Below, in pieces: positions 1 to 60,070 of a DNA stretch of 60,070 nt. Position numbers and translations under genes: made by a program. Under the pieces are notes generated by a model, which was not told the origin of the DNA, made no database searches, and saw only the letters and a program-made list of their open reading frames with translations. Source of the stretch: Thermodesulfobacteriota bacterium (GTDB lineage: Bacteria > Desulfobacterota > WTBG01 > CAIYCZ01 > CAIRTM01); NCBI GenBank assembly GCA_028282925.1, contig JANQGV010000207.1:1-60070 (forward strand), read 5' to 3'. Every line of letters begins with the position of its first letter. The first letter of the stretch is position 1.

Positions 1-29
1 CTTGAGCAGGAACTGGAAGACAGGCTGAC

Positions 30-251
30 TCAGGATACGGCTGGCTGATGACCAGGAAGGACGCTGCCAGAAAAAAAGCGAAAGATTCTTGACACTACCT
101 TATTATCATTGAGGCGTTGACAGAAATTCTGAAAATGATCAGGATATTTAACTTCAAGATATGTTTTATAGCTTCCAACTAATGTATTTAAATTATACAT
201 AGGTCTAATGCTATCTATAAGCTTTTCTGTAGAAAAAGCGGCGTCCGCCAA
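30..251 (-). CDS. possible gene fragment, hypothetical
   Basis: An open frame of about 73 codons starting at a TTG, with no ribosome binding site. The middle part has ordinary protein-like composition, but I recognise no family. A short GC-rich patch at about 236-290 lies over its start inside otherwise AT-rich DNA, so this could be the tail of a gene broken by an insertion, or chance. It may also continue beyond the left window edge in another frame. Treat as doubtful. Confidence 0.2.
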   Translation of the reverse strand: MADAAFSTEKLIDSIRPMYNLNTLVGSYKTYLEVKYPDHFQNFCQRLNDNKVVSRIFRFFSGSVLPGHQPAVS

Positions 252-425
252 GGGGCGGTAGGCAGCCGGGCAAGGTAGGATGATGCCGCCTTTATTCTTG
301 TAATAGAAATAAAGTAGTTATGATGTGGTGTCAATTGAAAATAAACAGAAGATAATAGAAAGGCAATGTTGCTGGCCGGATCGTCGGAGTTGGGCAGTTT
401 AGGCTTCAATGAAAACAATACAATA

Positions 426-1037
426 TCATGAAGACTTAATTGTCCTTTTGCAGCAATCAACAAAATCCATAACAATATCTTTGAGAAAAAATGCAGCTAC
501 TTCAAATGCAAATTCAGCATCCTCATTGTTCTTAACTTCGCCATTATGGACAATTTTATTGCGTTGTGATCGAATAGTTGCCATCTCATTCCATAGAGTT
601 TCATTAAAGCCGGGACGCTTGAATGATGTAAAATCAACATCATGAGATGTTGTTAGGTGTTCCTGATTCTTTAGCAGTTCATTCGTAAAATTCATGAACC
701 TACTAATTGACAAATGCATTATAAGTTCAACGATTATAGGCACAAAATCTTCATTCGTAACAACTCCATGAATGGTAGGCCATACTAAACCTTTCTTTAT
801 GCCTATTTCAATAGATGTTGAAGAAAAAACAGGAGATGCTGAGGGGTGATCATGGAGTAAAATTTTTGCTTCTTGAAGAGAATTTAATGCTGGGACCAAT
901 GTTTGTGGGTGCTTTGTATAGTATAAACCAAGTTTTTTCACCTCGCCAATGCTATGTGGAATTAACTTTATTAAGTTTTCAATTCCCATCAGCTCGTATA
1001 AAGTGGCATCATCATAAGACATATTAATTATTCCCAT
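426..1037 (-). CDS. hypothetical protein with HEPN-like R-x4-H motif
   Basis: A 203-residue soluble protein with no signal peptide or membrane segment. I do not recognise its full-length family. Near the C-terminus (about residues 156-165) it carries RSQRNKIVHNG, the RN-xxx-H signature of HEPN-type helical domains. These occur in toxin RNases and in many nucleotide-binding or stress proteins. The preceding helix-rich stretch and the acidic segment after it fit such a fold. The gene is clearly more AT-rich than the leu genes next to it and stands alone, with no partner gene, which suggests acquisition by transfer. ATG at 1037 is the longest start; ATG at 1022 is an equally good alternative. 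Function is not assigned; HEPN membership is inferred from the motif only. Confidence 0.6.
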   Translation of the reverse strand: MGIINMSYDDATLYELMGIENLIKLIPHSIGEVKKLGLYYTKHPQTLVPALNSLQEAKILLHDHPSASPVFSSTSIEIGIKKGLVWPTIHGVVTNEDFVPIIVELIMHLSISRFMNFTNELLKNQEHLTTSHDVDFTSFKRPGFNETLWNEMATIRSQRNKIVHNGEVKNNEDAEFAFEVAAFFLKDIVMDFVDCCKRTIKSS

Positions 1038-1268
1038 TTAGGCGTGAAAGCTTATTATTCATAATAAAAATTTGTTTTAAAGAACGTTCTGTTTTTTATC
1101 ATGTATATATAAACCTTTCTCGTTTGACAAGGTTAAAAGCTGTTTGCAAAAATAAGTTGGTAGTCGGCTTGAGGTATGAAAACCGACGATGAATTCAATG
1201 TGGGTTTGTTAAATATCCCCCCATTTTTCAATCGTTTTCAATACACTTTAATGATGCGTATTGAGAAG

Positions 1269-2141
1269 CTATATGTTATCCCAGAAGGCTTTGATCAGCG
1301 GGGTCTTAATCCTGCGTTTCAGGACACAGATGCCGACTGTATATGGTTCCAGCTCCGGCGCAATGTCCAGGAGTTGCACGTTGCTGCTGAGCAGGTTTTG
1401 GTCGAGCACCAACTGGGGCACAATGCCTACTCCCAGGCCGAGGCTTACCAGGGCCAGGATCGACTCGTTGCCGGTAACCTGGGCATAGATGTCGGGTGTG
1501 ATGTCTTGTGAGTGGAACCACACGTTGATGCGTTTGCGGGCCATGCCCTTTTCGGCAATAATCATCGGTACCCTGTCCCAGGGTATCTCCTTTGTATTCA
1601 GCATGTCCATGCCGGGCCAGGGAATGGCCGGGGCGACAAACCGGAGTCGGATATCGGTCATGGGTTTAAATTGCAGCTTTTCCGGAATGCGGTCGGGCAT
1701 GGCTGCCACGGCAAAATCGGCATCGCCGTCGACAACTTTTTGAATGGCGCTGTCGCTGTCGCCGGTCAGCAGCTTAATATGGACAGCGGGGTAGGTTTCC
1801 CGAAACCGCAGCAGTATGTCGGGCAATACCCGGTAGCTGGCGGTTATGGTGCAGTACATGCTGATTTCACCCTGCAATACTTCGTGCTGCCCGGCAAGCG
1901 AGTCCTGAAAGGATTTCCAGCGGGTGGCGGCGTCCCGGGCATATGTCCTGAACTGCCTGCCTGCTTCGGTCAGGGCCACGGTGCGGTTATCGCGTTCAAA
2001 CAGTTGCTGCCCCAAATCGTCCTCAAGGCGCTTGATAATTCGGCTGAGGGTGGACGGACTCAGGTTGCAGGCCTTACTTGTTTTGCCGTAATGCAGGGTA
2101 TCTGCCAGGGTTAGAAATATGTTTAAATCGGCAAAATTCAT
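1269..2141 (-). CDS. ilvY: LysR-family transcriptional regulator, IlvY-like
   Basis: A 290-residue LysR-type regulator. The N-terminal winged helix-turn-helix (residues 1-60, with SPSTLSRIIKRLEDDLGQ as recognition region) is followed by a substrate-binding effector domain (about 90-290). The resemblance to Escherichia coli IlvY runs along the whole length: the RDNRTV-LTEAG segment after the HTH, the LLTGDSDSAIQKVVDGDADFA effector-domain region, and the C-terminal KRR-PLI-AFW ending. IlvY activates ilvC in response to acetolactate or acetohydroxybutyrate in enterobacteria. Here the gene is divergent from leuCDB across a 343-bp gap, so it probably regulates leucine synthesis genes and itself. 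The AT-rich start-proximal DNA at about 2160-2200 has dyad-like elements that could be its site, but I could not define an operator. Confidence 0.85.
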   Translation of the reverse strand: MNFADLNIFLTLADTLHYGKTSKACNLSPSTLSRIIKRLEDDLGQQLFERDNRTVALTEAGRQFRTYARDAATRWKSFQDSLAGQHEVLQGEISMYCTITASYRVLPDILLRFRETYPAVHIKLLTGDSDSAIQKVVDGDADFAVAAMPDRIPEKLQFKPMTDIRLRFVAPAIPWPGMDMLNTKEIPWDRVPMIIAEKGMARKRINVWFHSQDITPDIYAQVTGNESILALVSLGLGVGIVPQLVLDQNLLSSNVQLLDIAPELEPYTVGICVLKRRIKTPLIKAFWDNI

Positions 2142-2297
2142 AATAAATTCTATGTTGCAAAAAATGAAATATATTATTGTAAATATATCACTTTACAGAA
2201 CGTAGTCAAGTTGTTTAAAATATATAATATATTATGTTGCCAGGAGGATGTATTGTAATTATAAGGTCCTATATAAGGTACATAATAATATAGCCGG

Positions 2298-2374
2298 GTA
2301 GGAGCGGCCTGTGGCCGCGATTAAGGCCCATCAACGTCGAACAGTTCATATATCGCACCTAAAGGTGCTACTAC
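2298..2374. repeat. inverted pair of REP-like hairpin repeats
   Basis: Between the regulator and leuC lie two related short units in opposite orientation. The plus-strand unit (2298-2323) has GTAGGAGC, a GC stem (GCGGCC-TGT-GGCCGC) and GATTAA. The minus-strand unit (2344-2374) has GTAGTAGC with a different stem (GCACCT-TT-AGGTGC) followed by GATA and TGAAC. A third unit with the same ends and the ACCT/AGGT stem is at 31526-31556. Conserved ends around changed but still paired stems are typical of REP elements. The 343-bp gap also holds a hairpin at 2409-2440 just before leuC, without a T-tract. Confidence 0.6.
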
Positions 2375-2484
2375 AGGGTGAGAAACATATTAAGGATTCT
2401 ATTAATTCTTCCACTGGAACAGCTCGACCGTTCCGGGAAGTGTTCTATACTATAAACCATACTATTCAATAAGCAGGTATCACT

Positions 2485-3744
2485 ATGGGAATGACAATTG
2501 TAGAGAAAATTATGGCAAAGCATGCCGGGTTAGATCAAGTGCAGCCCGGACAGTTAATAGAGGCCAAGGTTGACTATGTGCTGGCAAATGATATTACCGC
2601 GCCCATTGCCATCAAGCAAATGCGCGAGGTAGGCGCCGAAAAGGTGTTTGACAAGGATCGGGTTATCCTGATCCCCGATCATTTTGCTCCCAACAAGGAC
2701 ATTGCATCGGCCGAGCAGTGCAAAATGCTGCGGGAGTTCTCCCGGGAGCAGGAACTCAGCAACTATTTTGAAGTCGGGCGGATGGGAATCGAGCATGCCC
2801 TGTTGCCGGAACAGGGAATTATTCTGCCGGGAGATATTATAATCGGGGCCGACAGCCATACCTGCACCCACGGTGCCCTGGGAGCCTTTGCAACGGGAGT
2901 CGGCAGCACCGATGTTGCCGCGGCAATGGTTACCGGTGAAACCTGGTTCAAGGTGCCTGAGACCATGAAATTCGTTCTGAACGGCAAATTGAACAAATGG
3001 GTAAGCGGCAAGGATTTAATCCTGTATATCATTGGTGATATCGGGGTTGACGGGGCCCTGTACAAGGCAATGGAGTTCTGCGGCGATACGGTGGACGAGC
3101 TTTCCATCGAGGGCCGTTTGACCATAGCCAATATGGCCATTGAGGCGGGAGGAAAGTGCGGTATTTTCAGCCCGGATGAAAAGGCTATTTCCTATGTTAA
3201 AGAACGTACCGACCGTGAATTCACCCCGCTCTACAGTGATGCCGACGCGGAGTATGTGGAGGTGAAAGAATACAACGTTGCCGATATCGAGCCCCAGGTC
3301 TCGTTTCCCCACTCGCCGGACAATACCAAGTCCATCAGTCAAGTGGGCACGGTACCGGTGCAGCAGGCGGTTATCGGGTCATGTACCAACGGCAGAATTG
3401 AAGACCTGCGGGAAGCGGCCGAGGTGCTCAAAGGCCGCAAGGTTGCCCCGGATGTGCGGTTGATTGTGATCCCTGCCACCCAGAAAATATACCTCCAGGC
3501 CATGCAGGAAGGGCTGGTTGAGACGTTTATCGAATCCGAGGCCGTGGTCAGCACACCGACCTGCGGGCCTTGTCTTGGTGGACATATGGGCATCCTGGCC
3601 AAAGGCGAGGTGGCCATCGCCACGACCAATCGTAATTTTGTCGGCCGTATGGGACATCCCGAGAGCTTCGTCTATCTTGCCAACCCGGCCATAACCGCTG
3701 CTTCTGCTGTTCTGGGGCGCATCGGATCGCCGGATGAACTGTAA
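2485..3744 (+). CDS. leuC: 3-isopropylmalate dehydratase, large subunit
   Basis: A 419-residue aconitase-family protein. With LeuD it isomerises 2-isopropylmalate to 3-isopropylmalate, the second step of leucine synthesis, in the cytoplasm. The three iron-sulfur ligands are visible as Cys300 (SCTNGR) and Cys360/Cys363 (TCGPCLGG). [12 protein letters not shown] and [13 protein letters not shown] are family hallmarks. The length and separate small subunit match the short archaeal/deltaproteobacterial LeuC type rather than the roughly 466-residue enterobacterial form; homoaconitase activity cannot be excluded from sequence. ATG at 2485 gives the usual MGMT start; ATG at 2491 is possible. First gene of leuCDB; leuA is not in the window. 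Confidence 0.96.
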
Positions 3745-3799
3745 CAGTTGAAAAAAATATGGTGACACAGGTCACGTATAATCAGATATGAGGTCAGCT

Positions 3800-4294
3800 A
3801 TGGAATTTAAAGGTAAAATATGGAAATTTGGTGATAACATCAACACCGATGAAATAATCCCGGCGCGCTATTTGAACACGTCGGACCCTGAAGAGCTTGC
3901 CCGACACTGCATGGAAGACGCCGACCCGGAATTTCCCGGCAAAGTGCAGCCGGGAGACATTATTATTGCCGGCGCAAATTTCGGCTGCGGCTCCTCGCGC
4001 GAGCATGCACCCATCGCCCTCAAGGCGGCCGGTGTGGCCTGCGTGATTGCCGGAAGTTTTGCCCGCATATTCTACCGCAATGCGTTCAATATGGGGCTGC
4101 TGATCCTTGAGTGCCCGGAAGCCTGTGCCGCTCTTGAAGAAGGCGACACCGTTCAGGTATCGCCTGATACGGGAAGTATTACCATTGAAAAAAACGGCAG
4201 CGTGTTGCAGGCCCAGGCGGTCCCGCCCTTTATGCAAAACCTGATTGCCGAAGGCGGGCTCATGGGGTATGTCAAAAAGAAGGCGGGTCTGTAA
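3800..4294 (+). CDS. leuD: 3-isopropylmalate dehydratase, small subunit
   Basis: A 164-residue swivel-domain subunit that pairs with Leu[21 protein letters not shown] at the N-terminus and the [10 protein letters not shown] substrate-binding loop are diagnostic, as is [15 protein letters not shown]. The upstream ATG at 3788 would overlap a ribosome binding site (GAGGT at 3790-3794) placed five bases before the ATG at 3800, so 3800 is the better start and gives the family's usual N-terminus. It lies 55 bp after leuC and 59 bp before leuB, in one operon. Confidence 0.95.
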
Positions 4295-4353
4295 TACTAT
4301 GAGTAGTAGTCGTTACGTATAATACGAATGACGCATGAAGAAAGGTGAAAACT

Positions 4354-5412
4354 ATGTATAAGATAGCAGTAGTTCCCGGTGACGGTACCGGCCCGGAAGT
4401 TGTCCGGGAAGGTCTCAAGGTTTTGGAGGCCGTGGCACAGAAGAAAAATTTTACATATGAATTGACGGATTATGATCTTGGCGGCGAGCGGTATAAACGG
4501 ACCGGCGAGACGCTGCCGGACAGCGTGCTGGAAGAGTTTCGCTCCTTTAACGCCATTTACCTGGGGGCCATCGGGCACCCGGATGTGACGCCCGGAATCC
4601 TGGAAAAACAGATTCTGCTTCGGATGCGTTTTGATCTTGATCTGTACATCAACCTCCGGCCGGTCAAGCTGTTTCCCGGCGTTGACACCCCGATTAAGGA
4701 CAAGGGTCCTGAGGAAATTGATTATGTAGTGGTCCGGGAGAACACCGAGGGCCTGTATGCCGGTTCCGGCGGATTCCTGAAAAAAGGCACGCCGGATGAA
4801 GTTGCCATCCAGGAATCGGTCAACACCCGCAAGGGGGTGGAGCGGTGCCTGCGCTATGCATTTGAATTGTGTCAAAAGCGCAATAAGGACAAAAAGCTTA
4901 CCCTGTGCGGTAAAACCAATGTACTGACCTACGCCTTTGACCTGTGGCAGCGGACCTATAATGAAATTGCCGAGGAGTATCCTGAAATCACCCGGGATTA
5001 TGCCCACGTGGATGCCATCTGCATGTGGATGGTGAAAAACCCTGAATGGTTCGACGTTATCGTCACCGACAACATGTTCGGCGACATTATCACCGACCTG
5101 GCGGCCATGACCCAGGGCGGTGTGGGCGTTGCCGCCGGCGGTAATATCAATCCCGAGGGCGTTTCAATGTTTGAGCCCATGGGCGGTTCCGCTCCGAAAT
5201 ATACCGGGCAGAACGTGATAAACCCCATTGCGGCCATTGCAGCCCTGCAGATGATGCTGTATGTTCTGGGTGAGGAAGATGCTGCCAAGCTTGTGGAAGA
5301 TGCGGTTAAAAAAGTTGCCAGCCAGGACATGAAGAGCATGGCGGCCGGCAGGATGGGATACTCCACCAGCGAAGTCGGCGATTTGCTGGCCGACTATATT
5401 GCCAAGGCATAG
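4354..5412 (+). CDS. leuB: 3-isopropylmalate dehydrogenase (isocitrate/isopropylmalate dehydrogenase family)
   Basis: A 352-residue beta-decarboxylating dehydrogenase that oxidises 3-isopropylmalate with NAD+ to the keto acid of leucine. Visible motifs are VVPGDGTGPEV at the N-terminus, LRMRFDLDLYINLRPVKLF, VVVRENTEGLYAG, the metal-site region VTDNMFGDIITDLAA, and FEPMGGSAPKYTGQNVINP near the nucleotide site. The sequence belongs to the broad IDH/IPMDH/homoisocitrate group, so the leucine role rests largely on its position after leuCD. A GTG at 4345 is possible, but AGAAAGG lies at the proper distance from ATG 4354. The operon ends in a hairpin terminator. Confidence 0.92.
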   Translation: MYKIAVVPGDGTGPEVVREGLKVLEAVAQKKNFTYELTDYDLGGERYKRTGETLPDSVLEEFRSFNAIYLGAIGHPDVTPGILEKQILLRMRFDLDLYINLRPVKLFPGVDTPIKDKGPEEIDYVVVRENTEGLYAGSGGFLKKGTPDEVAIQESVNTRKGVERCLRYAFELCQKRNKDKKLTLCGKTNVLTYAFDLWQRTYNEIAEEYPEITRDYAHVDAICMWMVKNPEWFDVIVTDNMFGDIITDLAAMTQGGVGVAAGGNINPEGVSMFEPMGGSAPKYTGQNVINPIAAIAALQMMLYVLGEEDAAKLVEDAVKKVASQDMKSMAAGRMGYSTSEVGDLLADYIAKA

Positions 5413-5440
5413 TTTTTTATATTTTCAGTTTGTGAGAAAA

Positions 5441-5470
5441 GGGCAGATACATCAACCGGTGTATCTGCCC
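5441..5470. terminator. hairpin terminator between convergent leuB and lipoprotein gene
   Basis: A perfect 11-bp stem (GGGCAGATACA, 5441-5451, paired with 5460-5470) with an 8-base loop. It sits in the 72-bp gap between the stops of leuB (+) and the beta-propeller lipoprotein (-). On the minus strand the stem is followed by TTTTCTC; on the plus strand by a weak T-run. It probably terminates both genes. Confidence 0.8.
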
Positions 5471-5484
5471 TACTGTTTTGAGGG

Positions 5485-7704
5485 TTAATTTTCGACGACT
5501 TCTGTATCACGGTCCATTGCCTGGGAGCCGGGAAGCTCCAGTGTTGCGGACAGCGACAGGTCGTCGATGTCACTGGCCGTAATGGCCCGATCACTGATAG
5601 CATAAATGTAGTCGCCCATAAATATACTGCGTCGGATCTCCTGGCTGTACCAGTAATATCCGGGGTCGGCATTATAGAAGTCTGAGTGGTCGACACTGCC
5701 ATGGATCAAAAGGCCTGTTTCCGGATCAACGTTAACCAGCATGAGCCTGGAGCTGTATTCATATTCGTAATCTATGACAACGTCTGCATCGGTACTATTA
5801 TCCAGGTCGGCAGAAGGGGGTTCCTCCTGACCACTGTATGTATACCGATAACTGCTCAGCGGAACGGCCAGCATCTTTTTGGGCGCCCAGTACTGAAATG
5901 CCTTATGCTCACCGGCAGCCTCGCTCCAGGTGGAGTATGAAGACTGGTTGTCGTCTTCAACCTGTACCAGCGGAAGCTCATCGATCAGTGAAGGATCGCT
6001 GTAGTCGGAAACATCGAAAAGTGATACTTTGATCGACCAGTCCAGCCCCTCTTCATCGCCGCCGTAGCCGATGGTAAGCAGGGTGTCGTTATCAATGGGA
6101 TGAATGTAGGTGGACACACCGGGCACCTCGAGCTCACCCAGTATGGTTGGGTTTTCAGGGCTGCTGAGATCGATGACCCAGAGGGGGTCAATGTTTTTGA
6201 ACGTAACAAGGTAGGCGGTGTCCCTGATAAAGCGTGCCGACCAGATACGCTCTCCCTGTGCAATGCCTTTCACCGACCCGACAACCTCCAGGGTCTTGTT
6301 GTCGTCTTCCTTGAGCACATACACGTGATTTTCGGGGGGATCCGGCTCTTCCATCCACCAGCGGTTCCATTGTCCGGTGGTGGAAGCCACCCTGATGTAG
6401 TCATTGTATTCCGAGAGGGAGAACTGGTTCAGAACAGTGCCGTCAATCCGACCGCTGGAGGTATAGACGGCTTTGCCGAAATCGGAGATGTCGAACCGGT
6501 GAATATTGGTCGCTTCATCAAAGGTATCGTCGACACCCCAGTACCACCACGAGTTCTGGGCCGGTTCCGCAATGAGCAACGTGTCTGATGAGGCGTAGAT
6601 CATACTCCAGTTGCTGACGATATGATCGGCGTCGAAGGTAAACTCGGTATCCTGCAGATTAAAACTGATAATTGACGTGAACCCCCGGCTCATCCCGTCG
6701 TCGGCTGTGGTGAAATTCGCGCAGCCTTCTGCCGTGAAACTGTGGTCGATTATGTCCCCATCTTCTTTTTCAAAGATCCTGGGTACAAGGTCCGCCAGGG
6801 CAAGTGTGTCGATATAGGCATCATTATGGGCTATGGCTCTTTGGATGGCCTCATCCCAGATCTGTTTGCGACGCGGATCGTCCTCGGTCATTTCATAGTA
6901 TTCATCGGGAACGTCCGGCCAGTATTTCAACTCCTGTATGTACATGCTGGAGTAGGCGATCAGGTTGATGGAACTGCTGCGGTTGCGGGCGGTCTGATAA
7001 TACCCTTCCAGGTAGAGCTCTTGTATAACCTCCGGCGAGAGGGGGTTCTTGAGGTCGATTATGGTGAGTTTCAACAGTGTGCTGACGGGATACATGGTTT
7101 CACCCGAGCTGTTGTCGTAATAGTATTCATACAGTGGGTTATCCTTCTGGATGGAATATGTGGAGAGGTTTGAGAAAACAACCGCCCTGGTAGCCTGCCC
7201 GGTGTCGTTGTCTTTACTTATGAGCATTTCGGTAGGGTACCCTTCGATTTCGAAGATCGCTTCCTGGGTAAGCTGTCCGAATTCGGGAACTCCGGCAATA
7301 ACAAGCTTGTTGCCGTTCAGGGTGTAGATGTGATACCCGTCGGTTTTCACAAAGTCGGCCTCGTCGACCCCTTCTTCCTGGTTGTTTGTTCCGGAATAGT
7401 CTTCGCCTTCCTCCCGGCCTCCGTTGGTGTCGGCATCTGTGGCGGAGTCGTCTTCCGGAAATCCGTACAAAATCGTAATGTCGTTAAGCGACAACAACTG
7501 TACTCGTAACTCTTCCTTCAGGTTGCTTTTTAAGGCCGCTTCAAGCTCCCGGCAGGAGTTGAATGAAGACAGGGCCGGGGATGTGCGCGTCCGCTGTACC
7601 TGGTCCGTGGGGTCGTCCGGATCGCAGCCGGCAAGCATATACCCTGCCAGTAACAGTAATAGTATGGTGTAATATATTGAGATTCTATTCTTTCTTGTGT
7701 GCAT
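5485..7704 (-). CDS. secreted lipoprotein with beta-propeller domain (PF09826-like)
   Basis: A 739-residue lipoprotein: charged N-terminus, hydrophobic stretch, and lipobox LAGC with Cys26. The mature protein has an acidic linker and then the NNQE-GVDEADFVKTDGYHIY signature of the secreted beta-propeller family distantly related to WD40 repeats (COG4880/PF09826). Repeated blade-like segments follow to the C-terminus. These proteins are extracytoplasmic and of unknown function; binding or scaffolding is usual for propellers. GAGGAGGTGA stands ahead of the ATG at 7704, an excellent ribosome binding site. It is monocistronic or the last of a loose run of minus-strand envelope genes; the 248-bp gap upstream holds nothing I recognise. 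Confidence 0.85.
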   Translation of the reverse strand: MHTRKNRISIYYTILLLLLAGYMLAGCDPDDPTDQVQRTRTSPALSSFNSCRELEAALKSNLKEELRVQLLSLNDITILYGFPEDDSATDADTNGGREEGEDYSGTNNQEEGVDEADFVKTDGYHIYTLNGNKLVIAGVPEFGQLTQEAIFEIEGYPTEMLISKDNDTGQATRAVVFSNLSTYSIQKDNPLYEYYYDNSSGETMYPVSTLLKLTIIDLKNPLSPEVIQELYLEGYYQTARNRSSSINLIAYSSMYIQELKYWPDVPDEYYEMTEDDPRRKQIWDEAIQRAIAHNDAYIDTLALADLVPRIFEKEDGDIIDHSFTAEGCANFTTADDGMSRGFTSIISFNLQDTEFTFDADHIVSNWSMIYASSDTLLIAEPAQNSWWYWGVDDTFDEATNIHRFDISDFGKAVYTSSGRIDGTVLNQFSLSEYNDYIRVASTTGQWNRWWMEEPDPPENHVYVLKEDDNKTLEVVGSVKGIAQGERIWSARFIRDTAYLVTFKNIDPLWVIDLSSPENPTILGELEVPGVSTYIHPIDNDTLLTIGYGGDEEGLDWSIKVSLFDVSDYSDPSLIDELPLVQVEDDNQSSYSTWSEAAGEHKAFQYWAPKKMLAVPLSSYRYTYSGQEEPPSADLDNSTDADVVIDYEYEYSSRLMLVNVDPETGLLIHGSVDHSDFYNADPGYYWYSQEIRRSIFMGDYIYAISDRAITASDIDDLSLSATLELPGSQAMDRDTEVVEN

Positions 7705-7952
7705 TCTTATTCACCTCCTCAAAGGGTTCAAACATTGGTGTTTTAATACAGTTTCTTTTGCCCGCTTGTGGTACGTCCGACGGAAAACCACCCCCTTTCC
7801 TGCAATGGTGTGTACATGTGTTTTCTACAGGTATTAGTCGCAAAACAAGCCAATTTATTTCGCGAAAAAAGGGGTAGGCAGGGGCAGTAGCCGGGATATA
7901 CGCCGGACAGGGCTATCGGTCGATTTTTGGTGCAGACGGTGAGTAACAGCGG

Positions 7953-9668
7953 TTAGCTGCCATCGGCAAGGTTGGGATATTCCCGAATATCGTTTTTGAG
8001 GTTTCTGAGGACAATTTGAAGCTTTTTCGAAGCCTTATCATGCAGGGCTTTGATAAAGGACAGGCTTTCCTGTTTCAGTTCGGCTGAGACGGACAGGGAA
8101 TTTTGGGTGCCTAAAGAGGCCAGTTCCGGGGCCAGTTTGTCCAAAAGCGTTGAAAAGCGGCGGGTGCATTCCGGGTTTGCGCTGAGAATGCGTGTCAGTT
8201 CGTCGGCATGCCGATAATAGGCTTTAATATAGTTCTTCCCTGTTGTGCTTTTGTCCAGCACCACATCCCTGAATGAGCGCAGGGCAGCCAGGGTTTTCCG
8301 GTCCTGTAGTGCCGCTTCTGCAGGGCAGGTGCTGTTGTCGCTTTGTGGTAGCAAGGCAATGTTTTTATAGGTAATATCACCGGGTTGAATGTCAAAAAAG
8401 AACAATGCAGGCCAGTATCCTGTGAGTGTTGCCAGGGCTGCGAAGCCGCCTTCCGGCGCCACAAGATGAAATATGCCGTTGGTGCTGACCGCGCTGGAAC
8501 CGCTGTTTGAAACAACCAGTACATTTGAAAGCCCCTTGCCGGTATGGAAGTCTCTCACATATCCTTCAAGAAACCCCATGACCCCATAGGATGTGTCTTC
8601 CGTTTGCTGCCTGAAATAACTGCCGCCTATGCCGCCGATTGCTGAAGGCCCCCTGCCGGATACGTCCACAGTAAGGGCCGGCAGACCGACGCTGTGCGCA
8701 GCCCCATCCCTGGCGGGTAAAAATATCCACAGGGTGCCGGTATTGACACGGGACACGAGCACGGAACCGTCCCCGGCTACTGCCAGCGGAAACTGCATAT
8801 AACAGTCTGAGGCGGCCTCGGGTATTGATTCACGGATATCTACTTGATCGTTGATTTTTCCGAAGGCATCAAAAAAGAAGAGGTGGGTGGCCTGGTCCGT
8901 ACCCGTTTTGTTTCCCAATGCGACAAATCCTCCACCGGGATGCCCGGCAAGGGTGAATAAGAGAATGTTCTGCGACGTCAGGTCAACCTTATGGTTCAGC
9001 GTAAGATCGTTATTATAGAAATAGAGGTACGGTGTAAAACCGGCCCCGTTTCCCTCTTCATACCAGCAGAACGAAGATGCACCCATTTCCGGAATCAGCA
9101 CTAAGCGTCCGTCGGTAAGTCCGGCAACATCACCCATGCCGGTATATGCATACGGCCATCCGTCCGGGTCGTCCCAGACGTTTTTGGACGACAGCAATTG
9201 CCCCCCTGAAGTATACAAACTGATTTCCCCGGAATGAAGGCCTGTTGTTATAGAGCGACCGTTGCTCAATCCGGAGAAAAAGGGGCCGTACCCCTGGTCC
9301 GGAACGGCGGAGCGGACAATCCCGTCGGGGTCTATATGGCAGACCAACCATTGGCCGGAATAAAAATTATCACGATACAGCTTTACCAGCCAGCCCCCGT
9401 CACCGGCTTCCCGAACAAACATGGGGGTTCCCAAATCACTCAGATCAACCGTTTCTATTATGTTGCCGATGTAGATGTATACGCTCTGGGAGGTCCGATC
9501 GGACACGGCAAAAATGCGGTCGTCGGGATTGTCAAACGGGGTGCTGTTGTCCGCTGCAAGGCCCAGGGCAAATGAATACAGGGGTGATGAAAACACACCT
9601 GGGAATACTGCAAGAATGACAATAATGAGAAGAGGCTGTATTCGTTTCATAACAATCTGTTGTTCCAT
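7953..9668 (-). CDS. secreted protein, propeller-like N-part, CFI-box-like C-terminus
   Basis: A 571-residue exported protein with signal peptide (residues 1-36; ATG at 9650 is an alternative start). Residues about 45-350 are rich in short beta segments ending in aromatic or glycine residues and look like a beta-propeller, but I cannot name a family. At about 368-440 there is a carboxypeptidase-regulatory-like beta-sandwich (GYVRDFHTGKGLSNVLV, with TGYWPALFF). Residues 448-515 begin with a Cys and read LRSFRDVVLDKSTTGK, then YIKAYYRHADELTRILSANP, the layout of the CFI-box C-terminal domain of secreted proteins. The protein ends in a helical tail. The same C-terminal module occurs in the small secreted protein at 30917-31300. 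It lies 40 bp after the outer-membrane protein gene, so the two may be cotranscribed. Confidence 0.65.
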   Translation of the reverse strand: MEQQIVMKRIQPLLIIVILAVFPGVFSSPLYSFALGLAADNSTPFDNPDDRIFAVSDRTSQSVYIYIGNIIETVDLSDLGTPMFVREAGDGGWLVKLYRDNFYSGQWLVCHIDPDGIVRSAVPDQGYGPFFSGLSNGRSITTGLHSGEISLYTSGGQLLSSKNVWDDPDGWPYAYTGMGDVAGLTDGRLVLIPEMGASSFCWYEEGNGAGFTPYLYFYNNDLTLNHKVDLTSQNILLFTLAGHPGGGFVALGNKTGTDQATHLFFFDAFGKINDQVDIRESIPEAASDCYMQFPLAVAGDGSVLVSRVNTGTLWIFLPARDGAAHSVGLPALTVDVSGRGPSAIGGIGGSYFRQQTEDTSYGVMGFLEGYVRDFHTGKGLSNVLVVSNSGSSAVSTNGIFHLVAPEGGFAALATLTGYWPALFFFDIQPGDITYKNIALLPQSDNSTCPAEAALQDRKTLAALRSFRDVVLDKSTTGKNYIKAYYRHADELTRILSANPECTRRFSTLLDKLAPELASLGTQNSLSVSAELKQESLSFIKALHDKASKKLQIVLRNLKNDIREYPNLADGS

Positions 9669-9708
9669 AGATGTGCATATATGCTTAAAACGCTGTTACG
9701 GGAGCGGC

Positions 9709-11079
9709 CTAAAAATGATATATAACCGACATGAGCAGGGTGTGCTGGGTAACATCGGCCCGGGCATGTGGAATATCGGTTACGTCCCCTTCAACGTTAT
9801 CACCATAACGGAATTGATAGGCAATATCAAAAATTATTTTATCTATAGCAATCCCGGTACCCAGCGAAAAACCCCAGTAGTCTTCAGGGTTTTTCTCGGA
9901 AGGTTCGGGATCATAAAATATACCGCACCGAAGCGGAATAACAGCTCTTGGGAATATAAAAAGGTATTCGGCGCCAAGACGCACCTGGTGCGTGGCTTTC
10001 ACACGGCTTTGGTGTGATGGTTTGCCGCTGATGGGACTCATGCGGTTGCCCCGGCCGTCCTCAAGGATATAGTGTGACCATTCTGTTCTATATACATCAC
10101 ATGAAACGGTCAACCTGTCGGAGAGGCGCAGTGCCACGCCAAGGCCGTAGGAGAGGGGCATGTCGATATCAACGGACTCACGGATCTTAAGATGATTCCG
10201 GGTTGTTATGCCAAGCGACTGCCGTATGGTGGTTTGCACCAGGCGTTTGTGATGTGCAGTAGCGGTGAAGGGGGTTTTGACTACGCCGCCTATTGCTATG
10301 TATCGGTTAATGTTCCATAACAAGCCGATATGCATATTGAATCCGTTAAAGTCGGAGTAACGGTCGTGATCCCTGGTGGTAAAAGAGGTGGGGAAGAGGT
10401 TTGAGCTGCGTATGGTGCCTTTAACCGTCGAGTTTGTTTCCCAGCCGTTCAGGCCGAACAGCTTTGTTGTCCAGAAATTACAGGTGATGCCGAAGGAAAG
10501 ATTCGGTGTGATCTGGATTGCAAAAGCGGGAGAGATGGTCCGCAAAGCCCCCTTTTGTCTATAATCGACTGCCTGTGAAAAGCTGGTGGATGTTCCGGTA
10601 AAAGGATTGCCGGAGCTGCCCATGAAATCGAACTCCATGTCCCGGTCAAACTCGTACAGCCGTTGATAATTGAGGGAAACAATCATATTGCGGCGAAACA
10701 GTGTAAACGGATAGGCCAGGCTCATATAGTTTATGTCCCAGTCGGAAACCTCCTGTGTGCCTTTTGTTTCAGGATGAAACGCTGCGCTGAAAGTTTCGCG
10801 GAGCTTGAAATATGATACGGCAAAGGAAAACTCGGGCGTGCGCAACTGGGTCAGGCCCGCCGGGTTCCAGGACGCCGCGGTCGCATCGTCGGCAACGGCT
10901 ATGAAAGCGCCGCCCATGCCGGTGGCCCGGGCGCCTGAGCCCACGGGGTTCGGTGATGATGAGATGTTGACCTGCTGCGGCATTTGCTGGGCCCGGGCTG
11001 GGTGCTGCACCAGCAGCACAGCGGCGAGCACAAGCGCCGTCAAAGATAGGTATTTATATGTAATGCAGTTTAGTTTCAT
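9709..11079 (-). CDS. outer-membrane beta-barrel protein, FadL/PorV-like
   Basis: A 456-residue protein with a signal peptide ending around ARAQQ, then GSGARATGMGGAFIAVADD and ATAASWNPAGL. That is the hallmark N-terminal segment of FadL/OmpP1/TodX-type and PorV-like barrels. The rest alternates amphipathic strands with aromatic girdle residues and ends in SVIYHF, a C-terminal aromatic suited to BAM recognition. FadL relatives import hydrophobic molecules and PorV relatives serve secretion or attachment; which applies here is unknown. A TTG at 11112 gives a longer form, but ATG at 11079 starts directly at the signal peptide. The gene upstream in the same direction is separated by a 418-bp gap filled mostly by a dispersed repeat. 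Confidence 0.82.
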   Translation of the reverse strand: MKLNCITYKYLSLTALVLAAVLLVQHPARAQQMPQQVNISSSPNPVGSGARATGMGGAFIAVADDATAASWNPAGLTQLRTPEFSFAVSYFKLRETFSAAFHPETKGTQEVSDWDINYMSLAYPFTLFRRNMIVSLNYQRLYEFDRDMEFDFMGSSGNPFTGTSTSFSQAVDYRQKGALRTISPAFAIQITPNLSFGITCNFWTTKLFGLNGWETNSTVKGTIRSSNLFPTSFTTRDHDRYSDFNGFNMHIGLLWNINRYIAIGGVVKTPFTATAHHKRLVQTTIRQSLGITTRNHLKIRESVDIDMPLSYGLGVALRLSDRLTVSCDVYRTEWSHYILEDGRGNRMSPISGKPSHQSRVKATHQVRLGAEYLFIFPRAVIPLRCGIFYDPEPSEKNPEDYWGFSLGTGIAIDKIIFDIAYQFRYGDNVEGDVTDIPHARADVTQHTLLMSVIYHF

Positions 11080-11199
11080 TGTCAGAAATGTAATTATTTT
11101 TGTTGCCAACACTTTTGGAACATACGATATTCATTGTAACGAGACATGTGACTGCCCCACAAATTACAGTAATTAGGGAAGAACGGGTTGTTCTAGCTT

Positions 11200-11405
11200 G
11201 TTATATTTACTTTTCTTTGCTTGCTCCAAAGAAAAGTAACAAAAGAAAAGGCACCCTGCAACTTGTCCCGCCTTAGGCGGGATACCCTCGTTTCACAATT
11301 TCATCCGGCGGGTCAACAAACTCGTCCCGGCAAGCCGGGCCTCAAACATGTCGACCCTTGTTTCCGGCTGAAATCGTTCCACTCGGCAGCGCTGCAATGG
11401 GATAA
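11200..11405. repeat. dispersed structured repeat, copy A
   Basis: Copy A of a three-copy repeat (others at 23457-23785 and 59838-60070). It lacks the 5' part seen in B and C. It has a 13-bp perfect stem (11207-11219 with 11227-11239) around a 7-base loop. A second stem, TCCCGCC-TTA-GGCGGGA, is at 11266-11282, and a third, CCCGGC-AA-GCCGGG, at 11326-11339. GGGTC/GACCC (11310-11314 with 11353-11357) encloses the third. The core CCTGCAACTTGTCCCGCC is nearly invariant between copies. No convincing coding frame. The remainder of the 11113-11530 gap shows nothing I recognise. Confidence 0.8.
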
Positions 11406-11530
11406 CAAAACAGTTTCTCTAATCCCCTACATCCTGTTGTTCGCAATGTGTTTCTGGTATACAACCTTTTACCATTTTTATTCATCACGGATAGATGCTT
11501 TTACTATTTCTTGACTACATAGCATAGGCA

Positions 11531-13660
11531 TTATTTTGTAATCACCTTATCGCCTGCCGCGATCTGTTGCGGGGTGAATGTTTTTACGATGGTGCCTTTT
11601 GAGAATCTTTCACGTACTTCCGTTGTGGAAATAAGCCCCAGGATTTTTGTGTCCATCCCGAGGGGAGCCACACTGTCCGCTGTAACAGGTGCCGTTTCCT
11701 GGAATGACAACAGGCGCATGCCCCGGAAAATCGAGTCCGCACGTCCAAGATTAAAAAGTACTCCAGGGGCGGCCGCATCTATGATGCTTCCCTCACAGAG
11801 GGGAAACTGTTCTTTGAATTTCAGTGCCAGGCCGGTGAGCACCTCGCGAAGCGCAACGTTCGTGTCTCCTTCAAAGTAGGCGTCCTTCTCTGCCAGGATG
11901 AGCGATGTTTCCGTGTCAACTATCCGGGATACTATTTCCATCGTATTGTTTTTGAGTATAAACACATCACCCAGCAAAATGGTTTCAGAAGTCATGAGAC
12001 GGCCAAGACGTATTGCGGTTTTTCGGTCGAAAACCGATTCCTGCGACATCTGTTGTTCTGTAAGCAGCTTGTCAAGGTGCCGGCGCTCAAGTACGTTAAA
12101 ACGTTTCTGGTTGACGAAGGCATGGGACAGGGTCGCTTGAATATAGTCGGCAATCGGCTCGCCGGAGCCGTGCTTCTGGAAGGGATAGATCGTCAAAGAG
12201 AGCCGTGATCCGATTTGCCGGGCCCTGGGTATTTTCCTGATAACGGTTATTGTTTTTGAGATTCTCTGGCCGGAAACATCAACCATGTCTATCGTAATGG
12301 TGTTTTCCCCTTCCGTAAGCCCTACAAGCTTGCTGAACGCAATCAAGCGTTTGCCTGTTTTGAACAATTCCTGTAGAAACGACTCGAAAAAGCGGTCATG
12401 CGGTGCATCCAGCAGGGAAATGCCGTTGACCTGTATGTCCCGGATACCCTGGGACGAGGAAACAGTTCCTTCGAGAAAGAGGGTGTCGCTGTAGACGGTA
12501 TGTCCGTTTTTCAGGTTTTTTAAATCTATATTCGGCTTTGCCGGGGCTGCATGATCCTGCGCCGAGCCTGGACGGGCGGCAGTGTAGCGGGGCAGGGTCA
12601 TGGGGGGGAGGGCGTTGGGCGATTCAGGGGTGCCGGCAAAGGCCAGGCACACGGGGATTCCCCGTGTGCCGGAGTTGCCGTGCTCAGACACTGCCAGTAT
12701 GCCGGAAGTGGTGTTTCCGGCCGCATCTGAAACTGCATAGCTGATTTCAGAGCCGTTGCCGACCGTCTCTTGCGGCAGTTGTTCGTTTATTTTCAGAAAC
12801 GGTTTTCCGGGATGATGTGCCTCATGCGTTCGGTTGAAGGAAATAGATGCTATACCGGAGGTATCGTATGCAGCACCGCGGACCGTCACCGTGCCGCCGG
12901 CGTTGCGGCGGCCTTCCAGAAAGATGAGAGGTCCCTGTCTGTCAACGGTTACATTCAGTATGACCGGTGATGATGTGCGGCCCAGGAGGTCAACGGCATG
13001 CATGGAAATTCTGTTATGGCCTTCGGTAAGGGATACCTCGTGGGATACAGACACTTCCTTCTGTGTGTATTCAAGTGGTACCGACACCTCGTTGAAGGAG
13101 ACGCCCGATACAAAATAGTCATCCCTGGCCCGGACCTTGATTCTTATGGAAAGATCCCTGATTATCTGCGATTCAAGAGGGGTTACAATAGACAGGTCAG
13201 GTGCTTTCCTGTCGAGGTTGGTTTCTTCTAGCCACTTCCCGCGGGCTTTGTTCAGATAGAATGCGGCCCGGGCGGTTTTATATGACCGAATGGATGTTTC
13301 AAGGCACTCAATAGCCTCCGGGTATTTGCCGGTATTATAGAAGGCGATGCCGAGTTCCCGGTTCGGGAAATAGTCGATAAAGTGCATGCCGTAGGTTCGT
13401 GCCCGGCGCTGGTCTTTGCCGCGCCGGCGGCGGGCTTCTTTGAAATCGGCTATCGCTTCATCCCAGTATTCTCCTGCGGCATAGGACATGCCCCGGGCAT
13501 AGTAATCGTTCCATTTCTCCTTGAACAACCCGTCAACCGTTCCGTAGAGCTTATCGTCTTTTTTGTAGACGACCCCTTCCCGCACGGTGCAGGCCGGTAT
13601 GCACAGGGCAATGCATATGAACATAACTGCTACGTGAATATACCACTGCCGTGCAAGCAT
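11531..13660 (-). CDS. CsgG-like lipoprotein with TPR and Ig-like domains
   Basis: A 709-residue lipoprotein with lipobox IPAC (Cys24). About 50-150 holds two TPR-like helical pairs (YYARGMSYAAGEYWDEAIAD; then NTGKYPEAIECLETSI). From about 155 to 480 there are several Ig-like beta-sandwich repeats, recognisable from DRQGPLIFLEG, ISKTITVIRK and the 'LTEGENTITIDMVD' type turns. Residues about 490-615 form a CsgG/FlgO-like domain (FNVLERRHLDKLLTEQQ; LLGDVFILKNNTMEIVSRIV). The last 90 residues match a FlgT-C-like beta domain ending in GDKVITK. The last two modules are paralogous to the end of the CHAT protein encoded 24 bp upstream. Likely periplasmic or outer-membrane-anchored; the last gene of the sigma-factor operon. 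Whether it forms a CsgG-like pore is unknown. Confidence 0.8.
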   Translation of the reverse strand: MLARQWYIHVAVMFICIALCIPACTVREGVVYKKDDKLYGTVDGLFKEKWNDYYARGMSYAAGEYWDEAIADFKEARRRRGKDQRRARTYGMHFIDYFPNRELGIAFYNTGKYPEAIECLETSIRSYKTARAAFYLNKARGKWLEETNLDRKAPDLSIVTPLESQIIRDLSIRIKVRARDDYFVSGVSFNEVSVPLEYTQKEVSVSHEVSLTEGHNRISMHAVDLLGRTSSPVILNVTVDRQGPLIFLEGRRNAGGTVTVRGAAYDTSGIASISFNRTHEAHHPGKPFLKINEQLPQETVGNGSEISYAVSDAAGNTTSGILAVSEHGNSGTRGIPVCLAFAGTPESPNALPPMTLPRYTAARPGSAQDHAAPAKPNIDLKNLKNGHTVYSDTLFLEGTVSSSQGIRDIQVNGISLLDAPHDRFFESFLQELFKTGKRLIAFSKLVGLTEGENTITIDMVDVSGQRISKTITVIRKIPRARQIGSRLSLTIYPFQKHGSGEPIADYIQATLSHAFVNQKRFNVLERRHLDKLLTEQQMSQESVFDRKTAIRLGRLMTSETILLGDVFILKNNTMEIVSRIVDTETSLILAEKDAYFEGDTNVALREVLTGLALKFKEQFPLCEGSIIDAAAPGVLFNLGRADSIFRGMRLLSFQETAPVTADSVAPLGMDTKILGLISTTEVRERFSKGTIVKTFTPQQIAAGDKVITK

Positions 13661-13684
13661 AACGTGCCTGTCGAGTTGAATGTT

Positions 13685-15769
13685 TCAGTTTTTTTTGTTG
13701 ATGACCCGCAGGCCCTTTGTAAAACCCGCCCCCGTGTTTTGAACGGCAGCAACCGATGTGTGTTGTTCCTCCTGCACGATTTTCAGGGTTCCGACCCCCC
13801 GGCTCGCAGGGCTTTGGGTTTCTATATCATCAAGCACGGTAAACAGCATGCCCCGTGTAACGCCTGCTGCCGTGCCGATGTTGAGTGTCACGTCTTTTCC
13901 ATCGATGCCGGTAATGATTCCTTTGAGCGGATGCAGCGTTTCCAGTTGTTCCGCCACATCGTGGGCACAGGATTCGATAACAGCCCTCACCTCATCGTCG
14001 CCGACGTCCCTGTTCACCGAGATAATAATGTGCGAGGTGGCCGTTTCGATCACCCGGACCGCAATCGAGGTGTTCTTCTTGAGTTTGATTATTTCGCCGG
14101 TGCAGATAAAGCGTACCCCGAGCAGCTTTCCCAGCATGGAGAGAGCCATGTTCCGGTCGGCAATATCCGATGTGCTGATGTGCAGTTCTTCCATAATATC
14201 ACTGATCCGCTCCCGCTCTAGAAGGGTGAGGCGGCCTGTCTTGTGCAGCGCGTGTGAAAAAACCGCGGAGAGCAGTTGCTCGTGTTCCCGTTTTTCCCTG
14301 GAAATACCAATAATACTGAATCCCAGAAAAGAGAGCGTGCGGGGACTGGAGGTCCAGGTGTCCTGCGGTGTGACACGCGGGAGGACTTTTTTCTGCTGCT
14401 CATATTTTTTTGAAAGTTTTTTAAGAATGTCTGCGATATCCTTTTTCGTGGTGCCGTCAACAGTTGCAGGTACGGGCGCTTTTGCAGCGTGCTGTAACGA
14501 AGGGCTCTGCAGCTTGTCTTTGATAATGAAAAAACCGAACAGGAGGGCGGCCAGCACGACAATATAGGTAAATACGGTCAGGCCGAATGTTTTACGGTCG
14601 GGCGGAAGAGATCTGACGGCGCCGGCGGACAGGGGAGCCGATCCGTCGTACACCTCATGCGGCGAACCGGGGGCATGGGTTGCCTTTGCCGTATCAGCTT
14701 CAAAATACCTGAAATCAGGGTCTCCGTAGAGAACATAGCTGGCCCATAAAACAGCATCCTCGCCATAGGATGCGATGAGGGTTTCGCGTGCTTTTTGCAG
14801 GGCAGTGCCGATTGATTTTCCGGCAATGAGATTGTGGTAAAAAGCGTTTGAAAAGGTGTAGCTCGACTCATCCAATACATCCCAAAAGGTGCCGATATAA
14901 TGCTGCACCCCGGACAGGAGAAAGGCGTGGGCCATGCCGAACATCTTCCGGTTGTACATGCCGTCGTCTATCCATTCCTCCGTCCGCCCGGTTTGGCAGG
15001 CGTTTGAAAAAACCAGGGCAGGCATGGGCAGGTTATGCGAAAGGTCCAGGATGTCCCGGGGGGTGAATTTTCCCTGTTCCAGCAGCCAGCCGCTTTCCGA
15101 CGGGTTTTCGGGGAGGTGGTCCGCATGACCGGCATAATGGATGATGTCATAGTCCCGAACGCACTCTTTTATAGTATGTAGATCAACCTTGCGATTGAAG
15201 AGGTCGGCGTGCACAAGCGAGGAGCTCTGGTCGAGTTCTTTGCGCAGGCAGTCACCTTCTCGATAGGCATTTTTAAGGTTCCGGCAGGGGTCGCACAGAA
15301 TCAATACCTTCAGGGGGAAGAACAGGGAGCGCATGCGTTTTTTGGGCACTTTGTAGCGGGAGCGGATAATTCTGCCCATGCTGAATTTTCTGCAGAGAAA
15401 AGTATTGCCGTCATGTAAGAGCTCCCAGGGGACATGCACCAGGCTGTCGTCAATGGTGATGACAAGGCTTTCGCAGGGTGTTTCAATCAGCTCTTTTTGT
15501 ATGTCATGGGGCAACAGCTCTTCGAAGAGGCTGAATCCAGTGGTTTTCAGTTGCGCGTTGACCTCCCCGGCAAGGGAGCCGCGCAGGTTGGCATTGTTGA
15601 GCAGCCTGGAAACCTCCCGGCACTTCGCGTCTACCCGGGCAACATCAAAAGCCTTCTCCTCAAAATGGCGAACGGTTGCCCGGGCCGCATCCGCGCGGGA
15701 ATGGGCGTGTATCTTCAGGCGGTTTTTTTGCCGTGTTATTTCAAGCTCGAATGTTTGGTGTAGTGCCAT
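13685..15769 (-). CDS. CHAT-domain protease fused by a TM helix to a CsgG-like domain
   Basis: A 694-residue protein. Residues about 80-355 are a CHAT domain (caspase-like clan CD peptidase), with the catalytic His in HYAGHADH (His215) and Cys in VFSNACQTG (Cys258), both intact. The usual conserved surroundings VPWELLHD, GTFWDVLD and VLYGDPDF are present. A linker leads to one membrane helix (about 396-416), so CHAT should be cytoplasmic. Residues about 490-615 outside the membrane form a CsgG/FlgO-like domain (LTLLERERISDIMEELH) and 615-694 a FlgT-C-like beta domain. It follows the anti-sigma stop by five bases. The architecture suggests a receptor coupling an envelope event to cytoplasmic proteolysis; that is inference. 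Candidate substrates include the anti-sigma factor. Confidence 0.85.
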   Translation of the reverse strand: MALHQTFELEITRQKNRLKIHAHSRADAARATVRHFEEKAFDVARVDAKCREVSRLLNNANLRGSLAGEVNAQLKTTGFSLFEELLPHDIQKELIETPCESLVITIDDSLVHVPWELLHDGNTFLCRKFSMGRIIRSRYKVPKKRMRSLFFPLKVLILCDPCRNLKNAYREGDCLRKELDQSSSLVHADLFNRKVDLHTIKECVRDYDIIHYAGHADHLPENPSESGWLLEQGKFTPRDILDLSHNLPMPALVFSNACQTGRTEEWIDDGMYNRKMFGMAHAFLLSGVQHYIGTFWDVLDESSYTFSNAFYHNLIAGKSIGTALQKARETLIASYGEDAVLWASYVLYGDPDFRYFEADTAKATHAPGSPHEVYDGSAPLSAGAVRSLPPDRKTFGLTVFTYIVVLAALLFGFFIIKDKLQSPSLQHAAKAPVPATVDGTTKKDIADILKKLSKKYEQQKKVLPRVTPQDTWTSSPRTLSFLGFSIIGISREKREHEQLLSAVFSHALHKTGRLTLLERERISDIMEELHISTSDIADRNMALSMLGKLLGVRFICTGEIIKLKKNTSIAVRVIETATSHIIISVNRDVGDDEVRAVIESCAHDVAEQLETLHPLKGIITGIDGKDVTLNIGTAAGVTRGMLFTVLDDIETQSPASRGVGTLKIVQEEQHTSVAAVQNTGAGFTKGLRVINKKN

Positions 15770-15774
15770 TTTTT

Positions 15775-16602
15775 TTACATCATCCGGGTTGATACGGTAA
15801 TGCGTTTGATTTCCCGGCCGTCACGGGAAAGTATAAGCTCATAGGCGCCATGTGGAATGGTTTTGAAAACCGCTTTGCCTTTTGTCACAAATAAAGAGAC
15901 TGTTTCTTCCTCGGCATGGTACAGTGATACGCGGGCATTTTCAAGAGGCGTTTTGTCCGGCGCAACAGTCATAAATACCATGATCTCAACCCCCGTATCC
16001 GCCAGGGGTTCAATTTCAATGCGCGTGTCTATTTCACCGCTATCGTCATGTATGACGCGTATGTTTTCACGTACTCCTCCGAGGCGGTTCCTGACAAAAA
16101 TCGGTTGCGGGGCAATGGGAATCAGCGGAGCAAAAAAATGTTTCACCCGTGTCCAGCACTCTTCCATGAATCCGGCAACGCTTTTTCCGGGAGACTTGCT
16201 GAGCGTGTAGTGGCGGGCGACAATATCAAGAAACCGGGGTGCTTCAGGTGCCGGGGCGGTTAGGGCTCCGGGATCCGGACACTCTTTTCCTAAAATAGTC
16301 AGTTTTTTCTGCAGTTTCCTGCAATCGATACATGCTTCCAGGTGCAGGTCCGCGGCCTGAGCCGCTACGCTTGAAAGGGAATCGTTTCGACAGACATAGT
16401 CGACAAGCAGTTCTGCCGGAACACACTGGTAGTAGTGCTGCATGGTATGGTGCATTGCGCGCAATTCCTGCATGTCGCCGGCGCAGGTCCGGCAGGTGCT
16501 CAGATGACCGGCGAACAGTTTGTGTTCATCCGGGTCGAGGCAGTCATCCAGGAAGAGCAAAAGTCTGTCGTTTATATCCGGCCGGGTGCATTGTGGGTTC
16601 AC
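15775..16602 (-). CDS. anti-sigma factor with two zf-HC2 zinc fingers, no membrane helix
   Basis: A 275-residue protein with two zf-HC2-type zinc-binding motifs: Cys21-His33-Cys37-Cys40 (HLSTCRTC) and Cys71-His87-Cys91-Cys94 (HLEACIDC). This is the anti-sigma (ZAS) signature, duplicated. No transmembrane segment is obvious, unlike most zf-HC2 anti-sigma factors. The C-terminal 100 residues are beta-rich (TPLENARVSLYHAEE; PHGAYELIL), like a carboxypeptidase-regulatory or CNA-B fold. The start is GTG at 16602, which overlaps the sigma factor's TGA (GTGA) and has AAGGAG seven bases upstream. An ATG at 16653 would need a 55-bp overlap and has no such site. Translationally coupled to the sigma factor. 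Confidence 0.85.
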   Translation of the reverse strand: MNPQCTRPDINDRLLLFLDDCLDPDEHKLFAGHLSTCRTCAGDMQELRAMHHTMQHYYQCVPAELLVDYVCRNDSLSSVAAQAADLHLEACIDCRKLQKKLTILGKECPDPGALTAPAPEAPRFLDIVARHYTLSKSPGKSVAGFMEECWTRVKHFFAPLIPIAPQPIFVRNRLGGVRENIRVIHDDSGEIDTRIEIEPLADTGVEIMVFMTVAPDKTPLENARVSLYHAEEETVSLFVTKGKAVFKTIPHGAYELILSRDGREIKRITVSTRMM

Positions 16603-17201
16603 GGTGTCGCTCCTTTTTGTTGTTCGCACAGTGTGCGCAGTTTCAACAGACATCGTTTCAGCCGTGAGGCAACGGTGCCCATGGGAAGCTGTAAGGCTTT
16701 GGCAATTTCTTCGTAGGACTGATCCTGGTAGTAGCGCAGCCTGATAAGCATCCTGCAGCGTTCACTGATGGCGTTCAGTGATACCCGCACCATCTTTATC
16801 GTTTCAATATTTTCAAGCAGGCTGCTGAATGAAGAACGTTTGTCTTCCAGTGCCAGTTCCGCGGCCTGGCTTTCATCGTGCAGTGAAACCACGTTTTTTT
16901 CGCCGCTTCTTTTGCCGGCGGATTGTTTCCTGATGTGGGAAATGCATTTATTCTTTGCAATGTTTGATGCAAACGTCTCAAGCGAGCAATCAAACTTGAA
17001 TGTTTTGAGTGAGACGACCAGGCTGGCCAGCACTTCCTGCATGACTTCTTCGGCTTCCTGGTTGCTGAACCCCCACGTTTTCCAGTGGGTGATATAATAG
17101 ATGGTTCCGCAGGTGCGATTATACAGCAGAACCCATGCATCCTGGTTGCCTGCCAGGCAGTGCCGTACTAACTCCCGATCATTATCGATTGCAACCGGCA
17201 A
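16599..17201 (-). CDS. ECF-type RNA polymerase sigma factor
   Basis: A sigma-70 family, extracytoplasmic-function type protein of 200 residues. Region 2 includes ELVRHCLAGNQDAW and the helix ending EAEEVMQEVLASL; region 4 has LRYYQDQSYEEIAKALQLPM followed by GTVASRLKRCLLKL, the -35 recognition helix-turn-helix. The start chosen is TTG at 17201, with AGGGGAGG eight bases upstream; it gives the family's usual length. ATG at 17327 adds 42 residues with no ribosome binding site. First gene of the operon sigma-anti-sigma-CHAT-lipoprotein, all overlapping or within 24 bp. ECF operons usually autoregulate; I could not identify the promoter in the 187-bp gap upstream of 17327. Confidence 0.88.
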   Translation of the reverse strand: MPVAIDNDRELVRHCLAGNQDAWVLLYNRTCGTIYYITHWKTWGFSNQEAEEVMQEVLASLVVSLKTFKFDCSLETFASNIAKNKCISHIRKQSAGKRSGEKNVVSLHDESQAAELALEDKRSSFSSLLENIETIKMVRVSLNAISERCRMLIRLRYYQDQSYEEIAKALQLPMGTVASRLKRCLLKLRTLCEQQKGATP

Positions 17202-17514
17202 AAAAGGAGCCTCCCCTGAAAAAAATAGCGGTACAGAACCGGTGCCTGTGGCGAAACAAACAAAAGATCTATGATTTTGTGCGATATCTTCAATAAGAGT
17301 GTTCTTTTTAGTGAATGATTTTTGCATATTTCAACGCAATAAGAAATACTTTTATCAAGCTGCCTGAGCAGGGGGGCAGTGTTGTTATGAAATGCCGGGG
17401 CAGTGGGACGGCGAGTCTGGAAAAGCAGAGTTATAGCCGCGTTTTCTGCATCGGCACAGTATTTCTCTAAAAAGGATAGTCGCAAAAAAGGAAATTTTGT
17501 TCCGTATATATTAT

Positions 17515-18474
17515 TTACGGAATGAGGGTCTTTAGATCGTCGAGGGCACCGGTGCGGGTTGTGGTATAGGCTGTTTTAAGTGCATCGGGGGTGTTGTGTT
17601 TTTTGACTTTTTTATTGCAGTACCAGGCTATTTCCAGCAGCACATAGGCCCGGTAAAAATCATCGCAGGCATCAAAACACCGGCGTTTCTCGGGTGGGAG
17701 TTCCTCAAAATAGGCTTTTTCAAAGGCTTTCCGGGCGGAAGGGTTGTCGCCGAAGAGAAAAAACGCCAATCGGTAATATTCCAGGGGGTATGGCTGGTAT
17801 TTTATGGCTTCATTGTCCAGGATATACATGTCGCCGTTGTCGGAAAGCAGAATGTTCCGGGCGTTTACATCGCCATGGCACAGGCTGAACACTTTAATCT
17901 CCTTTGTTTTTTCCTTGTTGGTGTCAAACCACTGCCGGTAGCGCTGTGCATCAGGGGCCGCAAGCAGTGAGGCGGTTTCCTGGAGGGCTTTGAGCCGTTT
18001 GTCCACCTTTTTCATGAGCTTGCGGGTATAGCCGTATTTTTTACCCGAGGTGAAGCGGCCCCACCTGGAGCTTGTAATGCGGTGCATGTTGGCGTAAAAC
18101 GATGCTATACGGCCGATGCTGTCCGAAAAGTCGTCGGTATCCGCCAGTGTTTTGCCCTCGATTTTTTCCTCACAGGAAAAATAGCATCCAAAACGGCTGA
18201 ACGTCTTTTTTGATGTGTCCGAGAAAAAGGTTTTCGGAACCGGGATATTGATCCGGCTCAGGAATCTGTTTGCCAGGAGGGTATTTTTGATGCGGTCTTT
18301 ATCTCTGAATCCTTTCAGGATGAAACTGCCCCTTCCAGGGATTTCCAGGAAAAAGATGTGATTGCGGTTGCCCAGTTCGGTAGGGGTGAGCTCGAACCGG
18401 CGGCCTTCCGAATCCAGGCGCGGCAGTATCTTTTTTGCGGCATATTTTTCCAGTTTGTCCAGTGCGATGTCCAT
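17515..18474 (-). CDS. APH/choline-kinase-fold phosphotransferase
   Basis: A 319-residue cytoplasmic kinase-fold protein. LCHGDVNARNILL carries the HGD-x4-N catalytic loop and MYILDNEAIKY the metal-binding Asp, as in aminoglycoside phosphotransferase, choline kinase and fructosamine kinase families. FILKGFRDKDR probably holds the ATP-contacting Lys. The substrate cannot be predicted; envelope or small-molecule phosphorylation are possibilities. The start taken is ATG 18474 (MDIALDKLEKYAA). An AAGGAG lies 14 bases upstream, rather far, and a longer form from 18570 has poor-quality N-terminal sequence. Divergent from thrC. Confidence 0.75.
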   Translation of the reverse strand: MDIALDKLEKYAAKKILPRLDSEGRRFELTPTELGNRNHIFFLEIPGRGSFILKGFRDKDRIKNTLLANRFLSRINIPVPKTFFSDTSKKTFSRFGCYFSCEEKIEGKTLADTDDFSDSIGRIASFYANMHRITSSRWGRFTSGKKYGYTRKLMKKVDKRLKALQETASLLAAPDAQRYRQWFDTNKEKTKEIKVFSLCHGDVNARNILLSDNGDMYILDNEAIKYQPYPLEYYRLAFFLFGDNPSARKAFEKAYFEELPPEKRRCFDACDDFYRAYVLLEIAWYCNKKVKKHNTPDALKTAYTTTRTGALDDLKTLIP

Positions 18475-18601
18475 CGTAAAACAGGTAACTCCTTTTGAAC
18501 AGCCCTGAGTGTTTAGAATGTTTTTACGGTTGATCCTTTCAATAGTACAGAACAGCGGCCCATCAGGCAAGAAACTTTTCCGCCCGCTGCAATCACAGTG
18601 G

Positions 18602-18630
18602 TTGACTACCGCTAAAATTTAGTATAACTT
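18602..18630 (+). promoter_or_regulatory. possible thrC promoter
   Basis: TTGACT at 18602-18607, with TATAAC (15-bp spacer) or TAACTT (17-bp spacer) downstream, lies in the AT-rich gap ahead of thrC. It is consensus-like in the -35 box only, so this is a weak call. It implies a leader of about 90 bases. Confidence 0.3.
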
Positions 18631-18727
18631 ACTAAGATAGTTTGATTTTTTATATACTATGTTAAAGCTTCCGCCCTGTTTGGGCGAAGATATCTGAACA
18701 GAATTGAAAGGTGAGAAAGTACGTATC

Positions 18728-20149
18728 ATGGAGTTTTTAGACAAAAATATCGATCTGGCCCCGGAACATATCCGCAAGCACCTTGTCCCGACGTATGGAG
18801 GCGATGTGGTGTATGAGTGTATTGCATGCGGGGAAACCTTTGCAATCGACCAGTTTTTATATACCTGTCCGACCTGCGGCAGTTTGCTGCGTCTTGAAAA
18901 CCGGGCATTCGACGAACTGAAACAGATCGACGGCAAGACCTGGCAGGAAATATTCGATTACCGGAAACTGCTGAACATTGAGCCCCTGAAAGGGATTTTT
19001 CTCTTCAAGGAACTGCTGTTTCCCACGGTACCGCTGCAGGACATTATTTACCTGGGCGAGGGCCATACCGCAATCGTCAAATCGAACCCGGAGCTGAGCA
19101 GCCTGGTGGGGATGGAGTTTTATGTTAAAAACGACGGCTTCAACCCTTCGGCCAGCTTCAAGGACCGGGGCATGGCAAGCGCCATCAGCTTCATCAACTA
19201 TTCCATTAAAAAGCGGGGATTAAGCGAGGTGCTGGGTATCTGCGCCTCAACGGGAGATACATCGGCGGCCGCCGCCCTGTACCTGAGCTACCTTGACAAG
19301 AGTATCGTCCGGTCGGTGGTTCTGCTGCCAAAGGGCAAGGTAACCCCCCAGCAGCTTTCGCAGCCCCTGGGAAGCGGGGCAACCGTGATTGAAATCCCCG
19401 GTGTTTTTGACGACTGCATGCGGGTGGTTGAAGAGCTGGCCGAGAAATACCAGGTGTGCCTGCTGAACTCCAAAAACCCGGTCCGCATTATGGGCCAGAA
19501 GTCCTACGCGTATGAAATAGCCCAGCAATGCGACTACGATACCGGTGATCTGGTGGTGGTTGTACCGGTGGGTAACGCCGGTAATGTAACAGCCATTATG
19601 GAAGGGTTCCTGGATCTGTACCGCCTGAACATTGTTCAGGAACTGCCCCTTATTCTTGCGGTGCAGAGCAAACATGCCAACCCGGTTGCCGCCTGGAACG
19701 CAACCGGCCGGTACGAGCCCATGAAGGTGCAATCCAGCGTGGCCCAGGCGGCCATGATCGGCGATCCTGTTTCGTTTCCCAAGGTGCGCAAGCTGGTTAA
19801 AGAGCATTTCAAGGACCGTTTTTTAACCGTCGATCTGAACGAGCAGGAGATCATTGAAGGCATGCTGCAGGCCAACCGTTACGGCCACGTTGTGTGTACC
19901 CAGGGCGGCGAGTCCATTGCCGGGCTGGCCCGGGCGGTCAGGGACGGCATTGTCGACAAGAACAAGCGTGTTGTGGTCGACTCAACGTCGCATCAGTTGA
20001 AGTTTTCCAATTTTCAGGATATGTATTTTAGAAATGCATTTCCCCCTGAGTACGAGATACAGGCCCAGGATGCATTCGTCAATGCACCGGTTCAGCTTGA
20101 TGCATCGGCAACGTCAATAGCGCAGTATCTTTCATTAAAAGAAAAATAG
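18728..20149 (+). CDS. thrC: threonine synthase
   Basis: A 473-residue fold-type II PLP enzyme that converts O-phosphohomoserine to threonine. The N-terminus has a zinc-ribbon-like pair of CxxC motifs (CIAC, CPTC), as in the longer threonine synthases. The Schiff-base lysine is Lys145 in PSASFKDRGMA. ICASTGDTSAAAA binds the phosphate side, and VVPVGNAGNVTAIMEG is the PLP-phosphate loop. The start taken is ATG 18728, with AAAGGTGAG about 12 bases before it; TTG at 18704 is possible. The stop TAG is immediately followed by the ATG of a response regulator, so the three genes thrC, regulator and MBL hydrolase form one operon. Confidence 0.94.
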   Translation: MEFLDKNIDLAPEHIRKHLVPTYGGDVVYECIACGETFAIDQFLYTCPTCGSLLRLENRAFDELKQIDGKTWQEIFDYRKLLNIEPLKGIFLFKELLFPTVPLQDIIYLGEGHTAIVKSNPELSSLVGMEFYVKNDGFNPSASFKDRGMASAISFINYSIKKRGLSEVLGICASTGDTSAAAALYLSYLDKSIVRSVVLLPKGKVTPQQLSQPLGSGATVIEIPGVFDDCMRVVEELAEKYQVCLLNSKNPVRIMGQKSYAYEIAQQCDYDTGDLVVVVPVGNAGNVTAIMEGFLDLYRLNIVQELPLILAVQSKHANPVAAWNATGRYEPMKVQSSVAQAAMIGDPVSFPKVRKLVKEHFKDRFLTVDLNEQEIIEGMLQANRYGHVVCTQGGESIAGLARAVRDGIVDKNKRVVVDSTSHQLKFSNFQDMYFRNAFPPEYEIQAQDAFVNAPVQLDASATSIAQYLSLKEK

Positions 20150-20539
20150 ATGCACAACACCACGGGGATTACTGTTAAAAAAATAATGATTATTGACGAT
20201 AGCACTACTATCGCCAATTTTATGAAGCGGGTGCTTATCAACGCCGGGTACGCGGTGGAAACCGTTATAGACAGTGCCACGGTTTTTGACGGCTGCCTGC
20301 TTGAATTTGCCCCGGACCTGTTTATAATCGACATTAATATGCCCCGGTTCGACGGCTATTATGTGCTTGATACCATTAAAAAGAACAATATTTGTCCTAA
20401 ATCAAAAATCATGATGTGCTCCACCAAGTTTTTTGAGCAGGATGTCAACAAGGCCAGAAATCTAGGGGCCGACGATTTTCTGGCAAAACCATTCACCGAT
20501 CAGGAACTGATCGATAAAGTATCTTCACTGGTTGGATGA
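20150..20539 (+). CDS. single-domain response regulator (CheY-like)
   Basis: A 129-residue receiver domain without output domain. The acidic pair Asp16/Asp17, phospho-acceptor Asp61 (FIIDINMP), Ser91 (switch Ser/Thr) and Lys113 (LAKPF) are all present. It follows thrC directly (TAG then ATG) and precedes the MBL hydrolase by 3 bp. The partner kinase is not in the window. It may signal by protein-protein contact, perhaps with the next gene's product, given that the two are translated together; this is inference from position. The start has no strong ribosome binding site, consistent with coupling to thrC translation. Confidence 0.9.
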   Translation: MHNTTGITVKKIMIIDDSTTIANFMKRVLINAGYAVETVIDSATVFDGCLLEFAPDLFIIDINMPRFDGYYVLDTIKKNNICPKSKIMMCSTKFFEQDVNKARNLGADDFLAKPFTDQELIDKVSSLVG

Positions 20540-20542
20540 CCT

Positions 20543-21460
20543 ATGGGCGGGCAACTGGAGATTACCTATTGGGGGGTCCGGGGATCTCTTCCGGTATCTG
20601 ATCCCGGGAAAATACGTTACGGCGGGAGCACCTCCTGCGTAGAAATAAAAGCCGACAACGGCACGCGGCTGGTGTTCGACGGCGGCAGCGGTATCAGTTC
20701 GCTGGGCAATGCCTGCATGCAGAGCGGTTTGCCCGAGCCGCTGCCCGTTTTTATCACCCACCCCCACTGGGACCACATCCAGGGGCTTCCATTCTTTGCC
20801 CCGGCCTTTATTCCCGGCAATGCCATCACCTTTTACGGCTGCAACCAGGGTGAGATGCCCTTTGAGAACGTGCTGCGGCAGCAGATGCAGTCGCCGTATT
20901 TTCCCGTCGACCTGGAAAACTGGGCCGCCGATATCGCCTTTGAGGCTGTCAGCGAAACCGAAGTGAATATAAACGGCCTTACGGTGCGCTCCACCTATGT
21001 AGAGCACCCGGGCATGACCCTTGGATTCCGGATTGAGTACGGTGAAAAGTCGGTGGTGTACATTCCGGACAATGAGCCGTTTGCGAAATTCCCCCTGGAA
21101 AAAGTGTTCAGCGAACAGGGCGCTCCCGGCGATGAGCTTGATATGGAATCGGTCTTCCTGCTGGACCAGAAAGAGAAGTTCTTTGGTTTTATCGGTGATG
21201 CCGATGTGCTGATTCACGACGCCCAGTACACACCGGAAGAATATCCGGCAAAAACCGGCTGGGGCCATTCAAGCTTTGAGCTTACGGTGCAGACCGCGCT
21301 CTACGGCAACGTAAGACAACTCGTGCTCTTTCACCACGACCCCATCCGCACCGACGATGAAATCGACGATATGGTAGACCGTTCCCGCCACATAGCCGCC
21401 GAACAGGGCAGCAGCATGCAGATTAGTGCCGCACGGCAGAATACCTCGACCACCATTTAA
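20543..21460 (+). CDS. metallo-beta-lactamase-fold hydrolase
   Basis: A 305-residue MBL-fold protein with the metal motif HPHWDH (His73, His75, Asp77, His78) and further ligands in VEHPGMTLGF, IHDAQYTPEEY and FHHDP. The N-terminus ITYWGVRGSLPVSDP and the 'GG-STSCVEI' strand put it near the PhnP/cyclic-nucleotide phosphodiesterase-like branch that includes RNase Z relatives. The likely substrate is a phosphodiester, perhaps a cyclic nucleotide; this is not provable here. It sits three bases after a receiver-only response regulator, suggesting control by phosphorylation of that partner. No signal peptide, so cytoplasmic. Confidence 0.88.
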   Translation: MGGQLEITYWGVRGSLPVSDPGKIRYGGSTSCVEIKADNGTRLVFDGGSGISSLGNACMQSGLPEPLPVFITHPHWDHIQGLPFFAPAFIPGNAITFYGCNQGEMPFENVLRQQMQSPYFPVDLENWAADIAFEAVSETEVNINGLTVRSTYVEHPGMTLGFRIEYGEKSVVYIPDNEPFAKFPLEKVFSEQGAPGDELDMESVFLLDQKEKFFGFIGDADVLIHDAQYTPEEYPAKTGWGHSSFELTVQTALYGNVRQLVLFHHDPIRTDDEIDDMVDRSRHIAAEQGSSMQISAARQNTSTTI

Positions 21461-21607
21461 TGTTCTTAAATGGTATCAATTCCACGGCAGTGGATGCATC
21501 AGGAATGTCTTGATAATGCGTGTTGGTAGTGCTAGGAATGGTAGCATAAAATCTTCCTGGGGCTGCTACAGTTTTGATTCTTATTGTCTGTGGTTTAACT
21601 TGAAAGA

Positions 21608-21641
21608 GTAGGGTGGGTGGAGCACAAGCGAAACCCACCAT
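21608..21641 (+). repeat. REP repeat left of RAYT gene
   Basis: GTAGGGTGGGTGGAGCACAA followed by GCGAAACCCACCAT. GTGGGT pairs with ACCCAC to make a hairpin. The unit is found inverted at 22215-22247. Immediately upstream, 21588-21611 is a 24-base segment (starting CTGTGGTTTAACTTGAAAG) that recurs directly at 22251-22274, with changes at two positions. Confidence 0.8.
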
Positions 21642-21654
21642 GAGAAGCGTAAAA

Positions 21655-22206
21655 ATGCCACAATACCGACGCCATTATCAGTGGGGAGGGATCTATTTCT
21701 TTACGGTTGTGACGTATGAACGCATACCGATATTTCAAGATGTTGCTGCCGTAGACCTTTTGAGGGAATGCTTTAAGTCTGTGATGTCAGAGCATCCGTT
21801 TATTATCGACGCGATAGTCGTTATGCCCGACCATATTCATTGTATATGGTCGCTTCATGAAAGCGATTATGATTTTTCCAAACGCTGGAAAAAAATAAAA
21901 TCAAGATTTACCAGGCGGTATACAGCGGGTTTGGGCAATATGTCATTGTGTCCAACGCATTCGAGGGTAAAAAAGGGGGAGAAAGGAGTTTGGCAAAGAC
22001 GTTTCTGGGAGCACACAATAAGAGACGATCAGGATTATCAAGCCCATTGTGATTACATACATTACAACCCGGTAAAGCATGGCCTTGTTAAAAGACCCGG
22101 TGAATGGCAGCATTCGAGTGTTCACCGTTTTGTTGAGAAGGGTTTGTGTGCAAAGGATTGGGCTGCAGAGCCGCTTGTGTTCCCTGAAGGTATGGGCGGT
22201 GAATAA
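21655..22206 (+). CDS. REP-associated tyrosine transposase (RAYT, Y1_Tnp/TnpA-REP family)
   Basis: A 183-residue protein of the Y1 (IS200-like) transposase fold specialised for REP sequences. The HUH motif is MPDHIHCIW, and the catalytic Tyr lies in the YIHYNPVKHGLV region, followed by the typical WQHSSVHRFVEKG ending. VWQRRFWEHTIRDDQDY is a strong family mark. ATG at 21655 is preferred (MPQYRRHYQWGG is the family start); a frame from 21613 would run through the left REP. The gene is flanked by inverted REPs 14 bp before and 9 bp after it, the classical RAYT arrangement. Confidence 0.93.
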   Translation: MPQYRRHYQWGGIYFFTVVTYERIPIFQDVAAVDLLRECFKSVMSEHPFIIDAIVVMPDHIHCIWSLHESDYDFSKRWKKIKSRFTRRYTAGLGNMSLCPTHSRVKKGEKGVWQRRFWEHTIRDDQDYQAHCDYIHYNPVKHGLVKRPGEWQHSSVHRFVEKGLCAKDWAAEPLVFPEGMGGE

Positions 22207-22214
22207 AGACTGCA

Positions 22215-22247
22215 ATGGTGGGTTTCACTTCGTTGCACCCACCCTAC
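22215..22247 (-). repeat. REP repeat right of RAYT gene
   Basis: Inverted copy of the left REP; read on the minus strand it starts GTAGGGTGGGTGCAACGAAG and ends ACCCACCAT. The stem ends are kept while the loop differs. Together with 21608-21641 it brackets the transposase gene. Confidence 0.8.
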
Positions 22248-22270
22248 GCACTGTGGTTTAAGTTGAAAGC

Positions 22271-22322
22271 GTAGCGACTGTACTAAATGTCAATAGCTAT
22301 TGACATTTAGTACAGTCGCTAC
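22271..22322. repeat. 52-bp perfect palindrome
   Basis: Twenty-six bases (22271-22296, starting GTAGCGACTGTACTAAATGT) are followed without spacer by their exact reverse complement (22297-22322). The centre is AATAGCTATT. The left end GTAG also ends the direct repeat at 22251-22274. No T-tract on either side, so it is not an ordinary terminator, although it lies between convergent genes. It could be two abutting REP units or the end of a mobile element. Confidence 0.9.
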
Positions 22323-22388
22323 GTCTGAACGTAAGCCCTAGTAGTGTGCAAGCCATGCCCCGTCACCCATGCAAACTGTCCCTTATAC

Positions 22389-23333
22389 CTACCCCACAAG
22401 CCAGCCCCTTAGCAGGAACATTGCCGGCAGTATGAGAACGAGGAAGATGAGCGTATTGCAGACCAGCAGTGACGATGCAAGGCGGGTGTCGAGCTCGAAC
22501 AGTACCGAGGTTACCACCGAATAAATCGCAACCGGCATGCAGGCCTGTATGAGAATGACCGCCTGAAGGACAGGGGCTACCTGAAAGAGTTGCAGCAGGA
22601 TGTATGCTGTCAGCGGGACGACAAGGAATTTGATACATGCCATATAACTATGCTGGGAGAGGAGCCCTTTGAGGTCTATCCGGGTAAAGTTGATGCCGAG
22701 AGTCAGGTAATAGAGGGAAATGGAACAGATCAGAAGCGGATCGACGGGGATAGCCAGATCGGGCCGTTCATACCCCATGCTTTTCAGTGCGAGGGCCAGC
22801 AGCATTGCAAGTAACGGAAGGTTACGCAAGTCGAAAATAATATCTTTGAGAAGGTGCTCGCCGGGGGTTCTCCGGCCGGTCAGCGTTTTGATAAGGGGGA
22901 AAATCAGACCGAACACATAGGGGATGAAGTACAGGACCATAATAACCGAAAGCCCCAGGCCCTGTTCGCCCATGAACAGGTAACAGAGAAAGCCCCCCAT
23001 GGTAAACCCGTGATTGGCAAGGGTTGCGCTTATCAGGTAGGTGTAGCGCTTTTTTTTGTTGAGATGCAGCAGGGGAAGGGTCAGCGCGCCGGCGGCCAGC
23101 CCAACCAGCACCAGCCCCAGGCCTGCAACGGGCAGCAAGAGCAGATCGGGAGAAATGTTGAGCCCCCAGACGCACCAGAAGACAATAACCGGTTCCAGGC
23201 CGATAATGTTCAGACGCAGTATGCTGTTGGTGAATTTCCGTGGATCGCGGAAACGGCCCTGTACTGCAAAGCCGATAAAGAACGGCAACAGGATGCAGAG
23301 CTGGAATATGATGCATTTAGTGATAATGGACAT
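22389..23333 (-). CDS. AEC-family (auxin efflux carrier-like) transporter
   Basis: A 314-residue integral membrane protein with about ten hydrophobic helices, broken in the middle by a short polar loop (TLTGRRTPGEHLLKD), the two-halves layout of the AEC/BASS fold. Conserved features are SATLANHGFTMGGF, LYYLTLGINFTRIDL and the C-terminal ACMPVAIYSVVTSVLFELD. Family members export or exchange organic acids such as malate or malonate, and auxin in plants; the substrate here is unknown. ATG at 23333 has GCGGA upstream. It stands alone and is convergent with the RAYT. Confidence 0.88.
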   Translation of the reverse strand: MSIITKCIIFQLCILLPFFIGFAVQGRFRDPRKFTNSILRLNIIGLEPVIVFWCVWGLNISPDLLLLPVAGLGLVLVGLAAGALTLPLLHLNKKKRYTYLISATLANHGFTMGGFLCYLFMGEQGLGLSVIMVLYFIPYVFGLIFPLIKTLTGRRTPGEHLLKDIIFDLRNLPLLAMLLALALKSMGYERPDLAIPVDPLLICSISLYYLTLGINFTRIDLKGLLSQHSYMACIKFLVVPLTAYILLQLFQVAPVLQAVILIQACMPVAIYSVVTSVLFELDTRLASSLLVCNTLIFLVLILPAMFLLRGWLVG

Positions 23334-23456
23334 GTTTTTTCCGCGGAGGCTGTTTTATGTCAGCCAGTATTATCCCACTCTTTGCCGGGTGATTGCAACA
23401 GGATTGACCGGGGGGTGCTTCTAGCTAAGATTTCTAAATCCATAGCTTACAGCCGG

Positions 23457-23785
23457 CGACCCGAATAGCTTTGAGTTATTTGGGGATAATACGTTTATAA
23501 GACGCTACGCGTCTTCTACCCCTTTGTCTTGCCACCTGCGGTGACAAGAGCTGCGCACTTTGCTTTTTGCCTGCGACAAAGAGCTGCAAGCGGTCAATCC
23601 GGAGGATTGACTCAAAGGGGGAAAAGAAAGGGCGCCCTGCAACTTGTCCCGCCTTGACAGGCGGGATACCCTCGCAGTACGATTTCAGTCGGCGGGTCAA
23701 CAAACTCGCCCCTGAGAAACGGGGCTCAAACATGTCGACCCTTGTGTCCTCCTGAAATCGTTGCACTCGGCTGCATTGCAATGGG
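23457..23785. repeat. dispersed structured repeat, copy B
   Basis: The fullest copy. It starts GCGACCCGAA like copy C and has the AAGACGC-TAC-GCGTCTT hairpin at 23499-23515. An outer stem CCCCTTTG (23519-23526)/CAAAGGGG (23613-23620) replaces the CTTTTCTTTG/CAAAGAAAAG stem of A and C. Inside it is GTCAATCC/GGATTGAC (23593-23611). The shared core with CCTGCAACTTGTCCCGCC follows. CCCC (23709-23712) pairs with GGGG (23721-23724), and CGATTTCAG (23680-23688) with CTGAAATCG (23752-23760). Apparent open frames here are by-products. The rest of the 23334-23901 gap shows nothing recognisable. Confidence 0.85.
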
Positions 23786-23901
23786 ATTAAGAAAGTCCGT
23801 AAGTCATCAATGGTAACTATTTATTAATGCAAATGTGAATGTGGTGATTACTGCGCCTAGGTGCTGCGCTGGGTGGGTGTAACGTGGGCAAGGGACAACG
23901 A

Positions 23902-24813
23902 TTACTCCGGGAAATCTTTTTTGAATTTGCGGGGGATCTTCCAGCGGTTGTGCAGCCAGCCGAACCACTGTTCGGGATGCTTGCGAACAAGGTCTTCCAG
24001 GAAATCATTATACTGCTGGGTGTTTGCCAGCAGGTCTTTTTCTTTGTCTCCGGTTTCTATCTGTGGAAACGGCTTGCCGATTATGAGGCGGTGTTTTCTG
24101 AAACCCGGTTCGCGCTGCATGTAGGCCGGTATCACGGCACAGCCGGTTTTCTGAGAGAACACTGCCGGGGCTGCATAGGTGAAGGCGGTTTTGCCGCAGA
24201 ACGTGGCGGGTATGCCCTGTTTGCCGGCGTTCTGGTCGTAGAGGATGCCCACGATGCGGCTTTGTTTGAGGGTTTTAATAACAAGTCGCAGGGCGTTTTT
24301 GCTGGGGATCAGCGTCAGGTTGCTCTCCCGGCGGGTACGCATCAGGTAGCGGTCGAGATAGGGGTTCTTCATTGATTTATAGATAACCGACGTGCCGCTG
24401 AAATTGTTGCCGAAGATGAAACTGGCCAGCTCCCAGATGCCGTAATGGGGGACCAGCATGATTACACCGTGCCCTTCAGCAAGGGCCGCCTCAACATGCT
24501 CCATGCCGTCGATGGTAAGATTATTCATGTCTCGCTGATTGAATATTATCGATTCTATAACGGCCTCGCCAAGCAGGGAGAAGAGCTCCTCGATAATTTT
24601 TTGGCGCTGCTCTGCAGTGTACTGCGTGCCGAAGGCATGTTCCAGGTTTTGATGGGCAAGCCGAACCCGGCTCTTCAGTGTGCCGGCAGCTATTTGCGCG
24701 ATGCGTTTTCCAACTGCAATGGTAAGGCGCGGAGGAAGAGCACAGGCTGCACTGCAAAATAAACGAATGCCGCTGTATTCCAGGATAAATCTAGCTCTTT
24801 TTGTGATTCTCAT
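23902..24813 (-). CDS. lipid A biosynthesis lauroyl/myristoyl-type acyltransferase (LpxL family)
   Basis: A 303-residue member of the LpxL/HtrB acyltransferase family, which adds secondary acyl chains to the Kdo-lipid A precursor at the inner membrane. The catalytic H-x4-E motif is His123-Glu128 (VPHYGIWE). ILYDQNAGKQGIPATFCGK and YMQREPG are the conserved substrate and product motifs. FGWLHNRWK near the C-terminus is typical (W-x-H-RWK). The N-terminus has a moderately hydrophobic helix. This supports a lipid A-containing outer membrane. The downstream gene in the other part of this minus-strand run encodes a Kdo-kinase-like protein, also an envelope candidate. Confidence 0.9.
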   Translation of the reverse strand: MRITKRARFILEYSGIRLFCSAACALPPRLTIAVGKRIAQIAAGTLKSRVRLAHQNLEHAFGTQYTAEQRQKIIEELFSLLGEAVIESIIFNQRDMNNLTIDGMEHVEAALAEGHGVIMLVPHYGIWELASFIFGNNFSGTSVIYKSMKNPYLDRYLMRTRRESNLTLIPSKNALRLVIKTLKQSRIVGILYDQNAGKQGIPATFCGKTAFTYAAPAVFSQKTGCAVIPAYMQREPGFRKHRLIIGKPFPQIETGDKEKDLLANTQQYNDFLEDLVRKHPEQWFGWLHNRWKIPRKFKKDFPE

Positions 24814-24945
24814 GGTAATCGGACAGTGCCATGGATGTTATGGCAGTGAAGTAGTTATTGTTATTACGTGCTGCGTCCGGTCTTGAAACCGGAGCCGAAT
24901 GAACAGAACTGCAGCCGAGTCGGTATGCCGCAGTTTGTTGCTGTT

Positions 24946-25617
24946 TCAGCGCCGCGACAATCTCGTGCCCAGCGGGTAGCCTTTAAAAACCCATAACGAT
25001 CGTTTTTTTTCAACCGACTCGAGAATTTCGCGTCTTTTATCATCCAGTGATTCAGGGCTTATTTTTTGCCAGCATTTATACACCCCGGAGATGTCGACTA
25101 TCTTCAGGAGTTGATGCAGGGTGCGCGGTATTTTGTCGAGAAAAAGGCTCGATTGAAAATCCAGCAGCGCCGGACCGCCATCGTCGGTAATGAGAATGTT
25201 TCTCATGTAGCGGATATCAAGGTGCACGATGTTGCGTTCGTGCATCTGCTGCACCAGGTTTTCGAGGGCAAGAAAATAGTGTGAACCAACGGGCTCTTTT
25301 TTTGATTCTTTCAGTGTTTTGCCGGGAATATATTGATAAGACAGTGCCAACCGGTGCAGTTGGAAAGGATTCTTCGGTATGCCGTTGATGCCCTGCAGCC
25401 TTTGCAATGCCCGCACTTCCCGATTCACCATAAAGCGGCCGTAGGTTCGGCGTACAAGGGAAGGGCATGGTGAAAAATCTTTTACCACCCAATTGCCGTT
25501 TCCGTTGCTGTACAGCAGCAGGTCGGCATTTGCCCAGCGCCCCTTGCTCAATACGGTGACAGCCTCGTTGCAGAGATCTTCTTTTGTAAATGGTATAGAG
25601 CCTGTGTGGCGTGACAC
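24946..25617 (-). CDS. Kdo/LPS kinase-like (RIO/WaaP-type) protein
   Basis: A 223-residue protein-kinase-fold protein. GNWVVKDFSPCPSLVRRTYG has the ATP-binding Lys. HLDIRYMRNILI is the catalytic loop (Asp and Asn present), and ALLDFQSSLF replaces DFG. The pattern resembles the small LPS-core kinases of the WaaP/KdkA group, and lies next to the lipid A acyltransferase. The substrate is inferred only. Start GTG 25617, with AGGGA eight bases upstream. Confidence 0.7.
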   Translation of the reverse strand: MSRHTGSIPFTKEDLCNEAVTVLSKGRWANADLLLYSNGNGNWVVKDFSPCPSLVRRTYGRFMVNREVRALQRLQGINGIPKNPFQLHRLALSYQYIPGKTLKESKKEPVGSHYFLALENLVQQMHERNIVHLDIRYMRNILITDDGGPALLDFQSSLFLDKIPRTLHQLLKIVDISGVYKCWQKISPESLDDKRREILESVEKKRSLWVFKGYPLGTRLSRR

Positions 25618-25862
25618 GTATTTTCCCTGATTTATTTTGCACTAGTCCCTAAATAGACGACAAAGCCTGAATTTTTCTAGACGAAAAATCTCAATTTTTT
25701 GGAACCAGTCTTGTATACATTACGATGATATTTGAATTATTTTATAAATACAGTATGTATTTTATCCAGGTTCAAAACTATAAAGGAAAGGCACTGAAGT
25801 GTCAAGAAGAAGGCAACCTGTGGTGGAAGACCGTTTCCGCCCCGAAATACGTCCCCGCTTTA

Positions 25863-26258
25863 TTACCACTGTATAACACCGCCGATATATATAAGTCCGG
25901 ACACTACAAAGAAAACAGCGCCTGCCAAGCCGAGGCCTATGGCAATCATTATCATGGAACCGGTTATTTCGACCAGCATTTTTTCCTGATCGGGGGTCAT
26001 GCCTACATGGAGCTTTCTTTTAAGGTATATGACCAGGTATTGTGACTGGATTGGAAATGCCGTCCGTCTCCAGCCCGTGCGTATAAACCATATGGCAAGA
26101 TAGACAAGCCAGGGTATTGAAAAACCGATCAACAAACCCAGAAGGCCATGCTGAATATGCTGCCCGGGAACCGCCGCCATAAACAGAATCAAAAAGAAAA
26201 TGCCGGTTAAACAGGAAACAGCAGTGGTTTTTCCAGAAGCCCCTTTTTTATTGCCCAT
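25863..26258 (-). CDS. small membrane protein, hypothetical
   Basis: A 131-residue protein with four hydrophobic segments: about 15-33, 38-59, 97-112 and 113-129. Between the second and third is a basic loop containing QSQYLVIYLKRKLHVGMTPDQ. I recognise no family. It has its own start (ATG 26258) and is separated from the neighbour by about 245 bp with no clear signals. Its position near envelope genes is the only functional hint. Confidence 0.55.
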   Translation of the reverse strand: MGNKKGASGKTTAVSCLTGIFFLILFMAAVPGQHIQHGLLGLLIGFSIPWLVYLAIWFIRTGWRRTAFPIQSQYLVIYLKRKLHVGMTPDQEKMLVEITGSMIMIAIGLGLAGAVFFVVSGLIYIGGVIQW

Positions 26259-26356
26259 TCTTCACTCTTTCTATGGGAATGCGATAATTTATACTTAATT
26301 TACTAGTAAATAAACCATTTTTTGCCAAGTTTTACAATAATTTTATTAGTTTTTTC

Positions 26357-26384
26357 TTGACACTTGCACGCGAAATTTTATATC
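26357..26384 (+). promoter_or_regulatory. candidate promoter of the large secreted protein gene
   Basis: TTGACA at 26357-26362, a 16-bp spacer, and TATATC at 26379-26384, in strongly AT-rich DNA ahead of a long untranslated stretch. If used, transcription starts near 26391 and gives a leader of about 450 bases. Confidence 0.5.
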
Positions 26385-26390
26385 CTTACA

Positions 26391-26843
26391 ATGCTGTGCA
26401 GAAGCACTACATCTATTCTAAAGTATTGATAAAGCTTGTTTTTTTTCAATGCGTTACAATATCGTGAATAGTTTGGCAAAGAAGGTGATTGGAAGTTTTT
26501 GAAATGGTACCGGTGGAAACCCCGTAGTAATGCCGGTGCACATCGCGGGACATGCAGAGCAGTACTATCAATAATGAATAAGGGCAGTATTTATTATTGA
26601 TCGATGGGCAAACCTTACTCTCTGTTTATATGCGGGCGCTGTAAAGCATATATACATTCCAATACCAGTCTTTTTACTGCTAAAGCACACAATTGGGTAT
26701 TGTCGGGATTGGGTTACCCTCAGATAACCTGATCAGGCAGGTACCCCTATATGCCTGGAGCAAATATATATAAACTTATTAATTGGGTCGTTCAAACGAG
26801 GTGCATCTGCATAAAAAAGGAGCCGTTACCAAAAGGAGGGGAT
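26391..26843 (+). other. long untranslated leader with hairpins
   Basis: About 450 bases between the candidate promoter and the strong ribosome binding site AAAAGGAGGGG at 26831-26841, with no coding frame of note. It holds a 14-bp AT-rich hairpin (26567-26580 with 26588-26601, one G-T pair) and then GGGCAAACC at 26607-26615. Further down is a small stem around 26737-26756 (CAGGCA...TGCCTG). Such length suggests post-transcriptional control, but I can match it to no known riboswitch. See rejected items for the c-di-GMP-type resemblance. Confidence 0.45.
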
Positions 26844-29800
26844 ATGGCACACACGAAAAACCTTATCAAGTTAGTTTTATTCATCAGCGTCTTTTGTTTT
26901 TCCCAGACAGCATTTGCCGGTGAAGCCGTTCGGTTGTATTTAGAATTATCATCAAGCTCTGCAACGGTGCTTCCCTATGAGCAGGGGCAGGACTATCTGC
27001 GCGGCAGGATGCTGGCCCTAGACGGGGACAACGAACTCGCTACAACCTTCGGCGGTTTACCGCTTTCCAGCGCACAGCTTGTTCTACAGTCATCATTTGG
27101 TGAAAAGGTTCGCTTTGCCATGCAGAGCGCAACAGTTACCGCTCAGACCCTCGCTGCCAATGCAGCGCTGTGGGAAACCGCAGCAGAGACGGTTTCAGTG
27201 ACGCCGTCCAACCCGTGGCAGGAATTTGCGATCAGCTACGATGGACAGGCCGGTACCGATACCCTTATCATTTCTTTACAGCAGGGTAGCTCTACTATTT
27301 CGGCTCAAGCCACGATAGAGGTTTCCAGCCCTCTGGCAAACTGTTACGTGGTGCGCACCGGAGGACTGTTGTCCCTGGAGGTGCTGGATGAAATTCCCGC
27401 CCGGAAGAACGATGGAGGCAGCATTAAGCTTCGGGGGGATTCCACCATCATTGATGTATACGGCGCTTTTTATTATTCGGACACCAGTGATAATGATGTC
27501 TATGTGTACACCGACAATATTCCGGCAGGTGCCGAGGAAGTTAAGATCTCAGGCGGAGAGAGCACCACAACAACGCTGGTGGAAGGGCATAGCCAGATAA
27601 GCGTAACAGTGGACACGGTTTCCGTGCCATCGGCCGTCGCCGATGCCTACGAGGCATATGCCGACGGAGTTGAGACCACCTTTTCTGCAGAACCTGTGGA
27701 ATCACCTTCAACGCGCTGGATCGGCAACCGTAGCGGTGATGTCAACGCTGATGAAGCGTTGTCTGTTAATGATGATTCCGATTTTTTCCACCAGGGAATC
27801 GGCGATTCCGACTATAAAGGCGATATATCAATGTACCGGGCCCGTAGACTTGTTTCCCGGATCGGTATCATAGGGCTGCCGGTCAACGAAGTGACCAGCA
27901 TGGGCGTACACCTCGAGTCGGGATTCGGGACCCAGCACGCCAATCCGGGTGTAGCCGACATCGATCCGGACGATGCCTTCAAGCTGTCGGCTGATCCGAC
28001 AAAACAATCGACCAAGTTTAAGGTGCCGGGCGTCAAGGACAACACCTTTATTTATGGTGCGATTGTCGGGTTTGATGAGGATGGAGACCCGGCGCCTTTC
28101 GCCCTGGGGTTGACGGCAACGTTCTATCTCAAGCACGAAAACGGTGCGACAATCAACAACGGGTCTGCCATACTGAGAGCGGTTACAAAAACTACGGGTG
28201 GCAATCCGGATTATTATTCAGGAAATGCTGTGGACACAACCATAGCGGCAAAATACGGCTATCAGTCTTTTCTCCCGTTCCAGATTACCGCTACAGCGGC
28301 TACGGCCGACGGGTCCACCGCATCGATCACCAACCTGTATATCGATAAGATCGAGTTGTATGATTCCCTCGGTTCCAAGCAGGGGGAAGTTTCCAGCAAT
28401 ATATTCGGATCGATTAATGAAGAGGCCGAGGGGGTCGATTTCATAGCCCAGGATACCATCGCTTCGATCACGCTCACCGATATCAGTTCACTGGATGAAA
28501 AAAATGCCGGAGATGATGCTGAAGTGACGCTGCAGGGCAAAGGGGATGAAAATTCATTCAAACTACGGGTTCTGAACGATAAGGGTGACACCATAAAAAT
28601 CGGACTCAAGGGCAAAAGTACGGTGCTCGATGACGTTTCCATCAAGCACGACAGTGACAACATTGCGGAAAGGGACGTAGCTTTCTTTTCCGCCGTCGGG
28701 GACAAACATTTTTATTTTCTGTTTACCGGTGATGATGAAGATACCCAGGTTGTACAGTTTTACCCACCCGCAGGCGGCGATGGTATCGATATCGGCGCAG
28801 CGGAGGTGAAGAATTTTGATCCGGTTAACCTTGCAGCGGAGTTTGAAGCGATTAATGTCCTGCTTGACGGGGAGGAAGAACACGACACGGTGGTTCTGGA
28901 AGATGTTGTGGACCTGGAAGATATTTTTAGTAATGCCTACGGCGCCACAGGAGCTACCCTTGAAGACTCTAAAATCTCCGTAGGATTGCAGCTTCCATCA
29001 GATAACGGCTCTGCCTCATCAACCGCTTTTCCCGGAGCCACCGCAAAGGTGGATGACAGCGTTGTGGAACTGCGTTTTGATCTTGAAGAGATACGTGAGG
29101 ATCAGGATACCGCCATAATGAAGGTGGAAACGGAAAAAGCTGATCTGAGTACGGAAGTGACGTTGAACCTCAAAACGCCCAAACAAGCGGTTTTAAAGAG
29201 TATTTTTGTGCCGGTTCCCGGTCTTCTTGAAACCCCCATTGAAATGTATCTCGCCGACCAGGACGGCGCGGCGATTGCCCCGGTTACTATTACCGCTGCA
29301 AACAGCGGCGATGCAACCGCCGAAGACGGGAATGTGCTGAATGTTGAAATGGAATCGGAAAACGGTACTATCAATTCCGTGAAGGAGCTTGTGGCAACCC
29401 TTTCTACGGTTGAACCGCGTACGGTAATCGCCGTTGAGCCCGACGACGACAAGACGGCCGTTCTGGTAACCGCCGAGGTCGATAATTATGAAGCAGGTTC
29501 CCTGCTGCTTGAATTTGTGCCGGATTTTCAAAAGCCGTTTGTAAGCGACATTGTTGAACAGGACTGCAGTATTGAAATACTCCTGCAGGACAATCATGCG
29601 GTCGACACATCGGAGTCGGAAGTCGTCGTTCTGGACAGCGGCGGTGAAACCATTACCGGAACCCTGACCCGCGTTGATGTAGATAACGGAACCACCGGCA
29701 CTATTCGGCTCAGCGGCTTTCCCATAACGGAAGGAGGCGCTGCAGTCGGTTACAGTATAACAATTGTCGCCAGGGACATCTGGGGCAATGAAAGAGAGGT

Positions 29801-30776
29801 TACCCGCACCTTCTCTGTTGGATGTGCAGAGAAAATACCCGGTTGTGTGGATGTCGACCCGGCATACGCCCTTTTCGGCTCTACCGTAGAAATCACCATA
29901 ACGGGTGAGAATACAAACTTTCTTGAGGGAGAAACCAGTGTTGCTTTTGATTGTGATAATGCCACAGTGGAAGAGGTTGCCGTACAGTCATCCACTGAAC
30001 TGGTGGTTGTCGCCAGTATTACGGCTTCGGCTCCCTCGATCCCGGATGAACCTACGGTCACCCTCAATGTGTCCAGTATCGCGGCACAGAACACGGATAC
30101 CGACGATACCGGCGGCGGTGATGACGACGACACCAGCGGCGGCAGCGACGAAGTTATTGCCTGCGATATTTCCATTGTGACGGGATCTGAAGAAATTACC
30201 TGTGAAGACTCTTTTGAACTGGTTTCCAAAGCTCCTGCTGACGAGTGTGTCTCGATTGAGCCGTCGACGATACCAAGCGGCGCAACATCCGATATTGTTA
30301 TCACTGGAAAATATGGTGAATTTGATGATTCGACCACTGTTGCGTTTGATTGTGCCGATATTACCGTTAACAGCGTCAGCGCCGACAGTCCCACGGAGCT
30401 CGTCGTTAACGTAACATCAAACCCGAGTTCGGCAACGGTTACCTGTAATGCCTCGGTTACAGTAGGGTCCGGTACTTTTGAATGTCCGGAATTGAGCCTG
30501 AGTCCTCTTAAAGGTGAGTGTTTTATAGAAGAACTCAGCCTGTCTTCCGCAAGGCCGCGGCTGTTACCGTATATAGCTGTTATAACAGGCTCAAGCGACT
30601 GCTCATTCGGTCTTGTGCCGAGTATAGACTTTGGAACGACCGATATTTCGGTAGTGCCCCTGTTTAGAACAAGCAACAGCATTCTCTGTCTTGTGTTTGT
30701 GAGGCCTGGGACCGCGTCAGGCACGTATGATGTGACGGTGGATAGCTATGGCGGGGCGTCGTTAATGGTGGAATAA
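26844..30776 (+). CDS. large secreted surface protein with C-terminal Cys-containing IPT-like repeats
   Basis: A 1310-residue acidic protein with a clean signal peptide (cleavage after AFA near residue 25). The long middle is beta-rich and Asp/Thr/Ser-rich, with no family I can name. Near residue 299 an Asp-rich stretch (GDVNADEALSVNDDSD) might bind calcium. The last 310 residues hold three related units starting at about 1001, 1133 and 1223. Each opens with a Cys (GCVDVDP, ECVSIEP, ECFIEEL) and reads on like an IPT/TIG domain (ITITGEN, IVITGKY), with a second Cys (AFDC in the first two). An Asp/Gly/Ser linker lies at about 1085-1105. The start is ATG 26844, three bases after AAAAGGAGGGG. Exported, probably surface-bound or S-layer-like; function unknown. 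Confidence 0.8.
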   Translation: MAHTKNLIKLVLFISVFCFSQTAFAGEAVRLYLELSSSSATVLPYEQGQDYLRGRMLALDGDNELATTFGGLPLSSAQLVLQSSFGEKVRFAMQSATVTAQTLAANAALWETAAETVSVTPSNPWQEFAISYDGQAGTDTLIISLQQGSSTISAQATIEVSSPLANCYVVRTGGLLSLEVLDEIPARKNDGGSIKLRGDSTIIDVYGAFYYSDTSDNDVYVYTDNIPAGAEEVKISGGESTTTTLVEGHSQISVTVDTVSVPSAVADAYEAYADGVETTFSAEPVESPSTRWIGNRSGDVNADEALSVNDDSDFFHQGIGDSDYKGDISMYRARRLVSRIGIIGLPVNEVTSMGVHLESGFGTQHANPGVADIDPDDAFKLSADPTKQSTKFKVPGVKDNTFIYGAIVGFDEDGDPAPFALGLTATFYLKHENGATINNGSAILRAVTKTTGGNPDYYSGNAVDTTIAAKYGYQSFLPFQITATAATADGSTASITNLYIDKIELYDSLGSKQGEVSSNIFGSINEEAEGVDFIAQDTIASITLTDISSLDEKNAGDDAEVTLQGKGDENSFKLRVLNDKGDTIKIGLKGKSTVLDDVSIKHDSDNIAERDVAFFSAVGDKHFYFLFTGDDEDTQVVQFYPPAGGDGIDIGAAEVKNFDPVNLAAEFEAINVLLDGEEEHDTVVLEDVVDLEDIFSNAYGATGATLEDSKISVGLQLPSDNGSASSTAFPGATAKVDDSVVELRFDLEEIREDQDTAIMKVETEKADLSTEVTLNLKTPKQAVLKSIFVPVPGLLETPIEMYLADQDGAAIAPVTITAANSGDATAEDGNVLNVEMESENGTINSVKELVATLSTVEPRTVIAVEPDDDKTAVLVTAEVDNYEAGSLLLEFVPDFQKPFVSDIVEQDCSIEILLQDNHAVDTSESEVVVLDSGGETITGTLTRVDVDNGTTGTIRLSGFPITEGGAAVGYSITIVARDIWGNEREVTRTFSVGCAEKIPGCVDVDPAYALFGSTVEITITGENTNFLEGETSVAFDCDNATVEEVAVQSSTELVVVASITASAPSIPDEPTVTLNVSSIAAQNTDTDDTGGGDDDDTSGGSDEVIACDISIVTGSEEITCEDSFELVSKAPADECVSIEPSTIPSGATSDIVITGKYGEFDDSTTVAFDCADITVNSVSADSPTELVVNVTSNPSSATVTCNASVTVGSGTFECPELSLSPLKGECFIEELSLSSARPRLLPYIAVITGSSDCSFGLVPSIDFGTTDISVVPLFRTSNSILCLVFVRPGTASGTYDVTVDSYGGASLMVE

Positions 30777-30916
30777 ACGGTTTCCCGGGAGAAGCGCTGA
30801 GTGCTCCGTGGTTGTTCATTGACAAAGATGTGTTAATTTGATTGAACGTGGAGCGTTAACATGTCTGACCATATGCAATGCACGTATTAACCTTTTACCC
30901 AAAGGAGGGGAGTTCA

Positions 30917-31300
30917 ATGAGTAGGAGTAAACGAGTTCTCTGCATTACGGTAGCAGTAATCGGTTCTTTTTTATGTATGCAAACACCGGCCTTTGCCGCT
31001 GACGTGCTGAGTGTTTCGATCGCTTCCCAGGCTGCCCAGGCAACCGATGGTGGAGGCGGCGGTGGCGATGGGTGTGCAGCAGCCTATGTTCTGGGTGAAG
31101 ATGATCCCGGACTGGCATCGTTGCGGCAGTTGCGTGATGAGGTGCTTGCAAAGACCGCTGCCGGTGAGGGCCTGATTGAAGCATATTATGGCCTCGACAG
31201 CAAGGTTTTGTCGATTTTAGAAGAAAATCCAGCGCTTAAGCCGCTTGCTGAAAAAATCATCAAGGCTCTTATTCCGGCTGTTAATCTGTTAACACCCTAA
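30917..31300 (+). CDS. small secreted protein with CFI-box-like C-terminal domain
   Basis: A 127-residue protein: signal peptide 1-28 (ends AFAA), a short linker with a Gly tract (TDGGGGGGDG, about 44-52), then Cys53 and a domain reading LRQLRDEVLAKTAAGEGLIE, AYYGLDSKVLSILEENPALK and PL. This is the CFI-box C-terminal domain in layout (Cys, L-R-x-x-RD, G-x-x-I-x-x-YY, NP-A-L), though the CFIATAAYGS part is eroded to CAAAYVLG. The domain is homologous in pattern to residues 448-515 of the protein at 7953-9668. Start ATG 30917, preceded by AAAGGAGGGG, nearly the same site as the large gene 140 bp upstream. A terminator follows. Confidence 0.8.
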   Translation: MSRSKRVLCITVAVIGSFLCMQTPAFAADVLSVSIASQAAQATDGGGGGGDGCAAAYVLGEDDPGLASLRQLRDEVLAKTAAGEGLIEAYYGLDSKVLSILEENPALKPLAEKIIKALIPAVNLLTP

Positions 31301-31333
31301 TAAATAATTGTTCTCATTATTTGTGCCGACGAT

Positions 31334-31364
31334 AAGGCAGGGTTTTTCAACCCTGCCTTTTTTT
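31334..31364 (+). terminator. rho-independent terminator after the small secreted protein
   Basis: An 11-bp stem AAGGCAGGGTT/AACCCTGCCTT (31334-31344 with 31349-31359) with a TTTC loop, then a T-run to 31364. It lies 34 bases past the stop and ends the two-gene unit. Confidence 0.92.
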
Positions 31365-32115
31365 GCGCCGGTTGGTTTTCGCAAAACATCTGTCTTCCGA
31401 TTCTATCGGGATTGCGCCATCATCCTGTGTCACTGAAGGATATGGATCAGTCTCAGAACGGGCGGAAGTATCTCGACTTTAGAGCAATTCTCAAAATTCT
31501 ATAGCTTCAATATCACGCTCACCCGGCAGGAACACCTTTAGGTGCGATTAATGAACTCTGTAGGTTTTACGGCCTGTATCGCTATACTATCGTGTGAAAT
31601 GCATTAATGGCGGTATTGCGAATGGATTCCGGTAGGGACCGTTATGGAATACAACGGGACAAGAATTATTTTTTTGAAGTCTTCCCTGGTATAATGATTC
31701 GAAAAAATAACAGGTGATACTCCGCGAGCGTACCGGTACCGCCGTCGAGACGGCGCTGAACATGTGTACGGCGTTCATTCGGGCGCACACTAATGCCACC
31801 CGTTAAAGAGACCGTTGGTATTTCTGTACCTGAAAGGTGTACACCACTGCCGTAGTGCCGTGTCAGGGTTGCCGAGCTGGTCATGTAACCTGATAATTTG
31901 CCGGTATGTTTTTTTTGTCCGGCACAATGTGATAAAAAAAATAAATATCGCTTGACTTATCACGATGGAATAATTTATTGTTAATAACCGCAAGGAAATC
32001 GATATGTGCCAAACAAACCGGCAACGACATAGCGACTCGTACGTTGGTGGTTCGTTTGTAGTTGTGTATAACGAAATTTGAAACCGTATACCTGTTTTAA
32101 TAAGTCTGTTCTGTA
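31365..32115. other. intergenic stretch with one REP copy
   Basis: About 750 bases without a convincing gene. It contains one REP of the 2298-2374 family (31526-31556: GCAGGAACACCTTTAGGTGC then GATTAATGAAC) and an AT-rich end. TTGACT at about 31953 may belong to a weak promoter for the next gene. I see no terminator, tRNA or coding frame of quality. Confidence 0.6.
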
Positions 32116-33123
32116 ATGAGCCATACACAAGCAATTGAAAAGAATATTGAATACCTGCCGGTTATTTATCTTACCCAGTCAATGAAACATTTATTTCAGC
32201 AGGGTAAGCAGCTAACTGAAAAACAGTCTCCCTCGATACTCATCACCGGCGAAAGCGGTACCGGCAAAGAACTGCTGGCCAAAAGCATACATTATACCAC
32301 TGCGCCGAATGCTCCGTTTATAACCATTAACTGTTTGAACCTACCGTTCGACCATTTTCAGGAAAAAATACAGCAATGTTTTTCCGTGTTTTCCGACTAC
32401 ACCAGCAACTGTTCCGAGCTCAGCGCCGCAAGTAAGTCAACCCTTTTTCTGCGAGATATCGGCAAGCTGGATGCTCAGGTGAAATTGTCGATTCTGGATT
32501 TTCTCAAAAAAGAAATGCTGGACACCTCTTCACCCGAGCGAAAACATACCCGGTTGTTTTTTTCATGTAACCCGAACGGGGAAGAGCCTGATATTCCCGA
32601 AGTTTTCGACTCAAGGACACTTGATGAGTTTAAACCGTTTATGTTAAGCATATTGCCGCTACGCAACCGGTCCGATGATATTCAGCCATTGGCCACTTTT
32701 TTTCTCGATAAATTCAGTAAAGAATACGGCAAGGATATCGGCGGCATCCACGGCAATGCCCTTAAGTTGCTGGAAACATACCATTGGCCGGGAAATGTCA
32801 GCGAATTACGGGATGTTATGGAAAATGCCGTACTGCTGGCTCAAAATCCATTGATTCTTAAAGACGATATCCGTTTCAATATCTCTAAAAAATCGATTGC
32901 TCTGGAAAGTTTTTTAAGCCGGGAAGACTTTTTTACGCTTGAAGAGCTTGAGCGGATTTATATTCAAACCGTGCTGCGGCGCGTGAAGAATAATAAGAGT
33001 AAGGCTGCAAAAATCCTTGGTATGTCACGCAACACCCTGCAGCGCCGAATAGATTCTTACGATTCCAGCCCCCCCAAAAATAAAACCCGCAAGAAGAACC
33101 GCAATCAGCCGGCACTTTTTTAA
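32116..33123 (+). CDS. sigma-54 activator-like AAA+ protein with Fis-type HTH, degenerate
   Basis: A 335-residue protein laid out like an NtrC-family AAA+ module plus Fis HTH. Walker A is intact (ITGESGTGKELLAKSIH, 43-59). The segment that should carry GAFTGA is replaced by QEKIQQCFSVFSDYTSN. Walker B reads TLFLRDIGK (an Arg replaces the conserved Asp), and WPGNVSELRD has Ser in place of the sensor-II Arg of WPGNVREL. The C-terminal HTH (about 293-318: NNKSKAAKILGMSRNTLQRR) is good. It therefore probably binds DNA but does not remodel sigma-54, and may act as a repressor, accessory factor or ATP-binding sensor. A basic C-terminal tail follows. No N-terminal receiver or PAS domain. Convergent with the radical SAM gene, 25 bp apart. 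Confidence 0.85.
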   Translation: MSHTQAIEKNIEYLPVIYLTQSMKHLFQQGKQLTEKQSPSILITGESGTGKELLAKSIHYTTAPNAPFITINCLNLPFDHFQEKIQQCFSVFSDYTSNCSELSAASKSTLFLRDIGKLDAQVKLSILDFLKKEMLDTSSPERKHTRLFFSCNPNGEEPDIPEVFDSRTLDEFKPFMLSILPLRNRSDDIQPLATFFLDKFSKEYGKDIGGIHGNALKLLETYHWPGNVSELRDVMENAVLLAQNPLILKDDIRFNISKKSIALESFLSREDFFTLEELERIYIQTVLRRVKNNKSKAAKILGMSRNTLQRRIDSYDSSPPKNKTRKKNRNQPALF

Positions 33124-33148
33124 GTACAGGTGTTTTGCTGAAAGAAGG

Positions 33149-34828
33149 CTAGCGGGCTTCGTCCAGGGCCTGTCGGTAGGTTTTCCAGAGGGTCATTTTG
33201 TCGATTCCGTGGTCAATGAAATCCCAGGGAAGCACTTCATCGCGTATTTTTGTCCGATATACATGAAAATCGGCATTTATATCGGTTTCCCGTAAGGTTT
33301 TGGGCCAGTTGCCGGCATTGTTGTGGGCCTGGATAAGGAGTTTTCCCGTTCTTCTATCTCCCCTGCTCAGCAGGGTCTGGATGTAACCCCACTTGGGAAG
33401 GTCGTGGTTTACAACAATCTTTTTTTCTTTTTTCAAACCCTGGGAGAGCATGTTCAGTTTGCGTTTCAACTCAGCAACATCTTCATAGGGATGCCACTGG
33501 AACGGGGTAAACGGCTTGGGCACGAACGGGCTCACGCTTAATGCAATATGGTGCAGCCATTTCTCGCTTTTGGCTTCATGATAATAGGCATGCCTGATTT
33601 CCTTGGTCAGCCTGATAATGTCCTGTATATCTTCATCCCGTTCTCCCGGCAGGCCTATCATGAAGTAGAGCCTGATGTTGGGAACCTTGTGCCGTGATAG
33701 TAACCTGACCGCCTGAAAAATCTGTTCGCGGCTGAGATGTTTGCCGATGGCATTGCGCAGTTTTTCCGAACCGGCCTCCGGCGCAATGGTAAACGTTTTA
33801 TGGTTACAGCTTTTAAGCAGGCGTACCAGGTCATCGGTAAGGGCATCGGCCCGCAAAGATGAAATCGAAACATGGCACCCGGACTCAACAATGGCTTCTA
33901 CAAGGCCGGTCAGCCCGGGATTGTCTGAAACGGCTGCGCCGAGAAGCCCGATTTTTGTTTTTTTGTCCAGAAACGGTTTCAGCTCACTTAACAGTGTCTC
34001 GGTCGATCGATATCTGAAGGGCTGGTATACGCTGCCGACCGCGCAAAAACGACAATTGCGAGGGCATCCTCTGCTGGTCTCGATAAGAAGCATGTTTGCA
34101 AATTCGGTTTCCGGCGTGAGCAGGCAGGATGTTGCCGTGAATGTGTCAAGATCGGCGATTTTGCGTCCTGGTACCGTTTTTGGTGTCGGGCCCGTGGAAG
34201 CGCGCTCCGCAAGCAGCCCGTCGCCGGTATAGGTTACCGTATATGCCGATGGAATGTACACTCCTTTGATGGGGGTAAATGCAGTAAGCTGTGGTTTGCG
34301 CTGCGAACGGGGAGAAGCACTTTGTGCAACAGTATCAAGAAATTCCGGCACAACCTCTTCCGCTTCACCCATGATAAACAGATCGAATATGTCCGCCAGG
34401 GGTTCAGGATTCAGAAATGCCGAAATGCCTCCGCCCACAATCAGGGGCGCGTTAGGAGGGCGTTCAGATGAAAGCAGGGGTATATCGGCGAGGCTGAGCA
34501 TGGAGAGAATATTCGGATAATCGTTCTCATAGGAAAGTGAAAAGGCGATAATATGGAATGACCCCAGAGGTGTCCCCGACTCAAGGCTGTATACGTGTTG
34601 GGGTGTTTTGTAGCGGGAGCGGGATTTTGGTGGATCGGGCAGGAAGATCCTCTCACAAAGGACATCGGGGTGACTGTTGAGAATTCTATACAGTATCTGA
34701 AACCCGAGGTTGGACATGCCGACATAGTAGGTGTTGGGATATGCCAGGGCTATTTTGATACGCCCCCGGGCGGGTTTTGTTATTGTGCACTCTTCTTGTG
34801 CTGTGAGTGGTGATTTTTTATGTGCCAA
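33149..34828 (-). CDS. B12-binding radical SAM protein (TIGR03960-like)
   Basis: A 559-residue protein. The N-terminal ~190 residues form a cobalamin-binding-type Rossmann region (IKIALAYPNTYYVGMSNLGFQ). The radical SAM core holds the iron-sulfur motif CPRNCRFC, preceded by ETSRG. FMIGLPGERDEDI and IAPEAGSEKLRNAIGK match the TIGR03960-type family found downstream of ftsZ in many deltaproteobacteria. The reaction is unknown. The start is a TTG at 34828; an upstream start cannot be excluded. It begins about 80 bp after the ftsZ terminator stem and is expressed in the same direction, but separately. Confidence 0.85.
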   Translation of the reverse strand: MAHKKSPLTAQEECTITKPARGRIKIALAYPNTYYVGMSNLGFQILYRILNSHPDVLCERIFLPDPPKSRSRYKTPQHVYSLESGTPLGSFHIIAFSLSYENDYPNILSMLSLADIPLLSSERPPNAPLIVGGGISAFLNPEPLADIFDLFIMGEAEEVVPEFLDTVAQSASPRSQRKPQLTAFTPIKGVYIPSAYTVTYTGDGLLAERASTGPTPKTVPGRKIADLDTFTATSCLLTPETEFANMLLIETSRGCPRNCRFCAVGSVYQPFRYRSTETLLSELKPFLDKKTKIGLLGAAVSDNPGLTGLVEAIVESGCHVSISSLRADALTDDLVRLLKSCNHKTFTIAPEAGSEKLRNAIGKHLSREQIFQAVRLLSRHKVPNIRLYFMIGLPGERDEDIQDIIRLTKEIRHAYYHEAKSEKWLHHIALSVSPFVPKPFTPFQWHPYEDVAELKRKLNMLSQGLKKEKKIVVNHDLPKWGYIQTLLSRGDRRTGKLLIQAHNNAGNWPKTLRETDINADFHVYRTKIRDEVLPWDFIDHGIDKMTLWKTYRQALDEAR

Positions 34829-34906
34829 AGCAGTCCGGTTATGAAAAAAGATTACTCGGGGACATGTTTTACACGTGCGAGGTTTTACAGGTTCCGCCTA
34901 TAAAAA

Positions 34907-34951
34907 ATGCTGAAGCAGCGGGATGCTTTACGTTTTCCCCTGCTTCAGCAT
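34907..34951 (-). terminator. rho-independent terminator of the dcw cluster
   Basis: A perfect 12-bp stem (ATGCTGAAGCAG at 34907-34918 with 34940-34951) and a 21-base loop. In the minus direction it is followed by six Ts (TTTTTTATA). It lies 59 bases past the ftsZ stop and should end the cluster transcript. Confidence 0.93.
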
Positions 34952-35009
34952 CACATATTTTCAATCGATCTTCAACAGTAAATACGAGACGTACATTCGG
35001 GTGAAGCGG

Positions 35010-36173
35010 TTATACGCTTTGTTGTTTCCTTACAAACGTCGGGATGTCGTATTCACCGTCATCGGCAAATTCACTGATAATCGTTCCGATTTTAACCACT
35101 TTGGCGTCCGTGGCCGCTTTTTCAAATTCCATGTCATGTAATGAATTCATTATGGGTTCCGGTTCAGGATTGTACTCCGGTATGGCAACAGGTTCGGGCA
35201 CTTCTATGGTTTTTTCGGTGCTGAAACCGGTGGCAATAACGGTTATCTGGAATTTTTCGGCCATTGTTTCATCAATCGCGGCGCCGAAGATAATATTGGC
35301 ATCCTCGTGAGCTTCTTCCCGGATGAAGTTCGTTGCTTCCTCGAGATCCAGGAAGGAAAGTGAGCTGCTGCCGGTAATGTTGATCAGCATTCCCTGGGCA
35401 CCCTTGATGGAAATATCGTCAAGCAGCGGATTGGAAATGGCTTTTCTGGCCGCTTCGGCCGCCCGGTTTTCGCCGCTGTGGACGCCGATGCCCATGAATG
35501 CCATGCCCATATCCGACATGATTGTTTTTACATCAGCAAAGTCGAGATTAATGAGTCCCGGTACATTAATGAGATCGGAAATTGATTTGATGGCGTGCAG
35601 CAAAACCTCGTCAGCCATTTTAAACCCTTCGAGCAGGGTGGTTTTTTTCTCGGCAATGGTGAACAGCTTCTGGTTGGGGATGACGATCAGCGAATCAACA
35701 TGTTGTTCCAGTTCTTCCAATCCTGATTCAGCAATGCGTGCGCGCTGTTTGCCTTCGAAGGTAAACGGTTTTGTGACGACACCGACTGTAAGCGCTCCCA
35801 TGGATTTTGCGGCTTCAGCAATAACCGGAGCCGCTCCGGTGCCGGTTCCGCCACCCATGCCGGCGGCTATAAACACCATGTCCGGTGCTTCAAGGTTTTG
35901 TTTGATTTTTTCAATGTCTTCCAGGGCGGCGTCTTTGCCGACATTCGGGTTGGCGCCGGCGCCGAGCCCTTTGGTCATGGCTTCGCCCAGTTGGATTTTA
36001 TTGGGAGATCTGCTGTTTTCAAGAGCCTGCCGGTCGGTGTTGGCAACAATGAAATCGACACTTTCAAGTTTTGAGGCTATCATGGTATTAACAGCATTGC
36101 ATCCCGCGCCGCCGACTCCGATAACCTTGATTTTTGCCCCCTGATTATGCGGTTGATCAAATGTAAATGTCAT
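35010..36173 (-). CDS. ftsZ: cell division protein FtsZ
   Basis: The tubulin-like GTPase that builds the division ring, 387 residues. The N-terminus IKVIGVGGAGCNAV, the tubulin signature GGGTGTGAAPV, and the T7-loop NLDFADVKTIM are intact. A flexible Pro/Glu linker leads to the conserved C-terminal peptide EYDIPTFVRKQ, which binds FtsA and ZipA-type partners. AAGGAGAAACGCT precedes ATG 36173. Last gene of the dcw cluster, 52 bp after ftsA. Confidence 0.98.
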   Translation of the reverse strand: MTFTFDQPHNQGAKIKVIGVGGAGCNAVNTMIASKLESVDFIVANTDRQALENSRSPNKIQLGEAMTKGLGAGANPNVGKDAALEDIEKIKQNLEAPDMVFIAAGMGGGTGTGAAPVIAEAAKSMGALTVGVVTKPFTFEGKQRARIAESGLEELEQHVDSLIVIPNQKLFTIAEKKTTLLEGFKMADEVLLHAIKSISDLINVPGLINLDFADVKTIMSDMGMAFMGIGVHSGENRAAEAARKAISNPLLDDISIKGAQGMLINITGSSSLSFLDLEEATNFIREEAHEDANIIFGAAIDETMAEKFQITVIATGFSTEKTIEVPEPVAIPEYNPEPEPIMNSLHDMEFEKAATDAKVVKIGTIISEFADDGEYDIPTFVRKQQSV

Positions 36174-36225
36174 AGCGTTTCTCCTTATCTATTAATATAC
36201 ACTGTTGTTTTTATTGTCCCCTGTT

Positions 36226-37446
36226 TTAGAAAGCTTCGGTAAACCATTGCTTCATTTTATCGCCGACACTCCAGAAGGGCTTCCTCGACTTGCCGGCCGG
36301 AATGTTTTTCTTGCTGCCGTTTGCGGAAAACAGCACCAGCCCTGCGCAGGCGGCGTATGCCGGTGTGCGCACATCGTTGATTCCCATGATCTGGGGAAAG
36401 CCGATACGAACCGGGAGTTCCAGCCTGTTTTCCGCGGCTTCGACGATACCGTTCATCTGTGCGGTGCCGCCGGTCAGGATTATGCCGGCTGAAAGCATGT
36501 CGTACAGGCCTGAGGCGTCAAGCTCTTTTTTAATAAGATCAAGGGTTTCTTCGGTGCGGGCTTTTATGATCTGATTCAGTGTCGAGCGCGAAACGGTTCG
36601 AATGTCCCGGTCGCCTATGGTGCCGACCTGGATCGTGCCGTCGTTATGCAATCGTTGCGGGCGGGCATGGCCGAGATCTTTCTTTATTTCTTCCGCCTCG
36701 GAAAGTGGGGTCCTCAAGCCGATGGCAATATCGGAGGTAATCTGGTTTCCGCCGATGGGAATGACCGAACAATGACGGACTGCACCTCTTGTGAAAATGG
36801 CTATGTCCGTGGTGCCCCCGCCGATATCCACCAGGGCGCATCCCAACTCTTTTTCATCTTCACTCAGTACCGATGCCGCCGAAGCAATCTGCTGAATAAT
36901 CATGTCCTGCGCTTTAATTCCGCTTCTGTTCAGGCAGCGTACAATGTTCTGGGCAACGGCTATAGCTCCGGTGACGATATACACGCGGGACTCCAGTCTG
37001 ACGCCCGACATGCCCAGCGGGTCACGGATACCGTCGTGATCATCGACTATGTATTCCTGGGGCAGTATCTGAATCACTTCCCGTTCGGTAGGAATGACGA
37101 CCGCCTTCGCTGCTTCTACGGATCCGGTTATATCGTTCTTTTTTACTTCGCGGTTACTCAGAGGCATAACACCATTGCTGCTGAAGCCTTTTATATGGTT
37201 ACCCGAAACCGTTACCAGGGCATTCTGGATATCGAAGCCCGCCATGGTTTCCACCTCTTCCAGGGCATTTTTTATGGAATCGACCGTGCTGTCCATGTTT
37301 ATGATAATGCCCTTTTTAACGCCATACGAAGGCTGTGAACTTGCCCCGATTACCGCGACCTCGTCATTGTCGATTTCAGCGGCCAGGGCGCTTATCTTGG
37401 TCGTCCCGATGTCGATTGCTGCAATGGCTTTTGTTTTTTTACCCAT
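36226..37446 (-). CDS. ftsA: cell division protein FtsA
   Basis: An actin-like ATPase of 406 residues that tethers FtsZ to the inner membrane. Motifs are AAIDIGTTKISALA (phosphate 1), ALVDIGGGTTDIAIF (phosphate 2), and GIILTGGTAQMNGI (adenosine). The 1c subdomain and C-terminal amphipathic helix (PFWSVGDKMKQWFTEAF) are present. It sits between ftsQ and ftsZ in the standard order. Confidence 0.97.
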   Translation of the reverse strand: MGKKTKAIAAIDIGTTKISALAAEIDNDEVAVIGASSQPSYGVKKGIIINMDSTVDSIKNALEEVETMAGFDIQNALVTVSGNHIKGFSSNGVMPLSNREVKKNDITGSVEAAKAVVIPTEREVIQILPQEYIVDDHDGIRDPLGMSGVRLESRVYIVTGAIAVAQNIVRCLNRSGIKAQDMIIQQIASAASVLSEDEKELGCALVDIGGGTTDIAIFTRGAVRHCSVIPIGGNQITSDIAIGLRTPLSEAEEIKKDLGHARPQRLHNDGTIQVGTIGDRDIRTVSRSTLNQIIKARTEETLDLIKKELDASGLYDMLSAGIILTGGTAQMNGIVEAAENRLELPVRIGFPQIMGINDVRTPAYAACAGLVLFSANGSKKNIPAGKSRKPFWSVGDKMKQWFTEAF

Positions 37447-37566
37447 GATATTTTATCTCCCTGCCTTTATAGCATTATATACTCAATGTGTCGGCGCATG
37501 GTATGTCCACGTCCGTGGTTCCAGCCGCTGTCGGAGCAGGGCGAAACCGTGCTGCAGTTCCGGGCT

Positions 37567-38364
37567 TTATGTTTCCAGGGTTACATACGCTTTTGCCAGC
37601 GATGTAAGATTTATGGTCCGTGCTTTAAGCCGCTTTTGATCAAGATCGGCCCGTACTTTTTTCAGAACCGTCAGTTTTTTTGCCAGGTCGTCGAATCCCA
37701 TATGCGCGACAAGTTTGCCGGGAGCCGCTTCCAGCGTGAGACCGAATACGGGACTGACGACGACGGTTACATTATCGCTTTCAAGCATCTGTTGCTTGCG
37801 AAGTTCCGTAACAAGTGTAACAGCTGCACGAATAAGGTCCTTGGTTTCCGTGTCCCCTTTTACCATCGCTGCTTTGGTAAACCCTTTGATAATGGGCAGG
37901 TTTTTTGCTTCCGACGGTGCTTTGGCAAATACCTCACTATGGACGTCGACAAGATACCGTTCTTCACAAAGAATCACCGCCACAGGCTCTCTCTGTTGAA
38001 TGTTGATTACAATAGTATGGGGCAGTTTCCTTTTGATGACCGCCCGGTATATCCAGGAATGTCGCTCCAGTTGTTTGCTTGCCCGGTCAAGGTCCGCGAG
38101 CAGGATATTGTTGCCGATGTAAATACCGTTTTGATTGAGAACGGTTTGGGTTCCCTGCAGCCGGTGTTCCGGCGGCAGAATAATGTTTTTGATGTGCAGC
38201 CTTTCCGAGTGCAGGAGCAGCCTGCCACCGAAAACGAGCGCACCGATAATTGCCAGCACGGTGCATACGAGGGCGCACATACGTGCGACTTTTTTGGCAG
38301 CCTGTACGAACCGTTGCTGCTTTTTACGTGCTTTCTGCTTTTTTCTTTTGCCTAAAAGACCCAT
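37567..38364 (-). CDS. ftsQ: cell division protein FtsQ
   Basis: A 265-residue bitopic protein: very basic cytoplasmic N-terminus (MGLLGKRKKQKARKKQQ), one TM helix (about 32-50), then a POTRA domain (SERLHIKNIILPPEH...; IYIGNNILLADLD) and the FtsQ beta domain (REPVAVI). It links early and late division proteins. ATG 38364 lies 4 bases after the ddl stop codon; GTG at 38412 is an alternative, and neither has a strong ribosome binding site, so translation is likely coupled to ddl. Confidence 0.9.
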   Translation of the reverse strand: MGLLGKRKKQKARKKQQRFVQAAKKVARMCALVCTVLAIIGALVFGGRLLLHSERLHIKNIILPPEHRLQGTQTVLNQNGIYIGNNILLADLDRASKQLERHSWIYRAVIKRKLPHTIVINIQQREPVAVILCEERYLVDVHSEVFAKAPSEAKNLPIIKGFTKAAMVKGDTETKDLIRAAVTLVTELRKQQMLESDNVTVVVSPVFGLTLEAAPGKLVAHMGFDDLAKKLTVLKKVRADLDQKRLKARTINLTSLAKAYVTLET

Positions 38365-38368
38365 GTGT

Positions 38369-39328
38369 TTATTGATCCATTGTGCTGAATATCTTTTTGT
38401 GAGCCTTCGCACTCAGTAGTATTTTTTCTACCAGGTTGTTGAACGTCATGCCGGCATGGCCTGCAGCCTTGGGCAGCAGGCTTGTTTCCGTCATGCCGGG
38501 TATCGTGTTGATTTCCAGAATATACGGGGTGCCGTCAGCGGTTAGTATGAAATCAACGCGGGCAGCACCGCAGCACCCAATGACCTCGTACGTCCTTACC
38601 GCAAGAGCGGTAATGTTTTCGGCGGTGCCCGGATCGAGATCCGGGGCAACAATGTATTCCGTCTCACCTGCGGTATATTTCGACTCGTAGTCGTAAAAGC
38701 CGCTTTTGGGCTTGATTTCGATAAGGGGGAGAGGACTGCCGTTTAGTACCGCGGCGGTTATTTCTCTACCGGCTATAAACTCTTCAATCAGTACTTCGTG
38801 ACATCGCTGTAATGCCGTGACAAGGGCCATCGGTAGCTGTCCTTTTTCCCGCACAATACTTATTCCGAGGGTCGATCCCTCTTCGGCCGGTTTGATGACA
38901 AGGGGTACATCCATAGTTATTTTTTCGGCAAGCGCCGCCGCCCGGCTCTCATCCCCGCTGAGAAATTGAAATGCCGGTGTCGGAAGATCGTGGTACGCCA
39001 GCAGTTTTTTTGTGGTCACTTTGTTGATGGCTACAGCACTGGCCAGCACCCCGGAGCCTGTGTATGGTATCCCTGCTACTTCAAGCAGGCCCTGTATCGT
39101 GCCGTCTTCACCCAAAATACCGTGAAGGGCGATGAAAGCGATGTCAATACTGTTTTCGGCCAGAGTAGCTGTTATGTTTGTGTCAACATCAATGGGCACG
39201 GCGGTATAGCCCATGCTGAGCAGTGCCCTCAGTATTGCCGACCCTGTCTGCAGCGATACGTCTCGCTCTGCGGACATACCGCCCATCAGGACCCCGATTC
39301 GTTGTGTTCGTACATTGTTTTCAGTCAT
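38369..39328 (-). CDS. ddl: D-alanine--D-alanine ligase
   Basis: A 319-residue ATP-grasp enzyme that makes D-Ala-D-Ala for peptidoglycan. Motifs are VLMGGMSAERDVSL, VVKP-type ATP site (LVIKPAEEGSTLGI), EEFIAGREITAAVL, and the metal-site ending YILEINTIPGMTETSLLP. ATG 39328 (MTENNVRTQ) is used; ATG-like codon 39358 would give a longer, poorer N-terminus. It follows murC by 37 bp, in the place where murB usually intervenes. Confidence 0.96.
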   Translation of the reverse strand: MTENNVRTQRIGVLMGGMSAERDVSLQTGSAILRALLSMGYTAVPIDVDTNITATLAENSIDIAFIALHGILGEDGTIQGLLEVAGIPYTGSGVLASAVAINKVTTKKLLAYHDLPTPAFQFLSGDESRAAALAEKITMDVPLVIKPAEEGSTLGISIVREKGQLPMALVTALQRCHEVLIEEFIAGREITAAVLNGSPLPLIEIKPKSGFYDYESKYTAGETEYIVAPDLDPGTAENITALAVRTYEVIGCCGAARVDFILTADGTPYILEINTIPGMTETSLLPKAAGHAGMTFNNLVEKILLSAKAHKKIFSTMDQ

Positions 39329-39365
39329 GTGAAGCTCTTTTTTTGTTCCTGCAGGCAAACCGGTA

Positions 39366-40751
39366 CTAGCCGGCCTGCTTTTTTGTTCTCAGGTTGTTCA
39401 TGATCGTATCACCGACCGTCAGAACGTTGCCCGCGCCGAGTGTCAGGAAAACATCTCCCTCGCGCAGGATATCCGCCAGGTGTTTTTCGGCAGCCTGCAA
39501 ATCCGATACCAGACAGACATCTTTATGACCGTATTCCTTGAGACCTTCATAGAACCGCTGTGCGTTGACACCGGGAATCGGCATTTCGCCGGCCGGATAA
39601 ATATCGGTAACAACCAGGATATCTGCATCATAAAAAGCGGTCATGAATTCCTGGAAGAGATCACGGGTACGGCTGTACCTGTGCGGTTGAAACAGCACAA
39701 CCACGCGTTTGGCTTCAAGCTCCTGTGCCGCTTTTAACGTCATTTTTATCTCAGTGGGATGATGGGCGTAATCGTCAATCCAGGTGACCTCGCCTTTTCT
39801 AGCCCGGAGCTGGAAACGGCGCTGAATGCCTTTGAAGTCTTTAAGGGCCTTTTTTACGTCCGAGAAACGCATGTCAAGCTCCAAGCCGACCCCGATTGCG
39901 GCCAGAGCATTATAGGCATTATGTTCACCGGGAAGGTGCAGCGTGATTTTTCCCAGGCGTTTTTCATGGTAGTATGCTTCAAAGGTGGTGGTGAATCCGT
40001 CCTGTTTAATATTACGGGCCTGCAGGTCCGCCTGTGAAGCACTGCCGTAGGTCAGGACGCGTTTGCTCATATGCGGGATAAGCCCCTGGAGATTTTCATC
40101 ATCGAGGCAGATGATGCAAAGCCCATAGAACGGGACTTTGTTGAGGAACTCAAGGAATGTTTGTTTTATCCGGTCGAGATCTTTGTAGTAGTCCATGTGT
40201 TCCCGGTCGATGTTGGTCACTACGGCGATTGTTGGCGGCAGGTGCATGAAAGATCCGTCACTTTCATCTGCTTCGGCAACCAGAAAATCTCCTGATCCGA
40301 GAAATGCATTGGTGTTCGTTTTGTTCAGTTTACCGCCGATCACTACGGTCGGATCAATGCCGCCGTGTTCCAAAACCGCTGCTACAAGGGATGTTGTTGT
40401 TGTTTTACCATGTGCACCCGCCACGGCAATGCCGTATTTCAGCCGCATAAGTTCAGCAAGCATTTCCGCCCGCGGTATTACCGGTATCCCGGCCTCATGT
40501 GCGCCGGCTACTTCGGGGTTTTCAGGTACAATCGCTGAGGACACCACCACTACATCGGCGTTTTTAATGTTTTTCTTTTCGTGGCCGTAGTTGATGGTTG
40601 CGCCCAGTGATGCCAGACGGCCGGTAATGTCTGTTTTCTTAATGTCGGAACCGCTTACCTTGTATTCAAGGTTGAGGAGCAACTCGGCGATGCCGCTCAT
40701 GCCGATACCGCCTATGCCGACAAAATGAATATGCTGATTCTTTTTATACAT
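39366..40751 (-). CDS. murC: UDP-N-acetylmuramate--L-alanine ligase
   Basis: A 461-residue Mur ligase that adds the first L-Ala. GIGGIGMSGIAELL is the UDP-binding N-terminal motif typical of MurC. The ATP P-loop is GAHGKTTTTSLV. ADESDGSFMHL and WIDDYAHHPTEIKMTL are MurC hallmarks. AGGTAAGGAT precedes ATG 40751. It lies between a 62-residue small ORF and ddl. Confidence 0.97.
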   Translation of the reverse strand: MYKKNQHIHFVGIGGIGMSGIAELLLNLEYKVSGSDIKKTDITGRLASLGATINYGHEKKNIKNADVVVVSSAIVPENPEVAGAHEAGIPVIPRAEMLAELMRLKYGIAVAGAHGKTTTTSLVAAVLEHGGIDPTVVIGGKLNKTNTNAFLGSGDFLVAEADESDGSFMHLPPTIAVVTNIDREHMDYYKDLDRIKQTFLEFLNKVPFYGLCIICLDDENLQGLIPHMSKRVLTYGSASQADLQARNIKQDGFTTTFEAYYHEKRLGKITLHLPGEHNAYNALAAIGVGLELDMRFSDVKKALKDFKGIQRRFQLRARKGEVTWIDDYAHHPTEIKMTLKAAQELEAKRVVVLFQPHRYSRTRDLFQEFMTAFYDADILVVTDIYPAGEMPIPGVNAQRFYEGLKEYGHKDVCLVSDLQAAEKHLADILREGDVFLTLGAGNVLTVGDTIMNNLRTKKQAG

Positions 40752-40813
40752 GGGTATCCTTACCTGCTCTCCGGTGCACTATACGCCGAAACGCAATTTT
40801 GCCGACCGGTATG

Positions 40814-41002
40814 TCAAAATTCTTCCTTATGACGAATGCTATGCTTTTTTTGGCCGTGGAATATCAGACCGGTTTTTACGCACAGCGCCTCGGCTCCAAT
40901 AATACACTTGATTAATAACGGGTTTTTACGCATGTAGTAGCGCACCACAAGCAGTTTGTTCAGGATAAAGTGGTTGACCCTGTTTCTTAATTTAATGAAC
41001 AT
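40814..41002 (-). CDS. small basic protein between murG and murC, hypothetical
   Basis: A 62-residue ORF starting at ATG 41002, overlapping the last 11 bases of murG. AAGGAGG lies just ahead of the start, one of the best ribosome binding sites in the cluster. The peptide is basic (FIKLRNRVNHFILNKLLVVR), with a moderately hydrophobic stretch in the middle (KCIIGAEALCVKTGLIF), and two Cys. No family recognised. It is probably translated because of the site and overlap; it could be a small regulator or membrane-associated division factor. Confidence 0.6.
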   Translation of the reverse strand: MFIKLRNRVNHFILNKLLVVRYYMRKNPLLIKCIIGAEALCVKTGLIFHGQKKHSIRHKEEF

Positions 41003-42092
41003 GGCTCCTCCTTTTTCCTGTAATGGCAATGAGTCGACAGCATTCATCAACAATGGTTGCTGCCGCCTGCGGCTGCGCAAGCGCCGCCGCTTTTTTCTGC
41101 ATTATGGCTATTTTCTCCCGATTCTTTTCCAATGCGATAATACAGTGTGCCAGCGGCTCCGACGGTATGTCTTCGCTGAGAATCATATGGGCGGCACCTC
41201 TCTCAGAGAACACCCGCGCATTTTTCTCCTGATGATTGTTGGCGGCATACGGAAACGGAATCAGAATTGATGCCCTGGCGCACAGGGCCAGCTCCGCAAG
41301 GGTTGCCGCACCGGACCGGGCAACAACAAGGTGAGATTGCCGGTAGCACTCGAGCATATCGTCAAAAAAGGGTGCAACCGTGGCTTCAAAACCGTGTTCC
41401 CGGTAGCATTGCTTCAGGTCGTCACAGTCCGCCGGTCCGGTCTGGTGTATAAACCGTATGCGTTCTTTTAGTCCGGTCAGCCGGGGCAACGCTTCCGCTA
41501 CAGCCCGGTTGATTTGCCGTGCCCCCTGGCTGCCGCCGCACACGAATACGCAGAATGTGTTCTGGTCCGGCACAGTCAGGTTGCTGAAAAACTCCCGCCT
41601 GACCGGCATGCCGGAATAGATCGTCTTGTCTTTTTGAAAGTGCCTGCTGCTTTCCTCAAATGATACAAAAACCCGGTCGGCGCAACGCCCGATGATGCGG
41701 TTGCTGAGGCCGGGAAAGCTGTTCTGTTCATGAATGGCCGTTGGGATACGCATCGCTTTCCCTGCAATGAGGGCCGGAAACGATATGTAACCGCCCATCC
41801 CGATAATTATGTCGGCCTTATGCTTTTTCACGGTTATCATTGCCTGTGCCAGTGCATATGGTATTGATATCAGTGACCGTATTTTTTTTTGTATTCCTTT
41901 GCCCTGAAACCCTTTTATGACCGTGGTTTCAAGCTGAAATCCCTTTTGGGGCAGTACGCGGGCTTCTATGCCGTGTTTGCTGCCGATGAACAGTATGTTA
42001 TGATCCGTTCCACGCCGTTTGAATTCCTGGGCAATTGCTATTCCGGGAAACAGGTGTCCTCCCGTGCCTCCTCCTGACAGTATGATGTTCAT
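40992..42092 (-). CDS. murG: UDP-GlcNAc transferase (lipid II synthesis)
   Basis: A 366-residue GT28 glycosyltransferase that converts lipid I to lipid II on the inner membrane. N-terminal SGGGTGGHLFPGIAIA and the donor-site FVCGGSQGARQINRAV and SGAATLAELA motifs are present. It overlaps the ftsW stop by 4 bases (ATGA), showing coupled translation. Confidence 0.97.
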   Translation of the reverse strand: MNIILSGGGTGGHLFPGIAIAQEFKRRGTDHNILFIGSKHGIEARVLPQKGFQLETTVIKGFQGKGIQKKIRSLISIPYALAQAMITVKKHKADIIIGMGGYISFPALIAGKAMRIPTAIHEQNSFPGLSNRIIGRCADRVFVSFEESSRHFQKDKTIYSGMPVRREFFSNLTVPDQNTFCVFVCGGSQGARQINRAVAEALPRLTGLKERIRFIHQTGPADCDDLKQCYREHGFEATVAPFFDDMLECYRQSHLVVARSGAATLAELALCARASILIPFPYAANNHQEKNARVFSERGAAHMILSEDIPSEPLAHCIIALEKNREKIAIMQKKAAALAQPQAAATIVDECCRLIAITGKRRSHVH

Positions 42093-43201
42093 TGCTCTGC
42101 CGCCGGATTACATTCTTCCGAGATGCTCAATAAAATACCGATGCATATTAAATTAATCAGGAGGGATGTTCCTCCATAACTCACAAAGGGCAGGGGGATT
42201 CCTTTGGTGGGGAGCAACCCCATAACAACCCCCATGTTAATAATCGTCTGTAGACCGATAAGGGTGATAATGCCGATCGACAGGTAGGTGCCGAACAGAT
42301 CTCCGGCGGAAAGCGCAATTCTGATTCCGCACAGCACAATAACGGCGAAAAGAAAAATGACAAGTATAACCCCTACGAAACCCAGTTCCTCGCCGATGAC
42401 GGAAAGAATAAAGTCGGTATGCGGCTCGGGCAGGTAGAACAGCTTTTGTGTGCCGCGGCCCAATCCTGTTCCGAGCAGCCCTCCGGATCCGAATGCAATA
42501 AACGACTGAACTATCTGAAATCCGGATCCGGTGGCGTTCTCCCACGGATCCAGAAAAGCCAGCAAACGGTCATAGCGGTATCCTTTGCATACTATCAGTA
42601 CTGCCGCAAGGGCACCGGCTACGGCACCCAGCGAGCCGAGATATCGCAGGCGAACCCCGGCAACAAACAGCATGGTGAACAGAACGGCAACGAGCATCAT
42701 CGAGTTTCCGAAATCGGGCTGGAGTACAATCAGCGTACACAGCGGTACAATGAGGATCAGGTGAGGCAGAACACCTATCGAAAACTGTTTGACCTGTCCC
42801 GGTTCTTTCTTCGACAGGGAATATGCCAGCAGTGTAATGACCGCCAGTTTTGTGAGTTCAGCCGGCTGGAACGACAGGGCACCGAACCTGAGCCACCGCA
42901 CTGCGCCGCCGACTTTTGCTCCAATGCCGGGAATCAGCACCAGCACCAGCAGCACGATGCTTGCCCCCCAGAGCGGGTAAGCGAATTTTTTTAGGTTGGA
43001 ATAGGGCATGCGCATCATGAGAAACATACTGATTATACCGCAAAGGCCGAACAGCACCTGTTTCTTCATGAAATAGGCGCCGTCGTTGAATTTTTGCGCA
43101 GCCGCTATGGAACTGGAGCTGTATATCATAATAATACCCAACCCCATCAAAAAAATGGGGATGAAAATCAAACAGCTCTGTGTCAGGCTTTTATTACGCA
43201 T
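42089..43201 (-). CDS. ftsW: peptidoglycan glycosyltransferase FtsW
   Basis: A 370-residue SEDS-family polymerase with about ten TM helices. Diagnostic segments are FFMGLGIIMIYSSSSIAAA-like start (GLGIIMIYSSSS), VRWLRFGALSFQPAELTKLA, FILSVIGEELGFVG and KGIPLPFVSYGGTSLL. It polymerises lipid II at the division site with the cognate transpeptidase FtsI. It starts two bases after the murD stop and overlaps murG by four bases. Confidence 0.96.
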   Translation of the reverse strand: MRNKSLTQSCLIFIPIFLMGLGIIMIYSSSSIAAAQKFNDGAYFMKKQVLFGLCGIISMFLMMRMPYSNLKKFAYPLWGASIVLLVLVLIPGIGAKVGGAVRWLRFGALSFQPAELTKLAVITLLAYSLSKKEPGQVKQFSIGVLPHLILIVPLCTLIVLQPDFGNSMMLVAVLFTMLFVAGVRLRYLGSLGAVAGALAAVLIVCKGYRYDRLLAFLDPWENATGSGFQIVQSFIAFGSGGLLGTGLGRGTQKLFYLPEPHTDFILSVIGEELGFVGVILVIFLFAVIVLCGIRIALSAGDLFGTYLSIGIITLIGLQTIINMGVVMGLLPTKGIPLPFVSYGGTSLLINLICIGILLSISEECNPAAEQ

Positions 43202-43203
43202 GC

Positions 43204-44547
43204 CTACCCATGGTCCTTCAATTGTTTTATCAATTCCTTGAAACAGTCACCCCGGTGCTCATAACTGTTGAACATGTCGAAGCTTGAACATGCGGGTGAA
43301 AACAGCACCTGGTCGCCGGGTGTTGCTTTGGCGGCGGCCGTTTTTACCGCTTCTTCCAGTGACTCTGCAATAAAGGTCGGCTTTGCCGCGCCGAGCGCAT
43401 CAGCCATGCGCTGTTTGGCTTCACCGAGCAGAATGAGCGTTTTTACTTTTTGCTGTATCAGGGGCAGTAACGGCTGATAGCTTCCGCCCTTGTCTTTGCC
43501 GCCTGCAATGAGAATGATCGGGGACGGCAGGCTTTCGAGCGATTTGACACAGGCTCCGACATTGGTTCCTTTCGAGTCGTTGAAAAAGTGTACTCCGTTG
43601 ACGGCATCAACATGCTCCATGCGGTGCGCCAGTCCGGTAAAGGTTTCCAGTGATTTCTGGATAACGGCGGGCGAAATCCCGCACAACAGGCCGACGGTTG
43701 CGGCGGCGAGTATGTTGGAATGATTATGGGTTCCTCTCAGCCGTATCTTATCCGCCGACAACTGCGTTTCGCGGCCCGCTATAATGAAGTGGAACGCGCC
43801 ATTGTAGTATGACCCGCTGTCCAGCAGCGCTTGTGTACTGAAGAAATGCGGCCGGGCGGCGGTTTTTCCGGCAAGTTTTTGTGTGTACGGATCGTCGTAG
43901 TTGAGAATCGCGTGGTCTGTTTCCGTCTGATTCAGAAGGATTTTGCTTTTTGCATATGCATAGTCGCTGAAGGACGGATAGCGGTCCAGATGGTCTTCGG
44001 TTACATTCAGGAGTACGCTGACGTACGGCTTGAAGTGTTTAATCCCTTCAAGTTGAAAACTGCTGATTTCGGCAATGCAGTACTCCGGCTGTGGATCCAG
44101 GGCAAGGCACTCAATGAGGGGGGTGCCGATGTTGCCGCCCACAAACGCCGTTTTGCCGGACAGGGCAAACATGTGCTGCAGGAGCGATGTGGTGGTTGTT
44201 TTTCCGTTGGTGCCGGTAACGGCCACCAAGCGAGATGATAGAAAACGATATGCCAGCTCAATTTCGCTCAACACTTCTATGCCGCGTGCCTGGGCCTCTA
44301 TGACAGGCCGTATGAACAGGGGGACTCCGGGACTGACGACGATAAGGTCCTGGCCCAGAAACATCTCCAGCGTGTGCTCTCCGGCCTCAATGTCGGCCAG
44401 GCCTCCGGCGACATCCTTTGGAATGTCCGGGCGTTTCCGGGAGTCGCTGATTGAAACCACTGCACCGCGGGAGAGAAGAAACCGTGCTGTTGCTATACCG
44501 GTTTTTCCCAATCCGACTACCAGGATCTTTTTCCCTTTTAATTCCAT
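43204..44547 (-). CDS. murD: UDP-N-acetylmuramoylalanine--D-glutamate ligase
   Basis: A 447-residue Mur ligase adding D-Glu. N-terminal GKKILVVGLGKTGIATARFL, the ATP P-loop GTNGKTTTTSLL, LNVTEDHLDRYPSF, and the C-terminal domain motif FNDSKGTNVGA are the MurD set. It begins three bases after the mraY stop and ends just before ftsW. Confidence 0.97.
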   Translation of the reverse strand: MELKGKKILVVGLGKTGIATARFLLSRGAVVSISDSRKRPDIPKDVAGGLADIEAGEHTLEMFLGQDLIVVSPGVPLFIRPVIEAQARGIEVLSEIELAYRFLSSRLVAVTGTNGKTTTTSLLQHMFALSGKTAFVGGNIGTPLIECLALDPQPEYCIAEISSFQLEGIKHFKPYVSVLLNVTEDHLDRYPSFSDYAYAKSKILLNQTETDHAILNYDDPYTQKLAGKTAARPHFFSTQALLDSGSYYNGAFHFIIAGRETQLSADKIRLRGTHNHSNILAAATVGLLCGISPAVIQKSLETFTGLAHRMEHVDAVNGVHFFNDSKGTNVGACVKSLESLPSPIILIAGGKDKGGSYQPLLPLIQQKVKTLILLGEAKQRMADALGAAKPTFIAESLEEAVKTAAAKATPGDQVLFSPACSSFDMFNSYEHRGDCFKELIKQLKDHG

Positions 44548-44550
44548 ACC

Positions 44551-45627
44551 TTATCTCAGCTTAAGGGTACTGATTGCAAGCAGGGCCAGTACAATGCCGA
44601 TAATCCAGAACCGGACAATGATTTTAGGTTCGGCCCAGCCTTTTATTTCAAAATGGTGATGAATCGGTGCCATGTGGAATATCCTCTTTCCACGGAGCTT
44701 GAAAGAGGCTACCTGAAATATGACGGAAAGACACTCTATAACGAACATGCCGCCGACAATTGCGAGCAGGATCTCATGTTTTGTAATGACCGCCACCGTC
44801 CCCAGAGATCCACCCAGGCCAAGAGATCCGACGTCTCCCATGAAAACATCCGCCGGGTGACTGTTGAACCACAGGAACCCCATGCACGCTCCAACCATGG
44901 CCCCGCAGAAGATTGTCAGTTCACCTGCCCCGCTGATATATGAAATTTTCAAATAATCGGACAAAATTGAATGTCCGGTAATGTATGCAAAAAGAAGGTA
45001 GGTGGCCGATACAATCAGCACCAGCCCGATTGCCAGCCCGTCCAGCCCGTCGGTAAGATTAACGGCGTTTGACGCGCCGACAATGACCAGTATGGAAAAA
45101 GGGATGTAAAAAATCTGCAGATCCGGCAGGACCTTTTTGAAAAAGGGGAGACTCAGCCGTGTGTCGAAACCGGGCTGCATGTACAGGAACACCCCGATTG
45201 CGGCAGCCACCAGAAACTGCAGGCCAAGCTTTTGTTTTGCGCTGATACCTTTGGTGTTGGCGAAACGGATTTTTTTCCAGTCGTCGAGCAGGCCGATAAA
45301 ACCCATTCCTGCAAGGGAGAACAAAACCGTCCAGATATAATGACTGGTAATGTCGGCCCACAGGCAGGTTGAAACAATAATCGAAAACAGTATCAGAATG
45401 CCCCCGGCGGTGGGAGTGCCTTCCTTTTTCAAATGTGTTTCAGGCCCGTCGTCTCGAACGTATTGCCCGATCCGCATTGCTTTGAGCTTGTTTATGAAAA
45501 TAGGACCGAGCACAAGCGTCAGCAGCAGGGCGGTTACCGTTGCATAGATGGTCCTGAACGTAATATACTTGAAAACGTTAAAGAAAATGTAATCCGTATG
45601 CAACGGGTACAGCAGGTAATACAGCAT
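44551..45627 (-). CDS. mraY: phospho-N-acetylmuramoyl-pentapeptide transferase
   Basis: A 358-residue polytopic enzyme that forms lipid I from UDP-MurNAc-pentapeptide and undecaprenyl phosphate. [28 protein letters not shown], and [12 protein letters not shown] hold the catalytic Asp residues. About ten TM helices. It follows a response-regulator gene by 65 bp rather than murF directly. Confidence 0.97.
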
Positions 45628-45692
45628 AGGTTGCTTCCTTGTAAAAAAATCGTGTTTCTCCAGCAGCCTCCCTAGGGTATTCCGACAGGCTT

Positions 45693-46118
45693 CTAGTGGG
45701 CGCTATGCCCGGTCGCCTTGTATTCAGTTCTTTGTTTGCGCAGCATGCTCGTTTCGATAATATCCAGCAGGCGGTTTGTGGGAAAGGGTTTGTCCAGGCT
45801 TGCGAACGCCCCTTTCTCGCCTGCATTTTTTTTGATCTCCTGCGAAAAAAGTGACGACATTAATATCGGAATAATGTCGATTTTTGTTTCAGTAATATGG
45901 TCGATCAGCTCCAGTCCGGTCATGCCCGGCATATACAGGTCGGTCACCACCATGTCAAAACGGTCCATCTGGAGTTTTTGCAGTGCGGCCATGCCGTTGG
46001 CAGCGGTTTCAACCGCATATCCCTGCGCCTGCAATAACTCTTCCAGCGTATACCGCAGTATGTCGTCATCATCTACAACGAGGATCCTGGCCGCCTGATT
46101 GTTGATTTTATGCGCCAT
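45693..46118 (-). CDS. response regulator (receiver domain) inside the dcw cluster
   Basis: A 141-residue receiver-only protein: acidic cluster VVDDDD (Asp16-19), phospho-acceptor Asp60 (VVTDLYMP), Ser89, Lys110 (LDKPF). A short C-terminal tail follows without output domain. The ATG has a strong site (CGGAGGG, eight bases). It sits between murF and mraY, all in the same direction, so it is made with the cell wall enzymes. The kinase is unknown. It is not a usual member of the dcw cluster. Confidence 0.92.
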
Positions 46119-46167
46119 GCTGTTTTCCCTCCGTTCTATAATAATGAGTATATGCTGTTATAACCGT

Positions 46168-47574
46168 TCAGCAGTGTATCTCTTTTTGTTGCTGAAGCAG
46201 CGTGATGATCTTATCCATATTCATTCTTCGCGATCCCTTGAGCAACAGTGCATCGCCGGGTTCAATTTGTTTGCTGAGATGCTTCGACAGTGCTTCAAGG
46301 GTGTCGCAGATGATAATATGTTCGGAATCCATTCCTCCCGAGAGAGCACCACCTTGAACGGCTTTTGAAAAATCACCGATTGCAAAAAGATAATCGAGAT
46401 TCAATTGCGCGACGGTTTTGCCGATTTCTTCATGGAACTGTGTCGACATATCTCCAAGTTCAAGCATATCTCCCAGCACCGCTATACGCTTGTTGGCGGA
46501 CCGCATTCCGGCCAGCACATTCAGTGAAACGTGCATGGAGGTCGGGTTGGCATTATAGGCATCGTTGAGAATGGTGATATCGTCAAGGGTGATTGTTTCC
46601 ATTCTGCCCGGCACGCCTGAAAAGGATTCCAGGCCTGAAACAATGTCATGCAGTGAAAGTCCGGCCGTTGCAGCTAGTGCGGCGGCGGCCAGAGCATTGC
46701 TGACGGAATGCCTGCCCGGAATGTTCAGGCGGACCGGAGACGCTTCACCGGCCAGTACGAGGTCGAATGCGACACCGGAACAGTTGTCGTCGCGAATGTT
46801 TTCAGCCCTGATGTCGCCTTGGCCGATGCCGAAGGAGACAACCCGAGCCTGTGTTCGACCGGCCAGGCCGGCAACGCGATGGTCGTCTGCATTTATTATG
46901 GCAGTGCTCGAGCTGTCAAGGGATTCAAACAGTTCGGCTTTGGCCGACTGAATTGCTTCTATTGTTTTTAACTGTTCCAGATGTGCAGGTCCGACATTGG
47001 TAATCAAACCGATATCCGGACGGCTGATTTCCGCCAGCCTCCGGATCTCTCCGCGTTCGCTCATGCCCATTTCAAGCAGGGCGATCTCCGTCGAATCGTC
47101 CATCTGAAAAAGAGAAAGGGGGAGGCCGATCAGGTTGTTCCAGTTGCCCTGGTTTTTCAGTGTCACATGTTTTTGTGAAAGGATTTGCCAGGCCATTTCT
47201 TTGGTTGTTGTTTTGCCGTTGCTGCCGGTAACGGCTATGAGTTTTATCGGGAATCGTTTTCGCCAATATGCGGCCAGATCGCCCAGGGCCTGCAGCGGAT
47301 CATCCACCATGATAACGGCACCGGTATCCGGGAAGCTCTTACCGCTTTCAAGGCTTGCATGTCCTTTTTGCGCAAGAACAGCGGCAGCACCGTTGTGCAG
47401 GGCATCGATCAGGAACGCATGGCCGTCGCATTGTGTTCCGACAAGCGGTATGAACAGGGAACCGTCGGTCACCTGCCGGGAGTCGATGGTCACACCGGTC
47501 ACGGCGTGTTTGTCGGACCCGGCGTGTAACCGGCCGCCTGTCGCCGTTAAGATGTCTTTAATCGAAAGTCTCAT
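46168..47574 (-). CDS. murF: UDP-MurNAc-tripeptide D-alanyl-D-alanine ligase
   Basis: A 468-residue Mur ligase that adds the D-Ala-D-Ala dipeptide to give the pentapeptide. The P-loop GSNGKTTTKEMA, LLEMGMSERGEI, NVGPAHLE, and NDAYNANPTSM are MurF hallmarks. Start ATG 47574 (MRLSIKDIL) is preferred, with GGA six bases before it; the frame continues upstream to 47625. It begins 42 bases before the murE stop codon ends, so the two genes are closely linked. Confidence 0.96.
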   Translation of the reverse strand: MRLSIKDILTATGGRLHAGSDKHAVTGVTIDSRQVTDGSLFIPLVGTQCDGHAFLIDALHNGAAAVLAQKGHASLESGKSFPDTGAVIMVDDPLQALGDLAAYWRKRFPIKLIAVTGSNGKTTTKEMAWQILSQKHVTLKNQGNWNNLIGLPLSLFQMDDSTEIALLEMGMSERGEIRRLAEISRPDIGLITNVGPAHLEQLKTIEAIQSAKAELFESLDSSSTAIINADDHRVAGLAGRTQARVVSFGIGQGDIRAENIRDDNCSGVAFDLVLAGEASPVRLNIPGRHSVSNALAAAALAATAGLSLHDIVSGLESFSGVPGRMETITLDDITILNDAYNANPTSMHVSLNVLAGMRSANKRIAVLGDMLELGDMSTQFHEEIGKTVAQLNLDYLFAIGDFSKAVQGGALSGGMDSEHIIICDTLEALSKHLSKQIEPGDALLLKGSRRMNMDKIITLLQQQKEIHC

Positions 47575-47615
47575 GTGTTTCCATTCTGCTGGAACCGATA
47601 CAGCGGTCCATGGTA

Positions 47616-49136
47616 TCAGGCACAAAGCTGCAGGGCCTGACGAGCCTCTTCCCTGTCGTCAAAGTGGTGCTTTTCCGTACCGGTTTCCTGATACGTCTCG
47701 TGTCCTTTGCCGGCGATAAGCACCACATCGTCGGCCTGCGCCATTTGTATGCCGGCCTGAATAGCTGCTTTGCGGTCGCTGCATACACAATACATATTTT
47801 GTCTGTTGCGCATGTCTGCAACGGAAGCAGCTTTTGTAAAACCCTGTGCGAGCACTCCCACCTCAATCTCGTGTATGATCTGCATCGGATCTTCACTGCG
47901 GGGATTGTCTGTTGTGAGAATGACGGTTCCGCAGTATGAAGCCGCAATGCCGCCCATTACCGGCCTCTTTTCCCGGTCGCGGTCGCCGCCGCAACCGAAA
48001 ATAATGATAATGTTTTCCGCACCGGCCGCTTTCAGGGTCTGAAGAACATTTTTTACTGCATCCCCGGTGTGGGCGTAGTCCACGAAAATAATTTTGTTTT
48101 TTGTGTTGTCGATGCGCTCCATGCGGCCGGGAACGGAACGCGTTGCCGCAATGCCTTCGCGGATGGCTGGAACGGGTATTTCCAGAAACAGTGCTGCGGC
48201 CACGGCACCCATAATATTATACAGGTTGAACGTTCCAATCAGCGGTGACTGTATGTGTATATCGCCGGCCGGGGTTACCAGTGTCGCTGTGATGCCGTCA
48301 AGTGACATATCGATATCACGGGCATGAATGTCGCCTCGATCAAATCCGAACTCCAGGGTCCGGCACGGGGTTTGGCGAGACAACTCTGAGCCTCTTTCAT
48401 CATCCATATTAACGACGGCGGCCGTCTTTTTCTTTTTTGATGACGGCAGCACATCGGTGAACAGCCGTTTTTTGCTCTGGAAATAGTTTTCCATTGTTTT
48501 ATGGTAGTCCAGATGTTCGGGAGTGAGGTTTGTATAAACAGCGGCATCGAAGTGGCAGCCTGCAACGCGGTGCTGGTCCAGTCCGTGCGAGGACACCTCC
48601 ATAACAACGCAATTGATGCCGTTGTCGGCCATTTCCCTCAGTGTCTGCTGCAGTCCGAGGGCATCGGGAGTGGTGCGGTCGGCCGGGCGATATCGGGTGC
48701 TGAAGCGATAGGCGATTGTGCTGATTAATCCAACCTGCAGTCCGGCCCGCCGCAGAATCGATTCAAGAATAAACGCCGTTGTTGTCTTGCCGTTGGTGCC
48801 GGTTATGCCGATGAGCCGCAGCTCCCGGGATGGATGACGGTAGAATTCGGCTGCCAGGGCCGCCAGGGCCTGCCGGGTGTCGGGGACCACAACGTTGACG
48901 GCATCGGGCTTAATAAAGGATTCTTCGGTGATAAACACACGGGTTCCGTTCCGGTACGCATCCTCCAGATAGGCATGACCGTCGGACCGGGTTCCCCGGA
49001 TTGCAACAAACAGGGCATCGGGGCCGGTTTGACCTGAGTGCAGACTCAGGGCTTTGATTTCCCTGTCCACCGTGCCGTGCTGTTCCGTTATCTCCAGAGT
49101 CTGGAGAAGGTGCTTAAGCTTCATCCTTGTAGTCAT
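47616..49136 (-). CDS. murE: UDP-MurNAc-tripeptide synthetase, meso-DAP type
   Basis: A 506-residue Mur ligase that adds the third residue. The P-loop is GTNGKTTTAFIL. The DNPR motif (LTTDNPRSEDPM) is the signature of meso-diaminopimelate-adding MurE, so the wall is DAP-type. MEVSSHGLDQHRV and FVDYAHTGDAVKNVL are further motifs. ATG 49136 overlaps the ftsI stop region; ATG 49124 is a close alternative. Confidence 0.97.
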   Translation of the reverse strand: MTTRMKLKHLLQTLEITEQHGTVDREIKALSLHSGQTGPDALFVAIRGTRSDGHAYLEDAYRNGTRVFITEESFIKPDAVNVVVPDTRQALAALAAEFYRHPSRELRLIGITGTNGKTTTAFILESILRRAGLQVGLISTIAYRFSTRYRPADRTTPDALGLQQTLREMADNGINCVVMEVSSHGLDQHRVAGCHFDAAVYTNLTPEHLDYHKTMENYFQSKKRLFTDVLPSSKKKKTAAVVNMDDERGSELSRQTPCRTLEFGFDRGDIHARDIDMSLDGITATLVTPAGDIHIQSPLIGTFNLYNIMGAVAAALFLEIPVPAIREGIAATRSVPGRMERIDNTKNKIIFVDYAHTGDAVKNVLQTLKAAGAENIIIIFGCGGDRDREKRPVMGGIAASYCGTVILTTDNPRSEDPMQIIHEIEVGVLAQGFTKAASVADMRNRQNMYCVCSDRKAAIQAGIQMAQADDVVLIAGKGHETYQETGTEKHHFDDREEARQALQLCA

Positions 49137-50889
49137 CCGCCTGTGAAATAATGTGTATTTTTTTGCGACCCTTCTGCACGGACTGCATGCCTTTGTCCGG
49201 CGTAATGTGTAAGTAATTGAGTATCAGTTTCGACATCCTGCTGAACACCGGAGCTGCAATTTCTCCACCATACGACATTTTCTGCGGCTCATCGATAATG
49301 ACAAGGACGGTAATGTACGGGTGGTCCGCAGGTGCAAAGCCGGCAAATGAGGCAATGGCTCTTTTGTCGCAGTACCCTTTCTGGAACTGCTGGATTTTCT
49401 GGGACGTGCCGGTTTTGCCCGCCACGGTAAAGCCGGTTATGGCCGCTTTGGAACCGGTGCCGCCTTTGCTCACAACACTTTGCAGCATCGACCTGACCCG
49501 GTGCGCTGTCTGTTCGGAAACGACCCTGTGGCGTATAAACGGCTCCTGCTCACGTATGCAGTTCCCCTGTCCGTCGATGATTTTTTTCACTATGTAGGGG
49601 CGTACGAGATGTCCCCCGTTGGCCAGGGACGAGTAGGCGCCGGCAAGTTGCAGGGGAGTAACGGAAATACCCTGGCCGAAGGCCATAGCGCTTTGGGTAT
49701 GGTCTGAGCAGCGATAGGGCAGGGGCACGAACCCGGTTGCTTCAATAGGGAACTGGATGCCGGTTTCTTCGGCAAAACCGAATTTCCTGATGTACTGGTA
49801 AAAGGACTCTTTGCCGAGATGTTTTGATATTTTGCTGACCCCGATGTTGCTGGAGTACTTCAGGATTTTGGTAACACTCAGCCAGCCGTGGGGATGTACA
49901 TCGTGTATGATTTTGTCGTTTACACGATATGAACCGTTTTCACAAAAGAAAATATCCCTGGGCTTTATGATTTCTTCTTCAAGTGCGGCGGCGACCAGGA
50001 ACGGTTTGAAAGTCGAGCCCGGCTCAAAGACATCGGTGATGGCCCGGTTGCGGCGAACACTTTGACTGAACTTTGCGAACTGGTTCGGATTGAAGAGGGG
50101 CACATTTGCCAGGGCAAGCACTTCGCCGGTCCAGGGGTCCATGACAACCGCGATGCCGCCTTTTGCTTCCGAAAGGGTAACCGCCGCCTGCAACTCCCGC
50201 TCCGCAATGTACTGGATGTTTTTATCAATAGTCAGCACCAGATCGTGGCCCTGGATGTTTGCATTGGGCTGGATGCCTTCAATGAACAAAGAGCGCCCGA
50301 GGGCGTCCCTGTTGGCAATGAGTTCCGTTTGTCGGCCGCGTAACAGCCGGTCGTATTCAAATTCGATCCCGGCCAGCCCCTGGGTGTCGATTCCGGCAAA
50401 GCCGAGCACCTGCCCGGCCAGTTCTTTATTCGGATAATAGCGTTTGTTTTCTTTAACAAACCCAAGCCCGTCGATTTCAAGGGCCTGGATTGCTTCGGCC
50501 TGGCCGGGGGTGAGTTTCCGCTTCAGCCACACAAAGTTTTTGCCGGAAGTAATCCGTTTTTTTATTGTGGACCGGGGCAGCTTGAGAATGGCGGCCAGTT
50601 TTTTTACAACCGCGGGATCCGGCGTCACCAGGCCGGGTCGGGCATACAGAGACTGGACGCCGATACTTACCGCCAACTCGGTCCCGTTTCTGTCGTAGAC
50701 CGTGCCGCGACGGGGTGACAGCAGGATACGGCTTTTATGCTGATTTTCGATCCTTTGCGCCAGCTTATTAGCCTGGAGAACCTGCAGGAAATAGGCGCGA
50801 ACGGATATAATGCAAAAGACTATGATAAAAAACAGTCCTATGGCCTGGATGTTTTTTTTCAGTTCAGTGCGTGTTTTTAACTTTACCAC
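49114..50889 (-). CDS. ftsI: penicillin-binding protein 3 / FtsI transpeptidase
   Basis: A 591-residue class B PBP: one N-terminal TM helix (about 16-33), pedestal (RRGTVYDRNGTELAVS), and transpeptidase domain with the active-site SxxK (STFKPF), SxN (YSSNIGVSK) and KTGT motifs. It cross-links septal peptidoglycan with FtsW. The start is GTG 50889, overlapping the ftsL stop; no clear ribosome binding site, so coupling is likely. A C-terminal PASTA-like region is absent. Confidence 0.96.
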   Translation of the reverse strand: MVKLKTRTELKKNIQAIGLFFIIVFCIISVRAYFLQVLQANKLAQRIENQHKSRILLSPRRGTVYDRNGTELAVSIGVQSLYARPGLVTPDPAVVKKLAAILKLPRSTIKKRITSGKNFVWLKRKLTPGQAEAIQALEIDGLGFVKENKRYYPNKELAGQVLGFAGIDTQGLAGIEFEYDRLLRGRQTELIANRDALGRSLFIEGIQPNANIQGHDLVLTIDKNIQYIAERELQAAVTLSEAKGGIAVVMDPWTGEVLALANVPLFNPNQFAKFSQSVRRNRAITDVFEPGSTFKPFLVAAALEEEIIKPRDIFFCENGSYRVNDKIIHDVHPHGWLSVTKILKYSSNIGVSKISKHLGKESFYQYIRKFGFAEETGIQFPIEATGFVPLPYRCSDHTQSAMAFGQGISVTPLQLAGAYSSLANGGHLVRPYIVKKIIDGQGNCIREQEPFIRHRVVSEQTAHRVRSMLQSVVSKGGTGSKAAITGFTVAGKTGTSQKIQQFQKGYCDKRAIASFAGFAPADHPYITVLVIIDEPQKMSYGGEIAAPVFSRMSKLILNYLHITPDKGMQSVQKGRKKIHIISQADDYKDEA

Positions 50890-51233
50890 TGTAATGTCAC
50901 CACCTGGTTGCTGTCGGGCACCACCATGCCCAGTTTGTTTTTAGCGATTTTTTCAATACGGGACGGCGATATGAGAGACGCCCTCTCAATGCGCAGAGCC
51001 CGGTTTTTTTGTACCAACCGGTCATGGAGGTCCATGCTTTTGGACATTTCATATCCGATCTCCAGCACATAGATACGAACCCAGAGAAACATAAAAAGAC
51101 CGGCCAGAACGGTCAAGCCTATTCCCACCATCATCAGCGAAAGCTTGTGGCTGCCCGCCGACGTACGTTTGACCCGTTGCCGGGCCAGGTAATTGGTATG
51201 AATAAACCGTTGTGATGAATGCGTGTTTCTCAT
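50883..51233 (-). CDS. ftsL: cell division protein FtsL
   Basis: A 116-residue bitopic protein with a basic N-terminus, one TM helix (about 35-55) and a periplasmic coiled coil (LVQKNRALRIERASLISPSR) ending in KLGMVVPDSNQVV, typical of FtsL. It recruits FtsI/FtsW together with a FtsB-like partner not found here. AAAAGGGG precedes ATG 51233. The assignment rests on shape and position between rsmH and ftsI. Confidence 0.85.
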   Translation of the reverse strand: MRNTHSSQRFIHTNYLARQRVKRTSAGSHKLSLMMVGIGLTVLAGLFMFLWVRIYVLEIGYEMSKSMDLHDRLVQKNRALRIERASLISPSRIEKIAKNKLGMVVPDSNQVVTLQW

Positions 51234-51245
51234 CGTCCCCTTTTG

Positions 51246-52181
51246 TTACAGCTTTTGCGCCACGCGGAGCTTTGCGCTGCGGGCGCGGGGGTTTGCCTGC
51301 AGTTCCTCTCCAGAGGGTACTACCGGCTTTTTTGTTACAATGGTTGCTTTTTGTACATGGTTACAACCGCACACCGGTGTACGGGGCGGACAGATACAGT
51401 TCTTGGCCCAGAGTTTGAACCTGTTTTTAACAATTCTGTCTTCCAGGGAGTGAAATGAGATGACGCACAGCCTGCCGCCGCTGTTTACGAGCTCAATTGC
51501 CTGGTCAAGTCCCTGTTCCAGCACCTGCAACTCACGGTTGACCGCAATGCGCAGCGCCTGGAACGTTTTTGTGGCCGGATGCATTTTTGCCGGACGATGT
51601 TTGGCGGGAATTGCCTGTGCCACGATGTCGGCAAGTTCGCGTGTTGATTCAACGGGTTTGCGCATAGACTGTTCTTTAATACGTCCGGCAATTCGTTTGG
51701 CCCAGCGTTCTTCCCCATAGGTTCGCAGGAGGTCCGACAGTTCTTCGACTGAAGACTGCTGCAGTATATCCCCGGCCGTTAACGGCGTGCTTGTATTCAT
51801 GCGCATATCCAAAGCACCCTCCAGCATAAAACTGAACCCCCGTGACGGCTCTTTGAGCTGATTTGTCGAAACGCCCAGGTCAAAGAGAATGCCGTCTATT
51901 GTATGTATGCCCTCCGTGGCAAGCACTGTTTTCACGTCACCGAAATTACCATGTACAATGGTGGCTTTTTCTGAAAACGCCGCCAGATTTTGTTGAGCAC
52001 GCTGCACAGCCTGCGGGTCGCAATCTATACCGACGAGCAGGTGTATATCGGGATAGCTCTGTAGCAGCTGAAGGGAATGCCCCCCGTTGCCGAGGGTTGC
52101 ATCGACATAGGTGCCGCCTTTTTTGCACTGCATGAATGCCGTGCATTCATTGAGCAAGACGGTGATGTGTCGGGTACCCAT
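51246..52181 (-). CDS. rsmH: 16S rRNA (cytosine1402-N4)-methyltransferase
   Basis: A 311-residue SAM-dependent methyltransferase (MraW) acting on 16S rRNA. HITVLLNECTAFM, VDATLGNGGHSLQLL (SAM motif I), GILFDLGVSTNQL and VISFHSLEDRIVK are the family set. It begins eight bases after the mraZ stop, in the first position after mraZ. Confidence 0.97.
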   Translation of the reverse strand: MGTRHITVLLNECTAFMQCKKGGTYVDATLGNGGHSLQLLQSYPDIHLLVGIDCDPQAVQRAQQNLAAFSEKATIVHGNFGDVKTVLATEGIHTIDGILFDLGVSTNQLKEPSRGFSFMLEGALDMRMNTSTPLTAGDILQQSSVEELSDLLRTYGEERWAKRIAGRIKEQSMRKPVESTRELADIVAQAIPAKHRPAKMHPATKTFQALRIAVNRELQVLEQGLDQAIELVNSGGRLCVISFHSLEDRIVKNRFKLWAKNCICPPRTPVCGCNHVQKATIVTKKPVVPSGEELQANPRARSAKLRVAQKL

Positions 52182-52189
52182 GCCCTTTC

Positions 52190-52639
52190 CTACAGCCCCA
52201 GTTTATCCAGGATCGCGCGAGTATCGTCGGTTTCGGCAAAGTTCAACTCAGGCTGTATGTTTTCATAGAACAGTTCTTTGTTCCAGATTTCAAAATGATC
52301 AATGCTTCCGGCAATGACAATGTCCTTTTCAAAGTTCCCAAAGCTTTTCAATGCCGGCGGAATGAGAATACGGCCCTGTTTGTCGACCGTGCATTCTGTA
52401 GCAGCAGAGATAAAAAAGCGCTTAAACGCCCGAACCTCTTTTTTGCCGGTAGGCAGTTTGTTGAGTTCGGCTTCGTATTCTTCCCATACCTCTACGGGGT
52501 AGGCGACAAGACAGTTGTCCGGATATTTGGTGACGATCAGGGTATTGTCGTATTTTTTCTGCAGGATTTCACGAAACCGGGCCGGCAAAATGATACGACC
52601 TTTGGCATCTATTGTCTGATCGCTTTGTCCTCGAAACAT
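52190..52639 (-). CDS. mraZ: transcriptional regulator MraZ
   Basis: A 149-residue AbrB-like regulator of the dcw cluster, forming ring-shaped oligomers. Both tandem SpoVT/MraZ half-domains are seen: DAKGRIILPARFREIL at the N-terminus and VDKQGRILIPPALKSF later. It represses its own promoter by binding repeats just upstream of its start, and those repeats are present (see next). Confidence 0.96.
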   Translation of the reverse strand: MFRGQSDQTIDAKGRIILPARFREILQKKYDNTLIVTKYPDNCLVAYPVEVWEEYEAELNKLPTGKKEVRAFKRFFISAATECTVDKQGRILIPPALKSFGNFEKDIVIAGSIDHFEIWNKELFYENIQPELNFAETDDTRAILDKLGL

Positions 52640-52667
52640 TGAAACCCCTTTGTTTTTGGGTCAGTAA

Positions 52668-52695
52668 ACCACTTTCTACCACTTTACACCACTTT
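52668..52695 (-). promoter_or_regulatory. MraZ operator, three direct repeats
   Basis: On the minus strand AAAGTGGT occurs three times at an exact 10-bp period (plus-strand ACCACTTT at 52668-52675, 52678-52685, 52688-52695). Known MraZ sites are three direct repeats of a short G-rich or AAAGTG-type unit with 10-bp spacing. The array covers the predicted transcript start. Confidence 0.88.
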
Positions 52696-52702
52696 ATCAG
52701 GA

Positions 52703-52731
52703 AATATAGTATGTAATGGACCGGTTGTCAA
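52703..52731 (-). promoter_or_regulatory. dcw cluster promoter
   Basis: Minus strand TTGACA (52731-52726), 17-bp spacer, TATATT (52708-52703). This is a near-consensus sigma-70-type promoter, placed so that transcription starts at about 52696, at the edge of the MraZ boxes and 57 bases ahead of mraZ. Confidence 0.85.
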
Positions 52732-53052
52732 GAGTAAAATTGAAGCTTTTTCAATAAGTTCTGTGTAATTGTTGATATTTACGCAGATACTACATGTAGT
52801 TGTTGCCTTTTTGTGGATCGCAATATGTAGTGCTTGGGTGCGGTTTTTGAGAAGGAATAAAAGAAGTAGTTATTAAAAAAAATAAAAAATATTTTTATAT
52901 TTATGTAAAAAAATCACAGTATTGCAGTGAAAAAAGAAATATTATGGTTATGTCTAATAAAAAGCTTTAAATTATTCTTTTTAACTGTCTGTAATAACTT
53001 CACTTAGTGTGTGTTTTTAATAGTGCTTTTTATTGATATTTATTGGTTTTTA

Positions 53053-53210
53053 CTCTACTGGTGGTAGCCGGACACGTGATGATGCTGTTTCGTGGGTGGG
53101 GACGGGGTTAAGCCTGAACACAGTTTACCCAGGAGAGAGTCCTGCTTTCGGTGACGGAACCGGTCAATGGTTTTCATACGACGCAAGCCGGTTTGGCCCG
53201 GCTTATTTTT
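53053..53210 (+). ncRNA. candidate structured RNA with intrinsic terminator
   Basis: A GC-rich island (53053-53230) in very AT-rich DNA between mraZ and the cysK-like gene. It ends with the hairpin AAGCCGG/CCGGCTT (53185-53191 with 53198-53204) followed by ATTTTT, an intrinsic terminator. An upstream AGCCGG (53066-53071) could pair with the same right arm, giving two exclusive folds. Inside are a CAGGA/TCCTG hairpin around 53130-53144 and a TGACGG/CCGGTCA one. I match it to no known riboswitch, 6S or tmRNA. The frame through it (53033-53284) looks non-coding. The rest of the 52732-53280 gap shows nothing further. Confidence 0.4.
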
Positions 53211-53280
53211 CCGGCGGCATGGATGTCAAAAATGCACATAAAAGAGAACAAAAAAAATTAAAAAATAGGCAAGTTGATGA

Positions 53281-53310
53281 TTGACAACACATTGTCGGAA
53301 ATTCAATAAT
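53281..53310 (+). promoter_or_regulatory. promoter upstream of the cysteine-synthase-family gene
   Basis: TTGACA at 53281-53286, an 18-bp spacer and AATAAT at 53305-53310. Start near 53317 would give a leader of about 190 bases. Confidence 0.6.
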
Positions 53311-53330
53311 GTCATAATAGATCTGGAACC

Positions 53331-53507
53331 ATGTATGTATTTATTAAGGAAAGCTGTAGATTTACATCGGCTTTCGGTTCCTTCGGATACGGATTTCCGG
53401 CCCTGTCGTTGCAGACCCCCGGGAATGCTTCCGGGAGGAATCCTGCATCTGGAACAATGCTGTCAACAACACAAAGGAAATTCTTACCGGCTGCAAAGAG
53501 TAATTGA
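53331..53507 (+). CDS. leader ORF ahead of the cysteine-synthase-family gene
   Basis: A 58-codon frame from ATG 53331 to TGA 53505-53507, ending two bases before the ATG of the next gene. No proper ribosome binding site is seen. It codes for a Ser/Gly/Phe-rich peptide with one Cys (VFIKESCRF). The 13-base string ATCTGGAACMATG occurs at its start and again near 53448, a CCCGGGAATGCTTCCGGG stem lies inside, and the end would allow translational coupling. It may be a leader peptide or chance. Confidence 0.3.
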   Translation: MYVFIKESCRFTSAFGSFGYGFPALSLQTPGNASGRNPASGTMLSTTQRKFLPAAKSN

Positions 53508-53509
53508 CC

Positions 53510-54478
53510 ATGAAAACACTTTCCAAAATGATCGGCAATACCAGGGTGGTTGAGTTGTCTCATCTTGAAACAGGCGCGGGAACCCTTTTTCTCAAAATGT
53601 CGCTGCTGAACCCCAGCGGCAGCATCAAGGACGTTATGGCCGCCTACATGCTCGGTCAGGCGGAGAAGCGAAAAGCTCTGAAGCCCGGAGGCACAATACT
53701 GGAAGTTACCACCGGTAATACCGGTATTTCCTTCTCAATGCTTTCTTCGGTCAAAGGGTATGAATTTATCGCTGTGATGCCGGAACACATGAGCATTGAA
53801 CGCCGTCAGATGATGCGTGCCTTCGGAGCCCGCATCGTGCTGACTCCCAAGGAGCAGGATATGCCGGGAGCTATTGAACGGTACGAGGATCTCAAAAGCG
53901 TTTATCCGGATGCATGGCTGCCCAACCAGTTTGAAAACAAGGACAACATTGAAGCCCACAGGGTTTTTACGGGTACTGAGATTCTCAAGCAGGTGAGCCG
54001 GAAGATCGATTTCCTGGTTGCCGGTGCCGGTACCGGCGGTACGATTATAGGCTCGGCCCTTGCCGTTAAAAATGAATACCCCGATTGTAAAATCGTAACG
54101 GTCGAACCGGCGGAGTCGAGCGTGCTGTCGGGAGGCCCGGCCGGTTTGCACGGAATACAGGGAATAGGCGAGGGGTTTATCCCCGCAATCATTGCCGGCA
54201 ACCGCGACATGATCGACAAGGTCATCACGGTTTCCACTCTACAGTCAATGGACATGTGCCGGAGACTGGCACAGGAGGAAGGCATTCTGGCGGGTCCGTC
54301 AACCGGTGCAAATCTGTACGCCTCCCTGCAGATTCTGGAGGAACATCCCGGAGCCTGCATTGTTACCATCGCCCCCGACCGGGGGGAGCGTTATTTAAAC
54401 CTGGGGCTGTATGGATGTAATGCGAGCACCTGCCAGGAAAGCAGTATTTGTAAAAGCGCCCTTTTAGGCGATCAGTAG
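53510..54478 (+). CDS. cysteine synthase-family PLP enzyme (CysK/CysM-like)
   Basis: A 322-residue fold-type II PLP enzyme. The Schiff-base lysine is Lys40 (NPSGSIKDVM). TTGNTGISF binds the substrate; the PLP-phosphate loop is GAGTGGTIIG. Ordinarily O-acetylserine or O-phosphoserine plus sulfide gives cysteine; cystathionine beta-synthase-like or cysteine-desulfidase-like use is also possible. The tail (CNASTCQESSICKS) is unusually Cys-rich. ATG 53510 has AAGAG at the proper distance; a TTG at 53504 would add two codons. Confidence 0.9.
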   Translation: MKTLSKMIGNTRVVELSHLETGAGTLFLKMSLLNPSGSIKDVMAAYMLGQAEKRKALKPGGTILEVTTGNTGISFSMLSSVKGYEFIAVMPEHMSIERRQMMRAFGARIVLTPKEQDMPGAIERYEDLKSVYPDAWLPNQFENKDNIEAHRVFTGTEILKQVSRKIDFLVAGAGTGGTIIGSALAVKNEYPDCKIVTVEPAESSVLSGGPAGLHGIQGIGEGFIPAIIAGNRDMIDKVITVSTLQSMDMCRRLAQEEGILAGPSTGANLYASLQILEEHPGACIVTIAPDRGERYLNLGLYGCNASTCQESSICKSALLGDQ

Positions 54479-54574
54479 GCCGGAAGTTTTTTGAAAACGC
54501 AAACCAAAGACCGGCCGGAGTGACATGTTCTTTTACTCGGGCACGAGATCTGTTTCAATGATAAGGATTGCATA

Positions 54575-56305
54575 GTGAAAAAAAAGGGTTTCGGCACGCG
54601 CCCCTCAGAGATGAAGGGCCGAACCAAGAAAATCGATTTCGACGAAGGTGCGATGCAATCAGCGCGTACGCACCATACGCAGTCGGATGAAACAGTACTG
54701 AATGCCAGACGAAAACCGCCCCGAAGGTCAGGCACGGCATTGAAAATGATTGCCGGTGCCGTGTTTTTGCTGGTGGCGGGTATACTGGTCGGCAGCCTGT
54801 TTTCATCCGGTTTTTCGCTGCAACCCGCTCTCGACCATGTTGTGTTTGTCTCCGGCGAACGCAAGGTCGGTGTTCAGGAAGGGGCACCCTTTACCGTTCC
54901 ATTCCGGGACGGTCTTGTCCTGCAGAGGGTCAATCTGAAGGGTCTGTATCGTTTTTTTCCACCCGACGATATTGTGGTTTCCGTTTCAGGGGTGCCGGAG
55001 GAGACGAATCTGTTCGGAGTGGATATTGTGCCCCTGCTGGCGCCGGAGAAGGAGCTTTCCTATACCATGGACATCCGGAAAGGTGCCGATGTCCTGGGGA
55101 AGATTTCGATAGTGCTTACCATGAATGCCCAGGACTGGATTTCACGGGCGGAGATGGTTGAAGACAAAAAGGTGCAGACCGTCTGCTATAATAAAGCAAT
55201 CGCTCTGGACCCGGATTCCGAAGAATCCCATGTTGCTCTCGGCCGCCTGTATGAAAAAGAGAAAAAAATCACAAAAGCCATTGCGGAATACCGGCACGCC
55301 ATCCGGATCAATCCCGCCAACGTTTCAGCCCTGCAATCGCTGGCTAAACTGTATAAACGCAAGGGCAGCAGCAAGCGCCTGCAACAGACCTATGAGAAAC
55401 TGGGCAAGGCCGATGAGAAGAAGGCCGATATCCATTATTTCCAGGCCGGCCGCATTGCTGAAAAAAGAAGGTTGCCCGACAAGGCGATGGTGCTGTATCG
55501 TAAGGCCCTGTCGAAAAACCGGGCACACATAGACGCGCGGCAGCGCCTGATCAAGCTCTATGAAAAGGGCAAACAGTGGAACCGGGTTGCCGGCAACACC
55601 AGGGTGCTGCTGGAATATACCCCCAAAAACGCCGATCTCTACATTTATTTGTCCGAGGCATATCTTCAGATGGACAAGGTGTCGGCCGCCCTGCGTGCGG
55701 CCAAAAAGGCCGAAGGTCTCAAGCCCCGGGATGAGTCGATTTATATCCAGCTTGCCCTGTTGCATGAGCGGGCCAAGAAAAACAACGATGCCCTGGCATA
55801 CTACAAAAAGGCCCTCAAAATAAATGATAAAAACGCCGCAGTCTGCAACAACATCGGGGTGCTTCTGGAGCAGAAGGGAAGGCGATCGGAAGCCGTGGGG
55901 TATTATGAAAAGGCGGTTGCACTGGAGGGCGGAAATACCGGCTACTGTATCAATCTTGCCGATGCCTATGAGAAATTGAAGAAATGGAAAAAGGCATCGG
56001 CATTGTACGAAAAGATTGTGGCCCGGGACAAAACCAATAAGGCTGCCTGGGAGTCGCTGGCTGTGGTGCAGTATAAAGCCAAGAATAAATGGAAAGCGTT
56101 GGAGGCCTACCAGGCTTTGTCCCGACTGGAACCAAAAAAAATACTCTGGCATAAAAAAACCGCCGTGTTGTACGAACAGCTTGGACGGCTGGATAAGGCC
56201 CGCCAGCAGTATAAAATTATCCTGGGTATTGATCCGTCAAACAAGGAAGCAAAACAGAAATATGTGGAAATTTCCAAAAAACAGGTGAAGGGACGAGTGA
56301 AATAA
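54575..56305 (+). CDS. membrane-anchored TPR protein
   Basis: A 576-residue protein: basic cytoplasmic N-terminus (1-55), one TM helix (about 57-80), a beta-rich segment (about 90-185) and then about ten TPR units to the C-terminus (for example SHVALGRLYEKEKKITKAIA, AVCNNIGVLLEQKGRRSEAV, WESLAVVQYKAKNKWKALEA). Alanine and lysine dominate. TPR domains scaffold complexes; no specific role is visible. Start GTG 54575, with AAGGATT seven bases before it. It lies 96 bp after the cysK-like gene and 99 bp before the nitroreductase. Confidence 0.78.
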   Translation: MKKKGFGTRPSEMKGRTKKIDFDEGAMQSARTHHTQSDETVLNARRKPPRRSGTALKMIAGAVFLLVAGILVGSLFSSGFSLQPALDHVVFVSGERKVGVQEGAPFTVPFRDGLVLQRVNLKGLYRFFPPDDIVVSVSGVPEETNLFGVDIVPLLAPEKELSYTMDIRKGADVLGKISIVLTMNAQDWISRAEMVEDKKVQTVCYNKAIALDPDSEESHVALGRLYEKEKKITKAIAEYRHAIRINPANVSALQSLAKLYKRKGSSKRLQQTYEKLGKADEKKADIHYFQAGRIAEKRRLPDKAMVLYRKALSKNRAHIDARQRLIKLYEKGKQWNRVAGNTRVLLEYTPKNADLYIYLSEAYLQMDKVSAALRAAKKAEGLKPRDESIYIQLALLHERAKKNNDALAYYKKALKINDKNAAVCNNIGVLLEQKGRRSEAVGYYEKAVALEGGNTGYCINLADAYEKLKKWKKASALYEKIVARDKTNKAAWESLAVVQYKAKNKWKALEAYQALSRLEPKKILWHKKTAVLYEQLGRLDKARQQYKIILGIDPSNKEAKQKYVEISKKQVKGRVK

Positions 56306-56404
56306 TGGATGCCGGCAGCATTACCGCCTCGGGCTTGACACCCGTCGTTATTTTTGTTAACCTATTAATATAACATTGTTTTTTATTTAGAGGAGTATAT
56401 GCTC

Positions 56405-56959
56405 ATGGAACTCATGGATGCAATCAGGGGACGCAGAAGCATTCGTAAATACACAGACGACATGCCGTCTGATGATGATATCGGCTACATACTGGAAGCC
56501 GCCCGGCAGGCTCCTTCCTGGGCCAATACCCAGTGCTGGGAGTTTGTGCTGGTGACCGATGCGGAAACCAAAGAGAAGCTGGCCACGACGCTGCCGGAGA
56601 CAAACCCGGCCCACAAGGCGGTTACCATGGCCCCGGTCGTTATCGTCGTCTGTGCCAAAAAAGGGATTTCCGGTCATTTCAAGGGTAAGGCGGTTACCGA
56701 TAAGGGTGACTGGCTTCTGTTTGACGTTGCCCTGGCATTACAGAACCTGACCCTGGCGGCGTACGAGCGGGGACTGGGAACCGTGCATACCGGTTTTTTT
56801 GATTCACGCAAGGCAGAAGAGATTATTAACGTACCTGATGGCGTTACCGTGGTTGAGTTGCTCCCGCTGGGGTATCCCGAGAAAGAAGGGCGGGTGACTC
56901 CCCGTAAGGAAATCCAGGAGTTTGTGTTTTATAACACCTACGGCCGGAAAGAAAAATAA
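56405..56959 (+). CDS. nitroreductase-family flavoprotein
   Basis: A 184-residue FMN protein of the nitroreductase superfamily. MDAIRGRRSIRKYTDDMP is the hallmark FMN-binding N-terminus, AARQAPSWANTQCWEFVLV the flavin loop, and GLGTVHTGFFDSRKAEEI, then LPLGYPEKEGR, the FMN/C-terminal motif. It reduces nitro-, quinone- or related substrates; the true substrate is unknown. ATG 56405 is nine bases after AGAGGAG; ATG 56399 lies too close to it. Confidence 0.92.
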   Translation: MELMDAIRGRRSIRKYTDDMPSDDDIGYILEAARQAPSWANTQCWEFVLVTDAETKEKLATTLPETNPAHKAVTMAPVVIVVCAKKGISGHFKGKAVTDKGDWLLFDVALALQNLTLAAYERGLGTVHTGFFDSRKAEEIINVPDGVTVVELLPLGYPEKEGRVTPRKEIQEFVFYNTYGRKEK

Positions 56960-57006
56960 CCCCGTTCAGCGCAGGACGCTTCCGACGGGTATGAGTTGAA
57001 AACCAT

Positions 57007-57663
57007 ATGGGATTGTTCATTGTATTCGAAGGCATCGAGGGGTGCGGGAAAACTACGCAAATAGCATTGCTGGAGTCCTACCTCGCAGAAAAAAAGCTTC
57101 CGGTTATTCGAACGCGTGAGCCGGGAGGTACCCCTGTCAGCGAGGAAATCCGAAAGATATTTCTGCACAGCAGTAATAAAGAAATTCTTCCCCTCACCGA
57201 GCTTCTGCTTGTTGTTGCCGCCCGGGTACAGCACGTGCAACAGGTAATCAAGCCGGGCCTTGATCGCGGAGCTGTAGTGCTCTGCGACAGGTTTTTCGAT
57301 GCAACCGCCGCATACCAGGGGTATGCCGGAGGCGTTTCTCTGCCGGTTATCGACCAGTGCCACGATCTTTTTCTGGAAGCCCTAGCGCCGGACATCACAC
57401 TGCTGTTCGACTGTCCGGCCGAGACGGGGCTGCGCCGCTCCCGCAGCAGAAACCGTGAGGAGGGAATTGAGGAAACCGAAGGCCGGTTCGAGGACAAGGA
57501 CCTGGCGTTTCACACCAAAGTGCGCAACGGCTATCTTGAACGGGCCCGCCGGGAGCCGGAGCGGTTTTCAGTGATTGACGCGCAGTCGTCCATCGAGGAG
57601 ACCCGGGAGGAGATCTTACGCATAGTGAAGCCGGTGCTGCAGGAGCGTGGGTATGGCCTTTGA
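57007..57663 (+). CDS. tmk: thymidylate kinase
   Basis: A 218-residue kinase that converts dTMP to dTDP. P-loop FEGIEGCGKTTQ, the DR motif CDRFFDATAAYQGY, TREPGGTPVSEEIR and the lid region SRNREEG are all present. It overlaps the next gene (holB) by 11 bases, a conserved pairing. Confidence 0.97.
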   Translation: MGLFIVFEGIEGCGKTTQIALLESYLAEKKLPVIRTREPGGTPVSEEIRKIFLHSSNKEILPLTELLLVVAARVQHVQQVIKPGLDRGAVVLCDRFFDATAAYQGYAGGVSLPVIDQCHDLFLEALAPDITLLFDCPAETGLRRSRSRNREEGIEETEGRFEDKDLAFHTKVRNGYLERARREPERFSVIDAQSSIEETREEILRIVKPVLQERGYGL

Positions 57664-58615
57664 AAGCATAGTCGGTCATCAGAAGCCGATCACTCTTTTG
57701 CGCAGCATGCTGAAAAGCAGCCTGATCCCGCACGCATTTCTTTTTTCAGGAAACGAGGGCATCGGCAAGCGCATGGTCGCTCTCTCGTTTGTAAAATCCC
57801 TGAACTGCCGGGACGAAGGCGACGACTGTTGCGATGTCTGCCGGTCCTGCAGTAAAATAGACGGGATGATACATCCGGATGTCGTGCTTGTTGAGCCGGA
57901 GAAGAATGTCATAAAAATAGACCAGATCAGGACGATCCAACAGGACATAGCCTTCCAGCCCCTTGAGGGCCGGAAAAAAGCGGTGCTTATCGACCAGGCC
58001 GAAAGAATGAATGCCAGTGCGGCCAACTGTTTGCTGAAAACCCTGGAGGAGCCGCCCGAGGATACCGTACTGATCCTGATTGCCGGCGGTTCCGCCGATA
58101 TGTTGCCTACAATTCTGTCGCGGTGCCAGCGGCTGCCGTTTTCACCCCTGGGGCGCAAAGATCTTGTTGAGGTGCTCTGTTCCCTGGGCTCGGACACGGC
58201 TGAGGCGGAGCAGGTTGCCCCGTATGCCGACGGAAGCGTGGGCAAGGCCGGGCTGTTGCTTGAGAGCGGTTTTTTGCAGCGCCGGGCCGACATCGCAGGT
58301 GTGTTTCAGTCAACGGATGCCGCAACCGTCGACTCCCTGCTGGGCCTGGCCCAGCAGATGAGTGCCGATGCAGCGAGCATTGATCTGATGCTGGAATTTT
58401 TGCTGGCATGGTATCGGGATGTGCTGCTGGCCCGGGAGGGCCTGCCGGAGTCGCTGTTGCATAACAGCGATCTGATTGATGATATATACAATGCCGCTGC
58501 GCTGGAAACACGGGACAGCCTGGTTGCGAAAATTAAAAAAATCCAGTGGATACAGAATAGCGCGGCCCTGAATCCTGATATGCAATTGGGACTGGAAAGC
58601 GTTTTCCTGCAGTAG
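57653..58615 (+). CDS. holB: DNA polymerase III subunit delta'
   Basis: A 320-residue clamp-loader AAA+ subunit. The zinc-binding cysteines are CCDVCRSC; the P-loop is the degenerate FSGNEGIGKRMVA, typical of delta'. IDQAERMNASAANCLLKTLEEPP carries the conserved sensor-region signature, with LSRCQRLPFSPL after it. ATG 57653 has AGGAG seven bases upstream; the ORF could start at GTG 57647. It lies within tmk-holB-ricT. Confidence 0.95.
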   Translation: MAFESIVGHQKPITLLRSMLKSSLIPHAFLFSGNEGIGKRMVALSFVKSLNCRDEGDDCCDVCRSCSKIDGMIHPDVVLVEPEKNVIKIDQIRTIQQDIAFQPLEGRKKAVLIDQAERMNASAANCLLKTLEEPPEDTVLILIAGGSADMLPTILSRCQRLPFSPLGRKDLVEVLCSLGSDTAEAEQVAPYADGSVGKAGLLLESGFLQRRADIAGVFQSTDAATVDSLLGLAQQMSADAASIDLMLEFLLAWYRDVLLAREGLPESLLHNSDLIDDIYNAAALETRDSLVAKIKKIQWIQNSAALNPDMQLGLESVFLQ

Positions 58616-58643
58616 TGCGGTTTACTCTCTATGGAGATATGGA

Positions 58644-59474
58644 ATGGAAAATATAGTCGGTGTTAAAATGAGGAAGCAACTGCAACCGATTGATGCAGAT
58701 GCTGCTGGTTTGGATATGCAGATCGACGATAAGGTGATGGTGGAGACGAAAAACGGGCCCACCCTGGGCACGATCGTCCCCCGCCCGGCGTATAAGCGAT
58801 GCATATCCTGTAATAAAAAAAACTACCCGAAAATTTTGCGTAAAGCCGAAGATGCCGACATGCGTCAGGAAGAGCTCAATATTCGGATGGAACGTGACTA
58901 CTTCCAGGTATGTCAAAACAAGATCCAGAAACACAAACTTCCCATGAAGCTTGTGGATGTGGAGATCGTTCCCGACGGCAGTAAAGTCGTCTTTCTGTTT
59001 GTTGCCGAAAACCGGGTTGACTTCCGGCAGTTGGTGAAAGAACTGGCCGCCGACCTGCGGACCAGGATTGAAATGCGCCAGATCGGGGCCCGCAGTGAGG
59101 CCCAGCGAATCGGCGGCATCGGATGCTGCGGCCGTGAACTGTGCTGCGCCGGCTTCCTGCAGAAGTTTTGCCCGGTGACCGTTAAAATGACCAAAGAGCA
59201 GGGGCTGCCCCTTGATCCGGAAAAAATATCCGGGGTCTGTGGACGCCTGATGTGCTGTCTGTCCTATGAATATGATACCTATGTCAAGCTGAAGCAGGGG
59301 CTCCCCAAGGTCGGCAAAAGAATCAAGACCGAAAAGGGCCCCGGTAAAATCAGGCAGATTAACATTATTTCAAAGAAAATTGTTGTTGAGCTTGAGGACG
59401 GCATGTTCGTAGATATGGCCATTGAGGACTATAAGCCCGAGATGCTGATCAAACAACAGCAACAACAGCATTAG
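58644..59474 (+). CDS. ricT: PSP1-domain protein, RicT/YaaT-like
   Basis: A 276-residue protein with a PSP1 domain. The Cys-rich core (GGIGCCGRELCCAGFLQKF; CGRLMCCLSYEYDTY) is characteristic of RicT, which in Bacillus binds an iron-sulfur cluster with RicA/RicF and affects RNA processing. The C-terminal region is a KOW-like turn (GPGKIRQI) and ends in a Gln tract. GGAG precedes ATG 58644. Its position after holB is conserved across many bacteria. Confidence 0.93.
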   Translation: MENIVGVKMRKQLQPIDADAAGLDMQIDDKVMVETKNGPTLGTIVPRPAYKRCISCNKKNYPKILRKAEDADMRQEELNIRMERDYFQVCQNKIQKHKLPMKLVDVEIVPDGSKVVFLFVAENRVDFRQLVKELAADLRTRIEMRQIGARSEAQRIGGIGCCGRELCCAGFLQKFCPVTVKMTKEQGLPLDPEKISGVCGRLMCCLSYEYDTYVKLKQGLPKVGKRIKTEKGPGKIRQINIISKKIVVELEDGMFVDMAIEDYKPEMLIKQQQQQH

Positions 59475-59521
59475 AGAGCATTCTTTTTATCTGGTTGTTG
59501 TGTTTTTTATTCAGATTTTAA

Positions 59522-59549
59522 TTGACAAAGTAATCAATATTGCTATAAT
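59522..59549 (+). promoter_or_regulatory. tRNA operon promoter
   Basis: TTGACA at 59522-59527, a 16-bp spacer and TATAAT at 59544-59549: both boxes are consensus. It lies 18 bases before the tRNA-Gly gene and should drive both tRNAs. Confidence 0.88.
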
Positions 59550-59566
59550 TACTGTTTTAATGCTGA

Positions 59567-59641
59567 GCGGGAATAACTCAGTGGTAGAGTACGACCTTGC
59601 CAAGGTCGGAGTCGCGGGTTCAAATCCCGTTTCCCGCTCCA
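59567..59641 (+). tRNA. tRNA-Gly (GCC)
   Basis: A 75-base cloverleaf: acceptor GCGGGAA/TTCCCGC, D arm with CTCAGTGGTAGAG, anticodon arm CGACC-TTGCCAA-GGTCG giving GCC, T arm GCGGG-TTCAAAT-CCCGT, CCA encoded. All arms are paired. Confidence 0.96.
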
Positions 59642-59652
59642 TTTTTTTATTT

Positions 59653-59727
<75 letters not shown>

Positions 59728-59837
59728 CTTGCTACAATCGGGTTTGCAAATGAGATGATGAATTTGCAGGCCTTTTTTTGTGCCTTTTTTCTATCCTGTT
59801 TGGCGAGTGAATTTTATAACTGCAATCCTTTAACCGT

Positions 59838-60070
59838 GCGACCCGAAAAGCTTTGAGCGTTTCATGGTGAATACGTTTATAAGACGCTTCGCGTCTTCTC
59901 CCTACTTTTCTTTGCTCGCTCCAAAGAAAAGTAGGCAAAAGAAAAGGCGCCCTGCAACTTGTCCCGCCGCTGGCGGGATGCCCTCGCGGCACGATTCCAG
60001 TCGGCGGGTCAACAAACTCGTCCCGGCAAGCCGGGACTCAAACATGTCGACCCTTATTCCCTCCTGAAAT
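59838..60070. repeat. dispersed structured repeat, copy C (cut by window end)
   Basis: Starts GCGACCCGAA like copy B. It has the AAGACGC-TTC-GCGTCTT hairpin (59881-59897) and the 14-bp stem CCTACTTTTCTTTG/CAAAGAAAAGTAGG (59901-59914 with 59922-59935). The CCTGCAACTTGTCCCGCC core follows, with the CCCGGC-AA-GCCGGG hairpin near 60022-60035. The closing arm is at the window end and may be incomplete. Between tRNA-Cys and this copy (59728-59837) I see nothing. Confidence 0.85.

Follow-up and report, generated by a model that had tools for sequence, protein, structure and literature searches.

Four genes in tandem on the minus strand of the window (the whole 60,070-nucleotide stretch analyzed) form an operon that encodes an ECF sigma factor, a zinc-finger anti-sigma factor (ASF), a membrane-anchored CHAT protease and a lipoprotein. 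The sigma-ASF-CHAT trio is a real conserved module, and its linkage is not due to chance. With slightly better than even confidence, the operon was read as an envelope-to-gene switch in which CHAT cuts the ASF and frees the ECF sigma factor. The features are as follows.

16599..17201, minus strand: ECF sigma factor, 200 aa, TTG start (Pfam Sigma70_r2/r4; NCBIfam sigma70-ECF)
15775..16602, minus strand: cytosolic zinc-finger anti-sigma factor, ASF (zf-HC2, no TM, predicted fold), probable GTG start
16090..16092, minus strand: codon of ASF Arg188, the linker arginine and proposed P1 of the CHAT cut (48/48 ASFs and Leptospira)
13685..15769, minus strand: CHAT-TM-CsgG/FlgT-like fusion protein, 694 aa (Pfam CHAT 123.7 bits, CsgG 31.2 bits; model)
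14687..15769, minus strand: CHAT protease domain, residues 1-361, separase-like (aligned with separase over model residues 3-361 by VIA-align)
15125..15127, minus strand: codon of catalytic His215 (60/61 aligned CHAT domains)
14996..14998, minus strand: codon of catalytic Cys258 (58/61 aligned CHAT domains)
14522..14578, minus strand: transmembrane helix, CHAT fusion residues 398-416 (hydropathy 2.59 over 19 residues)
13685..14341, minus strand: predicted periplasmic CsgG/FlgT/TolB-N-like domain, residues 477-694 (Pfam CsgG; Foldseek FlgT, TolB)
11531..13660, minus strand: TPR/Ig-like/CsgG-like outer-envelope lipoprotein, 709 aa (Pfam TPR, Glucodextran_B, CsgG; lipobox IPAC)
9709..11112, minus strand: FadL/PorV-like outer-membrane barrel protein (Pfam Toluene_X; NCBIfam BamG/PorV; neighbors in relatives)

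The four genes were all present with the order and domains given in an earlier note on this DNA, and one start codon was refined. The sigma factor matched Sigma70_r2 (E 1e-8) and Sigma70_r4 (E 4e-12) in Pfam. Its TTG start at 17201, as first proposed, is preceded by a GGGGAGG Shine-Dalgarno sequence and is therefore favored over a longer open reading frame from 17327. The listed ASF frame starts at ATG 16653 and overlaps the sigma gene by 55 bp. A start at GTG 16602 is more probable, since this codon shares the sequence GTGA with the sigma stop codon and an AAGGAG lies 7 bp before it. ASF residue numbers (e.g. Arg188) are counted from the alternative ATG at 16653. The ASF and CHAT genes are separated by 5 bp, and the CHAT and lipoprotein genes by 24 bp. 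The FadL/PorV-like gene (11112-9709), left out of the originally described cluster, neighbors CHAT and lipoprotein homologues in relatives and probably belongs to this cluster as well.

In the proposed mechanism, the ECF sigma factor would at rest be kept inactive by the cytosolic ASF. The CHAT fusion would span the inner membrane, the protease facing the cytoplasm and the CsgG/FlgT-like domain the periplasm, where this domain would probably contact the lipoprotein and the FadL-like barrel protein. In response to an envelope signal, the periplasmic part would rearrange and switch on CHAT, which would cut the ASF linker between the sigma-binding part and the beta-sandwich, most likely after Arg188. 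The freed sigma factor would then transcribe a regulon elsewhere.

Conservation of the module was examined in two phyla. Among 193 Omnitrophota genomes, CHAT was found in 36 and a full ASF in 38. The ASF gene lay immediately upstream of CHAT in 35 of the 35 loci read, at -12 to +19 bp, and directly downstream of the sigma gene in all 34 readable loci (the 35th is masked by N), as it does in the window and in class I ZAS proteins. Two ASFs lack a full CHAT, and both sit at contig ends. In the window's phylum (395 genomes), a full ASF was found in 10 genomes, all of which also carry CHAT; ten of the 11 full-length ASFs adjoin CHAT, and the eleventh lies in a genome that has CHAT on a different contig. 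Leptospira interrogans has a divergent trio of consecutive genes for sigma, an ASF-like protein and CHAT; its CHAT is without an obvious TM helix and its ASF without a zinc finger, so neither part is universal. When the Leptospira CHAT was used as a query, the 395 genomes of the window's phylum yielded no close copy, and that phylum is therefore probably not Spirochaetota. The co-occurrence expected for all four genes thus held for sigma-ASF-CHAT (in two phyla and Leptospira) and failed for the lipoprotein outside the window's phylum.

Counted from the protease, the ASF gene is directly upstream in 10 of 17 close CHAT orthologues of the window's phylum. Seven orthologues (G004, G011, G013, G042, G057, G091 and G092; the contigs of G011 and G092 are short) have no adjacent sigma or ASF gene, and anti-sigma cutting therefore cannot be the only job of CHAT. 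G057 has a Crp-like gene in their place, which means that CHAT must have other outputs. These loci favor the view that CHAT mainly cuts some other protein (a defense or cell-death effector, or an envelope regulator), with sigma and ASF as a parallel output or an adjustment of expression, the ASF perhaps being cut incidentally. Fusions of CHAT to cyclase, kinase and TIR domains likewise suggest several outputs, and PMC8195603 treats caspase systems beside ECF sigma genes as conflict systems. However, ASF and CHAT occur almost one-to-one in Omnitrophota, which is hard to explain in this way, and PADLOC made no system call, returning weak single matches (BovA at 3e-6 for CHAT and a generic HTH for sigma). 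A defense island was rejected on the weak PADLOC result and the ordinary flanking genes. A different main substrate was accordingly considered unlikely.

The CHAT domain matched Pfam PF12770 with E 1.3e-35 and 123.7 bits (curated cut-off 24). His215 was found in 60 and Cys258 in 58 of 61 aligned CHAT domains, the Cys258 exceptions being more distant or gapped copies. The dyad, already reported as intact in the window protein, is also conserved in every close orthologue of both phyla; the domain is presumed to be proteolytically active. Comparison of the CHAT model with known folds gave Z scores of 25.4 for separase, 24.3 for Csx29 in complex with Csx30 and 22.1 for gingipain R, and Foldseek ranked the Csx29 structure 8eey first. 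The separase-like fold takes in the N-terminal part of CHAT that lies outside the Pfam model. The likeness was seen by profile and fold searches; a phmmer search of the single fusion sequence against the PDB gave no match. Glu171, present in 60 of 61 domains, is located in the helix that follows the first strand of the core, the position from which Asp163 of gingipain R and Asp365 of MALT1 hold the P1 arginine (PMC4626109). Csx29 reportedly has Lys670 where separase has its P1 residue Asp2151 (PMC9729208). As the equivalent of Asp2151 is not securely placed in the window CHAT, a specificity for arginine would rest on Glu171. Asp300 was tried as a separase-type P1 pocket and rejected, since in an ungapped alignment Lys670 of Csx29 falls four positions on, at Tyr304.

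The fusion has a single strong TM segment at residues 398-416, which the structure model shows as a helix from 392 to 416. In relatives, CHAT is preceded, on its own side of the helix, by fused kinase, nucleotide cyclase or TIR domains. The N-side is richer in K/R than the C-side in most relatives; the two are equal in the window protein and reversed in one relative. The helix and the fused domains place CHAT in the cytoplasm with sigma and ASF, in agreement with the location first suggested and as predicted also from the K/R bias. The part beyond the membrane matched the CsgG profile with E 1.7e-7, over positions 38-106 of 210, and Foldseek returned FlgT (3w1e) and TolB. By fold the domain is FlgT/TolB-N-like and not a curli CsgG channel; a curli secretion channel was rejected on the partial domain, this fold and the TM anchor of the fusion, which is not a lipoprotein. 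Relatives carry CsgG-like, TPR, FlgO/TolB-N-like plus TPR, discoidin-like or DUF4384-like parts in this place. Domains are thus exchangeable on both membrane sides, and the CsgG-like part, once taken for the sensing element, is not constant. The lipoprotein has its own CsgG match (E 1.4e-7), TPR and Glucodextran_B/Ig-like domains, and a hydrophobic N-terminus that closes with the lipobox-like sequence IPAC. Its homologue adjoins the CHAT-CsgG gene in most loci of the window's phylum and, compared with the trio, is retained only there.

The ASF comprises two zinc-finger motifs, a helical part, a linker with an invariant arginine and a C-terminal beta-sandwich, and no ASF has a TM helix. The double zinc finger named in the earlier note was borne out by a zf-HC2 match of 22.9 bits (Pfam cut-off 22.2) and a second H-x3-C-x2-C motif. 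The window ASF is divergent, with 17-21% identity to its relatives and one extra zinc finger. The ASF presumably binds and inhibits the neighboring sigma factor, and would be the substrate of CHAT. Arg188 was found in 48 of 48 ASFs, is also kept in the Leptospira ASF-like protein and is, besides the start Met, the sole invariant residue outside the beta-sandwich. In the structure model, built from 9 sequences with a mean pLDDT of 61, it lies in a linker stretch with pLDDT < 50. Arg188 is therefore proposed as the candidate site at which CHAT would cut the ASF and free the sigma factor, although it could instead be conserved for docking.

CHAT might also act without cutting, by binding the C-terminal domain of the ASF and releasing or sequestering the ASF on a signal, with the dyad kept for another purpose. 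The beta-sandwich, which equals the zinc finger in conservation, could serve as such a docking domain. A precedent is DdvA, the Myxococcus xanthus partner of DdvS. The ASF profile matched its zinc-finger-like N-terminus (PDB 8rot/8rw5, 8rlz), and this transmembrane anti-sigma factor ends in a CHAT fold, so that CHAT can be a receptor part of an anti-sigma chain. DdvA is, however, a single chain with CHAT at the end far from the sigma-binding part and probably across the membrane from it, whereas here the ASF is separate and soluble and CHAT is predicted to be cytoplasmic. A pure scaffold would not need the dyad kept in every close orthologue of two phyla, and the invariant linker arginine lies outside the folded domain of the ASF. 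Regulation without cutting was therefore held to be decidedly improbable.

The proposed cutting of the ASF by CHAT has a close parallel in Craspase (Csx29, Csx30 and CASP-sigma/RpoE, type III-E), where an ECF sigma factor, the inhibitor of this factor and a CHAT protease likewise share one locus and the CHAT protein Csx29 cuts Csx30, the inhibitor of CASP-sigma (PMC10028731). There, CHAT carries cytosolic TPRs and is bound to Cas7-11, and the inhibitor is Csx30; here, CHAT is fused to a TM helix and a periplasmic domain, and the inhibitor is a zinc-finger ASF. No significant Csx30-like match to the ASF was listed in profile or fold searches, and Foldseek of its C-terminal domain gave weak beta-sandwich matches only, none at E <= 0.001; a distant relationship to Csx30 may still exist. 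A search for Cas7-11/gRAMP detected no protein of the RAMP family in this genome, which is 96% complete, and was positive in known CRISPR genomes used as controls; a link to type III CRISPR was rejected on this absence.

In the CalpL-CalpT-CalpS system, a regulated protease destroys the anti-sigma factor and releases the ECF sigma factor, and DegS/RseP-RseA-sigmaE and RsiW follow the same principle. The proteases of these systems are of the PDZ-serine, intramembrane or SAVED-Lon type; none combines CHAT with an envelope receptor domain. Release of ECF sigma factors by regulated proteolysis of RseA and RsiW is cited in PMC10028731. EACC2/TRADD-N loci place genes of a different caspase family beside ECF sigma genes, with fusions to cyclase or other signaling domains, and are regarded as conflict systems; a zinc-finger ASF and a TM-CsgG receptor are not reported in the part of PMC8195603 consulted. 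In the paper library searched, no report matched the composition of the operon. The novelty first claimed is thus that of the architecture only, since CHAT was already known to be tied to ECF sigma/anti-sigma pairs in Craspase and DdvA.

More broadly, and with confidence a little short of even, these loci may represent widespread, non-CRISPR one-component envelope receptors in which a membrane CHAT cuts a soluble ASF after an invariant arginine, with exchangeable sensors and outputs, Craspase being one CRISPR-coupled variant. If so, caspase/separase-type proteolysis would be a general envelope-to-ECF-sigma route outside CRISPR and the RseA/site-2-protease route, and the partner, catalytic residues and cut site of CHAT would be predicted. 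The swapped sensor and effector domains would offer a natural toolkit for the activation of CHAT from the far side of the membrane, and the divergent Leptospira trio makes the question accessible in a cultivated genus.

Finally, the ASF could itself sense zinc or redox state as an RsrA-like ZAS switch, with CHAT, lipoprotein and barrel as mere effector genes of the operon. Its ZAS-type H-x3-C-x2-C motifs and weak similarity to RsrA, RsiW and ChrR fit such a role. The zinc ligands are present in 46 of 48 ASFs; they are missing from two Omnitrophota ASFs and the Leptospira protein, all of which keep Arg188 and the beta domain, and the start of the Omnitrophota operon resembles a housekeeping promoter. 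Sensing by the ASF itself was therefore judged very unlikely. Autoregulation through ATGTC-N16-TTTGC, a motif enumerated upstream of 33 Omnitrophota sigma genes, was rejected because the motif is coding sequence of an upstream gene, and the enumeration yielded no regulon. TATAAT occurred within 70 nt of the sigma start in 21 of the 33 operons (shuffles: mean 2.7, maximum 9), and in 20 it lay 2-10 nt from the start. A TATAAT hexamer beside the start codon is the opposite of an ECF promoter and suggests transcription from a housekeeping promoter and a pre-armed complex.

The gene order claimed in the earlier note, for an ECF sigma factor, a zinc-finger anti-sigma factor (ASF), a CHAT–TM–CsgG-like fusion and a lipoprotein, was confirmed and extended by gene reading and domain searches; all four genes are on the minus strand. 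The features that define the cluster are as follows.

17201-16599, minus strand: ECF sigma factor, TTG start at 17201 with GGGGAGG just before it
Start at 16602, minus strand: ASF, most likely from a GTG overlapping the sigma stop codon (GTGA), with AAGGAG 7 bp upstream
11112-9709, minus strand: FadL/PorV-like barrel gene, joined to the cluster in relatives

The ORF list gave a longer form of the ASF, from ATG 16653, and ASF residues are numbered from that codon. The gaps between the ASF and CHAT fusion genes and between the CHAT fusion and lipoprotein genes are 5 bp and 24 bp, respectively. No TM helix was found in the ASF and one was found in the CHAT protein (residues 398-416). The domain described earlier as CsgG-like did match CsgG, only partially (profile positions 38-106 of 210), and its predicted fold resembled FlgT and the N-terminal domain of TolB. 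After the barrel gene comes a possible further member of the cluster, 7953-9668, which encodes a secreted protein of 571 aa whose C-terminal domain is a CFI-box.

Linkage was tested by searching whole genomes with two profiles, A3 for the CHAT region and A1 for the ASF. Across 395 genomes from the window's phylum, A3 detected 17 CHAT loci above 400 bits, in 16 genomes, and the ASF lay directly upstream in 10 of the 17. Full-length ASF matches, including the C-terminal beta domain, numbered 11 (in 10 genomes); 10 adjoin CHAT. The other one neighbours a sigma gene, in a genome whose CHAT is on a different contig. Next to this last ASF is a gene (L113 9522-13871, G091:C235) for a secreted repeat protein of 1449 aa, a candidate target of that sigma factor. 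Among 193 Omnitrophota genomes, CHAT was found in 36 and a full ASF in 38; two ASFs have no full CHAT, but both are at contig ends, and beside one of them the start of CHAT is still visible. The ASF was present at 35/35 Omnitrophota CHAT loci read, at a spacing of -12 to +19 bp, with sigma directly before it in 34 and a run of N there in the remaining one. The window's genome holds a second copy (L040, G000:C105:44000-52369), reading RecJ, sigma, ASF and cyclase-CHAT-TM-TPR, the last cut by the contig end; CsgG-like, barrel and lipoprotein genes on another contig (L041, G000:C173:1-4187) are probably its other half.

The best match in the plasmid collection was from Leptospira interrogans, where sigma, an ASF-like protein and CHAT stand in a row. 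The ASF-like protein lacks a zinc finger; the match to it (28.8 bits) covers its beta domain and its linker.

L179 3854-5065 (plasmid pLiSL25, NZ_CP092665.1): Leptospira interrogans CHAT, an unannotated ORF with motifs YSGH and SNSCQ

In the Omnitrophota operons (loci L144-L178), TATAAT occurs at most 70 nt upstream of the sigma start codon in 21/33 (shuffle control: mean 2.7, maximum 9), and 2-10 nt upstream of it in 20 of 33; before the ASF or CHAT it was found at 0/35 Omnitrophota loci. This pattern suggests a housekeeping promoter and perhaps a leaderless mRNA. With such a promoter, the sigma/ASF/CHAT set would be pre-made and not self-induced.

What stays constant across relatives is CHAT with a single TM helix. 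CHAT is preceded by a nucleotide cyclase at most loci of the window's phylum, L040 included, by a kinase and a cyclase in L042, and by a TIR-like domain, identified by sequence inspection, in L086 (4922-6892), where the CsgG part is in the next ORF across a run of N and sigma and ASF lie upstream. The helix is followed by a CsgG-like domain, by TPR plus a CsgG-like domain, or by TPR only (Omnitrophota L004/L005). We read the segment after the helix as FlgO/TolB-N-like plus TPR in L145, as discoidin (F5/8 type C)-like repeats in L155, L156 and L176, and as DUF4384-like in L085. Positive charge is mostly higher on the CHAT side of the helix (the window protein has equal charge on both sides, and L085 shows the reverse); because of this, and because the ATP-using domains lie on the same side, CHAT was placed in the cytoplasm. 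Lipoprotein and barrel partners were found with CsgG-type receptors, and were not found in the few kilobases retrieved for the Omnitrophota loci. The CsgG-like parts of the lipoprotein and the CHAT fusion are homologous (32% identity, E 3e-10), which makes a like-with-like contact across the periplasm plausible. A third CHAT gene of the window's genome (L060 8130-10856, G000:C261) encodes a TPR-CHAT protein that begins like a lipoprotein and apparently has the His-Cys dyad, and its CHAT may face the periplasm; homologues of the window's lipoprotein and barrel genes lie directly downstream (L060 6109-8103 and 4748-6097).

In an alignment of 61 CHAT domains, the catalytic residues His215 and Cys258 were kept in 60/61 and 58/61. 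Both are lost in a degenerate kinase–pseudo-CHAT paralogue (L059 1447-3450, G042:C105); the other exceptions at Cys258 are a G263 copy, with Cys changed to Arg, and one residue masked by N. The model of the window protein had a mean pLDDT of 80, with the CHAT part mostly >85, and residues 3-361 aligned with separases (Z 25.4), Csx29 in complex with the substrate Csx30 (Z 24.3), gingipain R (Z 22.1) and DdvA (Z 20.5). On the reading judged best, the ASF would hold sigma at rest; an envelope signal would act through the periplasmic domain on the CHAT fusion, and CHAT would cut the ASF and release sigma. This interpretation, proposed in the earlier note, is supported in part: the evidence on linkage, on topology and on the active site agrees with it, and cleavage is a step that we infer rather than demonstrate. 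In Craspase, Csx29 (CHAT) cleaves the ECF sigma inhibitor Csx30 in its C-terminal domain, and a C-terminal Csx30 fragment alone is a sufficient substrate (PMC10028731); the ASF linker and beta-sandwich would fill that substrate role. Both systems pair a CHAT protease with an ECF sigma inhibitor, but a genome search found no RAMP protein in the window's genome. DdvA is likewise comparable, being a transmembrane anti-sigma factor that combines a zinc-finger-like segment with a CHAT fold in a single chain. Neither Craspase nor DdvA matches the window operon, whose ASF is soluble and encoded on its own and whose CHAT domain is cytoplasmic. The module is a widespread variant, new in this form, of a known CHAT/anti-sigma kind.

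Alignment of 48 ASFs from two phyla gave four invariant residues besides the start Met: Arg241, Ser253 and Phe263 in the C-terminal beta-sandwich, and Arg188. The latter lies within 173-195 (pLDDT <50 in the model), a stretch that joins the zinc-finger/helical part to the sandwich, and is kept in Leptospira too; the Leptospira protein and two from Omnitrophota have lost the zinc ligands. Arg (or Lys) is the residue after which separases, metacaspases and gingipain R cut (PMC4357240). The P1 Arg is held in gingipain R and MALT1 by an aspartate from the helix that follows the first core strand, a position also acidic in separases (PMC4626109). In the window CHAT, Glu171 occupies the corresponding helix (strand 153-159, helix 166-180; model) and is conserved in 60/61. 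Given the invariant linker arginine, the Arg-cutting relatives and Glu171, cleavage of the ASF after Arg188 is a reasonable prediction, short of proof, although this residue might serve in docking instead. A second separase determinant, Asp2151, corresponds to Lys670 in Csx29 (PMC9729208); its window counterpart is not securely placed.

Seven CHAT orthologues of the window's phylum have no neighbouring sigma/ASF (the contigs of G011 and G092 among these are short), which shows that CHAT has other outputs. In G057, a Crp-family gene takes the sigma/ASF place before the cyclase-CHAT gene (L052 2501-3217) and a cyclic-nucleotide-binding kinase is encoded downstream of the cluster (L052 8681-10117), an arrangement to be expected were the output of that cluster supplied by the fused cyclase; the two genes suggest a cyclic-nucleotide output.
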